The translations under genes and the position numbers were made by a program. A stretch of DNA of 63,364 nucleotides from a virus. The stretch is taken from positions 1 through 63,364 of the IMG/VR virus record IMGVR_UViG_3300033978_000202. The stretch is one strand, 5' to 3'. The notes beneath the pieces are model-generated. The model was not told the DNA's origin. It did not search any database and saw nothing but the letters and a program-made list of their open reading frames with translations. Of the stretch, positions 1 to 63,364 are shown piece after piece. Position 1 is the first letter of the stretch; each line of letters starts with the position of its first letter.

Positions 1-230
1 ATATACCGGTTTTGCGCAGATGGACCCGATCCGAAAACGACTTTGTTTTGAAGGGGTGGGGGTCTGAAATGGTCGGGCTCTTGCGGATTTTTTGCCTTTT
101 TCCCTCCTGCTCCTGCGCCCTGCTCCTGCTCCCTGTCTTGCGTCCGCTCCTCCTCCCCTCCGGTCCTCCGGTTACCGGTCACCGGCTGCCGGTCCTCCTC
201 CGGTTGCGCCCCTCCTCCCCTCCGCCCTGT
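1..230. repeat. Left copy of the terminal direct repeat
   Basis: This stretch is repeated at the right end of the window with one difference: here the hexamer CTCCTG occurs twice in tandem (104-115), there three times. The duplication means the molecule is circular, circularly permuted or terminally redundant. The repeat holds a pyrimidine-rich tract and a CCGG array, and I do not accept an ORF in it. The copy ends two bases inside the 16-bp quasi-palindrome at 229-244. It could be an assembly overlap of a circular map or a true short terminal repeat; the sequence alone cannot decide. Confidence 0.95.
160..203. repeat. CCGG array with 7-bp periodicity
   Basis: CCGG occurs at 160, 168, 175, 182, 189 and 200. 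The four from 168 to 189 are spaced exactly 7 bp apart (CCGG-TTA-CCGG-TCA-CCGG-CTG-CCGG), and the array includes the palindromes GGTTACC and GGTCACC. It lies in the noncoding divergent region between the leftward and rightward gene arms, a position typical of iterons or operators. The array recurs in the right terminal repeat. Function as an origin or binding site is inference. Confidence 0.55.
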
Positions 231-244
231 GTCTTCAAAGACAC
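229..244 (+). repeat. 16-bp quasi-palindrome GTGTCTTCAAAGACAC, copy 1
   Basis: The arms are seven bases (GTGTCTT/AAGACAC) around a central CA. This is one of eight exact copies in the window. It lies in the noncoding divergent control region, right at the edge of the terminal repeat. Flanking bases are not conserved among copies, so the element is exactly 16 bp. Confidence 0.9.
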
Positions 245-399
245 TAAAAAGAATTAAGAGAAGACGAGAGGAGCGAGGCTACCTCCCCTCCCCTGTCTGA
301 ATGTGCAAACAATTGACAGGGATTGAACACAGGTTAAACATCTGAAAAACAGAACGTGGAAAACGTGTGAAAAATAATTTTGAAAAAAAGTAAATAAAA
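245..399. other. Noncoding divergent region, left part
   Basis: After a purine-rich stretch (250-275) the sequence becomes A/T-rich toward the promoter at 400-430. I see no ORF, tRNA or clear terminator here. Joined with the terminal repeat it forms the divergent region between the leftward gene starting at 63072 and the rightward gene starting at 450. Confidence 0.6.
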
Positions 400-430
400 T
401 TTGGAATGAACGAGAATTGAACTATATTTG
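400..430 (+). promoter_or_regulatory. Bacteroidetes-type promoter of the early plus arm
   Basis: TTTG at 400-403, 19 bases, then TATATTTG at 423-430. This matches the -33/-7 consensus of Bacteroidetes sigma factor (TTG/TAnnTTTG) exactly. Transcription would start near 437, about a dozen bases before the ATG at 450. It is the likely first promoter of the plus arm. Confidence 0.8.
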
Positions 431-449
431 ATAAAATTTTATACACACT

Positions 450-1037
450 ATGAGCAATCTACTACGAATCGAGGCTGACTTTCTCCGCAGGTCGGAGGTC
501 GCTTCAGCCCTGCGCTTGCAGGAGGTGCGCACGATACAGCGCACCATCACCAACGCAAAGAAGAAAAAATTTGAGCAATCTCTCGCCCTGTCTCAGCACG
601 TAAGCGCAGCGTTCACGTGGTTCAAGTCTGACGAGGGTCAGGCAAAGTTCAGGGAGGAGGGCATCTCGTGGACGGCTGAAGACTTTGGGCTCAAGGTCTT
701 CGGATGGCAAAAGTCATTTTTTTACAAGATGGTCAAGGTCGCTGCTGTACCTGCTGAGGTAGTCGAGCGCTACAGCGCACAGGCTGACGAGAGTGGCGAA
801 GATGCTCAGCGCTCAGTCGAGGAGCTCCTCAGTTTTGCAAGGGCTGCGGAAAGTGGCACAGATGGCGGTGGAGAAGATGCTCAGCCACGTGCTGAGGTAG
901 TGCTCAGCCTGTCGTTCAATCATCCTGACGGAAAGGTCACCCTGAAAATTGATGATGCAGGGCAGGTGAAAATCAAAGGGGCTGAGAGTCTCGAGCAGGT
1001 GCGCAACGTATTAAACCAATTTCTAAACCAATTCTAA
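450..1037 (+). CDS. Hypothetical protein, first gene of the plus arm
   Basis: This is a 195-residue protein I do not recognise. The N-terminal 110 residues are mixed charged helix, with many Lys and Arg near 25-40 and an aromatic patch near 85-95. An acidic Ser/Gly/Glu linker containing the repeated string GEDAQ follows (two copies), and then a 45-residue C-terminal segment that looks like a small beta domain. The ATG sits close behind the promoter, and the leader ATACACACTATG is the same as that of the next gene, 12 bp downstream. The first position in the early arm suggests a regulator or host-takeover protein, but that is inference. Confidence 0.75.
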   Translation: MSNLLRIEADFLRRSEVASALRLQEVRTIQRTITNAKKKKFEQSLALSQHVSAAFTWFKSDEGQAKFREEGISWTAEDFGLKVFGWQKSFFYKMVKVAAVPAEVVERYSAQADESGEDAQRSVEELLSFARAAESGTDGGGEDAQPRAEVVLSLSFNHPDGKVTLKIDDAGQVKIKGAESLEQVRNVLNQFLNQF

Positions 1038-1049
1038 ACCATACACACT

Positions 1050-1931
1050 ATGCAAACAGGTATCATCTACAGAAACACAGGAGAGCGTTCACGTGGTCAG
1101 ATAGCGCACTATCACGGAAAGCCATCACCCCTGCATCACGGCAAGACTCCGCACAGGGCTGACATCGCAGGGCTCAAGAAAGCCGAACAGCGCAACGTGC
1201 TGCATTTTGACGGCAGCGAGTACAGCAGCAGGTTCACCATCGGCTTCGAGATTGAGAAAAACAGCCTACACAGGGCAGCGGTGAAAGAGTATCCGCTCCT
1301 GTGCGGTTTCGAGCGTGACGGCTCGTGCGGTTACGAGGCGGTGACCCACATTTTGCCCCTCCTCCCTGCAGGTCAGTGGCGCAACAAGGTCTTCGACCTG
1401 TTCGTACAGGCTGAGAAGATTATTGATGACAGGTACAGCCCCTCAGACAAAAAATGTGGCGGTCACATCACAGTGGCTGTGCAAGGGCTGACAGGTGACG
1501 AGCTCAGGGAGAAAATCCGCAAGAACTGCGGTATCATCCTCGCCCTGTTCCGTAAGCGGCTCGATAACAGCTACTGCAATCACAACAGGAGGCTGCAGGG
1601 TAACAATGAGAGCAGCCACGCAGGTGGGTGGCATCACAAGTATCAGACAGCCCTCGTAAAGGGCAACACGCTTGAGTTTCGCCTCCCCTCACGTGTCGAG
1701 AGTGTCAAGCAAATGATTCGCAGGTACGAGCTGTTTTACGAGGTGGTGAACTTTTCAATCAACAGCCCGAGCGGTAGCCACGATGCACTGCTCAAGCGCA
1801 TCGACCCCATCATCCTGTCAATGTACAACGGAGACAGGGCTAAGGCTGACGAGGTGCTGCGCCTATCAAAGCATTTCCGCAAGTACATCATCACAGGGGA
1901 GAGACATCAGGACATCATCCCCTTTGTCTGA
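1050..1931 (+). CDS. Putative amidoligase (COOH-NH2 ligase, Amidoligase_2-like)
   Basis: This 293-residue protein carries the motif order of the glutamine-synthetase-fold amidoligases. These are GFEIE (65-69), ERDGS plus GYE (88-96), GGH followed by beta strand (137-145), and the late NTLEFRLPSRV (206-216), whose Glu and Arg resemble the family's TxExR motif. The family is expected to form amide bonds between a carboxylate and an amine using ATP. Pfam's note on this family describes neighbours that are glutamine-amidotransferase-like or Aig2 cyclotransferase proteins. Both activities are encoded 1.6 kb downstream at 3525-4625. The substrate is unknown. A 16-bp quasi-palindrome and a hammerhead ribozyme follow the stop codon within 40 bp. 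Confidence 0.75.
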   Translation: MQTGIIYRNTGERSRGQIAHYHGKPSPLHHGKTPHRADIAGLKKAEQRNVLHFDGSEYSSRFTIGFEIEKNSLHRAAVKEYPLLCGFERDGSCGYEAVTHILPLLPAGQWRNKVFDLFVQAEKIIDDRYSPSDKKCGGHITVAVQGLTGDELREKIRKNCGIILALFRKRLDNSYCNHNRRLQGNNESSHAGGWHHKYQTALVKGNTLEFRLPSRVESVKQMIRRYELFYEVVNFSINSPSGSHDALLKRIDPIILSMYNGDRAKADEVLRLSKHFRKYIITGERHQDIIPFV

Positions 1932-1944
1932 GGGGAGAGGGGCG

Positions 1945-1960
1945 GTGTCTTCAAAGACAC
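1945..1960 (+). repeat. 16-bp quasi-palindrome, copy 2
   Basis: Exact GTGTCTTCAAAGACAC, 13 bases after the amidoligase stop and 6 bases before the first hammerhead ribozyme. In RNA it would fold as its own hairpin next to the ribozyme. Confidence 0.9.
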
Positions 1961-1966
1961 TGCTCC

Positions 1967-2019
1967 TGCTGTCTCAGCGTGTGTGCGCTGACTGACGAGC
2001 TCCAAAGAGCGAAACAGCA
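1967..2019 (+). ncRNA. Hammerhead ribozyme, type III
   Basis: The complete hammerhead core is present. Stem III pairs TGCTG (1967-1971) with CAGCA (2015-2019), continued by the required U1972-A2014 pair. C1973 is the cleavage-site base. Stem I is TCAGCG (1974-1979)/CGCTGA (1986-1991) with loop TGTGTG. The core CTGACGA is at 1992-1998. Stem II is GCTC/GAGC (1999-2002/2007-2010) with loop CAAA, and the core closes with GAAA at 2011-2014. The RNA enters and leaves through stem III, hence type III. Predicted self-cleavage after C1973 separates the amidoligase message from the membrane-protein ORF downstream. Every conserved core position matches; activity is not shown. Confidence 0.9.
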
Positions 2020-2040
2020 AACCATAAAAATCTAAACACA

Positions 2041-2274
2041 ATGACAAAGCAAACCATCCTCACCATCATCCTTGCCATCATCCCATCTTATCTGTCGCTG
2101 TTCTGTTCAGCGCAGGGGGCAACCATCCTGCTGTGCGCAACCACAATGATCGGGATTATCATCACAGGTGCGCTCAGTGACGAGCACAAACTGACGGACA
2201 AACTTCGCTTAGCGTGGATACTGCACTTGCTTAGTGTGTGCGGTGCGGTAGCCTTTCACAATATCGCAGGTTAA
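2041..2274 (+). CDS. Small membrane protein between two hammerhead ribozymes
   Basis: This 77-residue protein is almost entirely hydrophobic. One segment is at about 5-22, a second at about 27-45, then a charged turn (DEHKLTDK), then a third at about 57-73. The family is unknown. Size and topology would suit a small holin-like or membrane-targeting protein, but nothing specific supports that. The ORF starts 21 bases after the type III hammerhead and its TAA lies within stem I of the type I hammerhead. Ribozyme cleavage would therefore excise this gene on its own 343-nt RNA. Confidence 0.75.
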   Translation: MTKQTILTIILAIIPSYLSLFCSAQGATILLCATTMIGIIITGALSDEHKLTDKLRLAWILHLLSVCGAVAFHNIAG

Positions 2275-2329
2275 CTGACGAGCTGTGAATCAGCGAAACG
2301 GGAGCTCGCTCCCGTCTTAACCAAATTGT
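2258..2329 (+). ncRNA. Hammerhead ribozyme, type I
   Basis: Stem I inner helix is GGTTAA (2269-2274)/TTAACC (2317-2322). It is extended, across an internal loop of six and two bases, by ACAAT (2258-2262)/ATTGT (2325-2329). Core CTGACGA is at 2275-2281. Stem II is GCTG/CAGC (2282-2285/2291-2294) with loop TGAAT. GAAA is at 2295-2298. Stem III is CGGGAG/CTCCCG (2299-2304/2309-2314) with loop CTCG. U2315 pairs A2298 and C2316 is the cleavage base (GUC). The open ends lie in stem I, making it type I. The stem I internal loop is where known type I ribozymes contact loop II. Predicted cleavage is 20 bases before the next ATG. Confidence 0.93.
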
Positions 2330-2336
2330 AAGCACT

Positions 2337-2882
2337 ATGCGCAAAATCACAGAGCAAATCGTGCGCTCTTTCCTGAGAGGAGAGAATCGCACCATCGGCA
2401 ACAGCCGGAGCGAGAACGGGTCGCTGTTCCTGTTCGACAATCGTATCGCTGAGTACAGAGGCAGCGAGTTATGGATAACCAACGCAGGGTGGACAAGCAA
2501 TACCACAAAGGAGCGGCTCAACGCCCTTCCCGGGGTTCGCATCCATCAGCGCAGAGGCGAGTGGTATCTGAACGACATTGCGTGGGATGGTGGATGGGTT
2601 CACGTGGGGTCGTACACAGGCAGCGTGGATGAGGAGGTGGAATTTGATATGACAAGCAGGTGGATGGACGCAGGGTACAGCAGACCAAATTATGCGGTGT
2701 TCCATACCCATAACGAAGCGGAGCTGAGCCAAATCGAGTTCATCCTGAACGAGGCAGGGATACCAAATCGCAGACACGAGACAGACACAGATGGTCGGTG
2801 GCTGCCCAACCACTTCATCGTGGTGCTGCCTCAAGATATTGACAATTCAGTCGCATTAATCACTAAAAATCTATACCAATGA
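2337..2882 (+). CDS. Conserved phage hypothetical (DUF8033-like N-terminus)
   Basis: This is a 181-residue soluble protein. The first 90 residues (asparagine/tryptophan-rich, with WITNAGWTSNTTKERLNALP near 46-65 and WYLNDIAWDGGWVHV near 76-90) resemble a small domain often seen in Bacteroidetes phage hypothetical proteins. I recall it as DUF8033, but the label needs a search. The second half (about 95-180) is a separate mixed alpha/beta region. The start lies 20 bases after the predicted cleavage site of the type I hammerhead, so its message would begin with a 5'-hydroxyl. It overlaps the next gene by 4 bases. Function is unknown. Confidence 0.75.
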   Translation: MRKITEQIVRSFLRGENRTIGNSRSENGSLFLFDNRIAEYRGSELWITNAGWTSNTTKERLNALPGVRIHQRRGEWYLNDIAWDGGWVHVGSYTGSVDEEVEFDMTSRWMDAGYSRPNYAVFHTHNEAELSQIEFILNEAGIPNRRHETDTDGRWLPNHFIVVLPQDIDNSVALITKNLYQ

Positions 2883-3256
2883 TTAGAATCATCCGAGAGG
2901 CACGTATTGAGCATTGCACTGAGTACTCTCTCAACTTCGACACAGACAGAAACGGAGGCTATGCCTTCGACTGCAATCACAAAGGCGAGGTGTTTGATAT
3001 ATCACCCGAGGGTCAGCGCAACTATGAGCGCTGCCTGAGCGGTGAGGTCAAGACTATTCGCCCCCCATACATCAGAGAGCGCAACTACACAAAGCATACC
3101 TATGCGGTAGGTGAGTGCTACTGCGGTGCGCCTGTAGAGCTACAGCCCGACAGCGAAGGGCTGTGCTATTGTCACTGCGGACAGGGCTATAACACAGCAG
3201 GACAGAGCATACGCCCACGCTCAGAGTGGGAGGAGAGATATGAGGATGACTATTAA
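2879..3256 (+). CDS. Hypothetical protein with a Cys-rich C-terminal knuckle
   Basis: This 125-residue protein starts at an ATG that overlaps the previous stop by 4 bases. The C-terminal part holds ECYCGAP and, about 16 residues later, CYCHCGQGY. This spacing could bind one zinc ion. The rest is polar with no recognised domain. It lies in the accessory block and no function can be assigned. Confidence 0.65.
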   Translation: MIRIIREARIEHCTEYSLNFDTDRNGGYAFDCNHKGEVFDISPEGQRNYERCLSGEVKTIRPPYIRERNYTKHTYAVGECYCGAPVELQPDSEGLCYCHCGQGYNTAGQSIRPRSEWEERYEDDY

Positions 3257-3275
3257 TAAACCAAACCAAAGCAAT

Positions 3276-3434
3276 ATGGAGCGTGAGTTTTTATACAAAG
3301 TTTTCTATGGTAAGGTGCTCGTCAAAACTATAGTCGCCCACACAAGGTGGGAGGCAATTGAGTTAGTCTATAGCAGACTGATTGGCGAGTATCCTCACCT
3401 CATTCGGAGTCAGTTTAAGGCAAAAAGAATTTGA
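3276..3434 (+). CDS. Hypothetical 52-residue protein
   Basis: I chose the start at 3276 because it follows the A-rich leader typical of this genome. The upstream ATG at 3240 would overlap the previous gene and add a low-quality tail. The product is a small basic protein beginning MEREFLYKVFYG, with no recognised domain. The promoter for the next gene overlaps its last codons. Confidence 0.6.
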   Translation: MEREFLYKVFYGKVLVKTIVAHTRWEAIELVYSRLIGEYPHLIRSQFKAKRI

Positions 3435-3460
3435 TATGTTCAGAAATTGTCGTATCTTTG
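3430..3460 (+). promoter_or_regulatory. Bacteroidetes-type promoter before the glutaminase fusion gene
   Basis: TTTG at 3430-3433, 19 bases, TATCTTTG at 3453-3460: an exact match to the -33/-7 consensus. The predicted start near 3467 would give a leader of about 58 bases containing quasi-palindrome copy 3. This unit can therefore be expressed separately from the genes upstream. Confidence 0.8.
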
Positions 3461-3488
3461 TCTATCTTTAGTTCATTAATCGGGTTCT

Positions 3489-3504
3489 GTGTCTTCAAAG
3501 ACAC
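3489..3504 (+). repeat. 16-bp quasi-palindrome, copy 3
   Basis: Exact GTGTCTTCAAAGACAC in the predicted 5' untranslated leader of the glutaminase-cyclotransferase gene, 20 bases before its ATG and about 28 bases after the -7 box. The position would suit an operator or an RNA hairpin. Confidence 0.9.
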
Positions 3505-3524
3505 TGCCCACAAACCTAAACACT

Positions 3525-4625
3525 ATGTGCGTAATCATTATCAAGCAACAGGGTCAGCGCCTACCCAAAGAGGTCGCAAAGACATCAGGCAGGGTCAATC
3601 CTCACGGACTCGGGGTCATTTGGATGGACACGTTTGAGATAACTTATCACAAGTCGAAAGACTACAAGGTGCTCGACACAGAGCGCCCTTTCATTGCCCA
3701 CTTCAGGTACGCCACAGTGGGTGCAATCGGCATCGAGAACACGCACCCATTCCCCTGCGGTGCAAACAAAAATGAGTGGCTGATGATGAACGGCACAATC
3801 TATGGTAAGGGCAACAAGACTGAGTGTGACACGAAGGTGCTCGCTCGGGAGCTCGGCAACAAGCCACGCCACACGTGGAAGAAAGAGCTCGAGCAATACC
3901 CCTGCAGGTTCGTATCAGTCAACGTGCGTAATCGCAGCTACCAAATCTATAACAAAGAGCTGTGGGTTCAGAGGGATGGTATATGGTACAGCAAAGCCAA
4001 CGTGCTCGAGGAGCATCTCGTGGCTGTCTATGGGACGCTCAAGAAGGGTCACGGCAACTACTATCATCACCTGACTGAGAGCAAGTTCATCGGCAAGGGT
4101 GTAACCAAAGACAAGTATCCGCTCATCGTAGAGGGGCTGCCATATTTAATCGAGGAGAAGGGCAAGGGCTACAATGTAGAGGTCGAGGTGTTCAAGGTTG
4201 ACGATGACACGTTCAAAGACCTTGATGCGCTTGAGGGGCATCCAAATTGGTATCAGCGTAAGCAGATACCTGTCAAGCTAAAGGATGGCAAGGTTCTCAC
4301 CTGTTGGGTGTACTTCAATCCGACCAAGACAAGCAAAGGTCGCAAGATGCACAAGTCGTACACAGGTCAGAGCTACCGGCAAGAGCCTGCGAAATCGTGG
4401 CAGCCTGCGTTCACATTTTGGGAGCCACAGCGCACAATTGACGAGCCGATAGTTGACGAGCTGCAGCTACCTGACGACCAAGAGTTCACCGTAGCTGAGG
4501 AGTGCCCTGTCTGTATCAATTGTTTCAACGACCTTGAGCACGACTTCTATGGCAACTACTACTGCAAAGCCTGTGGTGAGTGGTTCAGTGAGAATGAAAT
4601 CATTAAATTCGGATGCGCAAACTAA
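3525..4625 (+). CDS. Class II glutamine amidotransferase - gamma-glutamylcyclotransferase (AIG2-like) - zinc ribbon fusion
   Basis: The protein is 366 residues from the ATG at 3525. That start places Cys2 right after Met, as the N-terminal nucleophile of class II glutaminases requires; a longer GTG start at 3489 would bury it. Domain 1 (1-150) shows HFRYATVG (59-66), NTHPF (72-76) and MMNGTI (87-92), the Ntn-glutaminase signature that releases ammonia from glutamine. Domain 2 (about 163-275) shows VYGTLKKG (168-175) and LDALEGHP (233-240), where Glu237 is the expected catalytic acid of the cyclotransferase fold. The tail has C327, C330, C347 and C350 (CPVC...CKAC), a zinc ribbon. With the amidoligase at 1050 it forms a putative amide-forming and amide-cleaving module. 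The substrate is unknown. Confidence 0.8.
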   Translation: MCVIIIKQQGQRLPKEVAKTSGRVNPHGLGVIWMDTFEITYHKSKDYKVLDTERPFIAHFRYATVGAIGIENTHPFPCGANKNEWLMMNGTIYGKGNKTECDTKVLARELGNKPRHTWKKELEQYPCRFVSVNVRNRSYQIYNKELWVQRDGIWYSKANVLEEHLVAVYGTLKKGHGNYYHHLTESKFIGKGVTKDKYPLIVEGLPYLIEEKGKGYNVEVEVFKVDDDTFKDLDALEGHPNWYQRKQIPVKLKDGKVLTCWVYFNPTKTSKGRKMHKSYTGQSYRQEPAKSWQPAFTFWEPQRTIDEPIVDELQLPDDQEFTVAEECPVCINCFNDLEHDFYGNYYCKACGEWFSENEIIKFGCAN

Positions 4626-4630
4626 ATACT

Positions 4631-4822
4631 ATGGCACACATAATAATCCAAGAACAAGAAAACAGAATGGTGAGAATCGACATCGAAGGAGAAGAGAAAG
4701 TACTTGCGTCTATCATAGCTTCGGCTATAATGAAAGACCCACACTTCGGTATCCTCGTGCTGTCGGCACTTGCTGTAATCGCTGAAGAGCAAACTAAATT
4801 CCCTGACATAAACCCAAATTAA
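4631..4822 (+). CDS. Hypothetical small protein
   Basis: This 63-residue protein is read from the ATG at 4631, which follows the leader AAACTAAATACT. An earlier in-frame ATG at 4613 lies inside the preceding gene. The middle (about 25-53) is hydrophobic with a charged break (KDPHFG), so a membrane association is possible. No family is recognised. Confidence 0.6.
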   Translation: MAHIIIQEQENRMVRIDIEGEEKVLASIIASAIMKDPHFGILVLSALAVIAEEQTKFPDINPN

Positions 4823-4827
4823 AAGCT

Positions 4828-5028
4828 ATGACACAGCCAATGGACGAACAAGAAAGACTGATGCTAATTCAGCATCTTATTGACAGACTTCTTTACCTTG
4901 AGGAAGAAAAGCGAAAGGAGTTCTTATCTTATCTCGATGCACTATACTGCGTGTATCCTATACCAAGAGAAATCAAATATGGTAAGGACGCTTTCATCGG
5001 TGCTGATAATTGTGACGAAAATTTTTAA
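4828..5028 (+). CDS. Hypothetical small protein
   Basis: This 66-residue, mostly helical, acidic protein has a heptad-like stretch (ERLMLIQHLIDRLLYLEEE). It lies 5 bases after the previous stop and 3 bases before the next ATG, in a string of small early genes. No function is assigned. Confidence 0.6.
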   Translation: MTQPMDEQERLMLIQHLIDRLLYLEEEKRKEFLSYLDALYCVYPIPREIKYGKDAFIGADNCDENF

Positions 5029-5031
5029 GCT

Positions 5032-5406
5032 ATGGAAAGACAATTACTTGAAGACATCTTTGTTACTGCCCTCGAAGGGGGCAGTAACTATTGGTATCAC
5101 ATCACCGCTGAGACCAATCAGAAAATCAGAAAGGCTGTGCCACGTAGTGAAGACCCTTACTTAGCAACAGCTATGCTCACCGCAATTCTTGATCACGGAG
5201 TGAGCGTAGAGATACACGATGCTGAGAATCCCGACGAGGTTCTCGGGGTGCTGAGCTACGAGAGAATCAAAGAGCAGCTCGAAGACATCGACAGACACCT
5301 TGACTACAGATGGGCGCTTGAGGCGCACCAAGATGAGGTCGGAGATGCAGAGAGCGCAGACATCGTATTCCAATACCTTGTAATGGGAGACGTATGGTTC
5401 TCGTAA
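5032..5406 (+). CDS. Conserved phage hypothetical protein
   Basis: This is a 124-residue acidic protein. The segment ALEGGSNYWYHI near residues 13-24 resembles a motif I have seen in many phage hypothetical proteins of similar length. The C-terminus (IVFQYLVMGDVWF) resembles the end of that family too. Function unknown. It overlaps the next small zinc-ribbon ORF by 13 bases. Confidence 0.7.
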   Translation: MERQLLEDIFVTALEGGSNYWYHITAETNQKIRKAVPRSEDPYLATAMLTAILDHGVSVEIHDAENPDEVLGVLSYERIKEQLEDIDRHLDYRWALEAHQDEVGDAESADIVFQYLVMGDVWFS

Positions 5407-5552
5407 CAGCCAAGTGGATACGCTGCATAGCGTGCAGACGTATGTTCACACAGACAATCTACAAGAGAAAGAAAAGTAAACCTGAGTGTCCACATTGTAA
5501 AAAGATTAATGATGATAGTTCAAACCATACACGAAATCCTAAATCCGTTTGA
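5394..5552 (+). CDS. Tiny zinc-ribbon protein (52 residues)
   Basis: The ORF begins at the ATG at 5394 in another frame from the gene it overlaps. It encodes two CxxC pairs (CIAC near 11-14, CPHC near 32-35) separated by 17 residues rich in Lys and Arg, a compact zinc-ribbon pattern. It overlaps the upstream gene by 13 bases and the downstream gene by 44, which is common in this packed stretch. A small nucleic-acid-binding or protein-binding role is possible. Confidence 0.5.
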   Translation: MVLVTAKWIRCIACRRMFTQTIYKRKKSKPECPHCKKINDDSSNHTRNPKSV

Positions 5553-5739
5553 CGTGGAGACACCGCTCGGTACGGGCACAGCTCTGTTTCTGATAGCAGG
5601 TTCTATTCATTCCAATCCTCAGTTCATCGTACGACTTTACAATAGTGGAGCTGTACGGACTATTGACCAAACCGAAATCACTATCTACGGTAATCCAATG
5701 GACGGGCGTGGATGGGATATTAAATCAACCAATATATGA
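5509..5739 (+). CDS. Hypothetical protein
   Basis: This 76-residue protein could start at either of two adjacent ATGs (5509 or 5512). It is mostly beta-prone (FIVRLYNSGAVRTIDQTEITIYG) with no recognised family. Its stop overlaps the ATG of the next ORF in an ATGA arrangement, which indicates translational coupling. Confidence 0.6.
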   Translation: MMIVQTIHEILNPFDVETPLGTGTALFLIAGSIHSNPQFIVRLYNSGAVRTIDQTEITIYGNPMDGRGWDIKSTNI

Positions 5740-5879
5740 AACAGAGAATCAAACTACTCGGGGAGCTTCTTTACTTCTTCTTTATCGCAACACCGGTATT
5801 CCTGCTGACCATAACAGCAATATACGTGGGGTTCTTTTTCTACGATACCTATAACCTGATAAAAAAAATTAGGAAATAG
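5736..5879 (+). CDS. Tiny single-pass membrane protein (47 residues)
   Basis: ATGA overlap with the preceding gene fixes the start. Residues 11-35 form one strongly hydrophobic segment (LLYFFFIATPVFLLTITAIY), flanked by MKQRIK at the N-terminus and KKIRK at the C-terminus. No family is recognised. Confidence 0.55.
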   Translation: MKQRIKLLGELLYFFFIATPVFLLTITAIYVGFFFYDTYNLIKKIRK

Positions 5880-5923
5880 AAAAGTTTTATACTAATTTTG
5901 TACCAAATCTAATCAAATTAACA

Positions 5924-6151
5924 ATGAAAAAAGAAACATTTATCAACAGCGGTCGCATCACAGACCTCAAGACATTCCTCAATTTAAGACCCAATGAAGC
6001 CCTGCAATTTGACTGCACAGATGTTGTGCTGTACGAGGATGGGCACTACATTCAGGTACTCAAGACCGGTCACTTCTTCTATGACGGTTTTGCTGACAAG
6101 AAATTGGATAATGTAGAAGAATTTATGTGGAAAAAAATTGACATTAATTAA
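5924..6151 (+). CDS. Hypothetical protein
   Basis: This is a 75-residue protein with a compact alpha/beta look and no recognised motif. Upstream, TAATTTTG at 5894-5901 fits the -7 box TAnnTTTG, but the -33 match is weak (TTAG at 5869). A promoter here is possible. The leader AATCTAATCAAATTAACA is of the A/T-rich, SD-less type. Confidence 0.6.
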   Translation: MKKETFINSGRITDLKTFLNLRPNEALQFDCTDVVLYEDGHYIQVLKTGHFFYDGFADKKLDNVEEFMWKKIDIN

Positions 6152-6189
6152 ACAAATTAACTTATCTTAGCAGACCTAAATCAAATCAA

Positions 6190-6492
6190 ATGAAAAGTGA
6201 CATCTTCTATCAGTACGTGGAGAGAATCACAGAGCTGTTCAGAATACAAAAAGAAGAGCTGTTCTCCAAATCAAAACGCAGAGACCTTGTCGATGCGAGA
6301 TACTTGCTTTACTACCTATGCTACAAACGCCCGATGAGCCTGAGCTATATCCAAAAGTATATGAGCGAGAACGGCTACTTCATCCGGCACTCTTCAGTTA
6401 TCTACGGTATCAACACCGTAATCGAAAGAGTGAAAGAGGACAGCGACTATATGCAAGTCGTTAAGGACATCGAGAAGGCTGTATTCATTTAA
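6190..6492 (+). CDS. DnaA domain IV-like DNA-binding protein (first copy)
   Basis: This 100-residue protein resembles the C-terminal DNA-binding domain of DnaA. The helix ARYLLYYLCYK (36-46) corresponds to the RqiamYL helix, followed by MSLSYIQKYM. HSSVIYGINTVIERV (67-81) sits where DnaA has the HTTV signature and its basic helix. No AAA+ domain is present, so it cannot act as a full initiator. It may bind DnaA-box-like sites or act as a replication organiser or regulator. Upstream, ATTG (6137-6140) and TATCTTAG (6163-6170) form a weak promoter-like pair. Confidence 0.6.
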   Translation: MKSDIFYQYVERITELFRIQKEELFSKSKRRDLVDARYLLYYLCYKRPMSLSYIQKYMSENGYFIRHSSVIYGINTVIERVKEDSDYMQVVKDIEKAVFI

Positions 6493-6513
6493 CCAACACA
6501 CATACCTAAAACT

Positions 6514-7134
6514 ATGGCAAACGAAAACAAATCCGTTTACGGTACGCTGTCGTCCATAAGCGTCAAGGACAAGATCGAAAGGAAAGGCAACCTCGACTAC
6601 CTGTCGTGGGCAAATGCTTGGTCAATGCTCAAGTCAAACTATCCTGATGCGCAGCGCATCGTGTACGAGAACTCAGATGGGATGAACTACTTTACAGATG
6701 GCACGAGCTGTTGGGTAAAGGTCGGCATCGTAGTGGGAGGCATCGAGCACATCGACTACCTGCCCATTATGGACTTCAAGAACAATTCAATTCCTCTCGC
6801 AAAGCTCACGTCAACTGACGTAACCAAAGCAATTCAGCGAAGCACAGCCAAAGCAATCGCAATGCACGGACTCGGACTTTCTTTGTGGACGGGTGAAGAC
6901 CTGCCTGAGATGGTGACTGAGTCTCCAAAGAAAGCTGCTGCTGAGAAATCCTCAGCTCCTGCTGTAGGCGCTGAGTTAATCGAACTCAAGAAGGGCACAG
7001 CCAATTGGGATGCGGTGGTGAAATATGTTGAGGCGAACAAGAAGCTCGGCATCGAGGCAATTGGGAAGCAGCTCATCCGCAAGTACAAAATTTCTCCTGC
7101 ACTTAAAAAAGAAATCGCTGAACTATGCAAGTAA
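6514..7134 (+). CDS. Single-strand annealing protein, Sak3-like (DUF1071)
   Basis: This is a 206-residue protein. VYGTLSSISVKDKIERKGNL and LDYLSWANAW (about 8-38) match the start of DUF1071/Sak3 annealing proteins. The middle continues with the family's strand-rich core and STDVTKAIQRSTAKAIAMHGLGLSLW (101-126). These proteins pair complementary single strands in phage recombination, together with a 5'-3' exonuclease. The next gene, overlapping by 10 bases, encodes that nuclease. The C-terminal 65 residues are a Lys/Ala-rich linker and a small basic tail. Confidence 0.8.
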   Translation: MANENKSVYGTLSSISVKDKIERKGNLDYLSWANAWSMLKSNYPDAQRIVYENSDGMNYFTDGTSCWVKVGIVVGGIEHIDYLPIMDFKNNSIPLAKLTSTDVTKAIQRSTAKAIAMHGLGLSLWTGEDLPEMVTESPKKAAAEKSSAPAVGAELIELKKGTANWDAVVKYVEANKKLGIEAIGKQLIRKYKISPALKKEIAELCK

Positions 7135-7856
7135 TCAACCAACTAAGAGACGACCACGAGTACTATCGTGGCGTGGGTAAAAACTACTTATCCAACTCAG
7201 ACATCGGGGCGCTACTCACCAACCCTAAAGCGTTTCGTCAAGACAGAGAAGACAACAAGAGCTTTGCCGAAGGCAGGCTCTTTCATCAGCTCCTTCTTGA
7301 GCCTGAGAAGGTGGACAAGGTGACGAGCGTTGACGTGAGCAGTCGCAACACCAAAGAGTATAAGAAATTCGTTGAAGAGAATGGGCTTGACTTTGCACTA
7401 CTGACCAAGGAGGTGGAGGAAGTCCACAACCTTGTGGCTGTAATCAAATCGAACATTGCTTTCTACGATGACATCTATGCTGATGGTAACGTGTACGAGG
7501 AGCCGGCAATCGGTACAATCAAAGGCGTGGAATGGAAGGGAAAGGCTGACATCGTAACGGCTGACTGCATCATCGACCTGAAGACTACGAGCGACATCAA
7601 TAAGTTTAAGTGGAGCGCCAAGGCGTATCACTACGACTCTCAGTGCTACATCTATCAGCAGTTATTCGGTAAGCCTCTTGTCTTCTACGCAATCGACAAG
7701 GAGACAGCGCAGCTCGGAATCTTTAGACCCACTGAGAACTTCATCAGAGGTGGCGAACTCAAAGTTGATCGGGCTATCGAGGTCTATCACAAGTACTTCG
7801 GACCGAACGCAACCGAGGATATTGACAACCATTATATTGACGAAACATTAGATTAA
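7125..7856 (+). CDS. PD-(D/E)XK exonuclease, RecE/YqaJ-like (DUF3799)
   Basis: This 243-residue protein has GRLFH (50-54), EEPAIG (125-130), GKADIV (139-144, Asp142), IIDLKTT (149-155, Asp151/Lys153) and QCYIYQQLF near 170-180. This is the motif set of lambda-Exo/RecE C-terminal type nucleases. It should resect double-stranded ends so that the Sak3-like partner can anneal the resulting strands. The overlap with the annealase gene and the SSB-like gene 11 bases downstream make a classic recombination cassette. Confidence 0.85.
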   Translation: MQVINQLRDDHEYYRGVGKNYLSNSDIGALLTNPKAFRQDREDNKSFAEGRLFHQLLLEPEKVDKVTSVDVSSRNTKEYKKFVEENGLDFALLTKEVEEVHNLVAVIKSNIAFYDDIYADGNVYEEPAIGTIKGVEWKGKADIVTADCIIDLKTTSDINKFKWSAKAYHYDSQCYIYQQLFGKPLVFYAIDKETAQLGIFRPTENFIRGGELKVDRAIEVYHKYFGPNATEDIDNHYIDETLD

Positions 7857-7867
7857 ACCCTACAATT

Positions 7868-8164
7868 ATGTCTGAACAGCAACAAGAAAGAATCTTTGCC
7901 GATGGTTTTATCATCAAGCGCAGAGACAATGCACCTGAATTTGTAATCGCAAACATCAGTGTAAAAGTGGACGAGGCTATTGCCTTTCTCCGCAAGTACG
8001 AGAAGAACGGATGGGTAAACCTAAACGCTAAGACCGGAAGGTCAGGTAATCCCTACATCGAGCTCGACACCTTCGAGCCAAAGGGTAAGGGTAGTGCTAA
8101 GCCAAAAGCAGCAGCACCTGAGCCTGCCTCTGAGCCGGAGGAAGATGGAGACCTACCCTTCTAA
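7868..8164 (+). CDS. Single-stranded DNA-binding protein-like, with acidic DLPF tail
   Basis: This 98-residue protein has a beta-rich N-terminal 75 residues that could form an OB fold. A Pro/Ala/Lys linker follows, and the protein ends in EEDGDLPF. This acidic C-terminal tip is the partner-binding peptide of bacterial SSB. The position next to the annealase and exonuclease supports the role. A strong terminator follows 11 bases after the stop. Confidence 0.7.
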   Translation: MSEQQQERIFADGFIIKRRDNAPEFVIANISVKVDEAIAFLRKYEKNGWVNLNAKTGRSGNPYIELDTFEPKGKGSAKPKAAAPEPASEPEEDGDLPF

Positions 8165-8174
8165 ACCAAACTAA

Positions 8175-8203
8175 AGAGGGGGTATCAGCCCCCTCTTTTT
8201 TTC
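8175..8203 (+). terminator. Rho-independent terminator after the recombination genes
   Basis: Perfect 8-bp stem AGAGGGGG (8175-8182)/CCCCCTCT (8189-8196), loop TATCAG, followed by a run of T. It ends the first plus-strand operon. Confidence 0.95.
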
Positions 8204-8364
8204 TCTAAGCTGTGTCAATTTAAGTCTCCCTCTATTCTCTATATATATCTCTATATATATATATTATTCTATAGAATACAGGTCAAAAAAAATATTAACA
8301 TAATCGACATCGGCTTCAGAGTCAGCAAGTTACACGACATTTTTTCGACACAACCTTAACATTT
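8204..8364. other. AT-rich intergenic region, possible origin or promoter zone
   Basis: It contains alternating TA runs (8240-8265) and three CGACA-type words (8304-8309, 8333-8338, 8345-8349). Similar CGACAT words occur in the AT-rich gap at 62700-62770. I find no exact TAnnTTTG promoter. The gap lies between the SSB-like and primase genes, so an origin is plausible but unproven. Confidence 0.35.
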
Positions 8365-10770
8365 ATGACATCACAAGTAACCATATTCCAAAACATCAAA
8401 GAGACAAGCACTCCCTTTCACAGGGAGGTGGGTGTAATCCTTGAGCGTATCAAGGATGGCGCAACCAAGGAGCTCGTCAAGAAGATACGTGCAGAGAAGC
8501 GCAAGGCTGAGCGTAATGAGCTGAAGAAGCAACTGCCTGCCATCTGTTTCAGTGGTACGTTTAACAAGCGTGCAGACACAGCCCTGATTGAACATAGCGG
8601 TCTCATCTGTCTTGACTTCGATGGGTACGACAAGCAGAAGGTATTACTCAACGACAAGGAGACCCTGAGCAAGAACAAGTATGTCTATTCTGTGTTCATT
8701 TCTCCGTCCGGCAATGGGCTGAAGGTACTCGTTAAGATACCTGCCGATGCAGAGAACCATCAGAATTACTTTAATAGCTTAGAAAAGTACTTTAATTCCC
8801 CTTATTTCGACAAGACGAGTAAGAACATCAGCCGAGTGTGTTACGAGTCCTATGACCCTCTAATCCACGTAAACGAGAACTCATCGGTATGGGATACCAT
8901 CGAAGAGCCTGAGTACACGGAGGTGAACAAGCTACGGGACACGGCAACCATCCCGATCACGGACGAGAATAAGATAGTGGAGATACTCGTCAAGTGGTGG
9001 CAGAAGAAGTACCCGATGACCGAGGGACAGCGTAATCAGAACTGCTACGTCCTTGCGATGGCGTTCAATGACTTCGGTATCAACAAGAGTCTTGCCGGAT
9101 ACGTACTAAACCAATACTCAACGGCTGACTTCCCACTCAAAGAGATTCAACGAACGATAGATTCGGCTTATCAGAATACAGCCAACTTCGGGACCAAGTA
9201 CTACGAGGATGAGGAGAGAGTAAACCAAATCAAAGCAAAGCTAAGGCGTGGTGTCTCAAAAAAAGAGGTGCGCCTCCAACTGCAGGACTCCAATTTGGAT
9301 GGCGACACGATCGAAGCGGTGCTTGCAAAGGTCGAGGAGGAGAACGCCAAGCAGACCTTTTGGACAAAGAACGACAAGGGGGTCATTAAGATAGTACATA
9401 TTCTCTTTAAGCAATTCCTCGAGGACTCAGGCTTCTACAAGTACTGCCCCGAGGGTGGGAAGAACTACGTGTTCGTGAAGGTGACCAATAACCTAATCGA
9501 CCACACATCAGAGAAGGAGATAAAAGACTTTATACTTAACCACTTGCTTGAGCTTGACGACATAATGGTGTATAACTATTTCGCTGATAACACACGCTTC
9601 TTTAAGGAAGAGTTCTTGTCAATGCTATCTACTATTGACATCTACTTTATTGAGGATACCAAGGAGGCAGCGTATTTATACTACAAGAACTGTGCAGTGA
9701 AGATAACAAGCGAAGGCATCACATCAATTGACTACCTTGACTTAGGCGGTTACGTTTGGAAAGACCACGTCATTGATCGGAACTTCAGTATGTGTAAGGT
9801 CACATCAAGGTGTGACTACCGGCAGTTCATCCGCAACATCTGCGGTAATGATGACAGCAGGGTGTCATCAATGGAGAGTACAATTGGATTCCTGCTGCAC
9901 GGATACAAGAACCTCAGCTTCTGCCCTGCGGTCATCCTGAATGATGAGGTCATCAGCGACAACCCCGAGGGTGGAACAGGGAAGGGATTATTTATGAACG
10001 CCCTCAGCAATATGAAGAAGGTGGTAACGATAGATGGTAAGAGCTTCACCTTTGAGCGGAGCTTCGCCTATCAATTGGTGTCTGCCGACACACAGATACT
10101 CGTGTTCGATGACGTGAAGAAACACTTTGACTTCGAGCGTCTGTTCAGTGTGGTAACAGAAGGACTAACGCTTGAGAAGAAGAACAAGGATGCGATTAAG
10201 ATTCCGTTCAGTAAGTCACCAAAGATTGCCATCACTACCAACTACGCCATCAAGGGTAGCGGTAATTCATTTGCTCGTAGGAAGTGGGAGCTTGAGCTGC
10301 ACCAATACTACTCCAAGGCGTACACGCCACTCGATGAGTTTGGTAAGCTGATGTTCGGGGATTGGAACGATGATGATTGGTGTGAGTTTGACAACTATAT
10401 GATCGGGTGCTTGAAGAGCTATCTTGATACAGGACTTGTGAAGAGTAAGTTCGTCAACCTTAAGATTCGTCAGCTATCAGCAGAGACAGCACACGACTTC
10501 ATCGAATGGTGCGGTCTTGTCGATGGGCAGCAGCGTAACACTGCGCTTGAGGTAGGTGTAAGACTATACAAGAATGACCTGTACCACGACTTCATTAACG
10601 AGTATCCTGACTACGGACCGAAGGCTAAGATGACCATCAGCAGAACCAAGTTCTATAAGTGGCTCGTGTCTTATGCTTTGTACAAGGAAGGTGTTACTCC
10701 GGAGGAAGGTCGTGACCTGAATGGCAGATGGATTATCATCAACAGAAAAAAGGAGGGAACAAATGAATGA
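8365..10770 (+). CDS. Primase-helicase: BT4734/VirE-N-like primase domain plus SF3-type helicase
   Basis: This is an 801-residue protein. The N-terminal 190 residues hold CLDFDGYD (about 87-94), SPSGNGLKVLVKI (about 113-125) and SRVCYESYDP. These match the BT4734-like/VirE N-terminal domain found before phage and mobile-element primase-helicases of Bacteroidetes. A middle region (about 200-330) follows. The C-terminal ATPase has Walker A PEGGTGKGL (about 533-541), Walker B ILVFDDV (about 575-581) and a later TTNYAI sensor-like strand, as in D5/SF3 helicases. It should unwind and prime at phage forks. No DNA polymerase gene is visible, so synthesis is probably by the host enzyme. It overlaps the next gene by 8 bases. 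Confidence 0.85.
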   Translation: MTSQVTIFQNIKETSTPFHREVGVILERIKDGATKELVKKIRAEKRKAERNELKKQLPAICFSGTFNKRADTALIEHSGLICLDFDGYDKQKVLLNDKETLSKNKYVYSVFISPSGNGLKVLVKIPADAENHQNYFNSLEKYFNSPYFDKTSKNISRVCYESYDPLIHVNENSSVWDTIEEPEYTEVNKLRDTATIPITDENKIVEILVKWWQKKYPMTEGQRNQNCYVLAMAFNDFGINKSLAGYVLNQYSTADFPLKEIQRTIDSAYQNTANFGTKYYEDEERVNQIKAKLRRGVSKKEVRLQLQDSNLDGDTIEAVLAKVEEENAKQTFWTKNDKGVIKIVHILFKQFLEDSGFYKYCPEGGKNYVFVKVTNNLIDHTSEKEIKDFILNHLLELDDIMVYNYFADNTRFFKEEFLSMLSTIDIYFIEDTKEAAYLYYKNCAVKITSEGITSIDYLDLGGYVWKDHVIDRNFSMCKVTSRCDYRQFIRNICGNDDSRVSSMESTIGFLLHGYKNLSFCPAVILNDEVISDNPEGGTGKGLFMNALSNMKKVVTIDGKSFTFERSFAYQLVSADTQILVFDDVKKHFDFERLFSVVTEGLTLEKKNKDAIKIPFSKSPKIAITTNYAIKGSGNSFARRKWELELHQYYSKAYTPLDEFGKLMFGDWNDDDWCEFDNYMIGCLKSYLDTGLVKSKFVNLKIRQLSAETAHDFIEWCGLVDGQQRNTALEVGVRLYKNDLYHDFINEYPDYGPKAKMTISRTKFYKWLVSYALYKEGVTPEEGRDLNGRWIIINRKKEGTNE

Positions 10771-12247
10771 GATAGTTGAGCGCACGCCCGGAGCTTCTGA
10801 CTACAATATGTTCAAGTACTGCGAAATACTTTGTAAGGTGATGAGTCAGACTAAGGAAGTGAAGATTGGAAGAGGGAAGACTATCGAAGTTCATCAAACG
10901 TACAAGTATAAAGACGCTCCGCAAATATTGCCACGGCTTGAGCGCAGCCGTGATTATTACAAGGAGCTTCACGAAAAAGGAGGTAGCCAAGTGCAATTCA
11001 GACAATACCAAAAAGACATCATCGCTTCAGGATTCACCATACTGCAGGAGCACCGCTTCTTATACCTTGCTATGGAGGTGAGAACAGGCAAGACATTAAC
11101 GAGTCTCGGCATTGCCAATGAGATGAGAGTTAAACACGTGCTGTTCGTCACCAAGAAGAAAGCAATGGGTAGTATCGAGGAAGACTATGCAATGTTCAAC
11201 CCATCATTTAAGATGACGGTCATCAACTACGAGAGCTTGCATCACGTAATGGATGACGAGATGTGGGACTTGATTATCCTTGATGAGGCGCACAGCTTAG
11301 GAGCATTTGCTAAACCAAGCGAGAGAGCAATAATGGTAAGAGACTTGATCGAAAAGTGTAGACCAATGGTGATACTGCTGAGCGGTACGCCAACACCGGA
11401 GAGTTACTCTCAGATGTATCATCAGGTCTATGGCATACCGAACAATCCGTTCAGGCATTACAAAAACTTTTACCGGTTTGCTGATGAGCATATCAAGATT
11501 AAGCAAAAGAAAATCAACGGGCTCTTTGTTAAAGACTACAGCCACGGGAAGGACAGCATTATCGAGGCAATGAAACCATACACCATCAACTACTCTCAGG
11601 AGGAGGCAGGCTTTGTTACGCAGGTAACCGAGGAGATACTTGAGGTGGAGCTAAAGGATAGCACCAAGACTTTGATCAAGAAACTGCAGAAGGATAAGGT
11701 GATTGAGGGTAAGAGCGAGGTAATACTTGCAGACACACCCGTGAAATTAATGATGAAGATACACCAACTTTGCAGTGGAACGATTAAGTTTGAGAGTGGC
11801 AACAGTATGGTGCTCGATACTACCAAAGCTGAATACATCAAGGATTACTTTGCCGGCTGCAAGATTGGAATCTTCTACAAGTTTAAGGAAGAATTGTCTG
11901 CGCTAAAGCAAGTGTTCAAGGATGACTTGACAACTGAGCTCAGTGTCTTTGAAGACACTGATAAGAACATCGCACTACAGATTGTTAGTGGACGTGAGGG
12001 AATCAGCTTGAAAAAGGCTGACTACTTAGTGTACTACAACATTGACTTTAGTGCGACAAGCTATTGGCAAAGCAAAGACAGGATGACAACCAAGGAGCGT
12101 GCGTTCAACCACGTGTATTGGATATTTAGTAAGGATGGAATCGAGCACGACATTTACAAAGCTGTAACCAAGAAGAAGGACTATACCGTAAATCATTTTA
12201 GGAAAGACTTTTATGACGGAGCAACAGGTACAATCGAAGCTGATTAA
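10763..12247 (+). CDS. SF2 DEAH-type DNA helicase (SNF2-like)
   Basis: Start 10763 is chosen because AGGAGG lies 7 bases upstream, a rare Shine-Dalgarno site here; an ATG at 10721 would overlap the primase by 50 bases. The 494-residue protein shows EVRTGKTLTSLG (motif I, Walker A variant RTGKT), IILDEAH (motif II), LLSGTPTPES (motif III) and a late QSKDRMTT (motif VI). It is an ATP-driven translocase of the kind often next to phage primases, likely for replication restart or recombination. Quasi-palindrome copy 4 lies in its coding sequence and is read as SVFEDT. Confidence 0.85.
   Translation: MNEIVERTPGASDYNMFKYCEILCKVMSQTKEVKIGRGKTIEVHQTYKYKDAPQILPRLERSRDYYKELHEKGGSQVQFRQYQKDIIASGFTILQEHRFLYLAMEVRTGKTLTSLGIANEMRVKHVLFVTKKKAMGSIEEDYAMFNPSFKMTVINYESLHHVMDDEMWDLIILDEAHSLGAFAKPSERAIMVRDLIEKCRPMVILLSGTPTPESYSQMYHQVYGIPNNPFRHYKNFYRFADEHIKIKQKKINGLFVKDYSHGKDSIIEAMKPYTINYSQEEAGFVTQVTEEILEVELKDSTKTLIKKLQKDKVIEGKSEVILADTPVKLMMKIHQLCSGTIKFESGNSMVLDTTKAEYIKDYFAGCKIGIFYKFKEELSALKQVFKDDLTTELSVFEDTDKNIALQIVSGREGISLKKADYLVYYNIDFSATSYWQSKDRMTTKERAFNHVYWIFSKDGIEHDIYKAVTKKKDYTVNHFRKDFYDGATGTIEAD
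11943..11958 (-). repeat. 16-bp quasi-palindrome, copy 4, inside the helicase gene
   Basis: Exact GTGTCTTTGAAGACAC, the reverse complement of copies 1-3. The inverted repeat extends by CA/TG here to 9-bp arms. It is the only copy read in the opposite sense to its gene. Confidence 0.9.
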
Positions 12248-12467
12248 AGAGCTTGAAGACAAGGGATACTACGTGATCAAGTTGGTGAAGACCAACAAGA
12301 ATGGCATCCCTGACCTTATTGCTATCCCTAAAAATTCTGACGTGGAGTTCTTCGAGGTGAAGCGTGCAGATGGTAAAGTATCTAAACTACAAGAGTATCG
12401 AATTAAAGAACTAAAAAAATATGGAATTAAAGCAACAGTTTATTACGGTCCCAAGAAACCTGAGTGA
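12213..12467 (+). CDS. VRR-NUC domain nuclease
   Basis: This 84-residue stand-alone VRR-NUC protein has GIPDLIAI (31-38, Asp34), EFFEVKR (45-51, Glu48/Lys50), then GKVSKLQEYRI with Gln60. This is the PD-(D/E)XK active site in minimal form. Phage VRR-NUC proteins are thought to act as structure-specific nucleases, for example on Holliday junctions. It overlaps the helicase gene by 35 bases and the next gene by 47, so it is embedded in one translationally coupled unit. Confidence 0.85.
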   Translation: MTEQQVQSKLIKELEDKGYYVIKLVKTNKNGIPDLIAIPKNSDVEFFEVKRADGKVSKLQEYRIKELKKYGIKATVYYGPKKPE

Positions 12468-12957
12468 GCAAGACCACGCACAACGGGTGGTTGAGATGGT
12501 GATGGGAGTGAGAGTTGGCGACAAGAACCGGAAGCGGCAGGTCGTGGAGGCGAGGATGATGTTCTCGTCTATGCTTAGAGATATGGGGTATTCTCTGAAG
12601 GAGATTGGTTCGGTGTTGAAGAAAGACCACACCACAATTATACACTACCTACGAAAGCTCAGAGAACTAACTGAAGTGGATAGGTCTCTGTTCAAAAAGT
12701 ATATAAAGTGTAGAGAGTTGTTGATGTTAAATGAAGAGCCCGTAAATTTAGAAGAAGAATTGGAACGCTTACGCAAACAGGTTGAGCTACTGAAGATGGA
12801 GAACTATATTCTTTCTGAAGAGAAGACTGAGTTGACAAAGCAATTGTCGAGCGATGAGAAGCGCCTACAAAAAATTTTCAAACTAATTGAAGAAAACACA
12901 CAGCACGGATATGAGGGAATTGTTGAACGCAAAATAAGAAAGATGTTCGATGAATGA
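12421..12957 (+). CDS. DnaA domain IV-like protein with C-terminal coiled coil (second copy)
   Basis: This is a 178-residue protein. Residues 36-80 read as a DnaA C-terminal domain: VEARMMFSSMLRDMGYSLKE followed by the signature DHTTIIHYLRKL. Residues 105-150 form an amphipathic coiled coil with Leu/Glu/Lys heptads. No ATPase domain is present. Together with the protein at 6190 this gives the phage two origin-binding-type domains but no complete initiator. They may mark the phage origin for host proteins, or compete with host DnaA. Confidence 0.75.
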   Translation: MELKQQFITVPRNLSEQDHAQRVVEMVMGVRVGDKNRKRQVVEARMMFSSMLRDMGYSLKEIGSVLKKDHTTIIHYLRKLRELTEVDRSLFKKYIKCRELLMLNEEPVNLEEELERLRKQVELLKMENYILSEEKTELTKQLSSDEKRLQKIFKLIEENTQHGYEGIVERKIRKMFDE

Positions 12958-13135
12958 GCAGGAAAACAATCGTGCCCAACGCATAGCGTATATGACTGAG
13001 GGCTTTCACGAAATCGTGACTTCCATCTACGAGAAATTGGTGGACAGGGAATACGACTCCGCTACTCAAGACATTAAAGAACTAATGCGTGACCTTCGTG
13101 CGACATTAAAACTTATAGAAGATGAAGACTTTTGA
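12950..13135 (+). CDS. Hypothetical small protein
   Basis: This 61-residue, acidic, helical protein overlaps both neighbours (8 and 14 bases), as expected for a coupled operon gene. No family is recognised. Confidence 0.6.
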   Translation: MNEQENNRAQRIAYMTEGFHEIVTSIYEKLVDREYDSATQDIKELMRDLRATLKLIEDEDF

Positions 13136-13538
13136 AACAGAACAAGACAGGAAAAGAGAGCAGAAAGCCATCGAGACATTCGTCAAGATGTTCGGTGGCT
13201 CATTTCAAAAGCTCGGTCAACAAGATGTTGACTACAGAATATTTGACAAAGACAAGAACCTGATAGCTTATGCTGAGGTGAAGGGTAGGATACGACCGCT
13301 GAGGGATGCCTACCCTTTGCCGGTGGCACTTGCCAAGCTGAATAAACTGATCGAGAAAAGACACAACCCTGTATTGATATGGGCTTGCGAGGATGGCATC
13401 ATCTATGGCAAAGTATTCTCCCTTGTAGGCGAAGTAAAGTTAGGCGGTCGCCCTCCACGTGAGGAAGCCGTTAATGACATCGAGATGATGGTCTACTTTG
13501 AAAGACAGAAAGGTCTTAAGTACGTAAGGTTTAGTTAA
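13122..13538 (+). CDS. Possible PD-(D/E)XK nuclease
   Basis: This 138-residue protein has VDYRIFD (36-42, Asp37), then AYAEVKGR (49-56, Glu52/Lys54), and an upstream helix with Glu18, spaced as in small restriction-endonuclease-like folds. The rest (about 60-138) is mixed alpha/beta. It is the last gene of the plus arm and its stop overlaps the stop of the convergent minus-strand gene by 8 bases. A resolvase or repair nuclease role is likely but not certain. Confidence 0.55.
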   Translation: MKTFETEQDRKREQKAIETFVKMFGGSFQKLGQQDVDYRIFDKDKNLIAYAEVKGRIRPLRDAYPLPVALAKLNKLIEKRHNPVLIWACEDGIIYGKVFSLVGEVKLGGRPPREEAVNDIEMMVYFERQKGLKYVRFS

Positions 13539-13797
13539 CCTCTTCTTCTTTCTTATCCTTGAAAGACTTTAGGATATGAGCCACTGACTCGATGGTGGTA
13601 AGACCAAGTGATACTGCAACAAGTACAGTTACGCTATACACCAATGAATCTGCAGGAGCAAAGTGAGATTCACTATGTGAGTTGTCCCACATCGTCCAAA
13701 ATAAAAACATTGCTCCGATTATTCCCACGAGCCTCTTGCTTGAGTTGTTACTCTCAGAGGAGAAGAATCCTCCCATCCATTTGAATAGTTGTTTCAT
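13531..13797 (-). CDS. Two-pass membrane protein, holin-like
   Basis: This is an 88-residue protein: a basic/Ser-rich N-terminus, transmembrane segment 1 at about 23-40 (LVGIIGAMFLFWTMW), a short polar loop, transmembrane segment 2 at about 52-70, and a charged tail KKEEEVN. It is the last gene of the long minus-strand unit and overlaps the giant gene by 4 bases (ATGA type). Size and topology fit a class II holin, but a better holin candidate lies beside the endolysin at 55832. Confidence 0.5.
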   Translation of the reverse strand: MKQLFKWMGGFFSSESNNSSKRLVGIIGAMFLFWTMWDNSHSESHFAPADSLVYSVTVLVAVSLGLTTIESVAHILKSFKDKKEEEVN

Positions 13798-16700
13798 TTT
13801 TTTTGTTTTTCTTTTCCGTAAATAGTGTTTCCTCCTGATTGCTTAGGCACGTATTCATACATCTCATCTTTTATCTCACGCCTAATTCTTTCTTTTTCTT
13901 TTCTCATCTCGCTTTTCATCTTCTCAATATCATAAAGAACTCCACCCTCACCATACAAATCCTCATACATCTCAGGGTAGTAACGCTTCATATCTTCCTT
14001 GCCAATCTTATTCATCGGCTTGGTCACTTCTGCTTTCTCTAAATCCTTATAGAGTTCTTTGTTTACAATCTTACGGACATCTTTGTAAAGAGGAATGAGC
14101 CCAAGGTTACCCATTATCTCAAGAGGAATACGAATACCTACCTCTTTTTCACTACGCTGTATAGCATCAGCCTGTTTCTTAGGTTCCTCTGTAGCCTTAC
14201 GAATCATCAAATCTAATGTCTTAGCTGATGGACCAAACGGACCAAGCATATTCATAAGCAAGTCTCCCATATCCGTCTTCTTACCTTTCTTCTCAGCAGG
14301 GATAACGGTATACTGAAGAGCATCTTTGTATGGGTCATACTCTCCTTCACGAAGGAAGTCGAGATAGTTTTCATTTACTCTTTCTACCCCATATCCAATC
14401 AGATTCTTGGTTGCGTTACCAAAGTCACGACCTAATAGTAATGATGTAGCAGAAGACAACATACCCTGACCAATCTTTTGCTCGATTGACTTCTCGTCAT
14501 CCTCATCTTCATCAGGCACAAACAGACCAACTAAAGCTGAAGACAAAGCCTGAGTAATCAAAGTATAGGCTGTCATCCTTGTGGCAACCGCAGCGAGCAA
14601 AGCAACGCCTGTCTTTCTTGACAATGTTCCATTACCCATAGCCGCATTGATGCCGGTACGAGCAGTGATATATTCATAGATCAAGAAGCGAGTCATAAAG
14701 TTATTGAAGATGTTGAACCCTCTGATGAGTGCGCTTTGATTCTGCTTAGGCGTACCCTTTAGGATGCCCATAAAAGCATTGTCAGTTGCACCGGTAAGTA
14801 CAGTCTTCTCATCAGCATAGTTCTTAGCTGCGTCAAGAGCTTCTTTGTTTGAAGCCATATACCGCTCGTCATTCTCAGCTATCTTATCAAAGTCAGGCTC
14901 GGCTCCGGTAATCTTTTTGAACTCATTAGCAAAGGCTCCGAACCACATTGGACGCATCACCATCTTATCAGGAGTAGCAATCAACGCATCAGCCATTGTC
15001 TCTACAGCGTTCTGATACTTCTTCAAAGAGATATTATATATCTGCTGTATTTTATTTCTGACATCATTTTGAGCCCTACCACCTTTTACGCCACTTGCTT
15101 GGTTCATTATCGAAGCATCAATAAGTCTTCCACTAAGAGTATCGTGAGGGAATAAACGGTTAGTTTGTTTACTTCCTACGTTGCTCATAATAGTAGCAGC
15201 AGTTGGCGACAATACAACACCCCTATTTTTAAGACCGGCTTTGAAATCTTTTGGAGCAGCTATCATAGCAAACGCTATGTTAGATGATAACTCCCCAACA
15301 AACCTTGGCGCACTTGCAAGTACAGCACGGTAGCCTTGCTTAGACATAAAGTTTACAGCATCATCAAGTAAAGATGTAGATGTAAAGTTATCTGTCAGCA
15401 GGTTGTCAACAGCTTCCTCATAAACTCTTTCAATAGCATTGAAAATGTTTTGCTGTTGTTTGGTTGCGCCTTCCTGCTCCATCAGCTTTGACGTTTCATT
15501 AATGGTCTTACGCCCTGTGCGTATGGGTTCAGTAAGATAGTAATCCATTAATACAAACTTAGCACCACGATTTGCTGAAGCAAACACGTCAAAGTTCAAT
15601 GGAGCAACCTTACCTGTACGTGCAATCAAAGACTTTGCTTTGGTAGAGGGACGCATTGATTCGTTGTAGCTATCAATGAAAGCCACACCGGATATAGCTT
15701 CGTCAGGTCTATGCTCGTGAAGTGTATTCAAGTGTACGTAATTATTCAATGGAGTAATCTTGTCTCCACGGACAATAGCTGCAGTGTATACAGCTTTCTC
15801 ACGTAAGTCCTCATTTACTTTTTGAATAGTCTTGATCGCATTTCTTTCAGCCTCATTGAATGAATCATACAACTTTTGGTTATCTATATTACCATTTGCA
15901 TCTGTGTACTCATCGTAAATTTCCTGAAGCATATCAGCATCACGCTCGCCAAAACTTGACTTACCCTTTCTAATGTGGTCAATTGTTTTCTTCAAGTACT
16001 CTGCTGCCGGATTAACCTGTTTGCTATCAGGGTTTGAATCGTGCTCAAGCTGTACCATATAGGTCATCATCTTGAACTTAGACATCAATGTTTTATTAGC
16101 GTCATTCTTGAATGATTTAGCTACAGCTTCTTGAGCTCTATCTAATTTATTATTTAACTCAGTGACTGCCTTTTGGAATTTAGCCTGCGCATCAGCAGCT
16201 TGAGCAAACAGTGAATTGAATATCTCCTTCGTGTTATAGTTGCCAAACACTTGGTCAATGTAGTACAACGGGTTTCTTCTTATCAACTCAACAAGACCAT
16301 CCTTCTTTGTCAGCCATCCTTTTATCTTGGAATATATTGAACTAAGCTTCAGAGGCTTTGCTTTTTGAACTGCATCATTAAGTGTCTTTGATTTATTGAT
16401 GGCGTTCATACGCTCAACAATAAGCTGAGTATAATGTGGAAGGTATCCGTTGTTTATGTTGTCAATCAAACGCAGCAGGTTCTTTAACTGTGCGTTGTCA
16501 AGACCATATACTGCATCTGTCTTGAGAAGTTTCTTTAACTCACGAGCAAGGTTACGCTCGTCTGCAGTTGGCAATCCTTCAGGATTTAGATCAGCAAGCT
16601 GTGCTGCATCTGCCATCACTTGATTCTCTGCCTCAATCTCAGCCTCACTACGTGGGTCCTTCTGTGTCATTGGAAGAATGGATGACTTATACTTACGCAT

Positions 16701-19700
16701 AATCTCAGCCTCCTCTTCAGTAATCACTTCGTCCTTCACCATATCTCGTATGGTTCCGGCATAGTCAACCTTGCCCTCATCATCAACAAGCTTACCATCA
16801 TAAGAATTGAATCGCTCAGCAAGCTCAGCAGCAAGTGACACATCTGCATCTACTGCATTAAGAATGTCATTAACATCTTTGGTGACAGCATTAATCTCTT
16901 CAAGTTGCAACACAGCCCTACGCTCACCCATCATTGTGACAAGCTTTGTGTATTTTTCAAACACAGCGTCAGGGATTAGGGTTGGCTTGATGGCAAGAAG
17001 GCGTTGCATCAGTGGGCTCAAGCTCTCTGCTATACCTATCTTAGTCTGTGCGTTTCTGCGTGCAGTTGGTAAAGCTTTGTTGATGGTACCAATCTGATCG
17101 GCATAGTTGGCGTTCTTAAACACCTTAGCCATATAGTCTACGAACCTACCTATTGAGTTGGGGTCAAACATATTGACACCACTAAACTTGCTAATGATAG
17201 CTGCCGTTTGCTTGGCTGTAATGAATCCCTTGTCTGTCATAGTACGCAAATACTTAACAAGCTCTCCGCTTGTGCGCACCCATAGCTTAATAGCATCCTT
17301 GGCTCCCTTTGCTTGGTCAGCAAGCTGCTTTTTCAACAGCTCGTACTCTGACATTGTAATCTCATTCACGTCTTTAGTCTCGCCAAAAAGTTTCTGAGGC
17401 TTAGGAGCTGCCTTCTCACGCTTACCAAATCGTTTGCGTATATCACGCACCATCTTCTCACGCTGCGTATCTGAGGCTGTCTCATATACTCGTGAGCCTT
17501 GCAGGTAAGCAATGGCGTTTTGCATTGCTTCCTCATTTGTATTGCCACGCTGCAGAGATTTTCTTACCACACCCTCAAGCTCGGTCATCATCCTGTTGAA
17601 TCCGGGTAGCTCCATCTCCGTAGTATCCTCCGGTTGCGCTTGCGCATCACGTTGTTGAGCAAGGGCGCTGATGGAATCAATTACATCTTGCTCGCTCACA
17701 TTGTTCTGTGCGGCAGCTCTTGTGATAGCTTCTTGCAGTGTGATACCTGTAGCGACAAGAGCCTTCACTGTTTTGATAATGGCTTTCATAACCGGTATAG
17801 CTATGTTGATACCGGCAGTTTCTCTACCAAACTTGGTAAGGTCACCATCTACCTTATCCAAAAATTCTTTTACTCTTTCAAGAGTAGTAGCATCTTTAGT
17901 GTCTGCTGTCATCAGCTCCTCCGTTGTTGGAGCAGCACGTTCTATATCACCTGTATCTGTCTCGTTAATCTCGTAGAACTCTGCAGGTAGAAGACCAATC
18001 TTCTGATCAGCGAACTTAAACTTCTCATATATCTGCTCCTCAATCTTACGAGCCTGTGAGTTAAGTCCTTCTTCACGAAGGGCACGTGCTTGCTGACGCA
18101 GTTCTTTAAGCGCCTCATTCTCTCCTGAGAAGTTAACGTATGAGTTCTGACCACGTGTCTCTGTGGTCATAGCCGCACGTGCAAGTGGTGAGTACATACG
18201 TGCGTGTACGTTCCAAGCGTTCTCCTCGCCTTTAGGACCAAATGAATTGCCGAGCTCAGCGTGTCCAAAGAAATCGTGGATGGCACGGAACACGTCATTC
18301 ACGAGCATAGTCTGCCCGTTCACATCTTTGAATCCTGAATCTCTTAGTAATGGGTTCTCTGCACGCTGCTCTTCTGTAATGGCAGCATCACCAAATCCTG
18401 ACTCGGTAGAAAAGATTTTCATACGCTGATTGTTTCTCAGGTCGTCAATCATCTCCTGAGAATTGGCGTATGGTTCTTCGTTATTTATCTCAACAACATA
18501 ACCGGCATCGAGGAAATCTTGATACTGATCAAGGGTTTCCTTAGCCATCGCTTCGTATGCAGCTCTGACTTGGGGGTCAGTTGGGTTGTGCTGCATAGCA
18601 GCAAACGCATTAGCTATGCGTCTTGCTCTTGCTTCGTCTAACCTTTGCGATCCGTTGTACCTCGGTCTTTTCTTGCCGAAAACTCTTTGATAATATCTAT
18701 CCGCAATTTGCGCAACTCTCTCGAGGGGCTTATTGAAAAGTCTGTTGCCGGGGCTTGGCTTGAAATACTCTCCGCTATCAACGCCTTGGAACTCGGCATC
18801 CCTCCTGACTGCTTCTTCGACTGCTTGAAGAATGTTTTGCCCACTCGGTCCAAGTTCGGACCCTTTAGCTTTAATTCTTCCAAGAATTTTTTTCCTGCTT
18901 GCAACGCCAACTCTTCGGGAATCGACCGGACGGAAGTCTTGTTGTTCATAATTTATTCCTTTTGATTTAAGTAGTTCTACAAATGTACCAATGTTTTTCT
19001 GTAACTGTGGGTCAGCAAAGTCTAATACGTCAATGAATGATACCTCACCTGTCTTCTCGTTGATACTAAAGTCAGTGATACCTGCTTCCTTTAACGCATC
19101 TATTGCACCATCTACATCAGATACTTTAACGCTATACTCATTGGCGTTGTGCGTCTTACCACCCTGTTCGGTATACTGTGCAGCAATGGCTGCCTCCTGC
19201 ACCTGTGGAGCAAATGCACTTACGAGTGCAGCATATTCTTCAGCCTGCTCGATGGTAGCACCCTCAAGGTCTACAGCGTTTGATATTTCTACAATCCTTT
19301 CACCTTTATTATTCTCATACCCACCAATAAACTCAAGGACGTTGGTCTTGATACCAAGTAAACTGCCAATATCTGCAAGTGTTTGCAGGTATCCCTTATA
19401 CGCAGGAGACTCTCTTAATGCTGCAGCTTCTGAGGTAGACCCAACTTGTGTGTTAAAGAATGGAGCTACATTTACCCGTGTCTTTGAAGACACTTTTTGA
19501 AGAGCATCTAATTCGTTAAGAGCTTCATCCACTGCTATGGTTTGATCTCCAATAGTGATGGTCTCTTGATCATCTTCTACAGCAGCGAGCGCTTTGATTA
19601 GCGCATCTTTCCTTTCTTGTTGTTCGGGGCTGAGGACTTTTTCACCCTCTTGGGTAATGACTTCAAGTCCTGTTTTGGGTTCTCCTTGCGCCAACGCTTC

Positions 19701-22052
19701 GCTATCTCCGGGTGTTGGCTGAACAGATACTTGACCTGCTGCTTGCTTTTGAATGGCATCTTGTGATATTTTAGTTAGTTGTTCATTAATAGCTTTTACT
19801 CTTTCTCTTTGTGGTACGGTAAGCGCTTCGTCTTTCCCATCAATCTGACGCTCCAAGTCACGCTTCTCTTTAAGTAAGTTCATAGCCTCCTTCTTTCCCT
19901 GCAAATCAAGGTTGGGAGGAAGTGAATTGAATAAACCAACAGCATTGCGGTAATCGTTGAGTGTCTCTTTGGCTTCAGCCATAGTAAGCTCACCTGTATT
20001 CACCTTGTTCTGAAGGCTTATGATAAATGCTTTTTCAATCTTTGTATCGTTGGCTGCTGCTTCAAACAACTCAAACTGTGTGTCGCTCATACCCAAAAAT
20101 CCCTGCTTACGATAAGCAGCAGAAAATCCCGGCAGCGTTCCAATAATAGCACCACCTACTGCTTCCTGTGCACCGGCATACGCAGCGTTTCTAACGTAAT
20201 CCATAACACTCTCAGGGGTCTCAAACATCTGCTTACCCTTGACAGCATTGTATACATCTTTAAGTCCTGACTCAGCAAGTTCTTGTGCAGCACCGGTCTC
20301 TGCCTCAGCAAGAGCACCTCCTACAACAACAAGAGTTCCACGAGCAAGACCACTCTTTACTTCATTCTTTATTAGTTCATTAAAAGTTCTTGCAGATGTT
20401 GTACCACCTGCTTTACCTAATGCTTTTACAACAAGACCATTAAGTAAGCCTTTGTTTGCTAACACGTTTCTAAAACCTATAGCCTCGAGCGTACCAACAG
20501 CCGCACCAATTGGAAGAGTAACAGCAAGCTTTTCATTTTCAGATATGTTATCGAACTCAGGGTTGTTTGCCATCTCTTCGTTTAGATTGTCACTTACCTG
20601 AGCATACATCTGAGCCGTGCGTTGCGCCCATCCAACAGGACCTGAACCACCCATCATTGCAGGGACAGACTTAGCAAGACCCAATACTGCGCCTCCCCAA
20701 AATCCCTCATTCTTTAAGTCTTCCCACTGAGTAGTAGTGCTTGAGTCTCCATATACAATTCTGTTTCCTTTTCTTATTGGTTCAAGCCATCCACCTTCAC
20801 GCTTACCTGTTTTGGGGTTTACTTCTCCATACAGTACTGCTTTCTTCGCTTCATCCTCAACCTCGTCATCTATATCATCCATTACTCCGCTTGGTAATTT
20901 ATTTTTCCAAGCTTCAAATTCTTCTTGACTTTTTAATTCACCAAGAGAAAATCTTGGTGGCTGATACCCCATCCTCTTGGCTTTCTCAATAACAGCAGCC
21001 CGATACTCATCACGCCCCATCAACATTTCTTTTGGAAGCAACTCTGCTTCCAAATTTGTAATAAGCGAAAAGGCTGTAGATGATATTGATGCTGCCCCAT
21101 CTAAGAAGGCATTTGCTATACCACCATACCAAGTCCCCTGTTGAGCTTTTTGCTCTGTGTATTTGCCGACAGCTTGATTAAGCACTCCCATCCGATTCTT
21201 AATATCGGTTTCGGTAGCCATAGCACCGGTTACTTCTTTATTAAAATTTAGTTTGTTTTCATTAAGTTTTTGAAAACGCTCTTGAAAGGCAGGATTATTT
21301 CGCTGTGCTGATGGTGTAGAATTGATTGCGTTTTCTTCTGCCTCTATTTCTTTCTTTCTCTTTAATAACTCTTGCGTTCTTAATCTGAAAGCATACTCTT
21401 CCTCTTGCATCTTCTTGGTGACATCTTCAACCTCTTTCTCTGTAGTGTATTTTTTATTGGCAGTAGTATACTCTTTTTCAAGAGTCTGTAAGTTATTTAT
21501 GGTAGCAGAGTTCTCTCTTAAAAACTTTCTAAGAGCCTCAGACTCTTCCTTGTCTCCTGCTGTAGTCCAATTATCTAATGAGATTCTTGCTTTCTTTCCA
21601 TTGGGAGCAGTAACATCTACAAAATCTCTTCCGGGTACAGCTTCATCAAACTTGAAACCCATAGGTCCAAATTGATAGCGCAGTTGAGGGACGACATATT
21701 CCTCTCCCTTGTCAATTAAGTCAGGGCTGATAGCAGCGAGTTGCTCTTCGACAAAATTAGGAAGCTTCGTAGGTGATACCAATGAACCACCTGCCGAAGG
21801 TAATGCCGTAGTGACTTTTTTTTTAGAAGGGTCCTCTGCTGTTGCAGCTACTTGAGGAGTAGCCGGCATAGCAGATAAGTACTGCTTAGTAAAATCAGTC
21901 TTAGGTTTTGTGTATAAACCATCCCTATTAAGAACACCGTACACTTTCTCTTGATATGCAGCATCCTTGAACTTTGTCTTGAAAGCATCATAGTCCTGAG
22001 TAAAGTATCCTTTCTCTACAAGTAAGTCGTATAGTTTTTGTAACTCGTCCAT
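13794..22052 (-). CDS. Giant 2752-residue internal/ejection protein
   Basis: The ORF is uninterrupted. The N-terminus (ELQKLYDLLVEKGYFTQDYD) is a short helical repeat seen in phage virion proteins. Hydrophobic, glycine-rich segments near 450-490, 510-545 and 630-650 resemble membrane-inserting parts of ejection proteins. A distinctive block near 1250-1310 (FRAIHDFFGHAELGNSFGP) recalls a domain of unknown function found in other giant phage proteins. The C-terminal 350 residues contain a GATDNAFMG motif and another hydrophobic stretch, similar to polyvalent-protein associated domains (LPD38-like, tentative). I see no RNA polymerase motif. Its place after two smaller internal proteins suggests it is ejected into the host to build a DNA conduit. 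Quasi-palindrome copy 5 lies inside. Confidence 0.75.
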   Translation of the reverse strand: MDELQKLYDLLVEKGYFTQDYDAFKTKFKDAAYQEKVYGVLNRDGLYTKPKTDFTKQYLSAMPATPQVAATAEDPSKKKVTTALPSAGGSLVSPTKLPNFVEEQLAAISPDLIDKGEEYVVPQLRYQFGPMGFKFDEAVPGRDFVDVTAPNGKKARISLDNWTTAGDKEESEALRKFLRENSATINNLQTLEKEYTTANKKYTTEKEVEDVTKKMQEEEYAFRLRTQELLKRKKEIEAEENAINSTPSAQRNNPAFQERFQKLNENKLNFNKEVTGAMATETDIKNRMGVLNQAVGKYTEQKAQQGTWYGGIANAFLDGAASISSTAFSLITNLEAELLPKEMLMGRDEYRAAVIEKAKRMGYQPPRFSLGELKSQEEFEAWKNKLPSGVMDDIDDEVEDEAKKAVLYGEVNPKTGKREGGWLEPIRKGNRIVYGDSSTTTQWEDLKNEGFWGGAVLGLAKSVPAMMGGSGPVGWAQRTAQMYAQVSDNLNEEMANNPEFDNISENEKLAVTLPIGAAVGTLEAIGFRNVLANKGLLNGLVVKALGKAGGTTSARTFNELIKNEVKSGLARGTLVVVGGALAEAETGAAQELAESGLKDVYNAVKGKQMFETPESVMDYVRNAAYAGAQEAVGGAIIGTLPGFSAAYRKQGFLGMSDTQFELFEAAANDTKIEKAFIISLQNKVNTGELTMAEAKETLNDYRNAVGLFNSLPPNLDLQGKKEAMNLLKEKRDLERQIDGKDEALTVPQRERVKAINEQLTKISQDAIQKQAAGQVSVQPTPGDSEALAQGEPKTGLEVITQEGEKVLSPEQQERKDALIKALAAVEDDQETITIGDQTIAVDEALNELDALQKVSSKTRVNVAPFFNTQVGSTSEAAALRESPAYKGYLQTLADIGSLLGIKTNVLEFIGGYENNKGERIVEISNAVDLEGATIEQAEEYAALVSAFAPQVQEAAIAAQYTEQGGKTHNANEYSVKVSDVDGAIDALKEAGITDFSINEKTGEVSFIDVLDFADPQLQKNIGTFVELLKSKGINYEQQDFRPVDSRRVGVASRKKILGRIKAKGSELGPSGQNILQAVEEAVRRDAEFQGVDSGEYFKPSPGNRLFNKPLERVAQIADRYYQRVFGKKRPRYNGSQRLDEARARRIANAFAAMQHNPTDPQVRAAYEAMAKETLDQYQDFLDAGYVVEINNEEPYANSQEMIDDLRNNQRMKIFSTESGFGDAAITEEQRAENPLLRDSGFKDVNGQTMLVNDVFRAIHDFFGHAELGNSFGPKGEENAWNVHARMYSPLARAAMTTETRGQNSYVNFSGENEALKELRQQARALREEGLNSQARKIEEQIYEKFKFADQKIGLLPAEFYEINETDTGDIERAAPTTEELMTADTKDATTLERVKEFLDKVDGDLTKFGRETAGINIAIPVMKAIIKTVKALVATGITLQEAITRAAAQNNVSEQDVIDSISALAQQRDAQAQPEDTTEMELPGFNRMMTELEGVVRKSLQRGNTNEEAMQNAIAYLQGSRVYETASDTQREKMVRDIRKRFGKREKAAPKPQKLFGETKDVNEITMSEYELLKKQLADQAKGAKDAIKLWVRTSGELVKYLRTMTDKGFITAKQTAAIISKFSGVNMFDPNSIGRFVDYMAKVFKNANYADQIGTINKALPTARRNAQTKIGIAESLSPLMQRLLAIKPTLIPDAVFEKYTKLVTMMGERRAVLQLEEINAVTKDVNDILNAVDADVSLAAELAERFNSYDGKLVDDEGKVDYAGTIRDMVKDEVITEEEAEIMRKYKSSILPMTQKDPRSEAEIEAENQVMADAAQLADLNPEGLPTADERNLARELKKLLKTDAVYGLDNAQLKNLLRLIDNINNGYLPHYTQLIVERMNAINKSKTLNDAVQKAKPLKLSSIYSKIKGWLTKKDGLVELIRRNPLYYIDQVFGNYNTKEIFNSLFAQAADAQAKFQKAVTELNNKLDRAQEAVAKSFKNDANKTLMSKFKMMTYMVQLEHDSNPDSKQVNPAAEYLKKTIDHIRKGKSSFGERDADMLQEIYDEYTDANGNIDNQKLYDSFNEAERNAIKTIQKVNEDLREKAVYTAAIVRGDKITPLNNYVHLNTLHEHRPDEAISGVAFIDSYNESMRPSTKAKSLIARTGKVAPLNFDVFASANRGAKFVLMDYYLTEPIRTGRKTINETSKLMEQEGATKQQQNIFNAIERVYEEAVDNLLTDNFTSTSLLDDAVNFMSKQGYRAVLASAPRFVGELSSNIAFAMIAAPKDFKAGLKNRGVVLSPTAATIMSNVGSKQTNRLFPHDTLSGRLIDASIMNQASGVKGGRAQNDVRNKIQQIYNISLKKYQNAVETMADALIATPDKMVMRPMWFGAFANEFKKITGAEPDFDKIAENDERYMASNKEALDAAKNYADEKTVLTGATDNAFMGILKGTPKQNQSALIRGFNIFNNFMTRFLIYEYITARTGINAAMGNGTLSRKTGVALLAAVATRMTAYTLITQALSSALVGLFVPDEDEDDEKSIEQKIGQGMLSSATSLLLGRDFGNATKNLIGYGVERVNENYLDFLREGEYDPYKDALQYTVIPAEKKGKKTDMGDLLMNMLGPFGPSAKTLDLMIRKATEEPKKQADAIQRSEKEVGIRIPLEIMGNLGLIPLYKDVRKIVNKELYKDLEKAEVTKPMNKIGKEDMKRYYPEMYEDLYGEGGVLYDIEKMKSEMRKEKERIRREIKDEMYEYVPKQSGGNTIYGKEKQKK
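19478..19493 (-). repeat. 16-bp quasi-palindrome, copy 5, inside the giant gene
   Basis: Exact copy; on the coding strand it reads GTGTCTTCAAAGACAC, translated VSSKT. Confidence 0.9.
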
Positions 22053-22070
22053 TAGATTTTTTTTGTTCTG

Positions 22071-23900
22071 TTAATCCAATTCACCTTTTAAGATTCCCTT
22101 ACCCTCAAGACCTTTTAAGAATATAACTTGATCTTCTGCAGATGCGCCCGGAACATTTGAAAGCATAAATGCTCTTATTTTTTCGGCTGCCTTTGCAGGA
22201 TCACTTAAGTATATTGCAGAAGATGATTTGCCATCAGAATTTGTTAATACAATTGCATCAGACCCAATAACAGCTTCTCTAACGCTAAACCCAAGCTCAT
22301 TAAACTTCGCTTCGTTTGCAGAAATAAAATCAGTTTCATCTGTTGGTTGATTAGCACCTGAGAATACCGTTTTAAGGTGGTCTGCATACATCTTGTTAGG
22401 GTCACCTGTTTTCTTAGGACCTGTAGAAGTAGCCTTAGCTTCCCCTGCTTGGAATGTTGTAGTCTTAGTTTGAAGTGCACCCTTTACAACTTCGTTAACA
22501 TCAACTGTTCCTCCAAGAAGTAGAGGAGCTGCTGAACGAACAAAGTCTTGTTGAGTCATCATCTCTCCCGTGTTAGCGTTCTTGAATGGAATAGCTTTAG
22601 TCGAACCATCATTAAAGGTAATGCTAACTCCATCATTAGTTCTACTTACATCTTTTACATTTGGCATACCATAGAAGTGGTTGATAGCAGCTTGTTGTTC
22701 TGCAGGAGTACCACTATATAGTTTAGCCAACATATTACCTGATGTCTGAGCGCTTTTCTTTTGATCACCTCTTTCATAAACGTATTGAGGAGGATAGTAA
22801 GTAGGCTCTTTTCGTGGCTGACTGAACGGTTGCACTTCAGTTTTCTGCTCAAGCATACTACGAAACTTATTTTTAGTATACTCTTCAGCAGTCTTTAACT
22901 GATCCTTGCCATTCTGTGTGCTCTCAAAGTCAGGTTGAAATACACCATCCTTATGAGACCACAATATATAATGAGAGCTTGAATTTGCTACGTTAGGGTC
23001 CGTTGTAACCTGATAAGCTTTGCCTGATTTAGGGTCAATGCCTCCGGTCCAATCAAACAATATGGAAGATACGTGCGCAGGGTTAGATAGTTGCGCCTGT
23101 ACAATAAGTTTTTCGCTTTCAATATATTTGTCGACAGCTTGCTGTCCTTCTTGACTAAGACCAACACGTTTAGTTGGGTCTGTAACCTTGGTAAGGAAGC
23201 CTGTCTGAGTTGCACTACCTGTAGAAGTAACAACCTCCTTTACCACATCGCCTAATAATTTTGCCTCTTGACTTAGGTTTTCATTCAGAGCGTACTTGTC
23301 AATCTTTTCTTTGATACGGTTACGCAGTTGGTTTACCGTCATATAATTGTCGGGACCTTCAGCAAGAGTCTTAACACCATTTTTATCTACCATCTTACCA
23401 ATGCTGATAGCACCGGTAGTTGGATTAATCAAAGCTTTGGTTTGACCAAGGTTTGCAAATCCTTCAACCATTGCCATAAACTGAGTCTCAGCTTCTGAGC
23501 TTTCACCCTTCTGCCTACGCTCTGTCTTTACAGAAAACTCATCTTGATATTCTTTCGCAAGGTCAAACATTCTTTTAGTTCCATCCTTGCTATTCTGACG
23601 AATGAGCGCATAGTCTTTAGGTTTCATTTGACCCGACTTAAGAAGTCTGTCTGTAAGAAGTCTATACTGCTGCATATCACCGGCATAGTCTGTAATGTAC
23701 TTATTTACATCATCAGACAATCCTTGTGGTGCGTTCTCAAGTTCTTCACCAAACTGACGAGACGCATCATCAAGAGCCTTCTTTTTTGCTTCACGAAGTG
23801 ATGCCTCTTGCTTTAGAGTATTGGTTAATTGACTACCAACCTCCGACCAATCTATCTGATTCTTGGCTTCCCGTTCAGCGTATTTGTAATATGTTGCCAT
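22071..23900 (-). CDS. Internal virion/ejection protein (609 residues)
   Basis: This is a soluble, Gln/Lys-rich protein with long helical stretches at the N-terminus (ATYYKYAEREAKNQIDWSEV) and no enzymatic motif that I recognise. Position is the main evidence. It lies between a gp14-like hydrophobic internal protein and the giant ORF, the same order as the three ejection proteins of T7-like and other podoviruses. It starts 3 bases after the previous stop. Confidence 0.65.
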   Translation of the reverse strand: MATYYKYAEREAKNQIDWSEVGSQLTNTLKQEASLREAKKKALDDASRQFGEELENAPQGLSDDVNKYITDYAGDMQQYRLLTDRLLKSGQMKPKDYALIRQNSKDGTKRMFDLAKEYQDEFSVKTERRQKGESSEAETQFMAMVEGFANLGQTKALINPTTGAISIGKMVDKNGVKTLAEGPDNYMTVNQLRNRIKEKIDKYALNENLSQEAKLLGDVVKEVVTSTGSATQTGFLTKVTDPTKRVGLSQEGQQAVDKYIESEKLIVQAQLSNPAHVSSILFDWTGGIDPKSGKAYQVTTDPNVANSSSHYILWSHKDGVFQPDFESTQNGKDQLKTAEEYTKNKFRSMLEQKTEVQPFSQPRKEPTYYPPQYVYERGDQKKSAQTSGNMLAKLYSGTPAEQQAAINHFYGMPNVKDVSRTNDGVSITFNDGSTKAIPFKNANTGEMMTQQDFVRSAAPLLLGGTVDVNEVVKGALQTKTTTFQAGEAKATSTGPKKTGDPNKMYADHLKTVFSGANQPTDETDFISANEAKFNELGFSVREAVIGSDAIVLTNSDGKSSSAIYLSDPAKAAEKIRAFMLSNVPGASAEDQVIFLKGLEGKGILKGELD

Positions 23901-23903
23901 TTA

Positions 23904-24680
23904 TTAAAACTTGAATGATTTTCTTAAATCCTTTAAGTAATCGGGACTTAAGCCTCCCATAAAAGCTTGGAACTCGAGTGGGTTCATACCACCAACACCG
24001 GCTAAGTTCCCAAACGTAGGCGATGCTGCACCAAATTCAGCAAGCTTTTGTTGAAATTGATCTTGAGTAAGCCCTGCTTTTTCTGCACCTCCTGCTAATT
24101 TACCAAATTGTTTTGCACCTGCTGATTTAGAGTACAATGGAGCCATACTTGCTACCTGACCTGCCATACTTACTACACCTTCCAATGCTTGTTTGGTTGC
24201 TGCTTGAGACCTTGTCTCAGCTTCTCTCGCTTTTAACTGAGCACCCTCAACTTCTGCAAGATCAAGACCCATACCTACATCACGAAGTCTGCTATCTTCA
24301 GCGGCTTCAAGTTTATCAAGCGCCTGCATCTCACCACCCATTTGTGTAGCAATATCACGCTGTGCTTTTTCAGCACCCAAGAATACACGTCCTGCAGTAG
24401 CTGCTGAACCACGCTCGCTTTCTTGACCTGCCTCAATAGCTTGAGCTGCAGTAGAAGTAACGGCTTCACGAGCAAGCTCGTATGGTTCTTTTTGAATACC
24501 CAACTGCTCGTAGAAGTTTACGTCAAGTTTTTTACGAGCGTCAGCCATAAACTTAGCTGCATCTGCTTCAGCTTTTTTCTGAATTTTACGTTGCTTTGAT
24601 GCTTGCGAAAATGATGCCGCAGTAGTTCCTGCAGTAGCTGCTAAGCCTATACCTGCTGCAATGGTTGTGAAAGCTGCCAT
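23904..24680 (-). CDS. Internal virion protein, T7 gp14-like
   Basis: This 258-residue protein has a hydrophobic Ala/Gly/Thr N-terminus (ATAGTTAASF, residues 15-24). An alanine-rich coiled helix of Lys/Glu/Gln follows (about 28-190), then a Gly/Phe-rich tail. This arrangement matches the small pore-forming ejection protein of podoviruses. It is the first of three consecutive putative ejection proteins. Confidence 0.65.
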   Translation of the reverse strand: MAAFTTIAAGIGLAATAGTTAASFSQASKQRKIQKKAEADAAKFMADARKKLDVNFYEQLGIQKEPYELAREAVTSTAAQAIEAGQESERGSAATAGRVFLGAEKAQRDIATQMGGEMQALDKLEAAEDSRLRDVGMGLDLAEVEGAQLKAREAETRSQAATKQALEGVVSMAGQVASMAPLYSKSAGAKQFGKLAGGAEKAGLTQDQFQQKLAEFGAASPTFGNLAGVGGMNPLEFQAFMGGLSPDYLKDLRKSFKF

Positions 24681-24681
24681 A

Positions 24682-25092
24682 TTACAATACTTTTATTAGT
24701 TCACCTATATACCCATCGCCTAAGATATACCCTAATTCTTTATAGGTATCCTTTAGCCCCGGGTGTTTTATCAAAGCATAAGAATATTTATGCCCTGTAT
24801 TTCTACAAATATTAGTCAATGTTTCGACCAATAGTTTTATTGCCTCACTTCTCTCCGGTTTCTTTCTATACTCCTTGTTGGATATTATCCAATCAACCCA
24901 CGCAACCTTTGAGTTCGTGGTGTATATAAATCCTGCACACACCGGCTCATCTTCATCAAGCACCATTATGCCACCCTTACCATCATCAGGTAAGAAATCT
25001 CGTTGAGCAGGCTCCCATCCCCATTCCTTCCACCACCCTACTAACGTAGAATCATAATCATTTTCGTTCAATGGTCGTACAATAAATGCCAT
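24682..25092 (-). CDS. GNAT-like acetyltransferase
   Basis: This 136-residue protein has the GNAT layout: N-terminal IVRPLNENDY, strand VCAGFIYTT (51-59), strand VAWVDWIISN (63-72), and then a helix ERSEAIKLLVETL (80-92) where acetyl-CoA would bind. A QxxGxG/A loop is not evident. Similar small GNATs lie among tail genes of other Bacteroidetes podoviruses. The target is unknown. TATCTTTG on the minus strand at 25098-25105 resembles a -7 box just upstream, without a good -33. Confidence 0.65.
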   Translation of the reverse strand: MAFIVRPLNENDYDSTLVGWWKEWGWEPAQRDFLPDDGKGGIMVLDEDEPVCAGFIYTTNSKVAWVDWIISNKEYRKKPERSEAIKLLVETLTNICRNTGHKYSYALIKHPGLKDTYKELGYILGDGYIGELIKVL

Positions 25093-25113
25093 CTATACAA
25101 AGATATTGAAAAA

Positions 25114-25920
25114 TTAAGGATAACTTTTCATCACTTCTGACTCTACGGCAAAGAGTTCTACCTGACTAACACTATTGTTTTCAAGGTTGAAAACGCAGTA
25201 GTGTCCGAGGACACCGTGCGATTCTGCCACAGCGTTTTTGATAAACATTATGTACGGGTTCTGTATAGCCGGGATGGTAGCTCCGGGTATGGTCGTATCC
25301 ACCGTAATCCTGTTAAGGTTGGATGGATAGTTCTGCTGAATATTGGTCACCCTCCCGAACAGCAAAGGCGTATTGTAAGTTGGGGGCAGGCTATAGTATA
25401 GCATATCCCCGATGCTTATGATACTACCTATTGATATAGGGCTTGCTCCGATCGCAAAATTGACCTGAACGGCTGACCCTGTACCGGTAATGGTAGTGCT
25501 CCTACCTATACCATTGGTAAGCCTAAGAGCGTACTCAGAAGGCTGTGCCGGTGTAGTACCTGCGTTACGGACAAAGGCAAAGAAAGAGGCTTCCTTCTTT
25601 TCAAAGTAGCTGCCTTGAATAAAGCCATCGTCCATTAAGTCGGTCACCATTGTTACGGACCAAGGAGCATCACCTTCTAAGTTGATGGTTTTGAATAGCT
25701 TATTCTCAAGCGGAGACTCATTGAATACGCTTTGTATACGTGATGGGTACTGCACTCCGTAAAAGTTATTACGGGTGTTGTTTACGTTGTGCCTATACAG
25801 GTTTCCACCCTTAAACGTATAGAAGTAGTTATTCATCCCGATCATCCAATCAGGCAAAAAGGAATAGAAGGATGCCCATCCTTCTACCCCTTCACTATAT
25901 GTTAGTGTATATGCTGCCAT
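25114..25920 (-). CDS. Tail-associated structural protein
   Basis: This 268-residue protein is rich in beta strands, Ser, Asn and aromatic residues (WASFYSFLPDWMIGMNNYFY near residue 15). It resembles a conserved virion protein family in Bacteroidetes phages that accompanies the long nozzle protein. No enzyme motif is seen. It lies between the Cys-rich appendage genes and the GNAT gene. A tail role is inferred from context. Confidence 0.55.
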   Translation of the reverse strand: MAAYTLTYSEGVEGWASFYSFLPDWMIGMNNYFYTFKGGNLYRHNVNNTRNNFYGVQYPSRIQSVFNESPLENKLFKTINLEGDAPWSVTMVTDLMDDGFIQGSYFEKKEASFFAFVRNAGTTPAQPSEYALRLTNGIGRSTTITGTGSAVQVNFAIGASPISIGSIISIGDMLYYSLPPTYNTPLLFGRVTNIQQNYPSNLNRITVDTTIPGATIPAIQNPYIMFIKNAVAESHGVLGHYCVFNLENNSVSQVELFAVESEVMKSYP

Positions 25921-25923
25921 AGT

Positions 25924-27084
25924 TTAACATTGTACTGATGAATAAGCTGTTATCTCTCCCCCTCCGCTCATATCCCAATTTGCAGAAGCAAACACAAATA
26001 GCTCGAGAACAGGACTTGTCATTGCCGCATCCCAAAATAAGTTGCATCCTACATTAGGTGTTGGACAATCGCAGTATAGAATCTTAGGGTTTGTGCCTGC
26101 ATCAGAACAAGCTGCAGCGGCACTTACATTGCTTACTCCGCATCCTCCAATAGAATAAGACCCTCCACCTGAGCAAGGTCCAATTGCCACAATAACACCA
26201 TTGGCATCTACCTGAAACCAATCGTTAGTTGTTCCTGCAACAGCGGTATGATAGTATCCGGCAGTAAGCTTAAACTCACCGTTAGGGTCACTGAATACTA
26301 AATCGTATAGCCCAAGTGTCCCTGCACCGCCTGTAACATAAGCTACATAATATCCTACAGTAATTCCTAATGCACAAGCAGCGGTATTAGTTGCAGCCAT
26401 TGGAGATGCCTCAAAAACAGGTAAAGCTGCAGGGCAAGCAACTGACAAATCAAATGCTGTTCCTGAGCAGGGACCAATGAATGTCAAGTCAAGTATAGAT
26501 GGTGCAGCGGTTGTTTTTGGTATTACCATTACGCAATTACCGGGACCTCCTACTGTTAAATCCATTTGCCCTGACAAAACACTAACTGTTGTAGTCGTAC
26601 CTAATGAAGAAAAAGTTGTTCCGTTATACTCATATTCGTCAAGAGTATGAGGAGAACCTGAAACAATATTACAATCTGCAGATGTAGCTCCAATATACGT
26701 AGGAAGACCTGCGCTACCTTGTAACCATCCGTATGATGGAGAAGATAGACCATTGTAAGATATACTATTAAACACAGCTAATACGCCATCCGGCACGCTG
26801 TATGGATCAAACGTAACTACAACAGCGCCTGTGTCAGTTCCTAAGTCTATTCCTACATAGTATATACCCTGTTGTCCCGATGCTGCTATTGATCCCCCAC
26901 AAGGAGTAGCACAAGATGGGCAAGAGGTCTGAGGCAGTAATACACCCGACACTTGCTCACGCACAATTGTACCATCTGAGTAAAACCCATCAGGCGCAAC
27001 CGTGGTCAGATTAACATCGGTATAAATAATTGTAGCTGACGCAAGAGATGGCGCATCTACGTAAAAAGTTCCTTGTGTTGCCAT
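25924..27084 (-). CDS. Cys-rich beta appendage protein, possible receptor-binding protein
   Basis: This 386-residue protein is almost wholly beta-prone, low in charge and rich in Gly, Thr, Ser and Cys. The first 60 residues (MATQGTFYVDAPSLASATII, then APDGFYSDGTIVREQVSGVL) match the neighbouring 81-residue protein, so the two share an N-terminal attachment module. The remaining 320 residues would be the variable part. Cys spacing (CPSC, CDCP) may form disulfides or bind metal. Tail-tip or decoration role inferred. Confidence 0.6.
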   Translation of the reverse strand: MATQGTFYVDAPSLASATIIYTDVNLTTVAPDGFYSDGTIVREQVSGVLLPQTSCPSCATPCGGSIAASGQQGIYYVGIDLGTDTGAVVVTFDPYSVPDGVLAVFNSISYNGLSSPSYGWLQGSAGLPTYIGATSADCNIVSGSPHTLDEYEYNGTTFSSLGTTTTVSVLSGQMDLTVGGPGNCVMVIPKTTAAPSILDLTFIGPCSGTAFDLSVACPAALPVFEASPMAATNTAACALGITVGYYVAYVTGGAGTLGLYDLVFSDPNGEFKLTAGYYHTAVAGTTNDWFQVDANGVIVAIGPCSGGGSYSIGGCGVSNVSAAAACSDAGTNPKILYCDCPTPNVGCNLFWDAAMTSPVLELFVFASANWDMSGGGEITAYSSVQC

Positions 27085-27095
27085 TTAATTTAAGT

Positions 27096-27341
27096 TTATG
27101 GTGCGATACAGTTACAACATACATCAAGTGCGCTTACAGTTGAATAACAAAGAGTAACCTCTGTACCACAACCGGGGCAAGCTGATTGAGCTTGTAGCAC
27201 CCCACTAACCTGTTGCCTAACAATACTATTATCTGAATAGTACCCATCAGGCGCAAGAGTTGTGAGTCCAACATTAGTGTAAACTGCAGTTGCCGTAGCA
27301 AGTGACGCAGCGTTTAAGTAATAAGTTCCTTGTGTTGCCAT
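27096..27341 (-). CDS. Mini-paralogue of the Cys-rich appendage protein
   Basis: This 81-residue protein combines the N-terminal module of the 386-residue protein at 25924 (MATQGTYYLNAASL, APDGYYSDNSIVRQQVSGVL, CPGC) with a C-terminus (LCYSTVSALDVCCNC) that resembles the end of the 1490-residue protein upstream (LCYSNVSLLDACCGC). It looks like a shuffled, minimal member of the set rather than a degraded gene, because the frame is intact and both ends are clean. Confidence 0.6.
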   Translation of the reverse strand: MATQGTYYLNAASLATATAVYTNVGLTTLAPDGYYSDNSIVRQQVSGVLQAQSACPGCGTEVTLCYSTVSALDVCCNCIAP

Positions 27342-27352
27342 TTTATTTTATT

Positions 27353-30300
27353 TTAATCATTACAACCGCAGCAAGCATCCAACAAACTTACGTTTGAGTA
27401 GCATAAATCAAATGCCGGTGGAGGTACATCGCATCCGCAACAAGCGTTGTTTGTGTCTGCATCAGAGTAACACAACTCAAGTGGCAGAGAGCTTCTGTAA
27501 TCCCATATCAAATATAAATATTGTCCGCTGCTTGGGACGGTAAAAGTTCCTGTATAATATCCTGCTGCTCCTGTTGGTGCAACTGTTGTAGCTGCTGCAA
27601 GTAAATTTGCAATGCCAACCTGAGTGTTAGGGTATAGTGTATTGCTTCTTAAATATCTAAACTTATTGTAAGAAGGATTGAAATCAAAAGTATCAAATCC
27701 TTGCTTGTTTGAAATCAACTCCATTGCTGCTCCTGAAGGAGGGAATCCACCTGTGCCTTGAGGACCAATGATAATATTGTACTCAGATACCACAGGACTT
27801 TGAGCAGATGAATCAAATGTTACAAGTGTAGACTGAAGAGGTGAAATAAATCCTGCATCCGTATACCTGTACTCATTATGGATAAACTTACCGGCATCGG
27901 CATTGCTTGTTAAGCAGATGTTGACAATACCTATCTCGTTTGCTTCTACGCAGTTTACAAGTACGCTTACATTGACGTTGTCAGTAGCAATAACATTAAC
28001 AATAAGTTCGTTAATAGCGTTACTGTTTTTGGCTATTGTAAGAGACCCTGATGTAGTTACTACCCCTGAAGAAACAGTAGTTAACCCATAAGTTACTACC
28101 ACTTCAAATTCAGCAGTTGATGATGGGTCTACCGTATAGTCAACGATACAGTCTCCAACAGAGGTGTCTTCAAATATCACCCCATACTGCCTGTTTGATC
28201 CTGCTTCAATAGTGAAGTCTTGCTCGATACCGCAACTATAAATAATAGGAGGAATAGGCACAGAGCTGTCGTTAGTGGTGAGCACATACTCATTCATATA
28301 TGGGTCAAACCCACCAAGCTTTTGAGTATTGAAGGATTGGATAAAGTTATCTCTAAACCAAGTCCGCATACCTTGCTCAGACACCACTCTTAATTGGTCT
28401 GTGCTATAAGAGTTTCCAATAAGTTGCAGTACAGCCCCACGCTTTACGTCTGTAAAGTATCTATAGTAACCCCATTGTACATAGCTTTCAGGATGGAAGC
28501 TGATACCATACTTCTCAACACGAGCAATTTGAGTACCCAATACTTCAGGCACGGAGGTAATAGCACCACCGGCTGCAGCATCTGAGAGTAAGTTCTTGCC
28601 TGCAAGTACGTATGAAATCTTATCTTCTTGTAGCGTAAGTACGTCAGTCTCTCGTCCATCTAACTTATAGATAGGACCGAATGATACCTCTAAATATTTG
28701 TAGTTAAGCAGTCCTAAATTGAACTCATTTAATTTATTAACATTTGACTCAAAGTTATACACACCACTGTATGTGATGTCAGCAAAGCGCCTTGTTCTCT
28801 TGTATTGCTGTACCGATATGGACGTTACACGGTTGCCAAGATTAAAGGTCTTGCCAATAATTGAGTCACGAATCTTATAGCTTTCAGCACCATTACCAAA
28901 ACAGAAACAGTTAAAGAACTCTGTGTCTATTATTGCCGGCAAAGATGCAGTTTGGTTCTGTATGTTACCCAAGTGTCTTCCGTTGGCATCAATACCAAAA
29001 GACAAATGATTCTCAAAGAATACATCAGGTAATGAGTCAACGGGTTGTGTCTCGAATATCAGGGTAGTCTCAGCTCTAAACACTTCAATGTTTACAATAA
29101 CAGTAGACCTACGCTTCTCTCTCGAAGCTACACCACCACATCTAAGAGTACCACTGACAATAAGAGTTAGCTGATTATTGGCAGGATTGCGATAGAACCT
29201 ATAATAGTTTTTACACAAATCAGTTGAAATGTCTGTGTTGTTTGATGCAAGTGTAGGTATAAATTCATTTTCAACAGGACATTCATTACCCCCAACCTCT
29301 TGATCTCCATCATCAAGTATCTGTTCTACGTTGTCTCCAATCCACCACTCCATCATATTATCATAATTGGCAGAAGAAACAAGCGTTTTCTCTAAAGTAT
29401 AAATACGCCTCTCACAAGCTCCATTACCTTGACCAACACCAAGACGCTGAAACTTAAAATATAATTTAATTCTACTACCGGCAGGTACAGTATAATCAAC
29501 CCAAGCACTTGTTGCGGTATCAAATCTGTTCATTGGGTAGTTCAAAATAGGATACTCTCCTGCATCGTTTTGATCTACCTGTTCGTTGCCCGGTGCAATA
29601 ATTGAAAGTTCATCCTGAACAACAGCAAAGCTGTTTGGATTAATCTTCATATATACCCCCGATGGAACAGGAATATTTACGGTAGGGTCAAGTTCACTTG
29701 GTATCTCAATGAATCCTGCTTGCTTAGCTTCTTTCTCAAGCACTGTTGCGTATACGCAATTATTTGTAGGTCCACTTGTGTCAGCCTTTACGATAAGCCT
29801 ATCACCCTGCTGTACCTTACGTGCGTTTTCTCCTTCAAGTAAAAAGTATGCGTTATTACTTAGAGGGTCGTCAAAGAAGATGCTACTATATATGGTATCG
29901 TAACTTTCTTCGTCAGGCTTAATAACAAACTTATATCTCTTAGCCCAAGCCGGAGCTATCTGAGTTGTAGGAATAGTTACCCTAATAGAGTTCTTGGTAT
30001 CAGATGCAGAGCAAGGAATGTGTACTGTATTTCTTGGACTAACCAAGGCTGTAGTAGAACGACCAAAGTCATCCATATACACGATACCAATCTCATACCC
30101 ACGATTGCTATGCAAGCTGCGTGGTGAATTTATTTTTTGATAGAAAGCTTCTGCAAAGTTTACTGAGTAATACTCATACACACTAATTGTTGGTGTAGTA
30201 GTATTGTCAACATATCTCATTGCAGGAAACTGTAGACCAATTATTTGACTTGCAGGTGTAGTAATAATGCTTATTGGCTGACCTGCAGCAGAAATACCAC

Positions 30301-31825
30301 TCTGAAACTTTATTAGTGCGTCTAAGTTGTTTGGTAGTGCACAGTTAAGCTGATCAGTAAATGTTGTCCCATTACAAGAGTTTGCTATAGGCTGAATATT
30401 TGCAATCGTTCCAATAACATCTTGAAACGCTACACTTGTAGCCATCTGATAAACAGAAGTATATGTAGTTGGAAGTGTAAACGTAAGCGTCAAATTAATG
30501 TTTTCGCTTGTCTCTGTAGGGAATGGGGTGCTCCCTGCAAACATATTGTGCGTAAGCCTTACATCTAATGTAATTGAAGAACCGGCAATAAGTTGTATAC
30601 CTGTTAGGTTAATATTTACAGTCGCATTTGGAATAGTTTGATTGCTACCAAAACTATATATACCAACAGATGTAGTGTCAGGTACACTTGTAGTACCAAC
30701 CAATTCAGAAACTGCAGAAGCAACGTACTCAAGTTTGGTTACGTTTCCATTCTTGTCAACTAAGTCGTATCCCTCAACATAGTTGCCATACATTAAACGA
30801 TTGCCCATAATAGTTTGGGCTCTTGCAAGAAGTGGTACGTTATCATACAACCTAAGTAACTCTGACTCAGGAAGTACTGTAAATATCTTACTATTTGTAA
30901 ACGTATATGTATAGTTGGTGTTGTTTGCAAGACCAAGCTCAGCCTTATCAAGATTCTCTATAACCTTTACAATACTTGTTCCTGCTTCTTTGAATAACAG
31001 GTCAACACCAACAACAAGCGGACCACCTGAGTTATATGTAATGATAGCAGTGTTGTTCAAGTTTACCATCCCCTCATTGAGGTAGCTATTAATACTGAAC
31101 TCAAATGGGTTGGGAGAAAACGCAGGGGCAGACCATTGAGATGTCGCAGAATATTCTCCATCTTGATAACGATAACGATATGCGAAACAGATAAACCTGT
31201 CTTCCATAAAGTTGTCTTGCTGACCTGTTCTTATCTCACGAATAGCAGGAGCTGCAATTGGTGGTTTCTTAATTACAAGTAGCGACTCTGCACTAAATTG
31301 ATCTATGTTACCAATAGGGTTGGCATAGTTTCTTGTTATATTAAATACCCTTGGAGGGTTGTAATTATCAGTAAAAAATATCAACTGATCAATAAGGTCA
31401 ACACCTGTAATTAAAAATTGAGGATTAAAGTTTAGCGTAGTGTTTACACCACCACCATCATTGATGCTAATTACGTGGTAGGTAAGAGCGTTTTGAATTG
31501 TGTTATACGACACAATCATATCAAGTTTCCCGGTAGCTCCAATAGGGAAGGTGGGGTCGTGTACAAACCAAAATATTCTTTCGTTTGCACTATCATCAAT
31601 TGCACCAATACATTTTGCGTTTGCGCTAAGTGGTGTATTATTAACATACCTAAGCTGAGTAAGAGCTACGTTACCTTTTGTATTTTCTATTACACCAATC
31701 TCAGCTTGCTCAGTAGAACCCATACGGACGTTGAGCGCATCAATATACTCTCCGTTTGGAACAAGTCGCTCGTCTACGACCTTGTTCATCCTACCTGCTA
31801 TGAAGTTCCTTGTTATGTTTGGCAT
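27353..31825 (-). CDS. Large tail nozzle/muzzle-type structural protein (1490 residues)
   Basis: The N-terminus (FIAGRMNKVVDERLVPNGEY, then IDALNVRMGSTEQAEIG) is typical of the large beta-propeller-like tail proteins of Bacteroidetes podoviruses, comparable in role to T7 gp12 or P22 gp10. The body is beta-rich with many Asn, Thr and Tyr. The last 50 residues carry two copies of a Cys-rich motif (CYSDADTNNACCGC and CYSNVSLLDACCGC), also present once in the adjacent 81-residue protein. It probably forms the distal tail tube. Confidence 0.65.
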   Translation of the reverse strand: MPNITRNFIAGRMNKVVDERLVPNGEYIDALNVRMGSTEQAEIGVIENTKGNVALTQLRYVNNTPLSANAKCIGAIDDSANERIFWFVHDPTFPIGATGKLDMIVSYNTIQNALTYHVISINDGGGVNTTLNFNPQFLITGVDLIDQLIFFTDNYNPPRVFNITRNYANPIGNIDQFSAESLLVIKKPPIAAPAIREIRTGQQDNFMEDRFICFAYRYRYQDGEYSATSQWSAPAFSPNPFEFSINSYLNEGMVNLNNTAIITYNSGGPLVVGVDLLFKEAGTSIVKVIENLDKAELGLANNTNYTYTFTNSKIFTVLPESELLRLYDNVPLLARAQTIMGNRLMYGNYVEGYDLVDKNGNVTKLEYVASAVSELVGTTSVPDTTSVGIYSFGSNQTIPNATVNINLTGIQLIAGSSITLDVRLTHNMFAGSTPFPTETSENINLTLTFTLPTTYTSVYQMATSVAFQDVIGTIANIQPIANSCNGTTFTDQLNCALPNNLDALIKFQSGISAAGQPISIITTPASQIIGLQFPAMRYVDNTTTPTISVYEYYSVNFAEAFYQKINSPRSLHSNRGYEIGIVYMDDFGRSTTALVSPRNTVHIPCSASDTKNSIRVTIPTTQIAPAWAKRYKFVIKPDEESYDTIYSSIFFDDPLSNNAYFLLEGENARKVQQGDRLIVKADTSGPTNNCVYATVLEKEAKQAGFIEIPSELDPTVNIPVPSGVYMKINPNSFAVVQDELSIIAPGNEQVDQNDAGEYPILNYPMNRFDTATSAWVDYTVPAGSRIKLYFKFQRLGVGQGNGACERRIYTLEKTLVSSANYDNMMEWWIGDNVEQILDDGDQEVGGNECPVENEFIPTLASNNTDISTDLCKNYYRFYRNPANNQLTLIVSGTLRCGGVASREKRRSTVIVNIEVFRAETTLIFETQPVDSLPDVFFENHLSFGIDANGRHLGNIQNQTASLPAIIDTEFFNCFCFGNGAESYKIRDSIIGKTFNLGNRVTSISVQQYKRTRRFADITYSGVYNFESNVNKLNEFNLGLLNYKYLEVSFGPIYKLDGRETDVLTLQEDKISYVLAGKNLLSDAAAGGAITSVPEVLGTQIARVEKYGISFHPESYVQWGYYRYFTDVKRGAVLQLIGNSYSTDQLRVVSEQGMRTWFRDNFIQSFNTQKLGGFDPYMNEYVLTTNDSSVPIPPIIYSCGIEQDFTIEAGSNRQYGVIFEDTSVGDCIVDYTVDPSSTAEFEVVVTYGLTTVSSGVVTTSGSLTIAKNSNAINELIVNVIATDNVNVSVLVNCVEANEIGIVNICLTSNADAGKFIHNEYRYTDAGFISPLQSTLVTFDSSAQSPVVSEYNIIIGPQGTGGFPPSGAAMELISNKQGFDTFDFNPSYNKFRYLRSNTLYPNTQVGIANLLAAATTVAPTGAAGYYTGTFTVPSSGQYLYLIWDYRSSLPLELCYSDADTNNACCGCDVPPPAFDLCYSNVSLLDACCGCND

Positions 31826-31826
31826 A

Positions 31827-32750
31827 TTATTTCAACCACTTGTCCATACCACGCAGATTCATAAGAAGTCTGCCCGGATGAATGTTACTCATTCTAATTT
31901 TTGCGTTGCGAAGTAAAGCCGCTTTTTCTTTACGAGCACGAGCAATAATGTACTCTTGTACACCAAGCTTAGCGTTCAGTATCTCGTATTGAATATATGC
32001 GTAAATATACTTCTCAAATAATTTATTAACGCTGACAATTGAATCATCACCATTCTCCATACCATCAGAGATGTATTCGAGAATGACAGACTGATTATAC
32101 ATATCAGAGTTAAAGTTGATAACCCCCATTCTCTGATCAATAGCAAATGTTGGGTTGAAGTTTGCAGTCTCTGTATTAAGACCGTAGCGCTCTCCAAGGC
32201 TATAATCAAAATACCAAACGCCATCAATATTCCATCCAAGTTGCCCATTGTAGGTGCTCTGTGGATTCAAATAAATACTCTTTTTTATGCCTGCCAAACG
32301 CTGTAAGTCTATCTCAGAAAATTGAGGAGATAGCGCATTGCCAAATTGGTCAAACAATATCTTTCCGGTTTGGTCTTGCAAGTATGCAAGAGATGAAAGA
32401 ATTTGAATATTCTCTGTGAGTGGTCTTAGGTATCCATCTTTGTAAAGATTTACTCTTACCCAATTCACATAGTCCGATGGAAGTATATATCGAAGCGTAT
32501 CATCAACTGTAAGCTGTAAAACTTTTAGCTGTTTGAACGCATCGTAGTTTAGTTCCTGTATGGCACGCTTTGCGTGGAACAATATTTTGTAACGCTCTTC
32601 ATTGTTTACAAGAGAATGGTTACCTGCATACATCAACATAAAGTTGTTGACAATATCGAACAGGCTTACGTATTGGTACGAACCCCAATTGACATCTGTT
32701 GGTGGTACACCATTATTCTCGTAATATTTATATTGAGTAATGTATGCCAT
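31827..32750 (-). CDS. Head-tail connector/adaptor protein
   Basis: This 307-residue protein starts 2 bases after the upstream gene's stop. It begins YITQYKYYENNGVPPTDVNW and is rich in Tyr, Asn and Leu. The C-terminal 60 residues are helical and basic. Its position between the connector at 32753 and the nozzle protein matches the gp11/gp4-type adaptor of short-tailed phages. Assignment rests on gene order and general resemblance. Confidence 0.55.
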   Translation of the reverse strand: MAYITQYKYYENNGVPPTDVNWGSYQYVSLFDIVNNFMLMYAGNHSLVNNEERYKILFHAKRAIQELNYDAFKQLKVLQLTVDDTLRYILPSDYVNWVRVNLYKDGYLRPLTENIQILSSLAYLQDQTGKILFDQFGNALSPQFSEIDLQRLAGIKKSIYLNPQSTYNGQLGWNIDGVWYFDYSLGERYGLNTETANFNPTFAIDQRMGVINFNSDMYNQSVILEYISDGMENGDDSIVSVNKLFEKYIYAYIQYEILNAKLGVQEYIIARARKEKAALLRNAKIRMSNIHPGRLLMNLRGMDKWLK

Positions 32751-32752
32751 AA

Positions 32753-33493
32753 TTATTGCGATTGTTTTTGTTCTTCAGCAGCACCGAATTGAACAGCCAT
32801 TATCTCACGAATAGACATACCTGCGTATTGAAGAATCTTTGTTACAAGCTTGAACTCATCTTCTGCAGGAACCTCAAAGTCTTGATAGTCGGGCTGCGAT
32901 TGGTCAAATACCGGCTCGCCACCTGTTAAAGAAACGAATGTCCATTTAGGGTCTTTCGGATACCTAAAATAATTTGCATCAACTTCATTCGGAAGGTTGA
33001 TGGTAGATGGATATACTGTAAGTACGCCACCCTCCTGCGTATATGCAGGATACTGTTCTGTTGGAGCCGTAAGATTTGACGTAGTAAGCATTGTGATTTT
33101 ATTATGCGTTACCTTCTCTGCCTCTCCCTTGAATACACGTGGAGATACAGATGCGTCATAGCACATAATCTTATTAATCATAAAATAGTCAAATCCTGTA
33201 GTAGTAATAGACGGAAGAAAAAATCTGTTTGTTGCAGGCGCAACTTGCGTAAGCGTTGAGGTTAAAGCAAAAACTTCCATCGCCTCTTCTATAGGCTTTC
33301 TTTGATCAGCGTAATCTATACCGGACTTTCTTAGGTTCTCTAAATTAACTACGTTGTTGTATTCAGAAAAGTATTCTTCAAATACTTCAAGCTGAGACTG
33401 CTTGGCAAACAGGTTAAAGTCTGCCGGTGATATATAGCCGTAGTTATTTTTATTGAGAATGGAAAGTACCGTATTTCTGACGGAATTTATCAT
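32753..33493 (-). CDS. Head-tail connector (ring) protein
   Basis: This 246-residue protein has a helical N-terminus (NTVLSILNKNNYGYISPADF, then NLFAKQSQLEVFEEYF) followed by a beta-rich core and a helical end. This composition is common in ring proteins docked under the portal. It is the first gene after the terminator at 33515-33544 and has its own promoter at 33507-33537. Confidence 0.55.
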   Translation of the reverse strand: MINSVRNTVLSILNKNNYGYISPADFNLFAKQSQLEVFEEYFSEYNNVVNLENLRKSGIDYADQRKPIEEAMEVFALTSTLTQVAPATNRFFLPSITTTGFDYFMINKIMCYDASVSPRVFKGEAEKVTHNKITMLTTSNLTAPTEQYPAYTQEGGVLTVYPSTINLPNEVDANYFRYPKDPKWTFVSLTGGEPVFDQSQPDYQDFEVPAEDEFKLVTKILQYAGMSIREIMAVQFGAAEEQKQSQ

Positions 33494-33506
33494 TATAGTC
33501 TTTTTA

Positions 33507-33537
33507 CAAATATAAACAAAAAAAGAGGGTATAGAAA
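33507..33537 (-). promoter_or_regulatory. Late promoter for the connector-tail genes
   Basis: On the minus strand TATATTTG (33507-33514) is preceded by TTTC (33534-33537) with a 19-base spacer, one mismatch from the Bacteroidetes consensus. It lies 13 bases before the start codon and is interleaved with the terminator of the preceding gene. Confidence 0.55.
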
Positions 33538-33544
33538 TACCCTC
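33515..33544 (-). terminator. Rho-independent terminator after the 248-residue head gene
   Basis: Perfect 8-bp stem GAGGGTAT (33525-33532)/ATACCCTC (33537-33544) with a 4-base loop. Read on the minus strand it is followed by a run of T with one G. Confidence 0.9.
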
Positions 33545-33572
33545 TCTACCTAAACACTATGAAACCATTAAC

Positions 33573-34319
33573 CTATGCTAAGTTACTTTCAAGCATCTTA
33601 AGGGCATCAATTCCTTCATCGGTCTTCAGAAACTCCGCAACGGTAAAGTAGGGGTCTTGAGCATACGGAACGGTCAACATCTTCTTCTTATTGGACCCCG
33701 TATTAAACCATACTTCCTTCTGTCCGTTCCTGAATGTCAATAATTTATTCTCAAAGAACACGTGTACGTTTGACTGTAGCTTCAGCATTGGGTCCCCAAG
33801 TACATTTAAGAATCCTTTGGGGTCTCGCTTGGCATAAATCAGTACATCTCTTTTAAGCTCAGAACTTGTAAATCTCGATGGGTCTTTGCCAAAGAGAACT
33901 CTTGACACACTCTCGAGCTGCTCCAAAGAGAGCTGACGAGCTTGAATCAAGGCATCCACCTCCACAGTTAAACTCTCTACCTCTTTTGCAGCATCTTTTT
34001 CATTGTCTACCTCAATAAAAGTCCTACCATTTAGGGGGTGGTAGTACAAGAACTCTTGTAAAACAGGGTTATTTTTAGGAACGCTAAGAAACCCGTTCTC
34101 GAATATAACAGGTTCGACAATGGCATTACCGTCTTGCTCGTCCTCAAAAGGAGTCTTTTGGTTGACAGCGTATCGCAAGGGTCGGTTAATATTGTTTTCT
34201 TCATCGAACCAAAGTAATGGATAACGTCTTGTATTTCTTGAAGGTAGCGTATATGAAAGGGGGGCTACGTCCCCTTTAAGCTTGTAAATCCTGTCAGCAG
34301 GAACCAATTTCTTTTTCAT
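33573..34319 (-). CDS. Conserved head-associated protein
   Basis: This 248-residue protein begins KKKLVPADRIYKLKGDVAPL and contains a helical central part (about 105-140, Glu/Leu-rich) between beta-prone ends. I do not recognise a named family. It stands alone between two terminators downstream of the major capsid gene, which suggests a strongly expressed virion component such as a decoration or head-fibre protein; this is inference. Confidence 0.55.
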   Translation of the reverse strand: MKKKLVPADRIYKLKGDVAPLSYTLPSRNTRRYPLLWFDEENNINRPLRYAVNQKTPFEDEQDGNAIVEPVIFENGFLSVPKNNPVLQEFLYYHPLNGRTFIEVDNEKDAAKEVESLTVEVDALIQARQLSLEQLESVSRVLFGKDPSRFTSSELKRDVLIYAKRDPKGFLNVLGDPMLKLQSNVHVFFENKLLTFRNGQKEVWFNTGSNKKKMLTVPYAQDPYFTVAEFLKTDEGIDALKMLESNLA

Positions 34320-34340
34320 TAGATTTTAATTTGATTAGAT

Positions 34341-34380
34341 TAAAAATAAGGGGGAGTGTCTTTGAAGACACCCCACCCTT
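34341..34380 (-). terminator. Terminator of the major capsid gene, built on the quasi-palindrome
   Basis: The 16-bp element (34356-34371) forms the tip. Outside it, after one mismatch, GG (34353-34354) pairs CC (34373-34374). After a bulged A, AAGGG (34348-34352) pairs CCCTT (34376-34380). Read on the minus strand the hairpin is followed by ATTTTTAAT. It ends the scaffold-capsid transcript. Confidence 0.8.
34356..34371 (-). repeat. 16-bp quasi-palindrome, copy 6, in the capsid terminator
   Basis: Exact copy that reads GTGTCTTCAAAGACAC in the direction of transcription and forms the apex of the terminator hairpin. Confidence 0.9.
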
Positions 34381-34396
34381 TATGGTTTTTCTTCGA

Positions 34397-35818
34397 TTAA
34401 GAACCGTAACGGAACAATACGAAGTTGTTAGCACCCAAGGTACAAACGCAACGCTCAGAGAGGAAGTTTACCTCCATTGCATCGAGGTCGCTTGTTTGAG
34501 CACCACCGGCAGAACCTGTGATCCAAGTCTTGTATCTACGGTCTTCTGTTTCAGAAGCACGGTAGCGTACGTGTAAGAATGGACGCTTAGCGTTCTTGCC
34601 AAGGATTTGGTCGTACACGGTAGTAGAACCGGCAGGAACCAATAGACCTGTTACAGTGCCTGCTGCTTGAGCACCTGTAGGAAGACCACCACGCATAGTA
34701 GGATCGTTCAGGTACTTCCAATCAGACTTGTAGAAGTCATAACCTCTGCGGAAACCGCTGAAGCCAAGGTTCAAAGCCATATCCTTGTCGTTGTCAAACA
34801 AACCGTAAGATGTACCGTTTGCTCCGTAGCTGTTCTGAGCAGCGAGCATATCGTCAATGTCAAAGCTGAAGGCACGGTTAACGAAGATTACGTTCTCTTC
34901 GATAGAACCTTGCTTGTCAAGACGAGAGATGATGCTGTCGAAATCAGCAAGTGTGGTTGGGTTTCCACCGCCCCATACGTTACCACGGCTGTTTACTACG
35001 TAGAAGATTCCCTCAGAACCTTTGTTACCGTAGATTGGGTTCAAAGAAGCGTTAGCAACACCTGAACCTGTCTCAGCAGGAACAGCCTCAATCATTGCAG
35101 TCTCAAGGTAGTCCTCAAAACGCAGACGAGTTTCGTGCTCGCTCTTCAAATACCAAAGGTATCCGGTAGCACCGTTCTCAGTGGTTACTTCAACCCATCC
35201 AATCTGAGCCATATCAGAACCGCTTACAGCGTATTTGTCCTTGATGATGATTGGAGAGTTATCGAAGATTTCATCTTCAGCTTCCAAAGAACCGATCATT
35301 CCAACAGTTCCTTTCTTGAACTCAGAACCGTAAATCCATACAGAAAGAACGGCTGTGCCTGAGAAAGTTTGACCACCGGCTTCGTAGTAAGCAACATCGA
35401 AAGTACCTGCAGTGGTGTTCACAGCAGTAACGATACCCTTGTTAGAAAGACCTGTAGCGTTGTCAGAAATAAATACAGTCTGACCGGCACGGATAGCAAT
35501 ACCACTTACGTTAGCATCGCTTACAGTGATGGTTGCAGAATCTGCAGCAGCAGCCGCAGAAGAGTCGCAGTTTACATACTTAGTATGCAAACGTCCTTGT
35601 TCAGCCCACTTAATCATATCAGAGTTAGAGGGCATTTCAGCTCCTACCAAACGAAGGAAAGAAGCTACAGTACGATTACCGTAACGCTCAAACTCCTTCT
35701 CATAAGTATCAGGAAGATACTGATTCAAGAAGTTGAAGTTGGTAATGTAGTTAGTCGAAAGGGGCACTTGCTCCGCACTTGGCTGAAGCTGATACCCGGG
35801 TGATGGTAATACTGCCAT
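34397..35818 (-). CDS. Major capsid protein
   Basis: This 473-residue protein has N-terminal LPSPGYQLQPSAEQVPLSTN, TYEKEFERYGNRTVASFLRL (about 39-58), long beta/Gly regions, and a C-terminal part with FVNRAFSFDIDDMLAAQNSY and HVRYRASETEDRRYKTWI. These resemble the HK97-fold capsid proteins of crAss-like and related Bacteroidetes phages. The order portal, scaffold-like gene, capsid agrees. An Ala/Ser/Thr-rich insertion (about 85-175) could be a surface domain. A strong terminator follows. Confidence 0.8.
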   Translation of the reverse strand: MAVLPSPGYQLQPSAEQVPLSTNYITNFNFLNQYLPDTYEKEFERYGNRTVASFLRLVGAEMPSNSDMIKWAEQGRLHTKYVNCDSSAAAAADSATITVSDANVSGIAIRAGQTVFISDNATGLSNKGIVTAVNTTAGTFDVAYYEAGGQTFSGTAVLSVWIYGSEFKKGTVGMIGSLEAEDEIFDNSPIIIKDKYAVSGSDMAQIGWVEVTTENGATGYLWYLKSEHETRLRFEDYLETAMIEAVPAETGSGVANASLNPIYGNKGSEGIFYVVNSRGNVWGGGNPTTLADFDSIISRLDKQGSIEENVIFVNRAFSFDIDDMLAAQNSYGANGTSYGLFDNDKDMALNLGFSGFRRGYDFYKSDWKYLNDPTMRGGLPTGAQAAGTVTGLLVPAGSTTVYDQILGKNAKRPFLHVRYRASETEDRRYKTWITGSAGGAQTSDLDAMEVNFLSERCVCTLGANNFVLFRYGS

Positions 35819-35835
35819 TGTTGTAAATTTTTAAT

Positions 35836-36948
35836 TTATATTTTTTTAATGCTGCGGATTTTTAGACTCCTTCCGGAATCCGGTGCAACCGCCTTCACCT
35901 GCATCCCCCCTTTATTTACAACTTCAGGCGCTCTACGCTCTGACATATTTATGTTTTTAGTCTTACGCATTACGTCCTCTGTTGCGTCTGCCTGTCCTTG
36001 TTCATAGAAGTACTTGGCAAACCTATCAGGGTTCATCGCTATGGCTAAAGCCTTATGGTATCCTGCAGCGTCTTTAATCAGTCCGCTCTCATCCAAATAC
36101 TTGTTGATAAAGTTTAGTGGAGTCGATTGAGACTTCTTTAACTCTGCAGCAGACCCGGGAGAAAACACAATCTTCTTGTCGTCAATGGCGAACTCAAAAC
36201 CTTTGAAGTCTTTACTAAAGACCTCCTCGGACTTTTGGTCAAACCATTTGCGCTTACGCTCGCTTTCCTCCTGCAAGGTTTTTGCCTGTTGTGTATACTG
36301 ACGGTACGCCTCAAACTCTTCATTATCCTCGGGAGATAAGCCATTTGCTCTTGACTCAAGAGGCAGCTTGTATTTCTCCTTCTGATCATTGAAGAAGCTC
36401 TTGGCTTCCGCAATAGCCTTTTTACGTGCAATCTTTACCTTCTTAATCTTGGACTCATCATCAATGTCTTCATCGTATTTGTAGTCCTCCATTAACACAT
36501 CAATGTCTTCTTTATCAAGACCCTTCTGTGTGGTGGCAAGATATTCACGAAGAACTTGATCAGGGTCCATTGAATCGTAGTCCTTGTTAACCTTAACAAA
36601 GTCATCGAATCCACGCCCTGTCTCCTTCTTAAATTTCATATAAGCAGCCACATCTTCGGGAAGGGGCTCAGACTCTTGGCGTTCTGATACCAAATCATCG
36701 AAGGAGTTAATCTGCTTATTGTAGCGTTTTCCAATATATGAAAGAACTTGCTCCTCTGTTAGTTCAGGCTCCTGTGCCGGAGGCTCTTCTGTTTTATCAG
36801 CAGGAGGCTCTATGTTTGATGTGTCAATCTTGACATCATCTACAACCTCACCATTCAACTGCTTCTCGTGTTTCTCAAGAAGTTCTTTTTCAACTTCCTG
36901 TACACTTTTGCCCTCTGTCGCATCAAGTGCTCTTACTTTAATTTCCAT
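35836..36948 (-). CDS. Scaffold-like head assembly protein
   Basis: This 370-residue protein is extremely charged (Lys, Glu, Asp) with Pro/Glu stretches (PPADKTEEPPAQEPELTEEQ near 48-67) and long predicted helices. A basic tail follows (SLKIRSIKKI at the very end). This composition and the position directly before the major capsid gene are typical of phage scaffolding proteins. TAAATTTG (minus strand, 36970-36977) upstream resembles a -7 box without a good -33. No protease domain is visible. Confidence 0.65.
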   Translation of the reverse strand: MEIKVRALDATEGKSVQEVEKELLEKHEKQLNGEVVDDVKIDTSNIEPPADKTEEPPAQEPELTEEQVLSYIGKRYNKQINSFDDLVSERQESEPLPEDVAAYMKFKKETGRGFDDFVKVNKDYDSMDPDQVLREYLATTQKGLDKEDIDVLMEDYKYDEDIDDESKIKKVKIARKKAIAEAKSFFNDQKEKYKLPLESRANGLSPEDNEEFEAYRQYTQQAKTLQEESERKRKWFDQKSEEVFSKDFKGFEFAIDDKKIVFSPGSAAELKKSQSTPLNFINKYLDESGLIKDAAGYHKALAIAMNPDRFAKYFYEQGQADATEDVMRKTKNINMSERRAPEVVNKGGMQVKAVAPDSGRSLKIRSIKKI

Positions 36949-36996
36949 TAGATTAGATTTAATTTGTTACAAATTTATACAAAAATTGCGAAAGTT

Positions 36997-39432
36997 TTAG
37001 CGAGGTTCAAACTCCGCTAAGTCAAACCCATCAAGGCTGTCCTCATTGGACTCAAAGTCCATAGGGGGCAGATTGTTCTTCCTTTGGTTTATGAGCTTAG
37101 ACTGTTCGCTATTCTGTTGACTTATACGTCTTGCCTTCTCCTTTTCCTTCATATCCTCCCTGCTCATTAAAGCGGACTCCTTAAGACCACCTAACTGCAT
37201 TTGGTATTGGAACTCCTCATTCATCAGCATCCGCTTCATATCAGCCTCAGCTTTAAGTCTCTCAATGTCAAATGCCACCTCAGCCTGCTTGATCTGCATC
37301 TTAGACTGAGCCTCAAGCTGTATCTTTTGCATAGCTGTTTGAGCTGCAATCTGTTGAGCTTGAAGCTGTTGTTGAGCCATCATTGCCTGCTTCTGCATTT
37401 CCATCTTTTCCTCACGCTCCTGCTTCTTCATTCTCTTGACCTTTAGGAGTTGGTTTGCAAGCTTGATATTCTTAAGCTCACGTATGTCGATGGCATCCTC
37501 AAGATTGATGTCTCCCTTAGAAAGAGCCATTTGAATGTTAGCCTCGAGCTGAGCTTTCTGCTCTTCATCAGGAGACACTTCAATAAATACACCAAAGTCG
37601 TATATATACAGGTCACTGATTTCGTGGAGTATAGATACGTTGTACTTTCCAATCTTGTTGGCAAAGTCATCTTTGAAGTCAGCATATTGTAAGATGTCTG
37701 CAACACGGTAGGTAAGGGCTTCAGCAAGCGACCTATAGATGAATAAACCTCCTTCAAGAATGTGGCGTGTAGCCGTATTGGAGTTAAGTGCAGCGAGCTT
37801 TTGGACCCCTACCAATGCGTTAGGGTCAGGCGTAGAGCCATCCCTCGCTTCATTCAGACCGGTTACCGATCTGATCATATCAAGGTAGTGATTGTAGTTT
37901 GCTATCAGCATCTGTGTCTTAGCAGCTCCTGAGTTGGAGGTAAGTTGCTGAATAGGAACCCGAGCGTTATTAAAGTCACCTTCTTGGGTATAGCTACGTC
38001 CAATGACGCTACCCGTTTGGAAGTATAACCTTAAAGCATCCTCCGGGTTGTAAGCCTGTCCTGTTCCAAGGTCAACCTCATTGAGACCATCGGCATCAAT
38101 GAATACACCATCGGGGACAGTACGAGCAATAACTTGTTGCAGCTTAAGGTGAGTAAGCTGAATCAGGTCAGCGAATGGTATCATTCTGCGGACGAGTGAT
38201 TCAATCACACCCTTATACATACGAGGTGCTACTGCTACATAATTAGGTAGTGCGTGTTGAGAAGTTGATTTAGGACGAACCATATTTTCAGCCATCTGCC
38301 ACTTGAGCAAGATGTTGGTTCCCATCACCATCACACCCTCATACCACACATCAATAGTCTTTTCAATTTTTTCAAACTTTCCTTCCTCCATCATTTCAAC
38401 AGGAGGATTAAACTGATCATCCTTCTCAATTACACGAGAGCCACCTGTCTCAAGAATCTTTTTCTTGTAGACCATTTTCTTTGTGGTCTTGTAATTGAAG
38501 TAAAGGATAGTTGCAGTATCACGATAGAACAAACTGTTCTCATAGAAACGTGCTACGTTGTAGTAGTCATACCAACTCTGAGAATACATTGAGATTTCTT
38601 GCAACTGCTCACGTGTGAGTGTTGGGTCAATCTTTACAAGCTCAGTAATTGGAAGCGTTTTAATTTCTCCCCAATAAAAACAATCTTGGAAGAATGGGTC
38701 TTCGGTATAGCTGTATACTATATTCGCAGGGTCAACGTATGAAACTTGCACTCCTGCACCGGGAAGAAACTCGTGCTTAGCAACACCAATACCAAGAACA
38801 GCCAAGTCATAATCTATGCGCTTGCGTGTATCTTGATAGTGGTTTTCGTCAAATATTGTATTGATAGCTTCTTCTTCAGCAATCTCAATTGCAGGTTTGT
38901 AATTGAGTTGCATATAAAGTGAAAGCTCTTCGTCAGTTTCGGGGAGCTCATCAGGGTCCATTGTAAATGGGTCGACACCTGTTGACTCTTGTATTTGCAT
39001 TAGCACATCTTTGGCAGCCATCTGCCCCTCAATCATATCTTGATACTTGCTGCGCTTTGCTTGAGACATTGCGTCTTGTGCGTATGCCTTTACTTTGAAA
39101 AGTCTGTCAGACATTCCGTTCACAACAATGTCTACAAACTTTGGAAGAATAGGTACGGGGGTCCAATCTAAATTCAAATAAGACAAGTCACCATCTATAG
39201 CAAGTTCATTCTTATACTTCTGAACAGACTGCTCTCCACGAGCGTATAATCTTAATCTATGAAAATCACGCCATTGACTGTAATACCTGCATTGATTGCC
39301 ATCTTTGCGGAACCACTCGTATTGGATGGCTTGACCTACCTGTAGACCAAACGCATCAGAAGCTTTCTCTGCGTCAGAAACAAACTGACCCGGAAAGCCT
39401 GTTGCGGATATATTAACTTTTACATCTTTCAT
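36997..39432 (-). CDS. Portal protein
   Basis: At 811 residues, the size and layout fit portals of this phage group. The N-terminal clip/wing region includes FHRLRLYARGEQSVQKYKN (about 53-71) and a PILPKFVDIVVNGMSDR segment. The middle continues with YVDPANIVYSYTEDPFF. The C-terminal barrel helix (about 670-770) is a long Gln/Lys/Met/Ala coil that ends in a charged tail. The gene overlaps the large terminase gene by 4 bases. It forms the dodecameric DNA channel at one capsid vertex. Confidence 0.85.
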   Translation of the reverse strand: MKDVKVNISATGFPGQFVSDAEKASDAFGLQVGQAIQYEWFRKDGNQCRYYSQWRDFHRLRLYARGEQSVQKYKNELAIDGDLSYLNLDWTPVPILPKFVDIVVNGMSDRLFKVKAYAQDAMSQAKRSKYQDMIEGQMAAKDVLMQIQESTGVDPFTMDPDELPETDEELSLYMQLNYKPAIEIAEEEAINTIFDENHYQDTRKRIDYDLAVLGIGVAKHEFLPGAGVQVSYVDPANIVYSYTEDPFFQDCFYWGEIKTLPITELVKIDPTLTREQLQEISMYSQSWYDYYNVARFYENSLFYRDTATILYFNYKTTKKMVYKKKILETGGSRVIEKDDQFNPPVEMMEEGKFEKIEKTIDVWYEGVMVMGTNILLKWQMAENMVRPKSTSQHALPNYVAVAPRMYKGVIESLVRRMIPFADLIQLTHLKLQQVIARTVPDGVFIDADGLNEVDLGTGQAYNPEDALRLYFQTGSVIGRSYTQEGDFNNARVPIQQLTSNSGAAKTQMLIANYNHYLDMIRSVTGLNEARDGSTPDPNALVGVQKLAALNSNTATRHILEGGLFIYRSLAEALTYRVADILQYADFKDDFANKIGKYNVSILHEISDLYIYDFGVFIEVSPDEEQKAQLEANIQMALSKGDINLEDAIDIRELKNIKLANQLLKVKRMKKQEREEKMEMQKQAMMAQQQLQAQQIAAQTAMQKIQLEAQSKMQIKQAEVAFDIERLKAEADMKRMLMNEEFQYQMQLGGLKESALMSREDMKEKEKARRISQQNSEQSKLINQRKNNLPPMDFESNEDSLDGFDLAEFEPR

Positions 39433-41666
39433 TTAATAAGTTCACTTAGTGTTCCACTATTAGTGTACCTTGCGAAATTAATACTAATTTTCGACTCTTT
39501 TTTGTCAGGTAAATATACATTTTTTTGGTTTGCCATTATCGCTAAACCTGAACTAATTGTTGCGTCAAACTTAGTTCTGTCACTTATATCAAATCTCGCC
39601 CAATCTTCAAGCGTTCTTGTGAATGGCATTGTCCCTATCTCATCAGCCGGTCTATAGGTACTCGTTAGGTCAAAACCTATAAACTTCTCAATATATGTCT
39701 CAATAGCTGAAGCGTGTGCCTGCTTAACCTCTTCGGATGAGTTTGGTATACCACCAAGCTCTCTTTCGGTTTTGCTCAGCTTGTTGAGTGTACGATCAGG
39801 GCGGTTCATACAGAAGTGTCTATACCCCCTGTTCTTGAAATGGTATAGAAGTCTTGGCTTATTGTTCTCCGCAAGCATAGGCATACCATAAAACACGCAA
39901 GCCATTAGCACCTCCTCAAAGAATATCTCAGCCGTCTGAGGACGAGCTATGTATTCCAAGAAGAACTGATTGGTAGGAGCATCGTCCAAATGATACTTGG
40001 TCATACCGTGCAAGGAACCGTTTGACCCCCTCCCACCAACTACCGCTGAGATGTCATACGGGTCACAGCCAAAGGATCCGAGGTGTTCATTGCCGGGGTA
40101 CTTGGCTCCGCTCCTATTGATGACATTATTCTGCATATTAGTAGGTGGAACCCAACTGATTAAGAACCTTCCCCTTGGGTCAGGACTCCATATCACTCGG
40201 CTATCTTTCTCGCCATCCTTCCAATGGAATGTTCCACGTGAAACATTATGCGCCTGAATCTGTGAATCATTGTAGTCAATCTGATGATATATCTTGGTCA
40301 GGTTAAATAGCGCCTGCTTACTCTCATCCCTGAAGGCGTGACTTTCGGTACGAGGGAATTGCCGGTAGAACTCATTGAGCGCATCAGCATCGTTTTTAAG
40401 CGACTCAACCTCAGCCTCCCAATAGTCAATGGCTCCGTTACGAATAGTCCCTCCATCTACTCCTCTTATAGGATCAGTAGGCTTACGTAGCACAGGCATC
40501 CCATAGATGTCGATGAACCCTTCCATATTCCATTCCATAGGAATAAACAAAGAATAGAGTCCGCTTTTGGTTTGCCCGTTAGCGTTTCGACTATCCAATG
40601 CCGAATCTTCGTACAATTTCTTATAGTTATCGCCACCCTTGCTTAGTGCATTGGAGGTGGACCCCATCATACACTTGCCAATAATCTTGCTACCCACCCT
40701 AAGACAGGTTTTGGTTACCCTCCAATTGTTCAGGATATTATTCGGCTTTACCCACTTTGCGCTCTCATCGTGCGCAAGAAACAGCAGCTTTTCACCGTCA
40801 TAAGAGTTCTCCTCAGTGTTCTTCCAATCTATCGTGGTGTCAAGACCATCTACAGTCTGAGCATCAGACTGCGACATATTCTTCTTTGTAATCTTAGAAG
40901 CCGGTACACGGTAGGCAAGCTCAGTCTTTGGCTTGTCCATCCCATCCATTACCGGACGGAAGAAGAATGGCAGCCTGCTGTTAATGGGTACAACCTTATC
41001 GGTAAACATCTTCTTGGCATCAGCACCCGTCTTAGACAGGATACCAACCCTTGAATCCCTTGCAAGCGTGGCTATGTTTACGCACTCTGAGGATGCCATA
41101 AATGAGAATCCTGAACGCCTGATCTTGAGGTATATCATCCCAAAGCACCGGTGGTCAGCCTTACAAGCCTCCCAAAATATAAAGAAGATACGGTTGGCTT
41201 CCCTGAAGTCAGGATAGCCTACGTCAATACTTGACCATTGTAAGTACATATAGTGAGCCCCCGTGATGTAGGTAGGTGTGCCGTTATTCATAAACCACAT
41301 ACCCCCTTCCCGGTAATCAAACTCCTGTTCAATGTAATCTACCCACCGGTTCTTAAACTCGGTAGGCATATCGTTCCATTGGAATATAGACTGAATCTTG
41401 GCGAGCTCCTTGGGTAAATCTCTGCGCTCCCAATACTGCTCAGCCTTAGAGTTGTGTCTTTGAAGACACTCTTTAGGCGTTGCCGGTAGGGCAATAACTA
41501 ACCCTGCGATATTGATAATCTCCCCAATCTGTCCCGTCTTGGAGATGACCACCATATCGTACTGCTCATTGTAACCATACTTCCAAGACCGAACTCCGTT
41601 CTTTTTGGATATGGCGTTCTGAGGCACATAGTCATTAACGACCCGATATAGACCTTCGTTCTGCAA
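39429..41666 (-). CDS. Terminase large subunit
   Basis: This 745-residue packaging motor has an ATPase part with a divergent Walker A at YLKIRRSGFSFMA and Walker B LLFLAHDESAKW, where DE is catalytic. The nuclease part starts with FGCDPYDISAVVGGRG, whose Asp is the first metal ligand, and continues through the YHFKNRGYRHFCMNRP region. It overlaps the small-subunit candidate by 32 bases and the portal by 4. Quasi-palindrome copy 7 lies near its 5' end, read as CLQRH. Confidence 0.85.
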   Translation of the reverse strand: MQNEGLYRVVNDYVPQNAISKKNGVRSWKYGYNEQYDMVVISKTGQIGEIINIAGLVIALPATPKECLQRHNSKAEQYWERRDLPKELAKIQSIFQWNDMPTEFKNRWVDYIEQEFDYREGGMWFMNNGTPTYITGAHYMYLQWSSIDVGYPDFREANRIFFIFWEACKADHRCFGMIYLKIRRSGFSFMASSECVNIATLARDSRVGILSKTGADAKKMFTDKVVPINSRLPFFFRPVMDGMDKPKTELAYRVPASKITKKNMSQSDAQTVDGLDTTIDWKNTEENSYDGEKLLFLAHDESAKWVKPNNILNNWRVTKTCLRVGSKIIGKCMMGSTSNALSKGGDNYKKLYEDSALDSRNANGQTKSGLYSLFIPMEWNMEGFIDIYGMPVLRKPTDPIRGVDGGTIRNGAIDYWEAEVESLKNDADALNEFYRQFPRTESHAFRDESKQALFNLTKIYHQIDYNDSQIQAHNVSRGTFHWKDGEKDSRVIWSPDPRGRFLISWVPPTNMQNNVINRSGAKYPGNEHLGSFGCDPYDISAVVGGRGSNGSLHGMTKYHLDDAPTNQFFLEYIARPQTAEIFFEEVLMACVFYGMPMLAENNKPRLLYHFKNRGYRHFCMNRPDRTLNKLSKTERELGGIPNSSEEVKQAHASAIETYIEKFIGFDLTSTYRPADEIGTMPFTRTLEDWARFDISDRTKFDATISSGLAIMANQKNVYLPDKKESKISINFARYTNSGTLSELIK
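41454..41469 (-). repeat. 16-bp quasi-palindrome, copy 7, inside the terminase gene
   Basis: Exact copy; on the coding strand GTGTCTTCAAAGACAC, translated in a different frame from copy 5 (ECLQRHN). Confidence 0.9.
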
Positions 41667-41919
41667 ATCCTTGTTTTGTATCTACTCTATTTGTTCCACT
41701 CTCAAGCATCTCAAGTGCCTCCCTCTCTGCCTCGATTCGGTTAAGAATCTCAAAGGCATCAAAGATGGCAAGCTTCTTGGTAGCGGCTGCGTTCTTTAGC
41801 CTGTCTGCCGCAAGCTCATCATCAGGATCAGGCTTGATAATATCTTCCTTAGCCACTTTGATGAGCTGCTCTACGGCTTGATGACCGGCTTCAATAATTT
41901 TTAATTTAATGTCCTTCAT
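41635..41919 (-). CDS. Putative terminase small subunit
   Basis: This 94-residue, wholly helical, charged protein (IKLKIIEAGHQAVEQLIKVA, NAAATKKLAIFDAFEILNRI) lies directly upstream of, and overlaps, the large terminase gene. Small helical proteins at this place usually recognise DNA for packaging. I see no explicit helix-turn-helix, so the call rests on context. Confidence 0.55.
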   Translation of the reverse strand: MKDIKLKIIEAGHQAVEQLIKVAKEDIIKPDPDDELAADRLKNAAATKKLAIFDAFEILNRIEAEREALEMLESGTNRVDTKQGFAERRSISGR

Positions 41920-42395
41920 TACTTCTCTCTTAAAAATGCGACCTGAATTAGACGAGAATTATCGTCTTGCCCAAAGTTCTCAAAAATATTTCTACTATGC
42001 GGAACCTTTGACTCAAATACAACCATACGGTTAAACTTTGAGTACATCACGCAAACCTTACGACCATCATCGTCATAGATGGTAGTGCCATCATCGTCAG
42101 GATGCGTATGGCTCAAATACAGGATAGCTGTAATGTCGCCCATCATCTCATCCGTATGGATGAAGTTTGGCTCCTCCTGACCTTCAGGAGACTTGCGTAC
42201 AAAGTTCCAAGCTACTTCATAGGTTGGTCCAACAAAGTCAATTACTGTTTGCGCAAACTCATCATCGTGGTCACGAGGCTGAATATTTTGAAACACATTG
42301 ACACCATCGTATATGTCTACGAAATCGTTATCGAGTATGTCAGACACGTAGCCAATAGGTTCGTGGATAACATTATCCATTATGATCAGGTTCAT
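41919..42395 (-). CDS. 2-oxoglutarate/Fe(II)-dependent oxygenase (DUF6445-like)
   Basis: This 158-residue protein has FIHTDEMMGDITAILYLS (78-95), giving His80-x-Asp82. It then has VVFESKVPHSR (125-135) with His133, and SRLIQVAF (147-154) with Arg148 to bind 2-oxoglutarate. The HxD...H...R set is complete, so an active hydroxylase is likely. It shares single-base or 4-base overlaps with its neighbours in the packaging operon. The substrate (virion protein, host protein or nucleic acid) cannot be told. Confidence 0.75.
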   Translation of the reverse strand: MNLIIMDNVIHEPIGYVSDILDNDFVDIYDGVNVFQNIQPRDHDDEFAQTVIDFVGPTYEVAWNFVRKSPEGQEEPNFIHTDEMMGDITAILYLSHTHPDDDGTTIYDDDGRKVCVMYSKFNRMVVFESKVPHSRNIFENFGQDDNSRLIQVAFLREK

Positions 42396-42955
42396 AGTAC
42401 TATGGTTATTTGGTGGTCATACATTCTATATAGCTTCTCTCCGTCTACCTCAAATTCATATTCGCTATCAGGCTTAAAGCAGACCTTGTCTCCCTGACGC
42501 ACACCCTGTTCTATAAGGTAAGCGTTAGGGTAGACCATCTCACCCATAAGGGGCTCGTTGGTAAACGGCTTTTTGATATAAGACTCAGTAGCCGGTATGG
42601 GCTTGACAAAGCAATACCTGTCGTAAGTATGCCACTTACCATCTTGCTTGTACAGAAAGAACTGATCTTCGTCTATCAAGAATACGTCATCACGAAAAAA
42701 TGATCGACCGCTTTTTTGGCGACCTCTCATATCATTATAGAACTTAAAGACGTTGTGATGCACGAGAAGTGTATCACCTTTTCTGATTGGACCATCGTAC
42801 TTATAGGGGACCTCCTCAACAATGGCATACCGGTTAGAGAACTTGTGGTCCTCCTCCGATGTGTTGACGATAAGGTCAATACCACCTACTTGCTTGGTAT
42901 TAGAATACCTTGTCCCTGCCTGTGGCTTTACAATGAAGTTAAATGGGGATTGCAT
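42392..42955 (-). CDS. GroES-fold-like protein (possible co-chaperonin or capsid chaperone)
   Basis: This is a 187-residue protein. The N-terminus (SPFNFIVKP, then GGIDLIV) and the C-terminus (FEVDGEKLYRMYDHQITIVL) resemble the first and last strands of GroES-like barrels, whose end commonly reads like IDGEEYLILREDDILAV. KGDTLLVHHNVFKFYNDMRG (about 59-78) resembles the GDxVL strand. The protein is twice the GroES length, with a large insertion (about 75-155). The family recurs near packaging genes of other phages. A second, canonical GroES is encoded at 60060, so the two would have different partners. Fold assignment is by eye. Confidence 0.5.
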   Translation of the reverse strand: MQSPFNFIVKPQAGTRYSNTKQVGGIDLIVNTSEEDHKFSNRYAIVEEVPYKYDGPIRKGDTLLVHHNVFKFYNDMRGRQKSGRSFFRDDVFLIDEDQFFLYKQDGKWHTYDRYCFVKPIPATESYIKKPFTNEPLMGEMVYPNAYLIEQGVRQGDKVCFKPDSEYEFEVDGEKLYRMYDHQITIVL

Positions 42956-43182
42956 TAGTAGTGAATATTGTACTCAATGGATACAGGAATAGTGTGGCTA
43001 AACTCTTTCCACAACATCACCTCACTCTTATCGTTGATGATATATATTTTTATTGAACCTGTTTGAGGCTCAAACTTTATGAGGTGTATCTTATGCGTAT
43101 TATCAAGTATGTCTTGTCCTACAAGGTAGTGCATAGCTCCATTCTTGTAGTCGGGACCTATTGATATTTTCCTTATATCCAT
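42955..43182 (-). CDS. Conserved phage hypothetical protein
   Basis: This 75-residue protein has beta-prone sequence (DIRKISIGPDYKNGAMHYLV). It overlaps the next gene by one base. Similar short proteins lie beside the GroES-like gene in other phages as far as I recall. Function unknown. Confidence 0.6.
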   Translation of the reverse strand: MDIRKISIGPDYKNGAMHYLVGQDILDNTHKIHLIKFEPQTGSIKIYIINDKSEVMLWKEFSHTIPVSIEYNIHY

Positions 43183-43215
43183 ATTTAATTAAATTTAATT
43201 TCATTAGAAGAACTA

Positions 43216-43452
43216 TTAGTACACTACTCCCAACTGCCCCGTGCCGGTAATACGGTACACTCGCCCTACAACCAAGCCACCTGCAATAGCAGCAGCATTG
43301 TTTGGATATACAGGCACATTAGGAAGAGGAAGGCGCAAGATGTCGCCTACTGTAAAGTTCTTTGTTTTGTTTTGATCTTCAGCGTCAGTGCCAATGAGCT
43401 TATCATTGTACGTTACGTTGTTGTCTGTTGCGTAGGAATTAATGTTTGGCAT
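43216..43452 (-). CDS. Small tail protein with the fibre N-terminal motif
   Basis: I chose the internal ATG at 43452 (MPNINSYATDNN), giving 78 residues; the longer frame to 43500 adds an unconvincing tail. The segment NDKLIGTDAEDQNKTKNFTV is the same motif as in the start of the 2013-residue fibre (NDLLIGTDVENFNNTKNFTL). The two share a baseplate-attachment or trimerisation module. The remaining 40 residues are Val/Gly/Pro-rich. Confidence 0.55.
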   Translation of the reverse strand: MPNINSYATDNNVTYNDKLIGTDAEDQNKTKNFTVGDILRLPLPNVPVYPNNAAAIAGGLVVGRVYRITGTGQLGVVY

Positions 43453-43522
43453 ATTACAAATTTGAAATGAATGTGTTAAATGTTGATTCGTCTTAGGCAA
43501 TAATTTATCATTTGATTTAATT

Positions 43523-44773
43523 TTAGCAAGCTAATATATCACCACCTACTACATATTGTGTTATTCCAATATCAGTGTTATTGCTTACAACAGTGCTAAA
43601 TTTATTGCCATTACCGCAATAGGCTGCGCTGTTAAAAGGACAATTGCCTCCCATCTGTGCATTATAGTAGTAAGTTGTTGAATTTGGGTCTCCAATACTA
43701 ACATAGACTGTATCTCCACTATTCACCGCAATAACATCAATTACACCGCAGTTATAACTAAAACTTGCTGCAATTGGATTCCAAGTGCTATTGTCTGTTG
43801 AGTAATAAAGTACTCCAAAACTATTTGATAAGTCACCCATCACGCCATAAAAAGTAACATAAACAGTAAAAGTACAAGTATCAATAGCCACTACATCAAA
43901 ATCATATTCAGGAGCTGCCTGAGTTACAAGTATCCATTTGTTCAAGTAGTTAGAAAACAAATATGGATAGGTTGAACATATTGGAGGAGCAGCCCCACCT
44001 GTAGAAGAGCCATATAATTTTGATCCGGCTACGATAGGATTATCAGACGACCACAAACTCCAAGAAACAGTACCCCAATAAGTACAAGCATCTTGAGAAT
44101 TTGCCCAACCTGCATAACTAAAGCACGCCTTGTTGTGAGAAAGGAATCCATTAGCATAATACTGATGAGTTCCTTCTACAGTAATATCAATAACTTCTCC
44201 GACAATTGGCTCACCTATAGAGGTTATCTCTTCAATACCTTCATCGGTATTAACAAGAGACCCAATGGTCAATTCTGAAGCCAATACGATATTACCTTCT
44301 CCATCAATAAACTGATGGGTATCAGAAACAAGTGCAATACGATTAGCTGTTGCGACAAAGAACTTAGGCTGCTGTTTGTACTCAATATATGATACAATGC
44401 CATATCCCAAGTCTGACTCAACTTCATCTCCAATCTTTAGGTCGCCTGCTCTTATATATCCATTCTTTCCTTGTAATCTTACTTCAGGATCAATACAACC
44501 TGAGCAACACCCTTGATACCAAAATGTCCATTCGTACGGAGCACTTATGCCTGACTGCAAATCAGACTTAACCACAAGCTGATTGCTTGCCTTATTTGCA
44601 TAAGGCGCATACCCTGTGTTTATATTCACATAGGTATTCGCATCAGCTTTTGTTATCTGTTCATTGCTCTCAGCAGGGATTGATGCTTTTTGTTGAAACA
44701 CCCCCGTGTTGATAGCATTTTGCAGATTAGCAAACGATATAGTCTGATTGTTAGCTAATGTACTCCAAGGCAT
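43523..44773 (-). CDS. Tail protein with embedded Hint/intein-like domain
   Basis: This is a 416-residue protein. Residues 1-92 form a tail-fibre-type region. Residues 93-214 are a mini Hint domain without endonuclease. It starts with Cys93 (CIDPEVRL), continues with IRAGDLKIGDEV (107-118) and a block-B-like SDTHQF (150-155), and ends with THQYYANGFLSHN (202-214). The residue after the terminal Asn is Lys215, not Cys, Ser or Thr. Full splicing is therefore unlikely, and cleavage as in A-type bacterial intein-like domains is more probable. Residues 215-416 are beta-rich with several Cys. Confidence 0.75.
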   Translation of the reverse strand: MPWSTLANNQTISFANLQNAINTGVFQQKASIPAESNEQITKADANTYVNINTGYAPYANKASNQLVVKSDLQSGISAPYEWTFWYQGCCSGCIDPEVRLQGKNGYIRAGDLKIGDEVESDLGYGIVSYIEYKQQPKFFVATANRIALVSDTHQFIDGEGNIVLASELTIGSLVNTDEGIEEITSIGEPIVGEVIDITVEGTHQYYANGFLSHNKACFSYAGWANSQDACTYWGTVSWSLWSSDNPIVAGSKLYGSSTGGAAPPICSTYPYLFSNYLNKWILVTQAAPEYDFDVVAIDTCTFTVYVTFYGVMGDLSNSFGVLYYSTDNSTWNPIAASFSYNCGVIDVIAVNSGDTVYVSIGDPNSTTYYYNAQMGGNCPFNSAAYCGNGNKFSTVVSNNTDIGITQYVVGGDILAC

Positions 44774-44776
44774 ATA

Positions 44777-45127
44777 TTACACTTCAGGATTTGGTGCTGT
44801 TGGTGGTGTAGGAGGAATAGGGGGGAGTGGTGGTGTAGGAGGAACGTACTCACCTGTAATGGTAAGATTCAATTGCTCAGCAACCCAATCATAGGCGTAG
44901 TCATTTGTGTCCCAAGCCTGATAAGCGTCACCATCCATTATTAAATAATTCGTAACTAAAGTTTGAGTATAAGAATATTCCATACCGGGCATAGTAACTT
45001 CTCTCAACAACTGATACTGAAAAGTAGCAGAACTTTGCAAGTTGTCATTTTGTGCAATAGCACTAAGTATGGTAGCTTGGACCTCTTGTCCGCTAAACCA
45101 AACCGTTACAGGACTAATTGTTTTCAT
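44777..45127 (-). CDS. Small tail-region protein with proline-rich end
   Basis: This 116-residue protein ends in a Pro/Thr repeat (PPTPPLPPIPPTPPTAP). The first 95 residues are mixed alpha/beta without a known motif. It overlaps the upstream fibre gene by 14 bases and sits between two tail genes, so a fibre-assembly or attachment role is possible. Confidence 0.55.
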   Translation of the reverse strand: MKTISPVTVWFSGQEVQATILSAIAQNDNLQSSATFQYQLLREVTMPGMEYSYTQTLVTNYLIMDGDAYQAWDTNDYAYDWVAEQLNLTITGEYVPPTPPLPPIPPTPPTAPNPEV

Positions 45128-48100
45128 TTGTTTTGTTTTTTAATTGTTGTTCTAAATATAAAATTTTTGCTTTGATTTCTTCTATTGAATCCTCAAGATA
45201 TGCAATTTTCATTGTATGCACTTGAGTGTACGAAAGGTTTAAATATCCATTCAATTCTTTTGCTATTGCTGTAGGTAGAATCTCTTCAAAATCTTGGGCA
45301 TAGTAACCAACTTCAGTTACGCCATTCTTTTTGTAAAGCTTAGGCTTAATAAGCTCAATCCCTGAAACACTATAGTCGTCTTCAACAAGTTCCTTTAATC
45401 TTTTATCTGATGTTTCAAAGAAAGCTGCTGCGTACATATTATTGTATGCTCTCGTATGGTTGTCTCCTTCAGCAATAGAAAAAACTTTTGAACCTGCATA
45501 AGGTGCATTGTTATAAAACCTTGTTCCTCCATAAGAAGAAGAGGCTCCTATTTTTAATCCGGTATGCCATCCAATAATAAGTTTTGTATAGTTGCCATTA
45601 ATGTTTTCAAGCTTGGTATATATTCTATATGCTCCTTCGTTAGCTTCGTTTCCACCAAATGTTAAACCTGAAAGAAACTCTGTTAAATATGGAGTTGCGG
45701 TTTCAGGCCCAAGATTTACCCTTTCTCTCCAATTAAATGTTCCATTTGCATACCATACACCATCTTGATTCCAACTACCACCATTTGAAGCTCTTCTATA
45801 AAAGTTCATATTCTCAGAAGAAGTGTGCATCATGTACCACCAAGTTTGGTTTGATGGTTGCCATCCTACAGTACAAGCAGTTCCTTTTAAGTTTATACCT
45901 CCACCCCAATCAGAAGAACTATTATCGTACCAATTCTGCTGAGTTTGTAATCTCTGAATGTTAGATAAACTATTCAAGTCAGCATAGAAAGAAGTGTTCT
46001 TTGAATCGTAGAATATTGGAGCACGAACATCACTTTCTGATTCTATAAATCCATCGCATTTAGTTTCACTCCATCCTTTAAACCACTTGCCTAAACTACT
46101 CACACTATTTGTTGTTGTAGGAGTATAGGTTACGTTTCCACTAAATGTAACATAGTTACCACCTGCAGCGTTATCAAAATTTAATGTCCATCCACCCTCA
46201 ACATCAAGCCATCTATATGCTTGACCTCCACGAAGCCATACAATAAGTTGGCTTGTTTGGTTCTGCTGAGTAAATTCAGCAAGCATAGGAATGGTATAAG
46301 CATTTTGTTCCAACTGAACATACGATGCTCCATATCCCCAACCATCAGCTTTTGCTCTAATTCTACAATGGAATGTTCCGAATCCTGTTGAAGAATACCC
46401 CGGCTCATCATAACCACCTCTTTCAATTTGAAGAACAGATATACCTTGTTCACTTGTAGCACTTGAACCTATTTGAAAAGCAACAGGATAAAAAGTACTT
46501 GTATTGCCTCCAACTACAAAAGTCCCTCTTTGTCTTCCAACAACAGTACCTGCAGAAGAAGCAGAAGAAGCAGAAGAAGCAGAGCCTGTAATACTAATAC
46601 CCCAAGTGCCACTTGCTCCCCCACCTGTTAAGGTTGGAGAATAGCTGTTGTAGTTTGAAGAATGCAATAATGTTGCTCTCCAAGATATAATGTTGCCATA
46701 TCCCCCACCTATTTGAGCATTAGCAGTAATATAATCTGTAGCAATAAACCCTTGCGTATCAGAATCTCCTGACCAAGCAATCATTGTACCATACAAATTC
46801 ATTCCTGATAAGGCAGAAGGGACATTGTTCCATCTTGCTGCAGACAAAGCAGCACCGTTAGCACTTGTTCCAAAAACAGTAGACCTGAAGTTAGTTGTAG
46901 TTAATCCATCAATAAATGCAGTTGGGGTTAATCTATTAGTCATCAAGCCTGTAATATTCGTAATGCTTGATACTGTAGCAGAATTGCCCGTAATATTAAT
47001 CCCCCATGTGCCACTCGCTCCACCACCGGTTAAAGTAGGAGCGTATGAGTTGTAGTTACCTGCGTGTAACACCTGATTGCCGTCTTGTTGTAAAGCAACT
47101 TGAGAGTTAACTGCAGAACTACTAAACCTAATCCATGTATTATTATAGTCTATTCCTATAAAAGAATAAGACAAAGAGCTACCACCACCACCATAGCCTC
47201 CAAAAGCAGCTAAAGTAGTATTAGCTGAATCTGTTATAACATGAGTGTTTCTTGCCCATCCACCCCATGATGTAGATGTTCTAAATGTAAAACCTTGACC
47301 TGCTTGATCTATATAAATAGTAGAACCTGTACTATTTCCCCTTCCTGTAACCGTTGACAATGTTTCAGATGCGGCAGTTCCTGTTACATTTATTGACCAT
47401 GTCCCCGAAGCGCCTCCTCCTGTTAAAGTTGGAGAATAGGAGTTGTAGTTATTGGTTGTCAATATTGTAACCCAAGAATACGGATTAGCCCCATCCCATC
47501 CTCTAAAGAGTAAATCATTACTTCCAAACCCATTTGCTAATTGAAAACCATATTGGTTAACAGAGTTTCCGTGTCTAAGCGATATATAACTATGCCATCC
47601 ACCCCCCGGGGCTCCGGTACCTCCGGGCTGATCATAATATTGAAGTTTACCGGGAGGTCTATCTGTGTTTAAATTAGATACAGATGTAGCATTTAATTCA
47701 TTAGCAGATGCAGAACTTCCTGTTATATTAATTGACCATGTTCCTGAAGCACCACCACCTGTCAGTGTTGGAGAATAGTTATTGTAGTTAGATGAAGAAA
47801 GCATTGTTAGCCAAGTTCCCCAACTACCATTATATCCTTGCCTAAAATAAAGCACTCCACTACCCGAAGACCCATAGGTCCCTTGAATCTGCCACATTGT
47901 ATCACCACCACCAAGATGTAATAAAGGGGCATACGCTACTGCAGCACCTAATCCATTTTCGTTTCTGTATACAGCAGTATTTGGGTTATTTACATTTACT
48001 GTACCATTACCTAATCCTGTAAGAAGAAGTGTGCCTGTCGATCCTGAAGAACCTGTTACGTTGATACCCCAAGTTCCACTTGCACCACCACCGGTCAAAG

Positions 48101-49787
48101 TTGGTGCGTATGAATTATAGTTTCCTGATCCAATAATAGTACCTACTCCTGCCCCAAGAACAGGAGTCCCTGCGTTCATATTAAACTTCAACTCATTGGA
48201 TGAATCGTGATATATTCCTACGTGAGAAAATCCATTTCTATGTAATGCTATACCTGCAGTCCCGGAAGTCGCACGAACCTCTAATTGTAGACCCGTGTAG
48301 TAATTTGCAGGAGCAGCTATATTTCTGTCTACTGTAAGGTTTGGCGTAGTACTCGACCCTCCTGTCATATACACAGGTCCCGTTACTGTTCCACCTGACA
48401 ACGCAAGATATGGTCCACCTGTAACAAATCCTTGAGAGTTTACCCAAGATTGTGTGGCAACTGCTGCGCTATTTATAGTAAGAGCAGTAAAGTTTGTTTG
48501 AGATGTAGTAGCTGAATTACCTGAAGTATTATCAGATACTCTTGCACTATCTACACGAACCCCATAAGTTTGAGACCCATTCCAACCCATCAATGTTGGA
48601 TAAGTTCCTGTCCAAGCATTTTGAGCATTTGTATTACTGATTGAAACTCCGCTTGGAGAAGTACTTGCAGAAGCGTCAAATATAACGTGGTTGCCTCCAT
48701 AATTTTTCCAACCCAACATTCCAATGACATAATTCAAAACAGTACCATCATTCCAATTTGTCACTCCTCTTATGGGAACAGCATAAGACCCAAAGTTGCT
48801 ACTGTCTAAGATAGTTCTCCAAGTTGACCCTGCGTAAGTACTTCCAACTGATTTCCTCCAATAAAAGTCTCCATTATATGTAGCCCAAAACTGAACAGAA
48901 ATATCACTGTTCCATATTCCAAATAGGGTTCCATATAAATCCCCTGCAGGTCCATTAGTATATCCTGCTCCTATGTTGTATATTCCCGAAGTAGATGCAA
49001 GTCCAAGAGTGTTTAAGTCTGCTTGAAATCTTGAAGTTACTCCATTGAAGTTAAGTCCATTAAACTGAGTGGCACTTCCTGTAATGTTTATTCCCCACGT
49101 ACCACTTGCTCCACCGCCTGTTAATGTTGGAGAGTATAAATTGTAGTTGCTTGTAGTTATGATACCTGTTACAGCACCGGTACTCCCATTTATAGAAAGT
49201 ACCCCTGTATTTGTAACAGTAACCGCACCGGTAGTTGAGTTAACAGATATGCCTGTCCCGGCATTAACTGAAGTGACAGGAGCTGTATCATAGTCAGTCC
49301 AAGATGCTGTAAGCGTACTTCCATCTTGCTGAGTAAGAGTAAGAGTTTTGGTAGTTGTCCCTGTTACTGAAGCTGCAGTTAAACTTCTACTGTAAGCAAT
49401 ATTCCAAACACCTTGTGTCGAATTTGACGGAAGTGAATAACCTGCAGCAAAAGTAAGTGCTAACGTACCGCTTGAAGTAATTGGTCTACCTGATATTGCA
49501 AAACCGGTAGGAACAGTCATATCAACAGATGTAACTGTACCTACGCTCCACGATCTATTAGCTGATAAGTCTTGAGCAGTACCATTAATGGTAATTGTTC
49601 TAATTGCAGGCACGGCATCAGTGATGCCATACCCACTAAGAGTGGTCGGTGTACTTGAAATCTTTGACCAAGACAGCCCGGTTATCCACGCAGGATTATT
49701 ATACGAACCGGTTGTGACAACTACGTTAATGTCGTCTATACCACTGTCTGCCAATATGTTGTTTACTATCGTTGCTAAATTCGACAT
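45114..49787 (-). CDS. Tail fibre with C-terminal S74 intramolecular chaperone (1557 residues)
   Basis: The C-terminal 105 residues carry TSDKRLKELVEDDYSVSGIE, VGYYAQDFEEILP and a final coiled coil. This is the endosialidase-type S74 chaperone that trimerises the fibre and then cuts itself off before the Ser of SDKRLK. The shaft contains six copies of a module with the core PTLTGGGASGTWGINITG, spaced irregularly. The N-terminal 210 residues share modules with the adjacent 2013-residue fibre (for example TLSGYGITDAV and TITINGTAQDLSANRSWSVG). It is the likely host-range determinant. Confidence 0.85.
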   Translation of the reverse strand: MSNLATIVNNILADSGIDDINVVVTTGSYNNPAWITGLSWSKISSTPTTLSGYGITDAVPAIRTITINGTAQDLSANRSWSVGTVTSVDMTVPTGFAISGRPITSSGTLALTFAAGYSLPSNSTQGVWNIAYSRSLTAASVTGTTTKTLTLTQQDGSTLTASWTDYDTAPVTSVNAGTGISVNSTTGAVTVTNTGVLSINGSTGAVTGIITTSNYNLYSPTLTGGGASGTWGINITGSATQFNGLNFNGVTSRFQADLNTLGLASTSGIYNIGAGYTNGPAGDLYGTLFGIWNSDISVQFWATYNGDFYWRKSVGSTYAGSTWRTILDSSNFGSYAVPIRGVTNWNDGTVLNYVIGMLGWKNYGGNHVIFDASASTSPSGVSISNTNAQNAWTGTYPTLMGWNGSQTYGVRVDSARVSDNTSGNSATTSQTNFTALTINSAAVATQSWVNSQGFVTGGPYLALSGGTVTGPVYMTGGSSTTPNLTVDRNIAAPANYYTGLQLEVRATSGTAGIALHRNGFSHVGIYHDSSNELKFNMNAGTPVLGAGVGTIIGSGNYNSYAPTLTGGGASGTWGINVTGSSGSTGTLLLTGLGNGTVNVNNPNTAVYRNENGLGAAVAYAPLLHLGGGDTMWQIQGTYGSSGSGVLYFRQGYNGSWGTWLTMLSSSNYNNYSPTLTGGGASGTWSINITGSSASANELNATSVSNLNTDRPPGKLQYYDQPGGTGAPGGGWHSYISLRHGNSVNQYGFQLANGFGSNDLLFRGWDGANPYSWVTILTTNNYNSYSPTLTGGGASGTWSINVTGTAASETLSTVTGRGNSTGSTIYIDQAGQGFTFRTSTSWGGWARNTHVITDSANTTLAAFGGYGGGGSSLSYSFIGIDYNNTWIRFSSSAVNSQVALQQDGNQVLHAGNYNSYAPTLTGGGASGTWGINITGNSATVSSITNITGLMTNRLTPTAFIDGLTTTNFRSTVFGTSANGAALSAARWNNVPSALSGMNLYGTMIAWSGDSDTQGFIATDYITANAQIGGGYGNIISWRATLLHSSNYNSYSPTLTGGGASGTWGISITGSASSASSASSAGTVVGRQRGTFVVGGNTSTFYPVAFQIGSSATSEQGISVLQIERGGYDEPGYSSTGFGTFHCRIRAKADGWGYGASYVQLEQNAYTIPMLAEFTQQNQTSQLIVWLRGGQAYRWLDVEGGWTLNFDNAAGGNYVTFSGNVTYTPTTTNSVSSLGKWFKGWSETKCDGFIESESDVRAPIFYDSKNTSFYADLNSLSNIQRLQTQQNWYDNSSSDWGGGINLKGTACTVGWQPSNQTWWYMMHTSSENMNFYRRASNGGSWNQDGVWYANGTFNWRERVNLGPETATPYLTEFLSGLTFGGNEANEGAYRIYTKLENINGNYTKLIIGWHTGLKIGASSSYGGTRFYNNAPYAGSKVFSIAEGDNHTRAYNNMYAAAFFETSDKRLKELVEDDYSVSGIELIKPKLYKKNGVTEVGYYAQDFEEILPTAIAKELNGYLNLSYTQVHTMKIAYLEDSIEEIKAKILYLEQQLKNKTNENN

Positions 49788-49790
49788 ATC

Positions 49791-52700
49791 TTATACCATT
49801 GTTAGTGACCGCCAAGTTCCGTTAGCGTAAATATACAAACCAATTACCGCATCTGTTTGGAAAACTACTAAGCCTTCAGCAGGAGTAGAGATAGCTGTAC
49901 GCTGTGCTGATGTCATCCGTGGAGGCAAGAAGCCCTTAGTCGTACTATCCAATTGGAACAACGCTGAAGCATTAATGCTTGTTGTTCCCATTGCCAAAGC
50001 CGACCCGTTGTCATAAAGCAAGCTATTGCCTATCGCACTTGTACCTGTAAACTTTGACAAGTATCCTGCTGTTCCGGTTCCGGTTACAGGGTTTGTAAGT
50101 ACTGACTGATAAACAGGAATATTAAGAGTAGCTCCCACCAAGGTAGCAGCACCTGAAGTACCTGAAGTAGTCAATGTAAGTGCGTTCTGCTTATTATTGA
50201 AAGTAGTCCAATCGGTAGAACTCAAGTATCCGCTTGCGGAACCGCTTGCCTGAGTAATACCCACTGTACCTGATCCTGTAATTGTGCCACCCGTAAGAGG
50301 ACCCGTAAATGTTATTGAAGTAACAGTACCTACTGACCAAGTCCTGTTTACAGACAAGTCATAGCTTGTGCCGTTAATAGTCAGCGTTCTTGAGTCGGGT
50401 ACACCGCCAAGCCCCGATAAAGTATAGCTTGGTATATTAAGTGTAGCACCAACTAAAGTCGCTGAGCCATTATTACCTGTAGTAGTAAGGGTAATGGCAT
50501 TTTGCTTATTATTAAATGTATTCCAATCGGTTGAACTAAGGTATCCATTTGTAGAAATTGTAGCTTGAGTAATTCCAATTGTGCCGCTACCTGTAATGGT
50601 TCCACCTGTGATAGGACCTGATGTCGCAATGCTTGTTACAGTACCTACAGACCACGTGCGATTCGCACTTAGATCATAAGCCGTACCGTTTATAGTAAGC
50701 AAACGAGTGTCAGGGACACCGCCAAGTCCTGCAATACTATACTGAGGAATATTAAGAACTCCTGTAAGATTGCTATAAGTAGCTGCTCCACTATTTCCTG
50801 TTGTTGTCAAACTAATAGCAGCACGAGCTCTTGAATCCAAGTAGTACAAGTTTGTACCCTCAGAAATATTTGTGGTTGTTAAAGTAACAGCACCGGTAAA
50901 TCCGTTTACCGAAGTAACAGAGTCGGTGTTATCCACTTTCTGCCAAGCAGTACCATCAAACACAATCCAATCCCCTACTTGCCATCCTGATACACCATCA
51001 ATTGTAGTATTACCGGCTACGTTTACAATGTAGAAGTACCCTTCAGTACCAACGCCTGATGTGATGGTTGGACTATTTGTATTAGCGTTCCAAGTACCTT
51101 GATACTGAAGACCGCCAACTAATGAGTTGATTTGCCCTTGCAACTTACCGAAAGCGGTAAGGATGCTATCTGTTGCAGCTATTGTAGTTCCTGTAACAGT
51201 AAGACCTGTAAGAACCTTACCTATAACAGCAGAGTTACTGAGCGTGACACTTGCTGCGCCCGGACCACTTGCTGTAGCTTCACCTGTAAGTGAAGTAATA
51301 TAACTACCCTGAGCCTGATATATTGGTATGTTCAGCACATTTGAAGTCAGCGTAGCTGCTCCACTTGTACCGGTTGTTGTAAGAGATGTAATTCTATTAT
51401 CGTATGCAGTATCCCAATTTGCTTGCTTAGCATTTGTTGGAAGGCTGTACCCTGATGCAAATGTGAGAGCAAGTGTTCCATTGGTAGTAATCGGATTACC
51501 TCCAATTGCAAAACCTGTAGGCACACTCATATTAACAGAGGTAACTGTACCAACACTCCAAGTGCGATCAGCACTCAAGTCGTAAGCAGTACCGTTAATA
51601 GTAAGTGTTCTGCTCTGAGGAGTATATGCTGTAGTATCTACTACAAGTGTACCATTTGAAGATGATGTCCTTAAAATGCCATTGGTAGTATAACCAATAA
51701 ACTGAATACTTAGATCAGAATTAAACGAAGCAGTATAGTTACCACCATTAACCTCAATCATTACCTTACCACCTACGTTGTAGTTAGCAAGAGTAAGTCT
51801 GCTCTCTCCTGTATTATAGTATAACGCTCCACTTCCTGCACCCATTGCGGTCAGATAAACAGATGGCGTTGTTATACTGCTTGTAAATGTTTTTGCTCCT
51901 CCAATGGTCTGAGCTCCTGTAGACAAAAATCCACGAGCAGAGCCTGACGCATCAGGGATATTGAATGTATGTACAGTTCCTGCACTTACAATATTGAAGT
52001 CTGTACCGGTTGTGCCGGTAGCAAAAGTTTGGTTTGAAGAAAGCGCAAGACCATTCAGTGTTCTTGTAAGGGGTACGTATCGTCCATCAAGGTCGATGCT
52101 TGCAAGACCGGTAACGTGACCAAATGTATCAAGCGTTACGTCTTGAATAACTATACCTCCGCTATTGTCAACACTTGCTTGAGAAGACGTATCAGCGTGG
52201 CTTATTGTACCCGATACAGTAATTGTGCCACCATCAAGACCTGCTCCTGCAGTTATTGAAGTGACAGTACCAACTGACCAAGTGCGGTTTGCACTCAGGT
52301 CATACGTAGTACCATTAATGGTAAGAGTTGTAGCCTGATTAGCCGGAGTATATCCAAGAAGTGTAGCAATAGTAGCACTCTTCCAAAGATTTGTAGTTGT
52401 ATCACGGTAAAGCACTCCGTTGTTTATGTATGGAGTTGGAGCTACATCGTGGAGCTCCTCGAGCTCATAACCATTATCAATCTTAACATATATCTTACCA
52501 TTATTAGCGTGAGCATACTCTACGTACCCAACAATTACAGTATGCTGAGGTGCTGTTGGTTTAATATTAGTAATAGCACCTGCAGTAGTTGGACTTAAAT
52601 AAAGTACATCACCATCACTCCAAGTTTCACCTTGAAGATTACCCGTTGTATTTACATTGATAATCTGACCAATGTTTACAATAAACCCTTCCTGATTGGT

Positions 52701-55700
52701 TGATATGTCTTCACATACTAATCCAAGTGTAGATGCACTATTAGGGTCATTGTTAGCCTGAGCTAATGCAACAGCAAGTCTTTGCCCCTGCGCACCTGCA
52801 ACCCTTACAGCTTGATAAGCTGTTCTTGATAGATTACCTCCTGTGCTATTACGGACTCTTGCCACAATAGTCTCTCCAATTGGAAGATTGTAGGTGTTGC
52901 CCTTAAGAGAAAGACGAATAGTTCCTTCGGTATTATCCCACCACATAACTCCTTCAGCAGAAGGAATATTACTGCTCGATGGATTGAATCTAACAAAGTC
53001 AGTAATCAATCCATACGTTCCGAGGTTAACATCTTGCGTTGCGCCTGTGTACGGAACATATCCCGTAAGTACAGAACCGTAGTCAGGAATGTTCAATACC
53101 CCCGTTAAGGTGGTATATGTTGCAGGTCCTGATGTTCCTATAGTAGTAAGACTGATAGCTGCACGAGCTCTCGAATCTAAGTAGTATAAATTAGTGCCCT
53201 CAGTAACAAGGGTCGTTGAATAATCACCTGACTGAGCTATAACAGCCCCTGTTCTTCCGAACACACTTGTCACCGGGGCGGTATCGTAATCACTCCAAGT
53301 AGCAGTGATGGTTCCACCATCCTGCTGATTAAGTGTCAATGTCTTTGTTTGTACCCCTGTAACTGCAGCGGATACAATCATATTGTTGTAAGCAGAGTCC
53401 CAAGTCAACTGACTTGCATCTGTCGGAATAGAATAACCTGAAGTCAAACTAAATACACCTGTTAGAGTAGTATAAGTTAAACCTGTTGCAGATGAACTTA
53501 TAGCAGCCCTTGCTCTTGAATCTAAATAATAAAGATTGGTCCCTTCTGTTACAAGAGTTGTACTATAGTCTCCGCTTTGAGCAATAATAGCCCCTGTTCT
53601 ACCGAATACGGAAGTAACAGGTGCTGTATCAAAGTCGCTCCAAGATGCAGTAATAGTACCGCCATCCTGCTGAGTAAGTGTTAAAGTCTTTGTTTGTACA
53701 CCGGTTACGGCAGCAGATACAATTGAATCATTATATGCCGTAGTCCAAGTAGCCTGAGTTGCGTTTGTAGGTAACGAATAGCCTGCAGCAAATGTCAAAG
53801 CAAGCGTGCCTGTTGTAGTTATGGGATTGCCTCCTATTGCAAAACCTGCAGGCACACTCATATCTACTGAAGTTACTGTACCTACTGACCAAGTACGGTT
53901 AGCGGACAAATCGTAGGAGGTTCCGTTGATAGTTAATTCGCGTGTTATAGGAACGCCATCAATATCATCGAGCACCTCACTACCTGTCCTGTACTCAATA
54001 ACCCCATTATTTGAAACGATGAATTTATCTGTGTCGACTGTTGCATTACCAATTGCATCTACAAATAAATCTCCATAAACCTGAAGCTTTATGCCATTAC
54101 TTACAGTACTTAACCCTATTACAGTTGATCCATCAGAGAATATTCTTGATACTTGTACACCTGATATATATTGAGCTACCTCACCATCACTATAGTCGTG
54201 AACAGTAGACCTTGGAGACCCAAAGTTGTTCATCTGTATGGTGTAGCCATAAGGAGTAAGCCCCGTATTTATGAAAGCTACAGTAGCTCCTGAGTTTGAA
54301 TTGTAGTTTACAGATAGTACATCTCCTTGGTACGAGATAGGACTGTCAATAAGAGTGGTAAGCCCACTCCACATTGGTATATTATACGCTGTACCTGTGC
54401 CTGTAACAGGGTTAGTAAGCGCATCTTGCTTGTCATTAAAGGTATTCCAATCGGTACTCGACAAATAGCCATCTGTTGAGACCCCTGATTGTGTAATACC
54501 AATGACATCATTTGAATAAGTTATAGGAGCAGTTGCGCTAAGGTCTGCAAGCTTGGTATTAAACTCGTTCCAATCAGCAGCACTTAGGTAACCATCAGAA
54601 GTTGGACCTGATTGTGTGATACCGATCGTACCTGAAGTGGTAATTGTGCCTCCTGTAAGTGGTCCTGTGGTAGCAATGCTTGTAATTGTACCTACATTCC
54701 ACGCTCTATTCGCAGAAAGGTCATAGGCAATTCCATTAATCGTCAGTGTTGTGCTATCCTCTACCGCATCTGTAATACCATACCCTGATAAAGTAGTAGG
54801 AGTATTGATAATCTTAGACCAATCAAGTGATTCAATCCACGAAGGATTAGAATAAATCTGATCTGTACGCACATCACCTACTGTCCAAGACCTATCTGCA
54901 CTCAAATCATACCCAACACCGTTAATTGTAAGAGTTCTTGTAGCCGGAGGCGCACCAACATCGCTATAAGTAAGCACAACCGCACCTGTATAGCCATTAA
55001 CACTTACAACTGCGTCAGTATTGTCAACCTTACTCCACTCAGCACCATCAAATATTGCCCAATCACCAAGGTTCCACGAGGTGATTCCGTTCAAATTGGT
55101 ATTACCCGGTACATTTACCACATAGTATTCGCCCTTTACACCAACAGAACTCTGCAAAAAGGGTGTGTTAGTAGCTGCGTTCCACGTACCCTTGTACATT
55201 ACGCCACCAACTAACGCATTTATTTGGTTTTGAACCTTACCAAAGGCAGTAACGATACTATCAGTTGACACTACAGTACCACCTGTGATGTTCAAACCGT
55301 TCAAAACCTTAGCAATAACAGCGTCATTGGTAAGTGTAACGGTAGCATTGCCCGGTCCCGAAGCAGTTGCCTCGCCTGAAAGCTGTGTTATGTAGTCTCC
55401 CTGTGATTGATACACAGGAATATTGAGCACTTTTGCTGAATAGGTAGCCGGACCACCGGTCCCATCAGTAGTAAATGAGTTTATTGTAGGCAAATCCCAA
55501 GACCTATCAGCAGATAGATCATAGGTTACAGTGTTGATAGTGATGGTTCGTGCAAATGGAACGTAAGATGTACCATCTAAAGAGCCATCAGCCTTCACAA
55601 ATTCTGATGCAAGACCGCCCGGAACAATAAATGCAGCAGCCTCAATGCTATGTGTACCTAAGTTTACATTACCCGTAGCGCCAACATAAGGCACATAGAA

Positions 55701-55832
55701 CTGCCCGATGACGTTACCAATCTCACTTAAGGTAAAATTCTTGGTATTATTAAAATTCTCTACGTCTGTACCGATCAATAAATCGTTCAGCGTAGGAGTA
55801 GATATTATCGGGTATGTACTTATCCGTGCCAT
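49791..55832 (-). CDS. Giant repeat-rich tail fibre (2013 residues)
   Basis: The N-terminus holds NDLLIGTDVENFNNTKNFTL, a fibre attachment motif shared with the protein at 43216. The shaft has eight copies of a unit with core LTINGTxYDLSANRTWSVGT, mixed with other repeats (SGYLSSTDWNTFNNKQNALT, ITLTTTGNNGSATLVGATLN). The C-terminus (GFLPPRMTSAQRTAISTPAE, GLYIYANGTWRSL) is a common end of Bacteroidetes phage fibres. No S74 domain is seen, unlike the neighbour. The repeats make recombination and length variation likely. Confidence 0.85.
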   Translation of the reverse strand: MARISTYPIISTPTLNDLLIGTDVENFNNTKNFTLSEIGNVIGQFYVPYVGATGNVNLGTHSIEAAAFIVPGGLASEFVKADGSLDGTSYVPFARTITINTVTYDLSADRSWDLPTINSFTTDGTGGPATYSAKVLNIPVYQSQGDYITQLSGEATASGPGNATVTLTNDAVIAKVLNGLNITGGTVVSTDSIVTAFGKVQNQINALVGGVMYKGTWNAATNTPFLQSSVGVKGEYYVVNVPGNTNLNGITSWNLGDWAIFDGAEWSKVDNTDAVVSVNGYTGAVVLTYSDVGAPPATRTLTINGVGYDLSADRSWTVGDVRTDQIYSNPSWIESLDWSKIINTPTTLSGYGITDAVEDSTTLTINGIAYDLSANRAWNVGTITSIATTGPLTGGTITTSGTIGITQSGPTSDGYLSAADWNEFNTKLADLSATAPITYSNDVIGITQSGVSTDGYLSSTDWNTFNDKQDALTNPVTGTGTAYNIPMWSGLTTLIDSPISYQGDVLSVNYNSNSGATVAFINTGLTPYGYTIQMNNFGSPRSTVHDYSDGEVAQYISGVQVSRIFSDGSTVIGLSTVSNGIKLQVYGDLFVDAIGNATVDTDKFIVSNNGVIEYRTGSEVLDDIDGVPITRELTINGTSYDLSANRTWSVGTVTSVDMSVPAGFAIGGNPITTTGTLALTFAAGYSLPTNATQATWTTAYNDSIVSAAVTGVQTKTLTLTQQDGGTITASWSDFDTAPVTSVFGRTGAIIAQSGDYSTTLVTEGTNLYYLDSRARAAISSSATGLTYTTLTGVFSLTSGYSIPTDASQLTWDSAYNNMIVSAAVTGVQTKTLTLNQQDGGTITATWSDYDTAPVTSVFGRTGAVIAQSGDYSTTLVTEGTNLYYLDSRARAAISLTTIGTSGPATYTTLTGVLNIPDYGSVLTGYVPYTGATQDVNLGTYGLITDFVRFNPSSSNIPSAEGVMWWDNTEGTIRLSLKGNTYNLPIGETIVARVRNSTGGNLSRTAYQAVRVAGAQGQRLAVALAQANNDPNSASTLGLVCEDISTNQEGFIVNIGQIINVNTTGNLQGETWSDGDVLYLSPTTAGAITNIKPTAPQHTVIVGYVEYAHANNGKIYVKIDNGYELEELHDVAPTPYINNGVLYRDTTTNLWKSATIATLLGYTPANQATTLTINGTTYDLSANRTWSVGTVTSITAGAGLDGGTITVSGTISHADTSSQASVDNSGGIVIQDVTLDTFGHVTGLASIDLDGRYVPLTRTLNGLALSSNQTFATGTTGTDFNIVSAGTVHTFNIPDASGSARGFLSTGAQTIGGAKTFTSSITTPSVYLTAMGAGSGALYYNTGESRLTLANYNVGGKVMIEVNGGNYTASFNSDLSIQFIGYTTNGILRTSSSNGTLVVDTTAYTPQSRTLTINGTAYDLSADRTWSVGTVTSVNMSVPTGFAIGGNPITTNGTLALTFASGYSLPTNAKQANWDTAYDNRITSLTTTGTSGAATLTSNVLNIPIYQAQGSYITSLTGEATASGPGAASVTLSNSAVIGKVLTGLTVTGTTIAATDSILTAFGKLQGQINSLVGGLQYQGTWNANTNSPTITSGVGTEGYFYIVNVAGNTTIDGVSGWQVGDWIVFDGTAWQKVDNTDSVTSVNGFTGAVTLTTTNISEGTNLYYLDSRARAAISLTTTGNSGAATYSNLTGVLNIPQYSIAGLGGVPDTRLLTINGTAYDLSANRTWSVGTVTSIATSGPITGGTITGSGTIGITQATISTNGYLSSTDWNTFNNKQNAITLTTTGNNGSATLVGATLNIPSYTLSGLGGVPDSRTLTINGTSYDLSVNRTWSVGTVTSITFTGPLTGGTITGSGTVGITQASGSASGYLSSTDWTTFNNKQNALTLTTSGTSGAATLVGATLNIPVYQSVLTNPVTGTGTAGYLSKFTGTSAIGNSLLYDNGSALAMGTTSINASALFQLDSTTKGFLPPRMTSAQRTAISTPAEGLVVFQTDAVIGLYIYANGTWRSLTMV

Positions 55833-56290
55833 TAATTAAGATTTTTCTTCACTGCACTACCGAAATAATAACCAAAGATGGAAAGTACAACACCCTCTGC
55901 TATCCCTATCAGATGTATGAATAGCTCTTTATTTTCTTTTGGCACTTCAAGATAGACAATGACGTATACAATGAAAACAAAAACGCCTAACCCAATAAGC
56001 CCCGTCAGGTTAAACATAAAGTCAAACTTACCGGTCTTTGCTACCTCTACCTCACGTAGACGTGCTGACTCACGGTCCTTCACCTCCAATTCATACAACT
56101 CCTTCATTTGACTGTGAGCCATATCTTTGTCCGCAGGACTCAGCTCAGGAGATTTGTCTATTAGATTCTTTACAACCCCAAGAACACCTGAGTCAGGAAG
56201 TAAGTCACCAACCTTATCCAAAATATTGGGGGCTTTGGTCTTGAGAAACTGACCAACCTTGGTGTCCTTAAACTTCTTTTTTTCAGGCAT
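55832..56290 (-). CDS. Putative holin (3TM holin-like)
   Basis: This is a 152-residue protein: a helical amphipathic first half, then RDRESARLREVEVAKTGKFD (about 73-92) and two hydrophobic segments at about 95-113 (LTGLIGLGVFVFIVYVIVYL) and 123-145. The RESARxREV...GKFD motif before the membrane part is typical of Holin_3TM-like phage proteins. It lies 4 bases from the endolysin gene, which supports a lysis role. Confidence 0.65.
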   Translation of the reverse strand: MPEKKKFKDTKVGQFLKTKAPNILDKVGDLLPDSGVLGVVKNLIDKSPELSPADKDMAHSQMKELYELEVKDRESARLREVEVAKTGKFDFMFNLTGLIGLGVFVFIVYVIVYLEVPKENKELFIHLIGIAEGVVLSIFGYYFGSAVKKNLN

Positions 56291-56294
56291 CTCA

Positions 56295-56804
56295 TTAAAT
56301 TAATACATAGTTATTCTCATCAACTTTCTTTTTCTCATATAGATCAAGAAGTTGTCTTACCGAATTGCCCATTGGCTTCTCGAAGTGTGGAGCATCATAA
56401 AATTTCCAATCGCCACCCCACGTCCAACCATATTGCTTGAAAATGGTTACCACTTCCTGCCAATCAGATTTGCCATCACCATCAAAGTCGGCTTTTACGT
56501 CCCAAGATGCAGACTCAAATTTACCATCTCCATCTTTGTCAACAATAAGTACGATGTCAATAGCCAACCCATAGTTGTGCATTGATAGACCCGCTTTTGC
56601 TTTAGTCACAACAGGACCGGGAGCCGTTCTTCCTTTTGCAAAAAGAGCATCTTGCTCTTTGAATGTTCTTAACGTATAAGAAAAGCGACACATTGCCTTG
56701 CCGGTTAATGCTTCGCATATCTCAGTATAAATCTGATCAGCCTCCTCACGCAACTTTGGGTGGAGTAGCTTAATTCTTTCTAAAGTAACTGCGTCTTTTC
56801 TCAT
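56295..56804 (-). CDS. Endolysin, M15-type peptidase with EF-hand-like loops
   Basis: This 169-residue protein has SMHNYGLAIDI (74-84) giving the zinc ligands His76 and Asp83. DAPHFE (137-142) supplies His140, the M15 (VanY/L-Ala-D-Glu peptidase) pattern. Two acidic loops, DKDGDGKFES (89-98) and DFDGDGKSDW (106-115), look like EF-hand calcium sites. The T5 endolysin of the same family is calcium-controlled. It should cut the peptide stems of peptidoglycan. There is no signal peptide, so holin-dependent export is expected. Confidence 0.85.
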   Translation of the reverse strand: MRKDAVTLERIKLLHPKLREEADQIYTEICEALTGKAMCRFSYTLRTFKEQDALFAKGRTAPGPVVTKAKAGLSMHNYGLAIDIVLIVDKDGDGKFESASWDVKADFDGDGKSDWQEVVTIFKQYGWTWGGDWKFYDAPHFEKPMGNSVRQLLDLYEKKKVDENNYVLI

Positions 56805-57091
56805 AACATTTTTAATAATTCAATAATAAACTTAAGCGCTCCGAGACCGAGTAAAGTAACAAGAGCATAGAAATATGTCTTATACTTTTTGATGTCAGCC
56901 TTGAGTGCGTAAAACTCTTTCTTTACTTGTCTAAAGTCGCCAATTAGTCCGCTCGCATCTTTGTCAATTGGATTGCCGGTAAGAAGCGTGTGCATATCTT
57001 TTACCAATTGCTTTACCTCAGCCACGTCATTCTTGAGCGTGTCTAATTCTGCCGCCATAATATCTAATCTATGGTTTTCTTGGATATTCAT
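56801..57091 (-). CDS. Coiled-coil membrane protein of the lysis cassette
   Basis: This 96-residue protein has a coiled coil at about 8-37 (ELDTLKNDVAEVKQLVKDMH), a second helix, and one C-terminal transmembrane segment at about 74-95. The layout resembles XhlA-like or Rz-like accessory lysis proteins. It overlaps the endolysin gene by 4 bases. Confidence 0.6.
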   Translation of the reverse strand: MNIQENHRLDIMAAELDTLKNDVAEVKQLVKDMHTLLTGNPIDKDASGLIGDFRQVKKEFYALKADIKKYKTYFYALVTLLGLGALKFIIELLKML

Positions 57092-57113
57092 TTAACTTGT
57101 ATTGTGATTGCGA

Positions 57114-57371
57114 TTACCATAATGCAATAATATTATTTGCGTTTGTGGTTGAGGCAAACACACGAATTACCTGTACAGGCAAGAAGGTTCCGTTTGGTAC
57201 GTTTGTGAAAGTGATGTCATCACCTCCGGCAGTAAGTACACGAAGTGTGCCACCTGTGCCAACATACAATACGCATCCCTCAACCTCACCGTTACCGGGA
57301 TTTGGAATGTCTACTGTGTCACTCTTAGTAACCACAGAAGCACGAGCAGGTTGGAGTTTTTGATATGCCAT
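57114..57371 (-). CDS. Small conserved virion-type protein
   Basis: I chose the ATG at 57371 (MAYQKLQPARAS, 85 residues), which avoids overlap with the next upstream gene. The sequence VLYVGTGGTLRVLTAGGDDI and NVPNGTFLPVQVIRVFA resembles a short beta protein found in many marine and Bacteroidetes phages, possibly a capsid decoration protein. Function unproven. Confidence 0.65.
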   Translation of the reverse strand: MAYQKLQPARASVVTKSDTVDIPNPGNGEVEGCVLYVGTGGTLRVLTAGGDDITFTNVPNGTFLPVQVIRVFASTTNANNIIALW

Positions 57372-57372
57372 T

Positions 57373-57561
57373 TTAATTTGTTTTTTGTTGTTGTTCGTTG
57401 TTATTGTTCTGATAAGGGAATACACGATTAAGTGTATCACGTCTTTTTGCGCAGCCACAGTCTTTACCTGTAGCCTTTGCAACAGTCTCTACTACCTTCT
57501 TAATGCCGGTAGCAGTTGTGATCTTCTCGATAGTGTCCCCAAGTCCTTTACTTTTTTCCAT
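57373..57561 (-). CDS. Small conserved phage protein with DCGCAKRRD motif
   Basis: This 62-residue protein has GLGDTIEKITTATGIKKVVE (6-25) followed by DCGCAKRRDTLNRVFPY. This pattern recurs in short proteins of Bacteroidetes phages. The CxC pair plus basic residues could contact nucleic acid or metal. Function unknown. Confidence 0.6.
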   Translation of the reverse strand: MEKSKGLGDTIEKITTATGIKKVVETVAKATGKDCGCAKRRDTLNRVFPYQNNNNEQQQKTN

Positions 57562-57564
57562 ATT

Positions 57565-57648
57565 CTAAAATTTGCCCCAACCCGATTTCTCCATACACTT
57601 CAACCGATACTCTTCAATCAGCCTGAGAAGTTCAATTATCTTTTTCAT
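57565..57648 (-). CDS. Very small ORF (27 residues)
   Basis: The ATG overlaps the stop of the upstream 50-residue gene (ATGA), which is the only support. The product is amphipathic and helical (KKIIELLRLIEEYRLK). It could be a leader or a chance frame. Confidence 0.3.
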   Translation of the reverse strand: MKKIIELLRLIEEYRLKCMEKSGWGKF

Positions 57649-57797
57649 TTCTTTTTCTTACCGGCTACTGCCATCTGCTGAAACTTCTTTTTGCCGTATT
57701 TATTACGACCTATAGAAGCAACAATGGCATCAGCCCTTTTGGGACTGATGCCTTGCTTCTTCTGAATCTTATTTGACAGCGTACTAAACTTGCTCAT
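57645..57797 (-). CDS. Small basic protein (50 residues)
   Basis: It begins MSKFSTLSNKIQKKQGISPK and continues RADAIVASIGRNKYGKKKFQ, ending in a run of Lys. Very similar small Lys-rich proteins occur among virion genes of related phages. It overlaps both neighbours by a few bases. A DNA-condensing or virion-interior role is possible. Confidence 0.6.
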   Translation of the reverse strand: MSKFSTLSNKIQKKQGISPKRADAIVASIGRNKYGKKKFQQMAVAGKKKK

Positions 57798-58191
57798 CTT
57801 CCTCGGACGGTTTTTCAGGCTCTATGCCTTCAACCCATCCTGCGAGGAATTTGAAGTCTTCGATGCCTTCAGTTGAAAAAGTAAATTGATAAAAGTCAAA
57901 CGCTTCATCGAGTAGCTTCTTCATATCCTTCGCCATTGCCTTGATGCCATCCTTAGTGAATTTGTATTCACCTTTGTCATTCAATTCCAATACACCATTT
58001 GATGTAGTGAAAGCGTGGTCAAGACGAATGTCCTCTCTCTTTTCGTTGTAACTCTCAAAAAGAGGTTTGATTTTCTCAGCGATCTTTTTAAGCTTCGCTT
58101 CTGCTTTGCTACCTTTTTCAGCAGGAGTCATATTTAGTGCACGCACTAAGTCTAATAACTCCGCATTTGATTTGCTAACTTTTGTTGCCAT
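57784..58191 (-). CDS. Hypothetical helical protein
   Basis: I chose the ATG at 58191 (MATKVSKSNAEL, 135 residues), which follows the AAATCAAATCAA leader. The upstream ATG at 58215 would overlap the promoter-like TATATTTG at 58213-58220. The protein is helical and charged, with an acidic tail (KPSEEDEQ). No family is recognised. Confidence 0.6.
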   Translation of the reverse strand: MATKVSKSNAELLDLVRALNMTPAEKGSKAEAKLKKIAEKIKPLFESYNEKREDIRLDHAFTTSNGVLELNDKGEYKFTKDGIKAMAKDMKKLLDEAFDFYQFTFSTEGIEDFKFLAGWVEGIEPEKPSEEDEQV

Positions 58192-58220
58192 TTGATTTGA
58201 TTTTAATTTGAACAAATATA

Positions 58221-58556
58221 CTAAACTTTAGAAACTCTTTTACCCATTCCAACCCTGCTCTTCTCAGCTTTTTTTGCAGCAAGTTTGGAAGGTGATATTT
58301 CACTCTTTGTTTTCGGTGTCTTTGAAGACACTCGCTTGGTTGGTCGGCAGTATTCATTACCACCTCCTGCACCACAGGCTTTGCCTGTTCGGGTATCCAC
58401 CCACTTCTCGCTTTGCCATCTTTTCAAGCTCGTACCTGTCTCTGTCCTTCGGACAGTTCCGGATGCCTTCCTGCATTTTGCAATAGCTTGTGAAGCTCTT
58501 GCAGATGGAAAGACATCATACGATGCTTTGACTTTTCTATAACAAGCGTCTTTCAT
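58221..58556 (-). CDS. DUF5872-like small basic phage protein
   Basis: This 111-residue protein has CYRKVKASYDVFPSARASQA with AKCRKASG (5-34), then EKWVDTRTGKACG and YCRPTKRVSSKTPKTK. These are the hallmarks of a basic, Cys-containing family (DUF5872, from memory) common among phages and giant viruses. Quasi-palindrome copy 8 falls exactly on the codons of RVSSKTP. Function unknown; the basic Lys-rich tail suggests nucleic-acid contact. Confidence 0.7.
   Translation of the reverse strand: MKDACYRKVKASYDVFPSARASQAIAKCRKASGTVRRTETGTSLKRWQSEKWVDTRTGKACGAGGGNEYCRPTKRVSSKTPKTKSEISPSKLAAKKAEKSRVGMGKRVSKV
58316..58331 (-). repeat. 16-bp quasi-palindrome, copy 8, inside the DUF5872-like gene
   Basis: Exact copy reading GTGTCTTCAAAGACAC on the coding strand, translated VSSKT. 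Here the protein motif itself may be conserved in the family, so protein-level constraint could contribute. Confidence 0.9.
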
Positions 58557-58738
58557 TACTTCTTTTCAGACATTCTGATTTTACGGTCTTCAACTCGTGC
58601 AGCTCTTCCAAGAATCCTGTCGGCTTTTTTCTCACGACCCTCATCTACAGCTTTGTTGCCTTTAGCCACAAGCTTGTCTTCTCTTTTCTGCAAACGATCA
58701 ATTACGTTATTCCTAAATGGTATGCTATTGTAATCCAT
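58556..58738 (-). CDS. Small charged helical protein
   Basis: This 60-residue protein (DYNSIPFRNNVIDRLQKRED, Lys/Arg/Glu-rich) shares single-base overlaps with both neighbours, showing tight coupling. It belongs to the cluster of small basic virion-type proteins. No family is named. Confidence 0.6.
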   Translation of the reverse strand: MDYNSIPFRNNVIDRLQKREDKLVAKGNKAVDEGREKKADRILGRAARVEDRKIRMSEKK

Positions 58739-59028
58739 TAGTATTTCCCTTTACGTGATTTAGGAGATGATTGCGTTGAGCCACCGGGACCTGCCCATAA
58801 GTTTTTACACGCCCAATACTTTGCGCTTAACTTGTTGTTGGCTTCACTGCAACCGTGTCTTGCTCGAAATGAAGACCGTGCCGCTGCTGAATAGTTATGA
58901 CCATAACCCTTTGCACCGAAGTGAATAAGCTTCTCTTGCCCATTTGCACAGGCTTTCACCATTCGCTTCTTGCCGGGTCGATCTGAAGCAACGACACGGT
59001 TACATTTCATTTTCGATTTAGTTGCCAT
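58738..59028 (-). CDS. Small basic Cys-containing phage protein (DUF5754-like, tentative)
   Basis: This 96-residue protein has VVASDRPGKKRMVKACANGQ, then HFGAKGYGHNYSAAARSSFR, ARHGC and KYWACKNLWAGPGG. The ARxSFRARHxC and KYWxCKxLW motifs recall a short basic phage family that I know as DUF5754; the label needs checking. It is paired with the DUF5872-like gene, as in other phages. Confidence 0.6.
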   Translation of the reverse strand: MATKSKMKCNRVVASDRPGKKRMVKACANGQEKLIHFGAKGYGHNYSAAARSSFRARHGCSEANNKLSAKYWACKNLWAGPGGSTQSSPKSRKGKY

Positions 59029-59603
59029 TACTTCTTTTTCTTTGCAGCTTTCTTAACGAGAGCTTTAGCAACTTTCTTAGCAGCAGCTTTCTTTACCATT
59101 CCTTTACCGGAAGATACAGGAGCTTGAAGCATAGAAGAAGCAGGCAAGTTTGGTTTTGCTTTTTTCATCGCTTTTGTTTTTGTGGGGTTAGTAATTATTT
59201 TTTGGGCTTTTTTGGTTTTGGCATTGTCGCTGCCTTCACCTTTTGTGTGCAAGGAGTCATCTTCTTTTATTTTATTAGTGATAATATCTTTACCTTTTGT
59301 AACGGTAACCTTTCCGTCTGACACATCAACCTTCATTGATTCTGTTTTATCTTTCGATACTTCAGTGATCAACTCTTTGATGATGGTTATCTCAGGCTTA
59401 TCTTCTTTTTCTTTTGCTCCAACAATGTGTTGCAGTATTCCAATCAGCGCCATTGAACTCGTAGCAACAAGTCCAATTACTGCCGGCAGTACACTACTAT
59501 CTAAGAACATAGAGCTCCCTACACCAATCAACACAAGAAGTGTGATATAGTTGATGGCGTTTTTACCCAAATGCTTAGAAGCTATTTCTCTTGCCGATTC
59601 CAT
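59028..59603 (-). CDS. Membrane protein with Lys-rich C-terminus
   Basis: This is a 191-residue protein: hydrophobic segments at about 16-34 and 38-62, then an acidic/basic linker and a histone-like Lys/Ala tail (KKAAAKKVAKALVKKAAKKK). First gene of the small-protein operon. TATATTTG on the minus strand at 59620-59627 is a -7-like box in the divergent gap. The lysine tail could bind DNA at the membrane; that is inference. Confidence 0.6.
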   Translation of the reverse strand: MESAREIASKHLGKNAINYITLLVLIGVGSSMFLDSSVLPAVIGLVATSSMALIGILQHIVGAKEKEDKPEITIIKELITEVSKDKTESMKVDVSDGKVTVTKGKDIITNKIKEDDSLHTKGEGSDNAKTKKAQKIITNPTKTKAMKKAKPNLPASSMLQAPVSSGKGMVKKAAAKKVAKALVKKAAKKKK

Positions 59604-59615
59604 TATCTATCTTTG
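59585..59615 (+). promoter_or_regulatory. Promoter of the winged-helix regulator gene
   Basis: TATCTTTG at 59608-59615, preceded by TTTC (59585-59588) with a 19-base spacer. A -7-like box on the other strand (59620-59627) makes the 30-bp gap divergent, so the regulator could control both directions. Confidence 0.55.
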
Positions 59616-59632
59616 TTCACAAATATAATAAA

Positions 59633-60094
59633 ATGAAATCAAATTTTGACGATTACTTAAAATATTGGAGGGTCATTCGCCAATACATAAAGGCGAGGTA
59701 CGAGCTCTCTCAGGCAGACCTTGATATGCTGCTGTTTCTCTACTCGGAAGGATACTTCGGAAAGGATAAGTTTAGGGAGTTCGCCCAACTCGTTTCGTGG
59801 GACGTGAACAGGTTTGACCGGCTACTCACTCAGGGATGGATAGAAAACTTCAGAGCCGGCAGGCGTGGGGTGAAAGGGTTATACTGTTTGTCTTACAAAG
59901 CCAAGCGGATGATCGGCTCCATCTACAAGAAGCTGTCGGGTCAGGAGATACCGATGAACGATGTCAACAACCCTATGTTTGCCCGGAATGTAAAGTTCAC
60001 CGACAAGGTGTACCGCAACTTCATCATACAGATGAACGAGGACACCCGTAAGGCTAAGGCTACAGGACAACTACCACATCACGTTCCTGAATGA
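59633..60094 (+). CDS. Winged-helix (MarR-like) regulator, lone plus-strand gene
   Basis: This 153-residue protein is read from the ATG at 59633, which fits the promoter spacing; an in-frame start at 59591 would lie upstream of the -7 box. Helices 20-50 (QADLDMLLFLYSEGYF) and a recognition-type segment (FREFAQLVSWDVNRFDRLLT) are followed by GWIENFRAGRRGVKGLYCLS, the wing. It is the only plus-strand gene in the minus arm and its last 35 bases overlap the GroES gene tail-to-tail. A role in controlling late or chaperonin genes is inferred. Confidence 0.7.
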   Translation: MKSNFDDYLKYWRVIRQYIKARYELSQADLDMLLFLYSEGYFGKDKFREFAQLVSWDVNRFDRLLTQGWIENFRAGRRGVKGLYCLSYKAKRMIGSIYKKLSGQEIPMNDVNNPMFARNVKFTDKVYRNFIIQMNEDTRKAKATGQLPHHVPE

Positions 60095-60317
60095 TCGTGA
60101 AGGGCTCGTCCCCGATAATCATCGTATAGCTCTGCGCCTTGTCGTAGTAGATCTCATCTCCTTCGGAGATAGAGTGGACCTCAGTGCCGGGGGTTACCAC
60201 CTTGCCACGCTTGTAGCGTAGCTGATTGGTATCCTCACCCGACAGGACAAGTCCTGACGAGGTCTTTACCTCTTCGTCTACTTGTCTGATTACTATGTTC
60301 TTACCTATAGCTTTCAT
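60060..60317 (-). CDS. groES: GroES co-chaperonin
   Basis: This 85-residue protein starts KAIGKNIVIRQVDEEVKTSS. The mobile loop region SSGLVLSGEDTNQLRYKRGK (19-38) retains the hydrophobic LVL tripeptide that contacts GroEL, and the protein ends EPFTIIQERDVVVVL as GroES proteins do. It is about ten residues shorter than bacterial GroES. It is the last gene of the operon begun by the phage GroEL, overlapping its neighbour by 17 bases. Together the pair could fold phage virion proteins independently of the host chaperonin. Confidence 0.85.
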   Translation of the reverse strand: MKAIGKNIVIRQVDEEVKTSSGLVLSGEDTNQLRYKRGKVVTPGTEVHSISEGDEIYYDKAQSYTMIIGDEPFTIIQERDVVVVL

Positions 60318-60495
60318 CGTCTCGTTTTATTTCAGTCCAATGTCCACACTTAGGACACTCTAATAAATCACCGTGGTGTAGTTCCACGTGGAACTCTGAC
60401 CACTCAATCTTGCTTGCCTCCACAAGGGCAAGCCATTTGAAGTTGCATTGGTCGCACTCCATCGGGTATGCTACGTTCTCTTGCCCTACGTTCAT
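60301..60495 (-). CDS. Small zinc-ribbon protein
   Basis: This 64-residue protein has CDQC (14-17) and CPKC (about 47-50) pairs, a one-zinc ribbon. It is embedded in the chaperonin operon, overlapping the gene before it by 4 bases and GroES by 17. Partner unknown. Confidence 0.7.
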   Translation of the reverse strand: MNVGQENVAYPMECDQCNFKWLALVEASKIEWSEFHVELHHGDLLECPKCGHWTEIKRDDESYR

Positions 60496-60944
60496 ATACC
60501 CAAAAGATCTATTCGTTCATCCAAACAGGTCAGGTAGGTCTTCATGGCCATAAGCTGAATGCTCAAGAGCGCACGGTTGTTCTTGTCCAACTCATAAAAC
60601 TTAGAGGACTCAACAAAGGATTTGAGCTTATTAAACTTCTCCTCTAACTGATCGTGCTCGTCTTTCAGACGTGTTTTGAAATCCCCCTCCTCAGCTTTAT
60701 CGTAGGTTACATCAAAGATGTAAGGCTTGCATGGATAGTATTCACCTTTTACCCCACGAATGATATAATCTCCGGTAGAGGCAGTCATATTACCCTCAAG
60801 AGTTGGAACAGATAGTTTAATCTCATCTCCGATTAGGTCAATCTTTACTTTATGACTTGACCATTTATTTATTAGTTCTGCATTGTCAAGGCTACCGTTA
60901 AACTGAATAGCTTCGATGATTACGGGTTTCTTTTTGTATCTCAT
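60492..60944 (-). CDS. PGDYG-like domain fused to an Acb2-like (anti-CBASS) domain
   Basis: This is a 150-residue protein. Residues 1-81 (KKPVIIEAIQF, STGDYIIRGVKGEYYPCKPY) are the small PGDYG-type domain common in phages. Residues 90-147 (RLKDEHDQLEEKFNKLKSF, SSKFYELD, LLSIQLMAMKTYLTCLDERI) match the helical pattern of Acb2/T4 Vs.4 proteins. These form hexamers that sequester cyclic oligonucleotide signals of CBASS and Thoeris-type defences. The fold call is by eye. The gene lies between GroEL and GroES, overlapping GroEL by 4 bases, and would be expressed with them. Confidence 0.7.
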   Translation of the reverse strand: MRYKKKPVIIEAIQFNGSLDNAELINKWSSHKVKIDLIGDEIKLSVPTLEGNMTASTGDYIIRGVKGEYYPCKPYIFDVTYDKAEEGDFKTRLKDEHDQLEEKFNKLKSFVESSKFYELDKNNRALLSIQLMAMKTYLTCLDERIDLLGI

Positions 60945-62539
60945 TTGGTTTCGTATGAGCGTGCCATTGTTATGATGGCATTGGTGGATAATATGGTGGT
61001 CGCTACGCTGATGGCGTTCTGTAGTGCTGAGCGTGTCACCTTCAGTGGGTCAATCACACCCATCTTGATTAGATCGCCCATCTGCTTGGTCTTTACATTG
61101 AGACCCACTCCCTCTTGAATGTCATGGGTATAATGGTCTTCAGCCTTCAGTCCTGCGTTCTCAAGGATCTGCTCAAGGGGCGCTTTAAGTGCTGTCTGCA
61201 GTATCTGTGCTGCTATGTCCTGCTCCTCTTGGGTGATCTCACCCAAAAGGTCGAAGACCTCAACTTCGTACAAGGCCTTACCACCACCGGGCAGGATACC
61301 CTCCTCAAGTGCGGAACGCACAGCATGCACCGCATCGTCAACCCTGTCGTACAACTCTTTCTGCTCAAGGTCAGTGTTTCCACCTACGTAGATCACTCCA
61401 ATGCCTCCCGTCAGGGAGGCAATGCGAGACAATATGTGATCCTTGTCAGCCTTCTTCTTAGCCACAGCATGCGCCTCCCAAAGCTGAGCCACACGCTCGT
61501 CAACCTTTTCAGGTTGGAGCTTGAGGTCAGATTTGATGATGATCGTGCTGTCTCTACCAACTATCACCTTGGCGGCATGGCCCAAGTCAGCGTAGCTGAT
61601 TTGACTCAGGTCATCACCCGTTTTCTCGCTGAAGTATGTCGCCCCTACTGACACCGCTAAGTCCTGCATCAGCTCATGCTGCTTGTACCCAAAGCTCGGA
61701 GGCTGTATCGCACAAAGCTTAAGGTTGTTCTTCATTACGTTAGCCGCAAGGGTGTTCACCACGTTTACGTGGCAGTTCGATACTATCAACAACTTCTTAC
61801 CCTCTTGGATAATTGGTTTCAATACCCCCTCGATCTGAAGAATGTTCCCAATCTCAATGTCAGCCACGAGCACCATCACGTCCTCAAACACACACTCGTC
61901 CCGACTCTGATCGTTAATGAACAGTGGGCTCATATACCCCCTGTCAATCTTTAGACCCTTGGTGGTCTCGGCATACGTCTCAGCCGTCTGACTCCGCTCC
62001 ACGGTAACAATCCCACTACGCCCCACGTCCTTATACACCTCGGCAATAATCCTACCTATCTCACGGTCATTGTTCGCAGAGATGGAGGCAATGTCCACAA
62101 GCATTGAGCTCGAGACTTTCTTGGCACGCCTGCGCAGCTTGTCCACCACCTTGCCACTTATGTCCACCATATTGCGTAGCACCTCGGTGCGGTTATGGTG
62201 TGGTTTAATGTGGCTGATGCCACCCTCCACAAGCGCCTCAGTCAAGACAATGGCTGTAGTCGTACCATCACCGGCAAGTGTTGCCGTACGATCCGCTGCC
62301 TCCTTCATCATCTTAACCGCAAGGTTCTCGACAGGGTCAATTAAGTCGACTGCTTTAGCCACGGTCACACCGTCTTTAGTGACGGTGATTCCGTGGGTAT
62401 GTTGGGGGGATTCTATAAGTACTGTATTACCGGAAGGTCCTAACGTGCTTTTTACCGCACCTGAAATCTTTTTGATACCGGAAACCAATTTAGCCTGCCC
62501 TTCTTCTGAAAAGAACAGTTCTTTAGGAGAGTATTCCAT
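60941..62539 (-). CDS. groEL: GroEL chaperonin
   Basis: At 532 residues it is close to full bacterial length. ATPase motifs are intact: STLGPSGNTV (31-40), TKDGVTVAK (54-62), GDGTTTA (90-96) and the catalytic Asp of VDDAVHAV near residue 400, followed by EEGILPGGG. The apical domain is divergent (for example PSFGYKQHELMQDLA instead of the usual PGFGDRRK). The usual Gly/Met-rich C-terminal tail is absent; the protein ends RSYETK. It is the first gene of a four-gene operon with its own consensus promoter. Confidence 0.93.
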   Translation of the reverse strand: MEYSPKELFFSEEGQAKLVSGIKKISGAVKSTLGPSGNTVLIESPQHTHGITVTKDGVTVAKAVDLIDPVENLAVKMMKEAADRTATLAGDGTTTAIVLTEALVEGGISHIKPHHNRTEVLRNMVDISGKVVDKLRRRAKKVSSSMLVDIASISANNDREIGRIIAEVYKDVGRSGIVTVERSQTAETYAETTKGLKIDRGYMSPLFINDQSRDECVFEDVMVLVADIEIGNILQIEGVLKPIIQEGKKLLIVSNCHVNVVNTLAANVMKNNLKLCAIQPPSFGYKQHELMQDLAVSVGATYFSEKTGDDLSQISYADLGHAAKVIVGRDSTIIIKSDLKLQPEKVDERVAQLWEAHAVAKKKADKDHILSRIASLTGGIGVIYVGGNTDLEQKELYDRVDDAVHAVRSALEEGILPGGGKALYEVEVFDLLGEITQEEQDIAAQILQTALKAPLEQILENAGLKAEDHYTHDIQEGVGLNVKTKQMGDLIKMGVIDPLKVTRSALQNAISVATTILSTNAIITMARSYETK

Positions 62540-62562
62540 TTGATTTGATTTGAATGTTCACA

Positions 62563-62593
62563 AAAATAATAATCTCGGTTCATTTGACAAAGC
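62563..62593 (-). promoter_or_regulatory. Promoter of the GroEL operon
   Basis: On the minus strand TTTG (62590-62593), 19 bases, then TATTTTTG (62563-62570): a full consensus match. The predicted start lies about 17 bases before the GroEL ATG. Confidence 0.8.
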
Positions 62594-62805
62594 TTATAGC
62601 AATAAATATTCAGAGAATAAAACTATTGCTATAAGTATGTCACAATCTTCCTCCCCTATTATATATATATATTTACCTCCTTTTATTAAGAAATTTATGA
62701 TTAGAGTTCATTTTCAAAATCGACATAATTGACAGTATATTAATAATCAATTAGTTAGACGACATAAAAACAACATAGTATTGATAGATAATCAGGTAAT
62801 ATATA
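62594..62805. other. AT-rich noncoding gap upstream of the GroEL promoter
   Basis: No gene is seen. The gap contains an alternating TA run (62662-62672) and the CGACAT-type words at 62719-62724 and 62760-62765, also found in the gap at 8204-8364. It could hold an origin or regulatory sites. Nothing more can be supported. Confidence 0.35.
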
Positions 62806-62841
62806 AAAACAAAAAGAGGGACCATAGAAATAGCCCCTCTT
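62801..62841 (-). terminator. Terminator of the gene at 62863
   Basis: AAGAGGG (62814-62820) pairs with CCCTCTT (62835-62841) around a 14-base loop. On the minus strand the stem is followed by a T-rich run (complement of 62801-62815). Confidence 0.75.
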
Positions 62842-62862
62842 CAAATCAACGATTGCTTGCCA

Positions 62863-63072
62863 TTAGTCATCGTCTTTCATACGAGACTCTCTTAAAGACT
62901 CTACCAAATCAGCTTTCATCTCAGCCTGAAACATTGCCTCACTCATAGTGGCAATCTTCTCAGCACGCTTCAACTCCTTCTTAATTTGTACAGCCTGTTG
63001 GATACCGGTAACATCGTTAGGACGGGTGTTAATCAACCTCCCGTTCTTAACTGTAAGATCATTGTATTTCAT
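62863..63072 (-). CDS. Hypothetical helical protein, first gene of the minus arm
   Basis: This 69-residue protein begins KYNDLTVKNGRLINTRPNDV, followed by charged helices (QAVQIKKELKRAEKIATMSE). The intact frame, a -7-like TATATTTG at 63089-63096 and a terminator downstream support a real monocistronic gene. It faces the gene at 450 across the divergent control region, so it may be an early regulator; that is inference. Confidence 0.65.
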   Translation of the reverse strand: MKYNDLTVKNGRLINTRPNDVTGIQQAVQIKKELKRAEKIATMSEAMFQAEMKADLVESLRESRMKDDD

Positions 63073-63128
63073 AACTACGTAGTTTCCTCAAATATAAAAA
63101 AAATTTAGATACCCGTAGTGCGGAGGTA

Positions 63129-63364
63129 ATATACCGGTTTTGCGCAGATGGACCCGATCCGAAAACGACTTTGTTTTGAAGGGGTGGGGGTCTGAAATGG
63201 TCGGGCTCTTGCGGATTTTTTGCCTTTTTCCCTCCTGCTCCTGCTCCTGCGCCCTGCTCCTGCTCCCTGTCTTGCGTCCGCTCCTCCTCCCCTCCGGTCC
63301 TCCGGTTACCGGTCACCGGCTGCCGGTCCTCCTCCGGTTGCGCCCCTCCTCCCCTCCGCCCTGT
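63129..63364. repeat. Right copy of the terminal direct repeat
   Basis: It matches bases 1-230 except for one extra CTCCTG unit (63232-63249 holds three units). Collapsing the overlap gives a genome of about 63.13 kb. The 6-bp length difference suggests slippage in this microsatellite, either in the phage population or between two real terminal copies. Confidence 0.95.

Follow-up and report, generated by a model that had tools for sequence, protein, structure and literature searches.

What does a phage gain from two hammerhead ribozymes of different type placed around one small gene? The question is raised by a virus record of 63,364 bases (the window, by which we mean this whole stretch), in which a type III and a type I motif flank an ORF for a short hydrophobic protein (Table 1). 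The original prediction described the pair as a processing cassette that would release the gene as an RNA able to circularise.

Hammerheads around phage genes have been described before. In 2011 Perreault et al. found clustered hammerheads of mixed type flanking single genes or short gene blocks in prophages (PMC3088659). In the parts of that report used here, the phage clusters cleaved in vitro and in E. coli, single-gene mRNAs were suggested as the outcome of gene-flanking hammerheads, and spliced or circular products were sought and not detected (PMC3088659). The window pair resembles these clusters in having several hammerheads of mixed type around genes, and it belongs to this already published kind of gene-flanking phage hammerheads. 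The present case differs, as far as the same parts of the report go, in that one site is tracked across some 87 relatives, with a hairpin abutting the type III motif and with minihelices replacing the hammerhead in some of these phages (PMC3088659). Neither a conserved module of hairpin and type III motif at one homologous site nor a replacement by minihelices was found in the open-access literature. The same parts of that report describe HHphage of the haloviruses HF1/HF2, which belongs to a polycistronic phage transcript, precedes a start codon by 13 nt and has a 5' end mapped at its cleavage site (PMC3088659). It differs from the window pair in being a single motif with a variant core in an archaeal virus. 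What hammerheads do in bacteria and phages has been described as an open question (PMC6155905).

The phage and the gene neighbourhood

The host very probably belongs to the Flavobacteriia, judging from the relatives of the large terminase. The closest of these is from an uncultured podovirus from Manatee Spring (77%), followed by Flavobacterium elemo phages (44%) and Cellulophaga phages (36-39%). A search of bacterial genomes with the upstream gene was uninformative as to host and gave one partial match, in an Erythrobacter MAG. The upstream gene had no Pfam match; its conserved motifs presumably place it near the amidoligase family, which they resemble. This amidoligase-like gene lies near a fusion of class II amidotransferase and gamma-glutamyl cyclotransferase (3489-4625), and a phage GroEL is found at 60941-62539 of the window.

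Table 1. Positions of the genes and RNA elements discussed in the text
Feature	Record	Positions	Strand	Basis or remark
Upstream gene, 293 aa	window	1050..1931	+	conserved type III cut site anchored at its 3' end
Strong hairpin, GGGGCGGUGUC UUCAAA GACACUGCUCC	window	1939..1966	+	abuts the type III motif with zero gap; z -4.9
Type III hammerhead ribozyme	window	1967..2019	+	match to RF00008; covariation in the lineage
Gene for 77-aa hydrophobic (membrane) protein	window	2041..2274	+	ORF
Type I hammerhead ribozyme	window	core and stems 2269-2322; outer stem I helix 2258-2262/2325-2329	+	perfect core
Predicted released RNA, 343 nt	window	1974..2316	+	sequence, two predicted cuts
Downstream gene, 181 aa, Pfam Kyano_Gp96	window	2337..2882	+	predicted mRNA start is a 5'-OH at 2317
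Minihelices at gene boundaries	L192	1348, 1638, 2398, 3871		pattern
Minihelices at gene boundaries	L194	1599, 2930, 3870		pattern
Minihelices at gene boundaries	L195	2159, 2897, 3870, 5520		pattern
Minihelices at gene boundaries	L156	3925, 4183		pattern
Minihelix at gene boundary	L207	3977		pattern
Hammerheads, type III and type I	Flavobacterium phage elemoA_7-9A (L236)	19080-19140 (III), 17288-17349 (I)	-	cultured host
Hammerheads, type III and type I	Flavobacterium phage elemoD	12320-12380 (III), 14138-14199 (I)		cultured host
Type I hammerhead	Cellulophaga phage phi18:3	21902-21960		cultured host

Two hammerheads of different type

The type III motif has a conserved core of the form CUGANGA...GAAA, a UH cleavage site, closed stems I and II and an open stem III. 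Stem III is formed by 1967-1972 and 2014-2019 and stem I by 1974-1991; the core CUGACGA (1992-1998) is followed by stem II (1999-2010) and then GAAA. The predicted cut falls between C1973 and U1974, and in fold prediction the hammerhead is the minimum-energy structure of its region. The type I motif has the conserved core with stems II and III closed and stem I open. Its stems comprise 6, 4 and 7 bp (17 bp in total), its outer stem I helix is ACAAU/AUUGU, and its predicted cut lies between C2316 and U2317. The coordinates, types and cut sites originally assigned to both motifs were correct.

Both motifs share the core, the stem order and the cleavage dinucleotide of the Rfam families RF00008 (Hammerhead_3) and RF00163 (Hammerhead_1), but score below the gathering thresholds of these families. 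In the comparison with Rfam covariance models that had been proposed as a check, the type III motif was found by RF00008 (44.4 bits, E 1.9e-6 over the whole window) and the type I motif weakly by RF00163 (17.8 bits, E 0.038 in 101 bases), both under gathering. A default Rfam scan of the window reported no hammerhead because the type III score lies under the curated gathering score of 48.5 bits. Relatives with the same covarying type III fold also reach 41-46 bits against Rfam; for this lineage the threshold is thus a strict one, and passing it does not define the type. The Rfam scores of further type I motifs from phages are likewise modest (22.9-31.8 bits, under the gathering score of 34).

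Our own hammerhead descriptor gave exactly two matches in the window, the type III and the type I motif. Sixty dinucleotide-preserving shuffles of the window gave 2 matches in total at a score of at least 13, a threshold looser than either real motif (both 17). The two sole matches, whose cuts lie 343 nt apart on the coding strand, are not a product of chance. The models R1 and R2 include the window's own motifs and their E-values on the window are thus not independent. The two Rfam scores under gathering would fit chance or decayed look-alikes that do not cleave in vivo; the shuffles, at their looser threshold, and the strong covariation described below make that reading hardly credible.

The conserved element is a predicted cut site

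Relatives were fetched from viral contigs with the upstream protein as guide. Of the 87 relatives of the tree set, 77 have a type III hammerhead immediately after the upstream-gene stop codon; the predicted cut falls 21-66 nt beyond that stop. Ten have no hammerhead at the site that our own descriptors recognise; five of these carry a tRNA-like minihelix and five neither motif. Among 28 distinct type III motifs of the lineage (several per genome), 92.4% of the alignment cells are paired and 13 of 17 pairs have changed on both sides; the covariation score is 0.664, as against 0.218 when shuffled and at most 0.108 with slid partners. Failure of the stems to be conserved in homologous phages had been named as grounds for giving up the original prediction, and for type III this covariation demonstrates their conservation.

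The surroundings of the site are variable. Next to the type III motif, 31 of 63 relatives have a gene for a short protein with one or more predicted TM segments and the others have a different gene, and hammerhead copy number and type differ between relatives. A tight bracket around one gene is formed by two type III motifs in 9 of these 63 relatives and by type III and type I in the window phage only. L150 has a homologue of the 77-codon gene (35% identity) with no ribozyme directly before it and a variant type III, not a type I, behind it. No diverged homologue of the type I motif was found at exactly its place, where the only match was an identical copy in a near-identical contig; in L128, L132, L133 and L142 similar type I motifs are found at least one gene farther downstream. 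Because the following gene and the second ribozyme vary and the type III site is kept, an excision cassette is not the conserved unit, and on this point the original prediction, which is partly supported, fails. On the sequence comparison, what is conserved is the cut site at the end of the upstream gene.

Variation of this kind might be expected of neutral or selfish passengers, that is, of hammerheads that spread among intergenic sites with gene cassettes and bring the phage no benefit. Copy number and type vary among relatives, and some cores are altered (A9 to U in L197, or U.U at 10.1/11.1). A site kept in 77 of 87 with compensatory stem changes and a conserved adjoining hairpin is not what such passengers would leave, nor is the takeover by another RNA element, instead of plain loss, in five relatives. 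We consider passengers very improbable.

Several variants deserve mention. Type III motifs with U.U for G-C at 10.1/11.1 occur in L124 (8733), L125 (5572), L127 (4931), L139 (6613) and L150 (3953); the variant recurs in several lineages (7/66 at the conserved site) and may be a functional form of the core. The type III motif behind the upstream-gene stop of L197 is perfect except for the change of A9 to U. In L211 the hammerhead's usual place behind the upstream gene is taken by an Rfam DUF805b RNA (RF02914, 39.3 bits, 3920-3952).

The released RNA and its possible circular form

The two predicted cuts could free an RNA with the whole ORF, in length and content as first proposed. Hammerhead cleavage leaves a 5'-OH and a 2',3'-cyclic phosphate, and the ends originally assigned to the released RNA agree with this established chemistry. 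Fold analysis of the closed circle bears out the expectation that neither original ribozyme would re-form after ring closure. On paper the circle allows a hybrid type II core, 5 kcal/mol less stable than the minimum fold. That this core would be an efficient hammerhead was rejected, since its stem II has only 3 bp and it is not the minimum fold. The locus also lacks the make-up of a retrozyme-like circRNA element, in which the ribozymes are usually identical, can ligate as well and belong to a repeat or mobile unit: the two hammerheads are of different types at one locus, there is no repeat unit and neither original ribozyme re-forms across the junction.

The RtcB-type ligation to a circular coding RNA put forward in the original prediction gained no positive support, no RtcB gene was found in the virus record, and circularisation is unsupported. 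An excision cassette would nevertheless be conceivable if an RtcB-like host enzyme or a reverse hammerhead reaction closed the freed 77-codon RNA to a stable circular coding RNA. Both ends would have ligatable chemistry, the circle would persist since the original ribozymes cannot re-form in it, a short TM protein often stands next to the type III motif (31/63) and nine other relatives have a tight bracket of one gene between two type III motifs. Set against this, the bracket and its cargo vary, and the type III site is kept with unrelated next genes and also without a nearby second ribozyme. A linear 77-codon mRNA needs no circle, the record lacks RtcB, and the part of the 2011 report cited above found no circular products in comparable clusters (PMC3088659). 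We therefore judge an excision cassette quite improbable.

A hairpin before the type III motif

Between the stop codon and the type III motif, 62 of 66 distinct relatives have a strong hairpin, with z below -2. The abutting hairpins have a median of -17 kcal/mol and a median z of -4.9, and the gap to the type III motif is usually 0-1 nt. Their sequence differs between lineages. Other phages too have a hairpin ahead of their type III motifs; no such signal is seen in the 40 nt that follow type I motifs. Related hairpins (TCCGTT..AACGGA) are put to two uses in L128-L142: they form stem III of type I motifs, and they precede type III motifs.

The core of the window hairpin is a palindrome of 16 bases, GTGTCTTYRAAGACAC, with 8 copies in the window (229, 1945, 3489, 11943, 19478, 34356, 41454 and 58316) and 0 in shuffles. 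The copies lie between and inside genes and also occur without ribozymes, and many are present in relatives such as L134. A hairpin exclusive to ribozymes was rejected on account of this dispersal. Since GTGTCTTYRAAGACAC is found without ribozymes, even within genes, part of the recurrence of the hairpin has another cause, and in the window lineage the hairpin may have a second role besides the proposed one in mRNA end formation. GTGTCTTYRAAGACAC could act as an RNA hairpin or as a DNA binding site.

Positions at gene boundaries

The statement in the original prediction that phage hammerheads are usually single was wrong: 25 of the 121 loci of the viral sample hold 2-8 hammerheads, and several stand together in the 2011 clusters, at least in the parts of that report used here (PMC3088659). 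A type III followed by a type I at less than 700 nt was seen in 9 cases. A rule that type III always comes first in clusters was rejected, as 7 of 114 neighbour pairs, and 1 of the 45 that are less than 700 nt apart, have the order I-then-III. The phage type III forms of this study differ from the Rfam families in having UGNGUG as loop I and an A-rich loop II of 4 nt.

Of 126 type I motifs in the viral loci, 93 have a core that overlaps the end of a stop codon or starts no more than 6 nt from it. In 23 type I motifs the UGA of CUGANGA is itself the stop codon of the preceding gene (viral loci L002-L150). In the window the UAA stop of the 77-codon gene lies inside stem I of the type I motif. 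The type III cores stand a median of 57 nt behind the stop, which leaves room for the hairpin. An AUG follows both types at a median of 22-24 nt, and the 77-codon gene starts 21 nt behind the type III motif. The type III motif of elemoA stands ahead of the first leftward gene in the annotation, and no gene on the same strand precedes it; separating genes can therefore not be its sole role. It would there only reset the 5' end.

The type I region alone is predicted to prefer an inactive fold (-25.7 as against -20.0 kcal/mol for the active one), a prediction that ignores tertiary contacts and concerns one phage. In the inactive fold the ORF end (UUUCACA) pairs with loop II (window 2251-2330); the active fold is the predicted minimum if the transcript starts at 2268. 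The pairing of the ORF end with loop II suggests a possible coupling to translation.

The hammerheads could on this ground be regulated switches, with ribosomes at the stop codon blocking or unmasking the type I core and the type III leader body regulating translation of the next gene. Stop codons do lie within type I motifs, the type III body stands about 20 nt ahead of the AUG in most cases, and in the fold model the upstream coding strand sequesters loop II and the inactive fold vanishes if that strand is covered. Overlap with stop codons, however, would also result from tight packing alone, and the alternative fold comes from one phage only and leaves out the tertiary contacts that normally stabilise hammerheads. 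Regulated switches thus seem unlikely to us.

tRNA-like minihelices in place of the hammerhead

L156, L192, L194, L195 and L207 have a tRNA-like minihelix in place of a hammerhead at the conserved site. Minihelices of this kind consist of an acceptor stem of 5-8 bp and a T stem of 4-7 bp with a TTCGANT loop. In these five relatives the acceptor stem has 5-7 bp, the spacer is 10-11 nt, usually with ATGGT, and the T arm is followed by a leader and an AUG. ARAGORN called no tRNA on the minihelices, and Rfam neither recognised them as tRNA nor matched them to any family. The swap between hammerhead and minihelix requires three changes, two of them forced by well-supported branches (at least two to three separate changes), on a quick single-gene tree of the 87 relatives that has some long branches. 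The exchange of the hammerhead for a tRNA-like element at one and the same position speaks for selection on cleavage itself.

The covariation score of the minihelices is 0.911, as against 0.201 shuffled, for 19 examples chosen by descriptor. The alignments of type I motifs and minihelices were picked by a descriptor that requires pairing, which in part predetermines their percentage paired. Scanning viral contigs with a pattern gave at least 61 minihelices outside ARAGORN tRNAs, a few of them from contigs already sampled. Among the minihelix matches listed, at least 55 are not within an ORF and at least 41 have an AUG within 60 nt. Many of L254-L372 also have minihelices at gene boundaries.

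In sequence the minihelices have the form of an RNase P substrate, an acceptor stem stacked on a T stem-loop with about 12 bp together. At the 3' end many have ACTA in place of RCCA. RNase P cleaves model hairpins of acceptor/T-arm make-up (PMC11143913), and by analogy the phage minihelices may be cleaved as well.

A model of mRNA punctuation

The common denominator of type III hammerhead, type I hammerhead and minihelix is a cut between genes, and the window pair is for that reason read as mRNA punctuation. The pair probably serves to cut a polycistronic phage transcript at gene boundaries into separate mRNAs. This reading is supported by the covariation, the kept site, the abutting hairpin, the stop-codon position of type I and the replacement by minihelices, and the motifs and their positions are likewise evident in the sequences. 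The stabler predicted inactive fold of type I, the position of the elemoA type III motif, the dispersed palindrome and the 10 of 87 relatives without a hammerhead count against it.

Under the punctuation model the RNA would cut itself, and the upstream, 77-codon and downstream genes would each obtain an mRNA of their own with no need for individual promoters and terminators. The type III cut together with the hairpin would give the upstream mRNA a hairpin-capped 3' end with a tail of about 6-7 nt and a 2',3'-cyclic phosphate. The type III body would remain on the next mRNA as its 5' leader, about 20 nt ahead of the AUG. At the 77-codon stop the stem III hairpin of type I would become the 3' end of the 77-codon mRNA, and type I would need no extra hairpin because stem III fills that place. 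The downstream gene would receive a short 5'-OH leader.

RNA with a 5'-OH end should escape decay that depends on a 5'-monophosphate, and a hairpin with a cyclic phosphate should hinder 3' exonucleases. With ends that resist decay in this way, the likely benefit would be mRNA stability set gene by gene, as general knowledge of bacterial mRNA decay suggests. We infer both cleavage in the cell and a benefit through mRNA end formation.

Polycistronic mitochondrial transcripts are punctuated by tRNAs, which are processed by RNase P and RNase Z. The phage arrangement is similar in that structured cut sites stand between the genes of one transcript. It differs in that most phages here use self-cleaving ribozymes, and the tRNA-like elements, of which the cleavage is putative, lack D and anticodon arms. 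A general punctuation code of phages is possible and is put forward tentatively, as something short of probable. In such a code hairpin-capped type III motifs, stop-codon type I motifs and minihelices processed by host RNase P or RNase Z would be interchangeable and would yield stable single-gene mRNAs.

Implications for phage RNA

The site in about 87 relatives separates what is kept, the cut at the gene end with the hairpin directly before it, from what is variable, the cargo and the second ribozyme. The role of the hammerheads is testable in phages that carry such motifs and have cultured hosts, namely elemoA and elemoD on Flavobacterium sp. BAL314 and phi18:3 on Cellulophaga baltica #18. 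If the punctuation code holds true, the minihelices would be a widespread and hitherto undescribed class of phage RNA.
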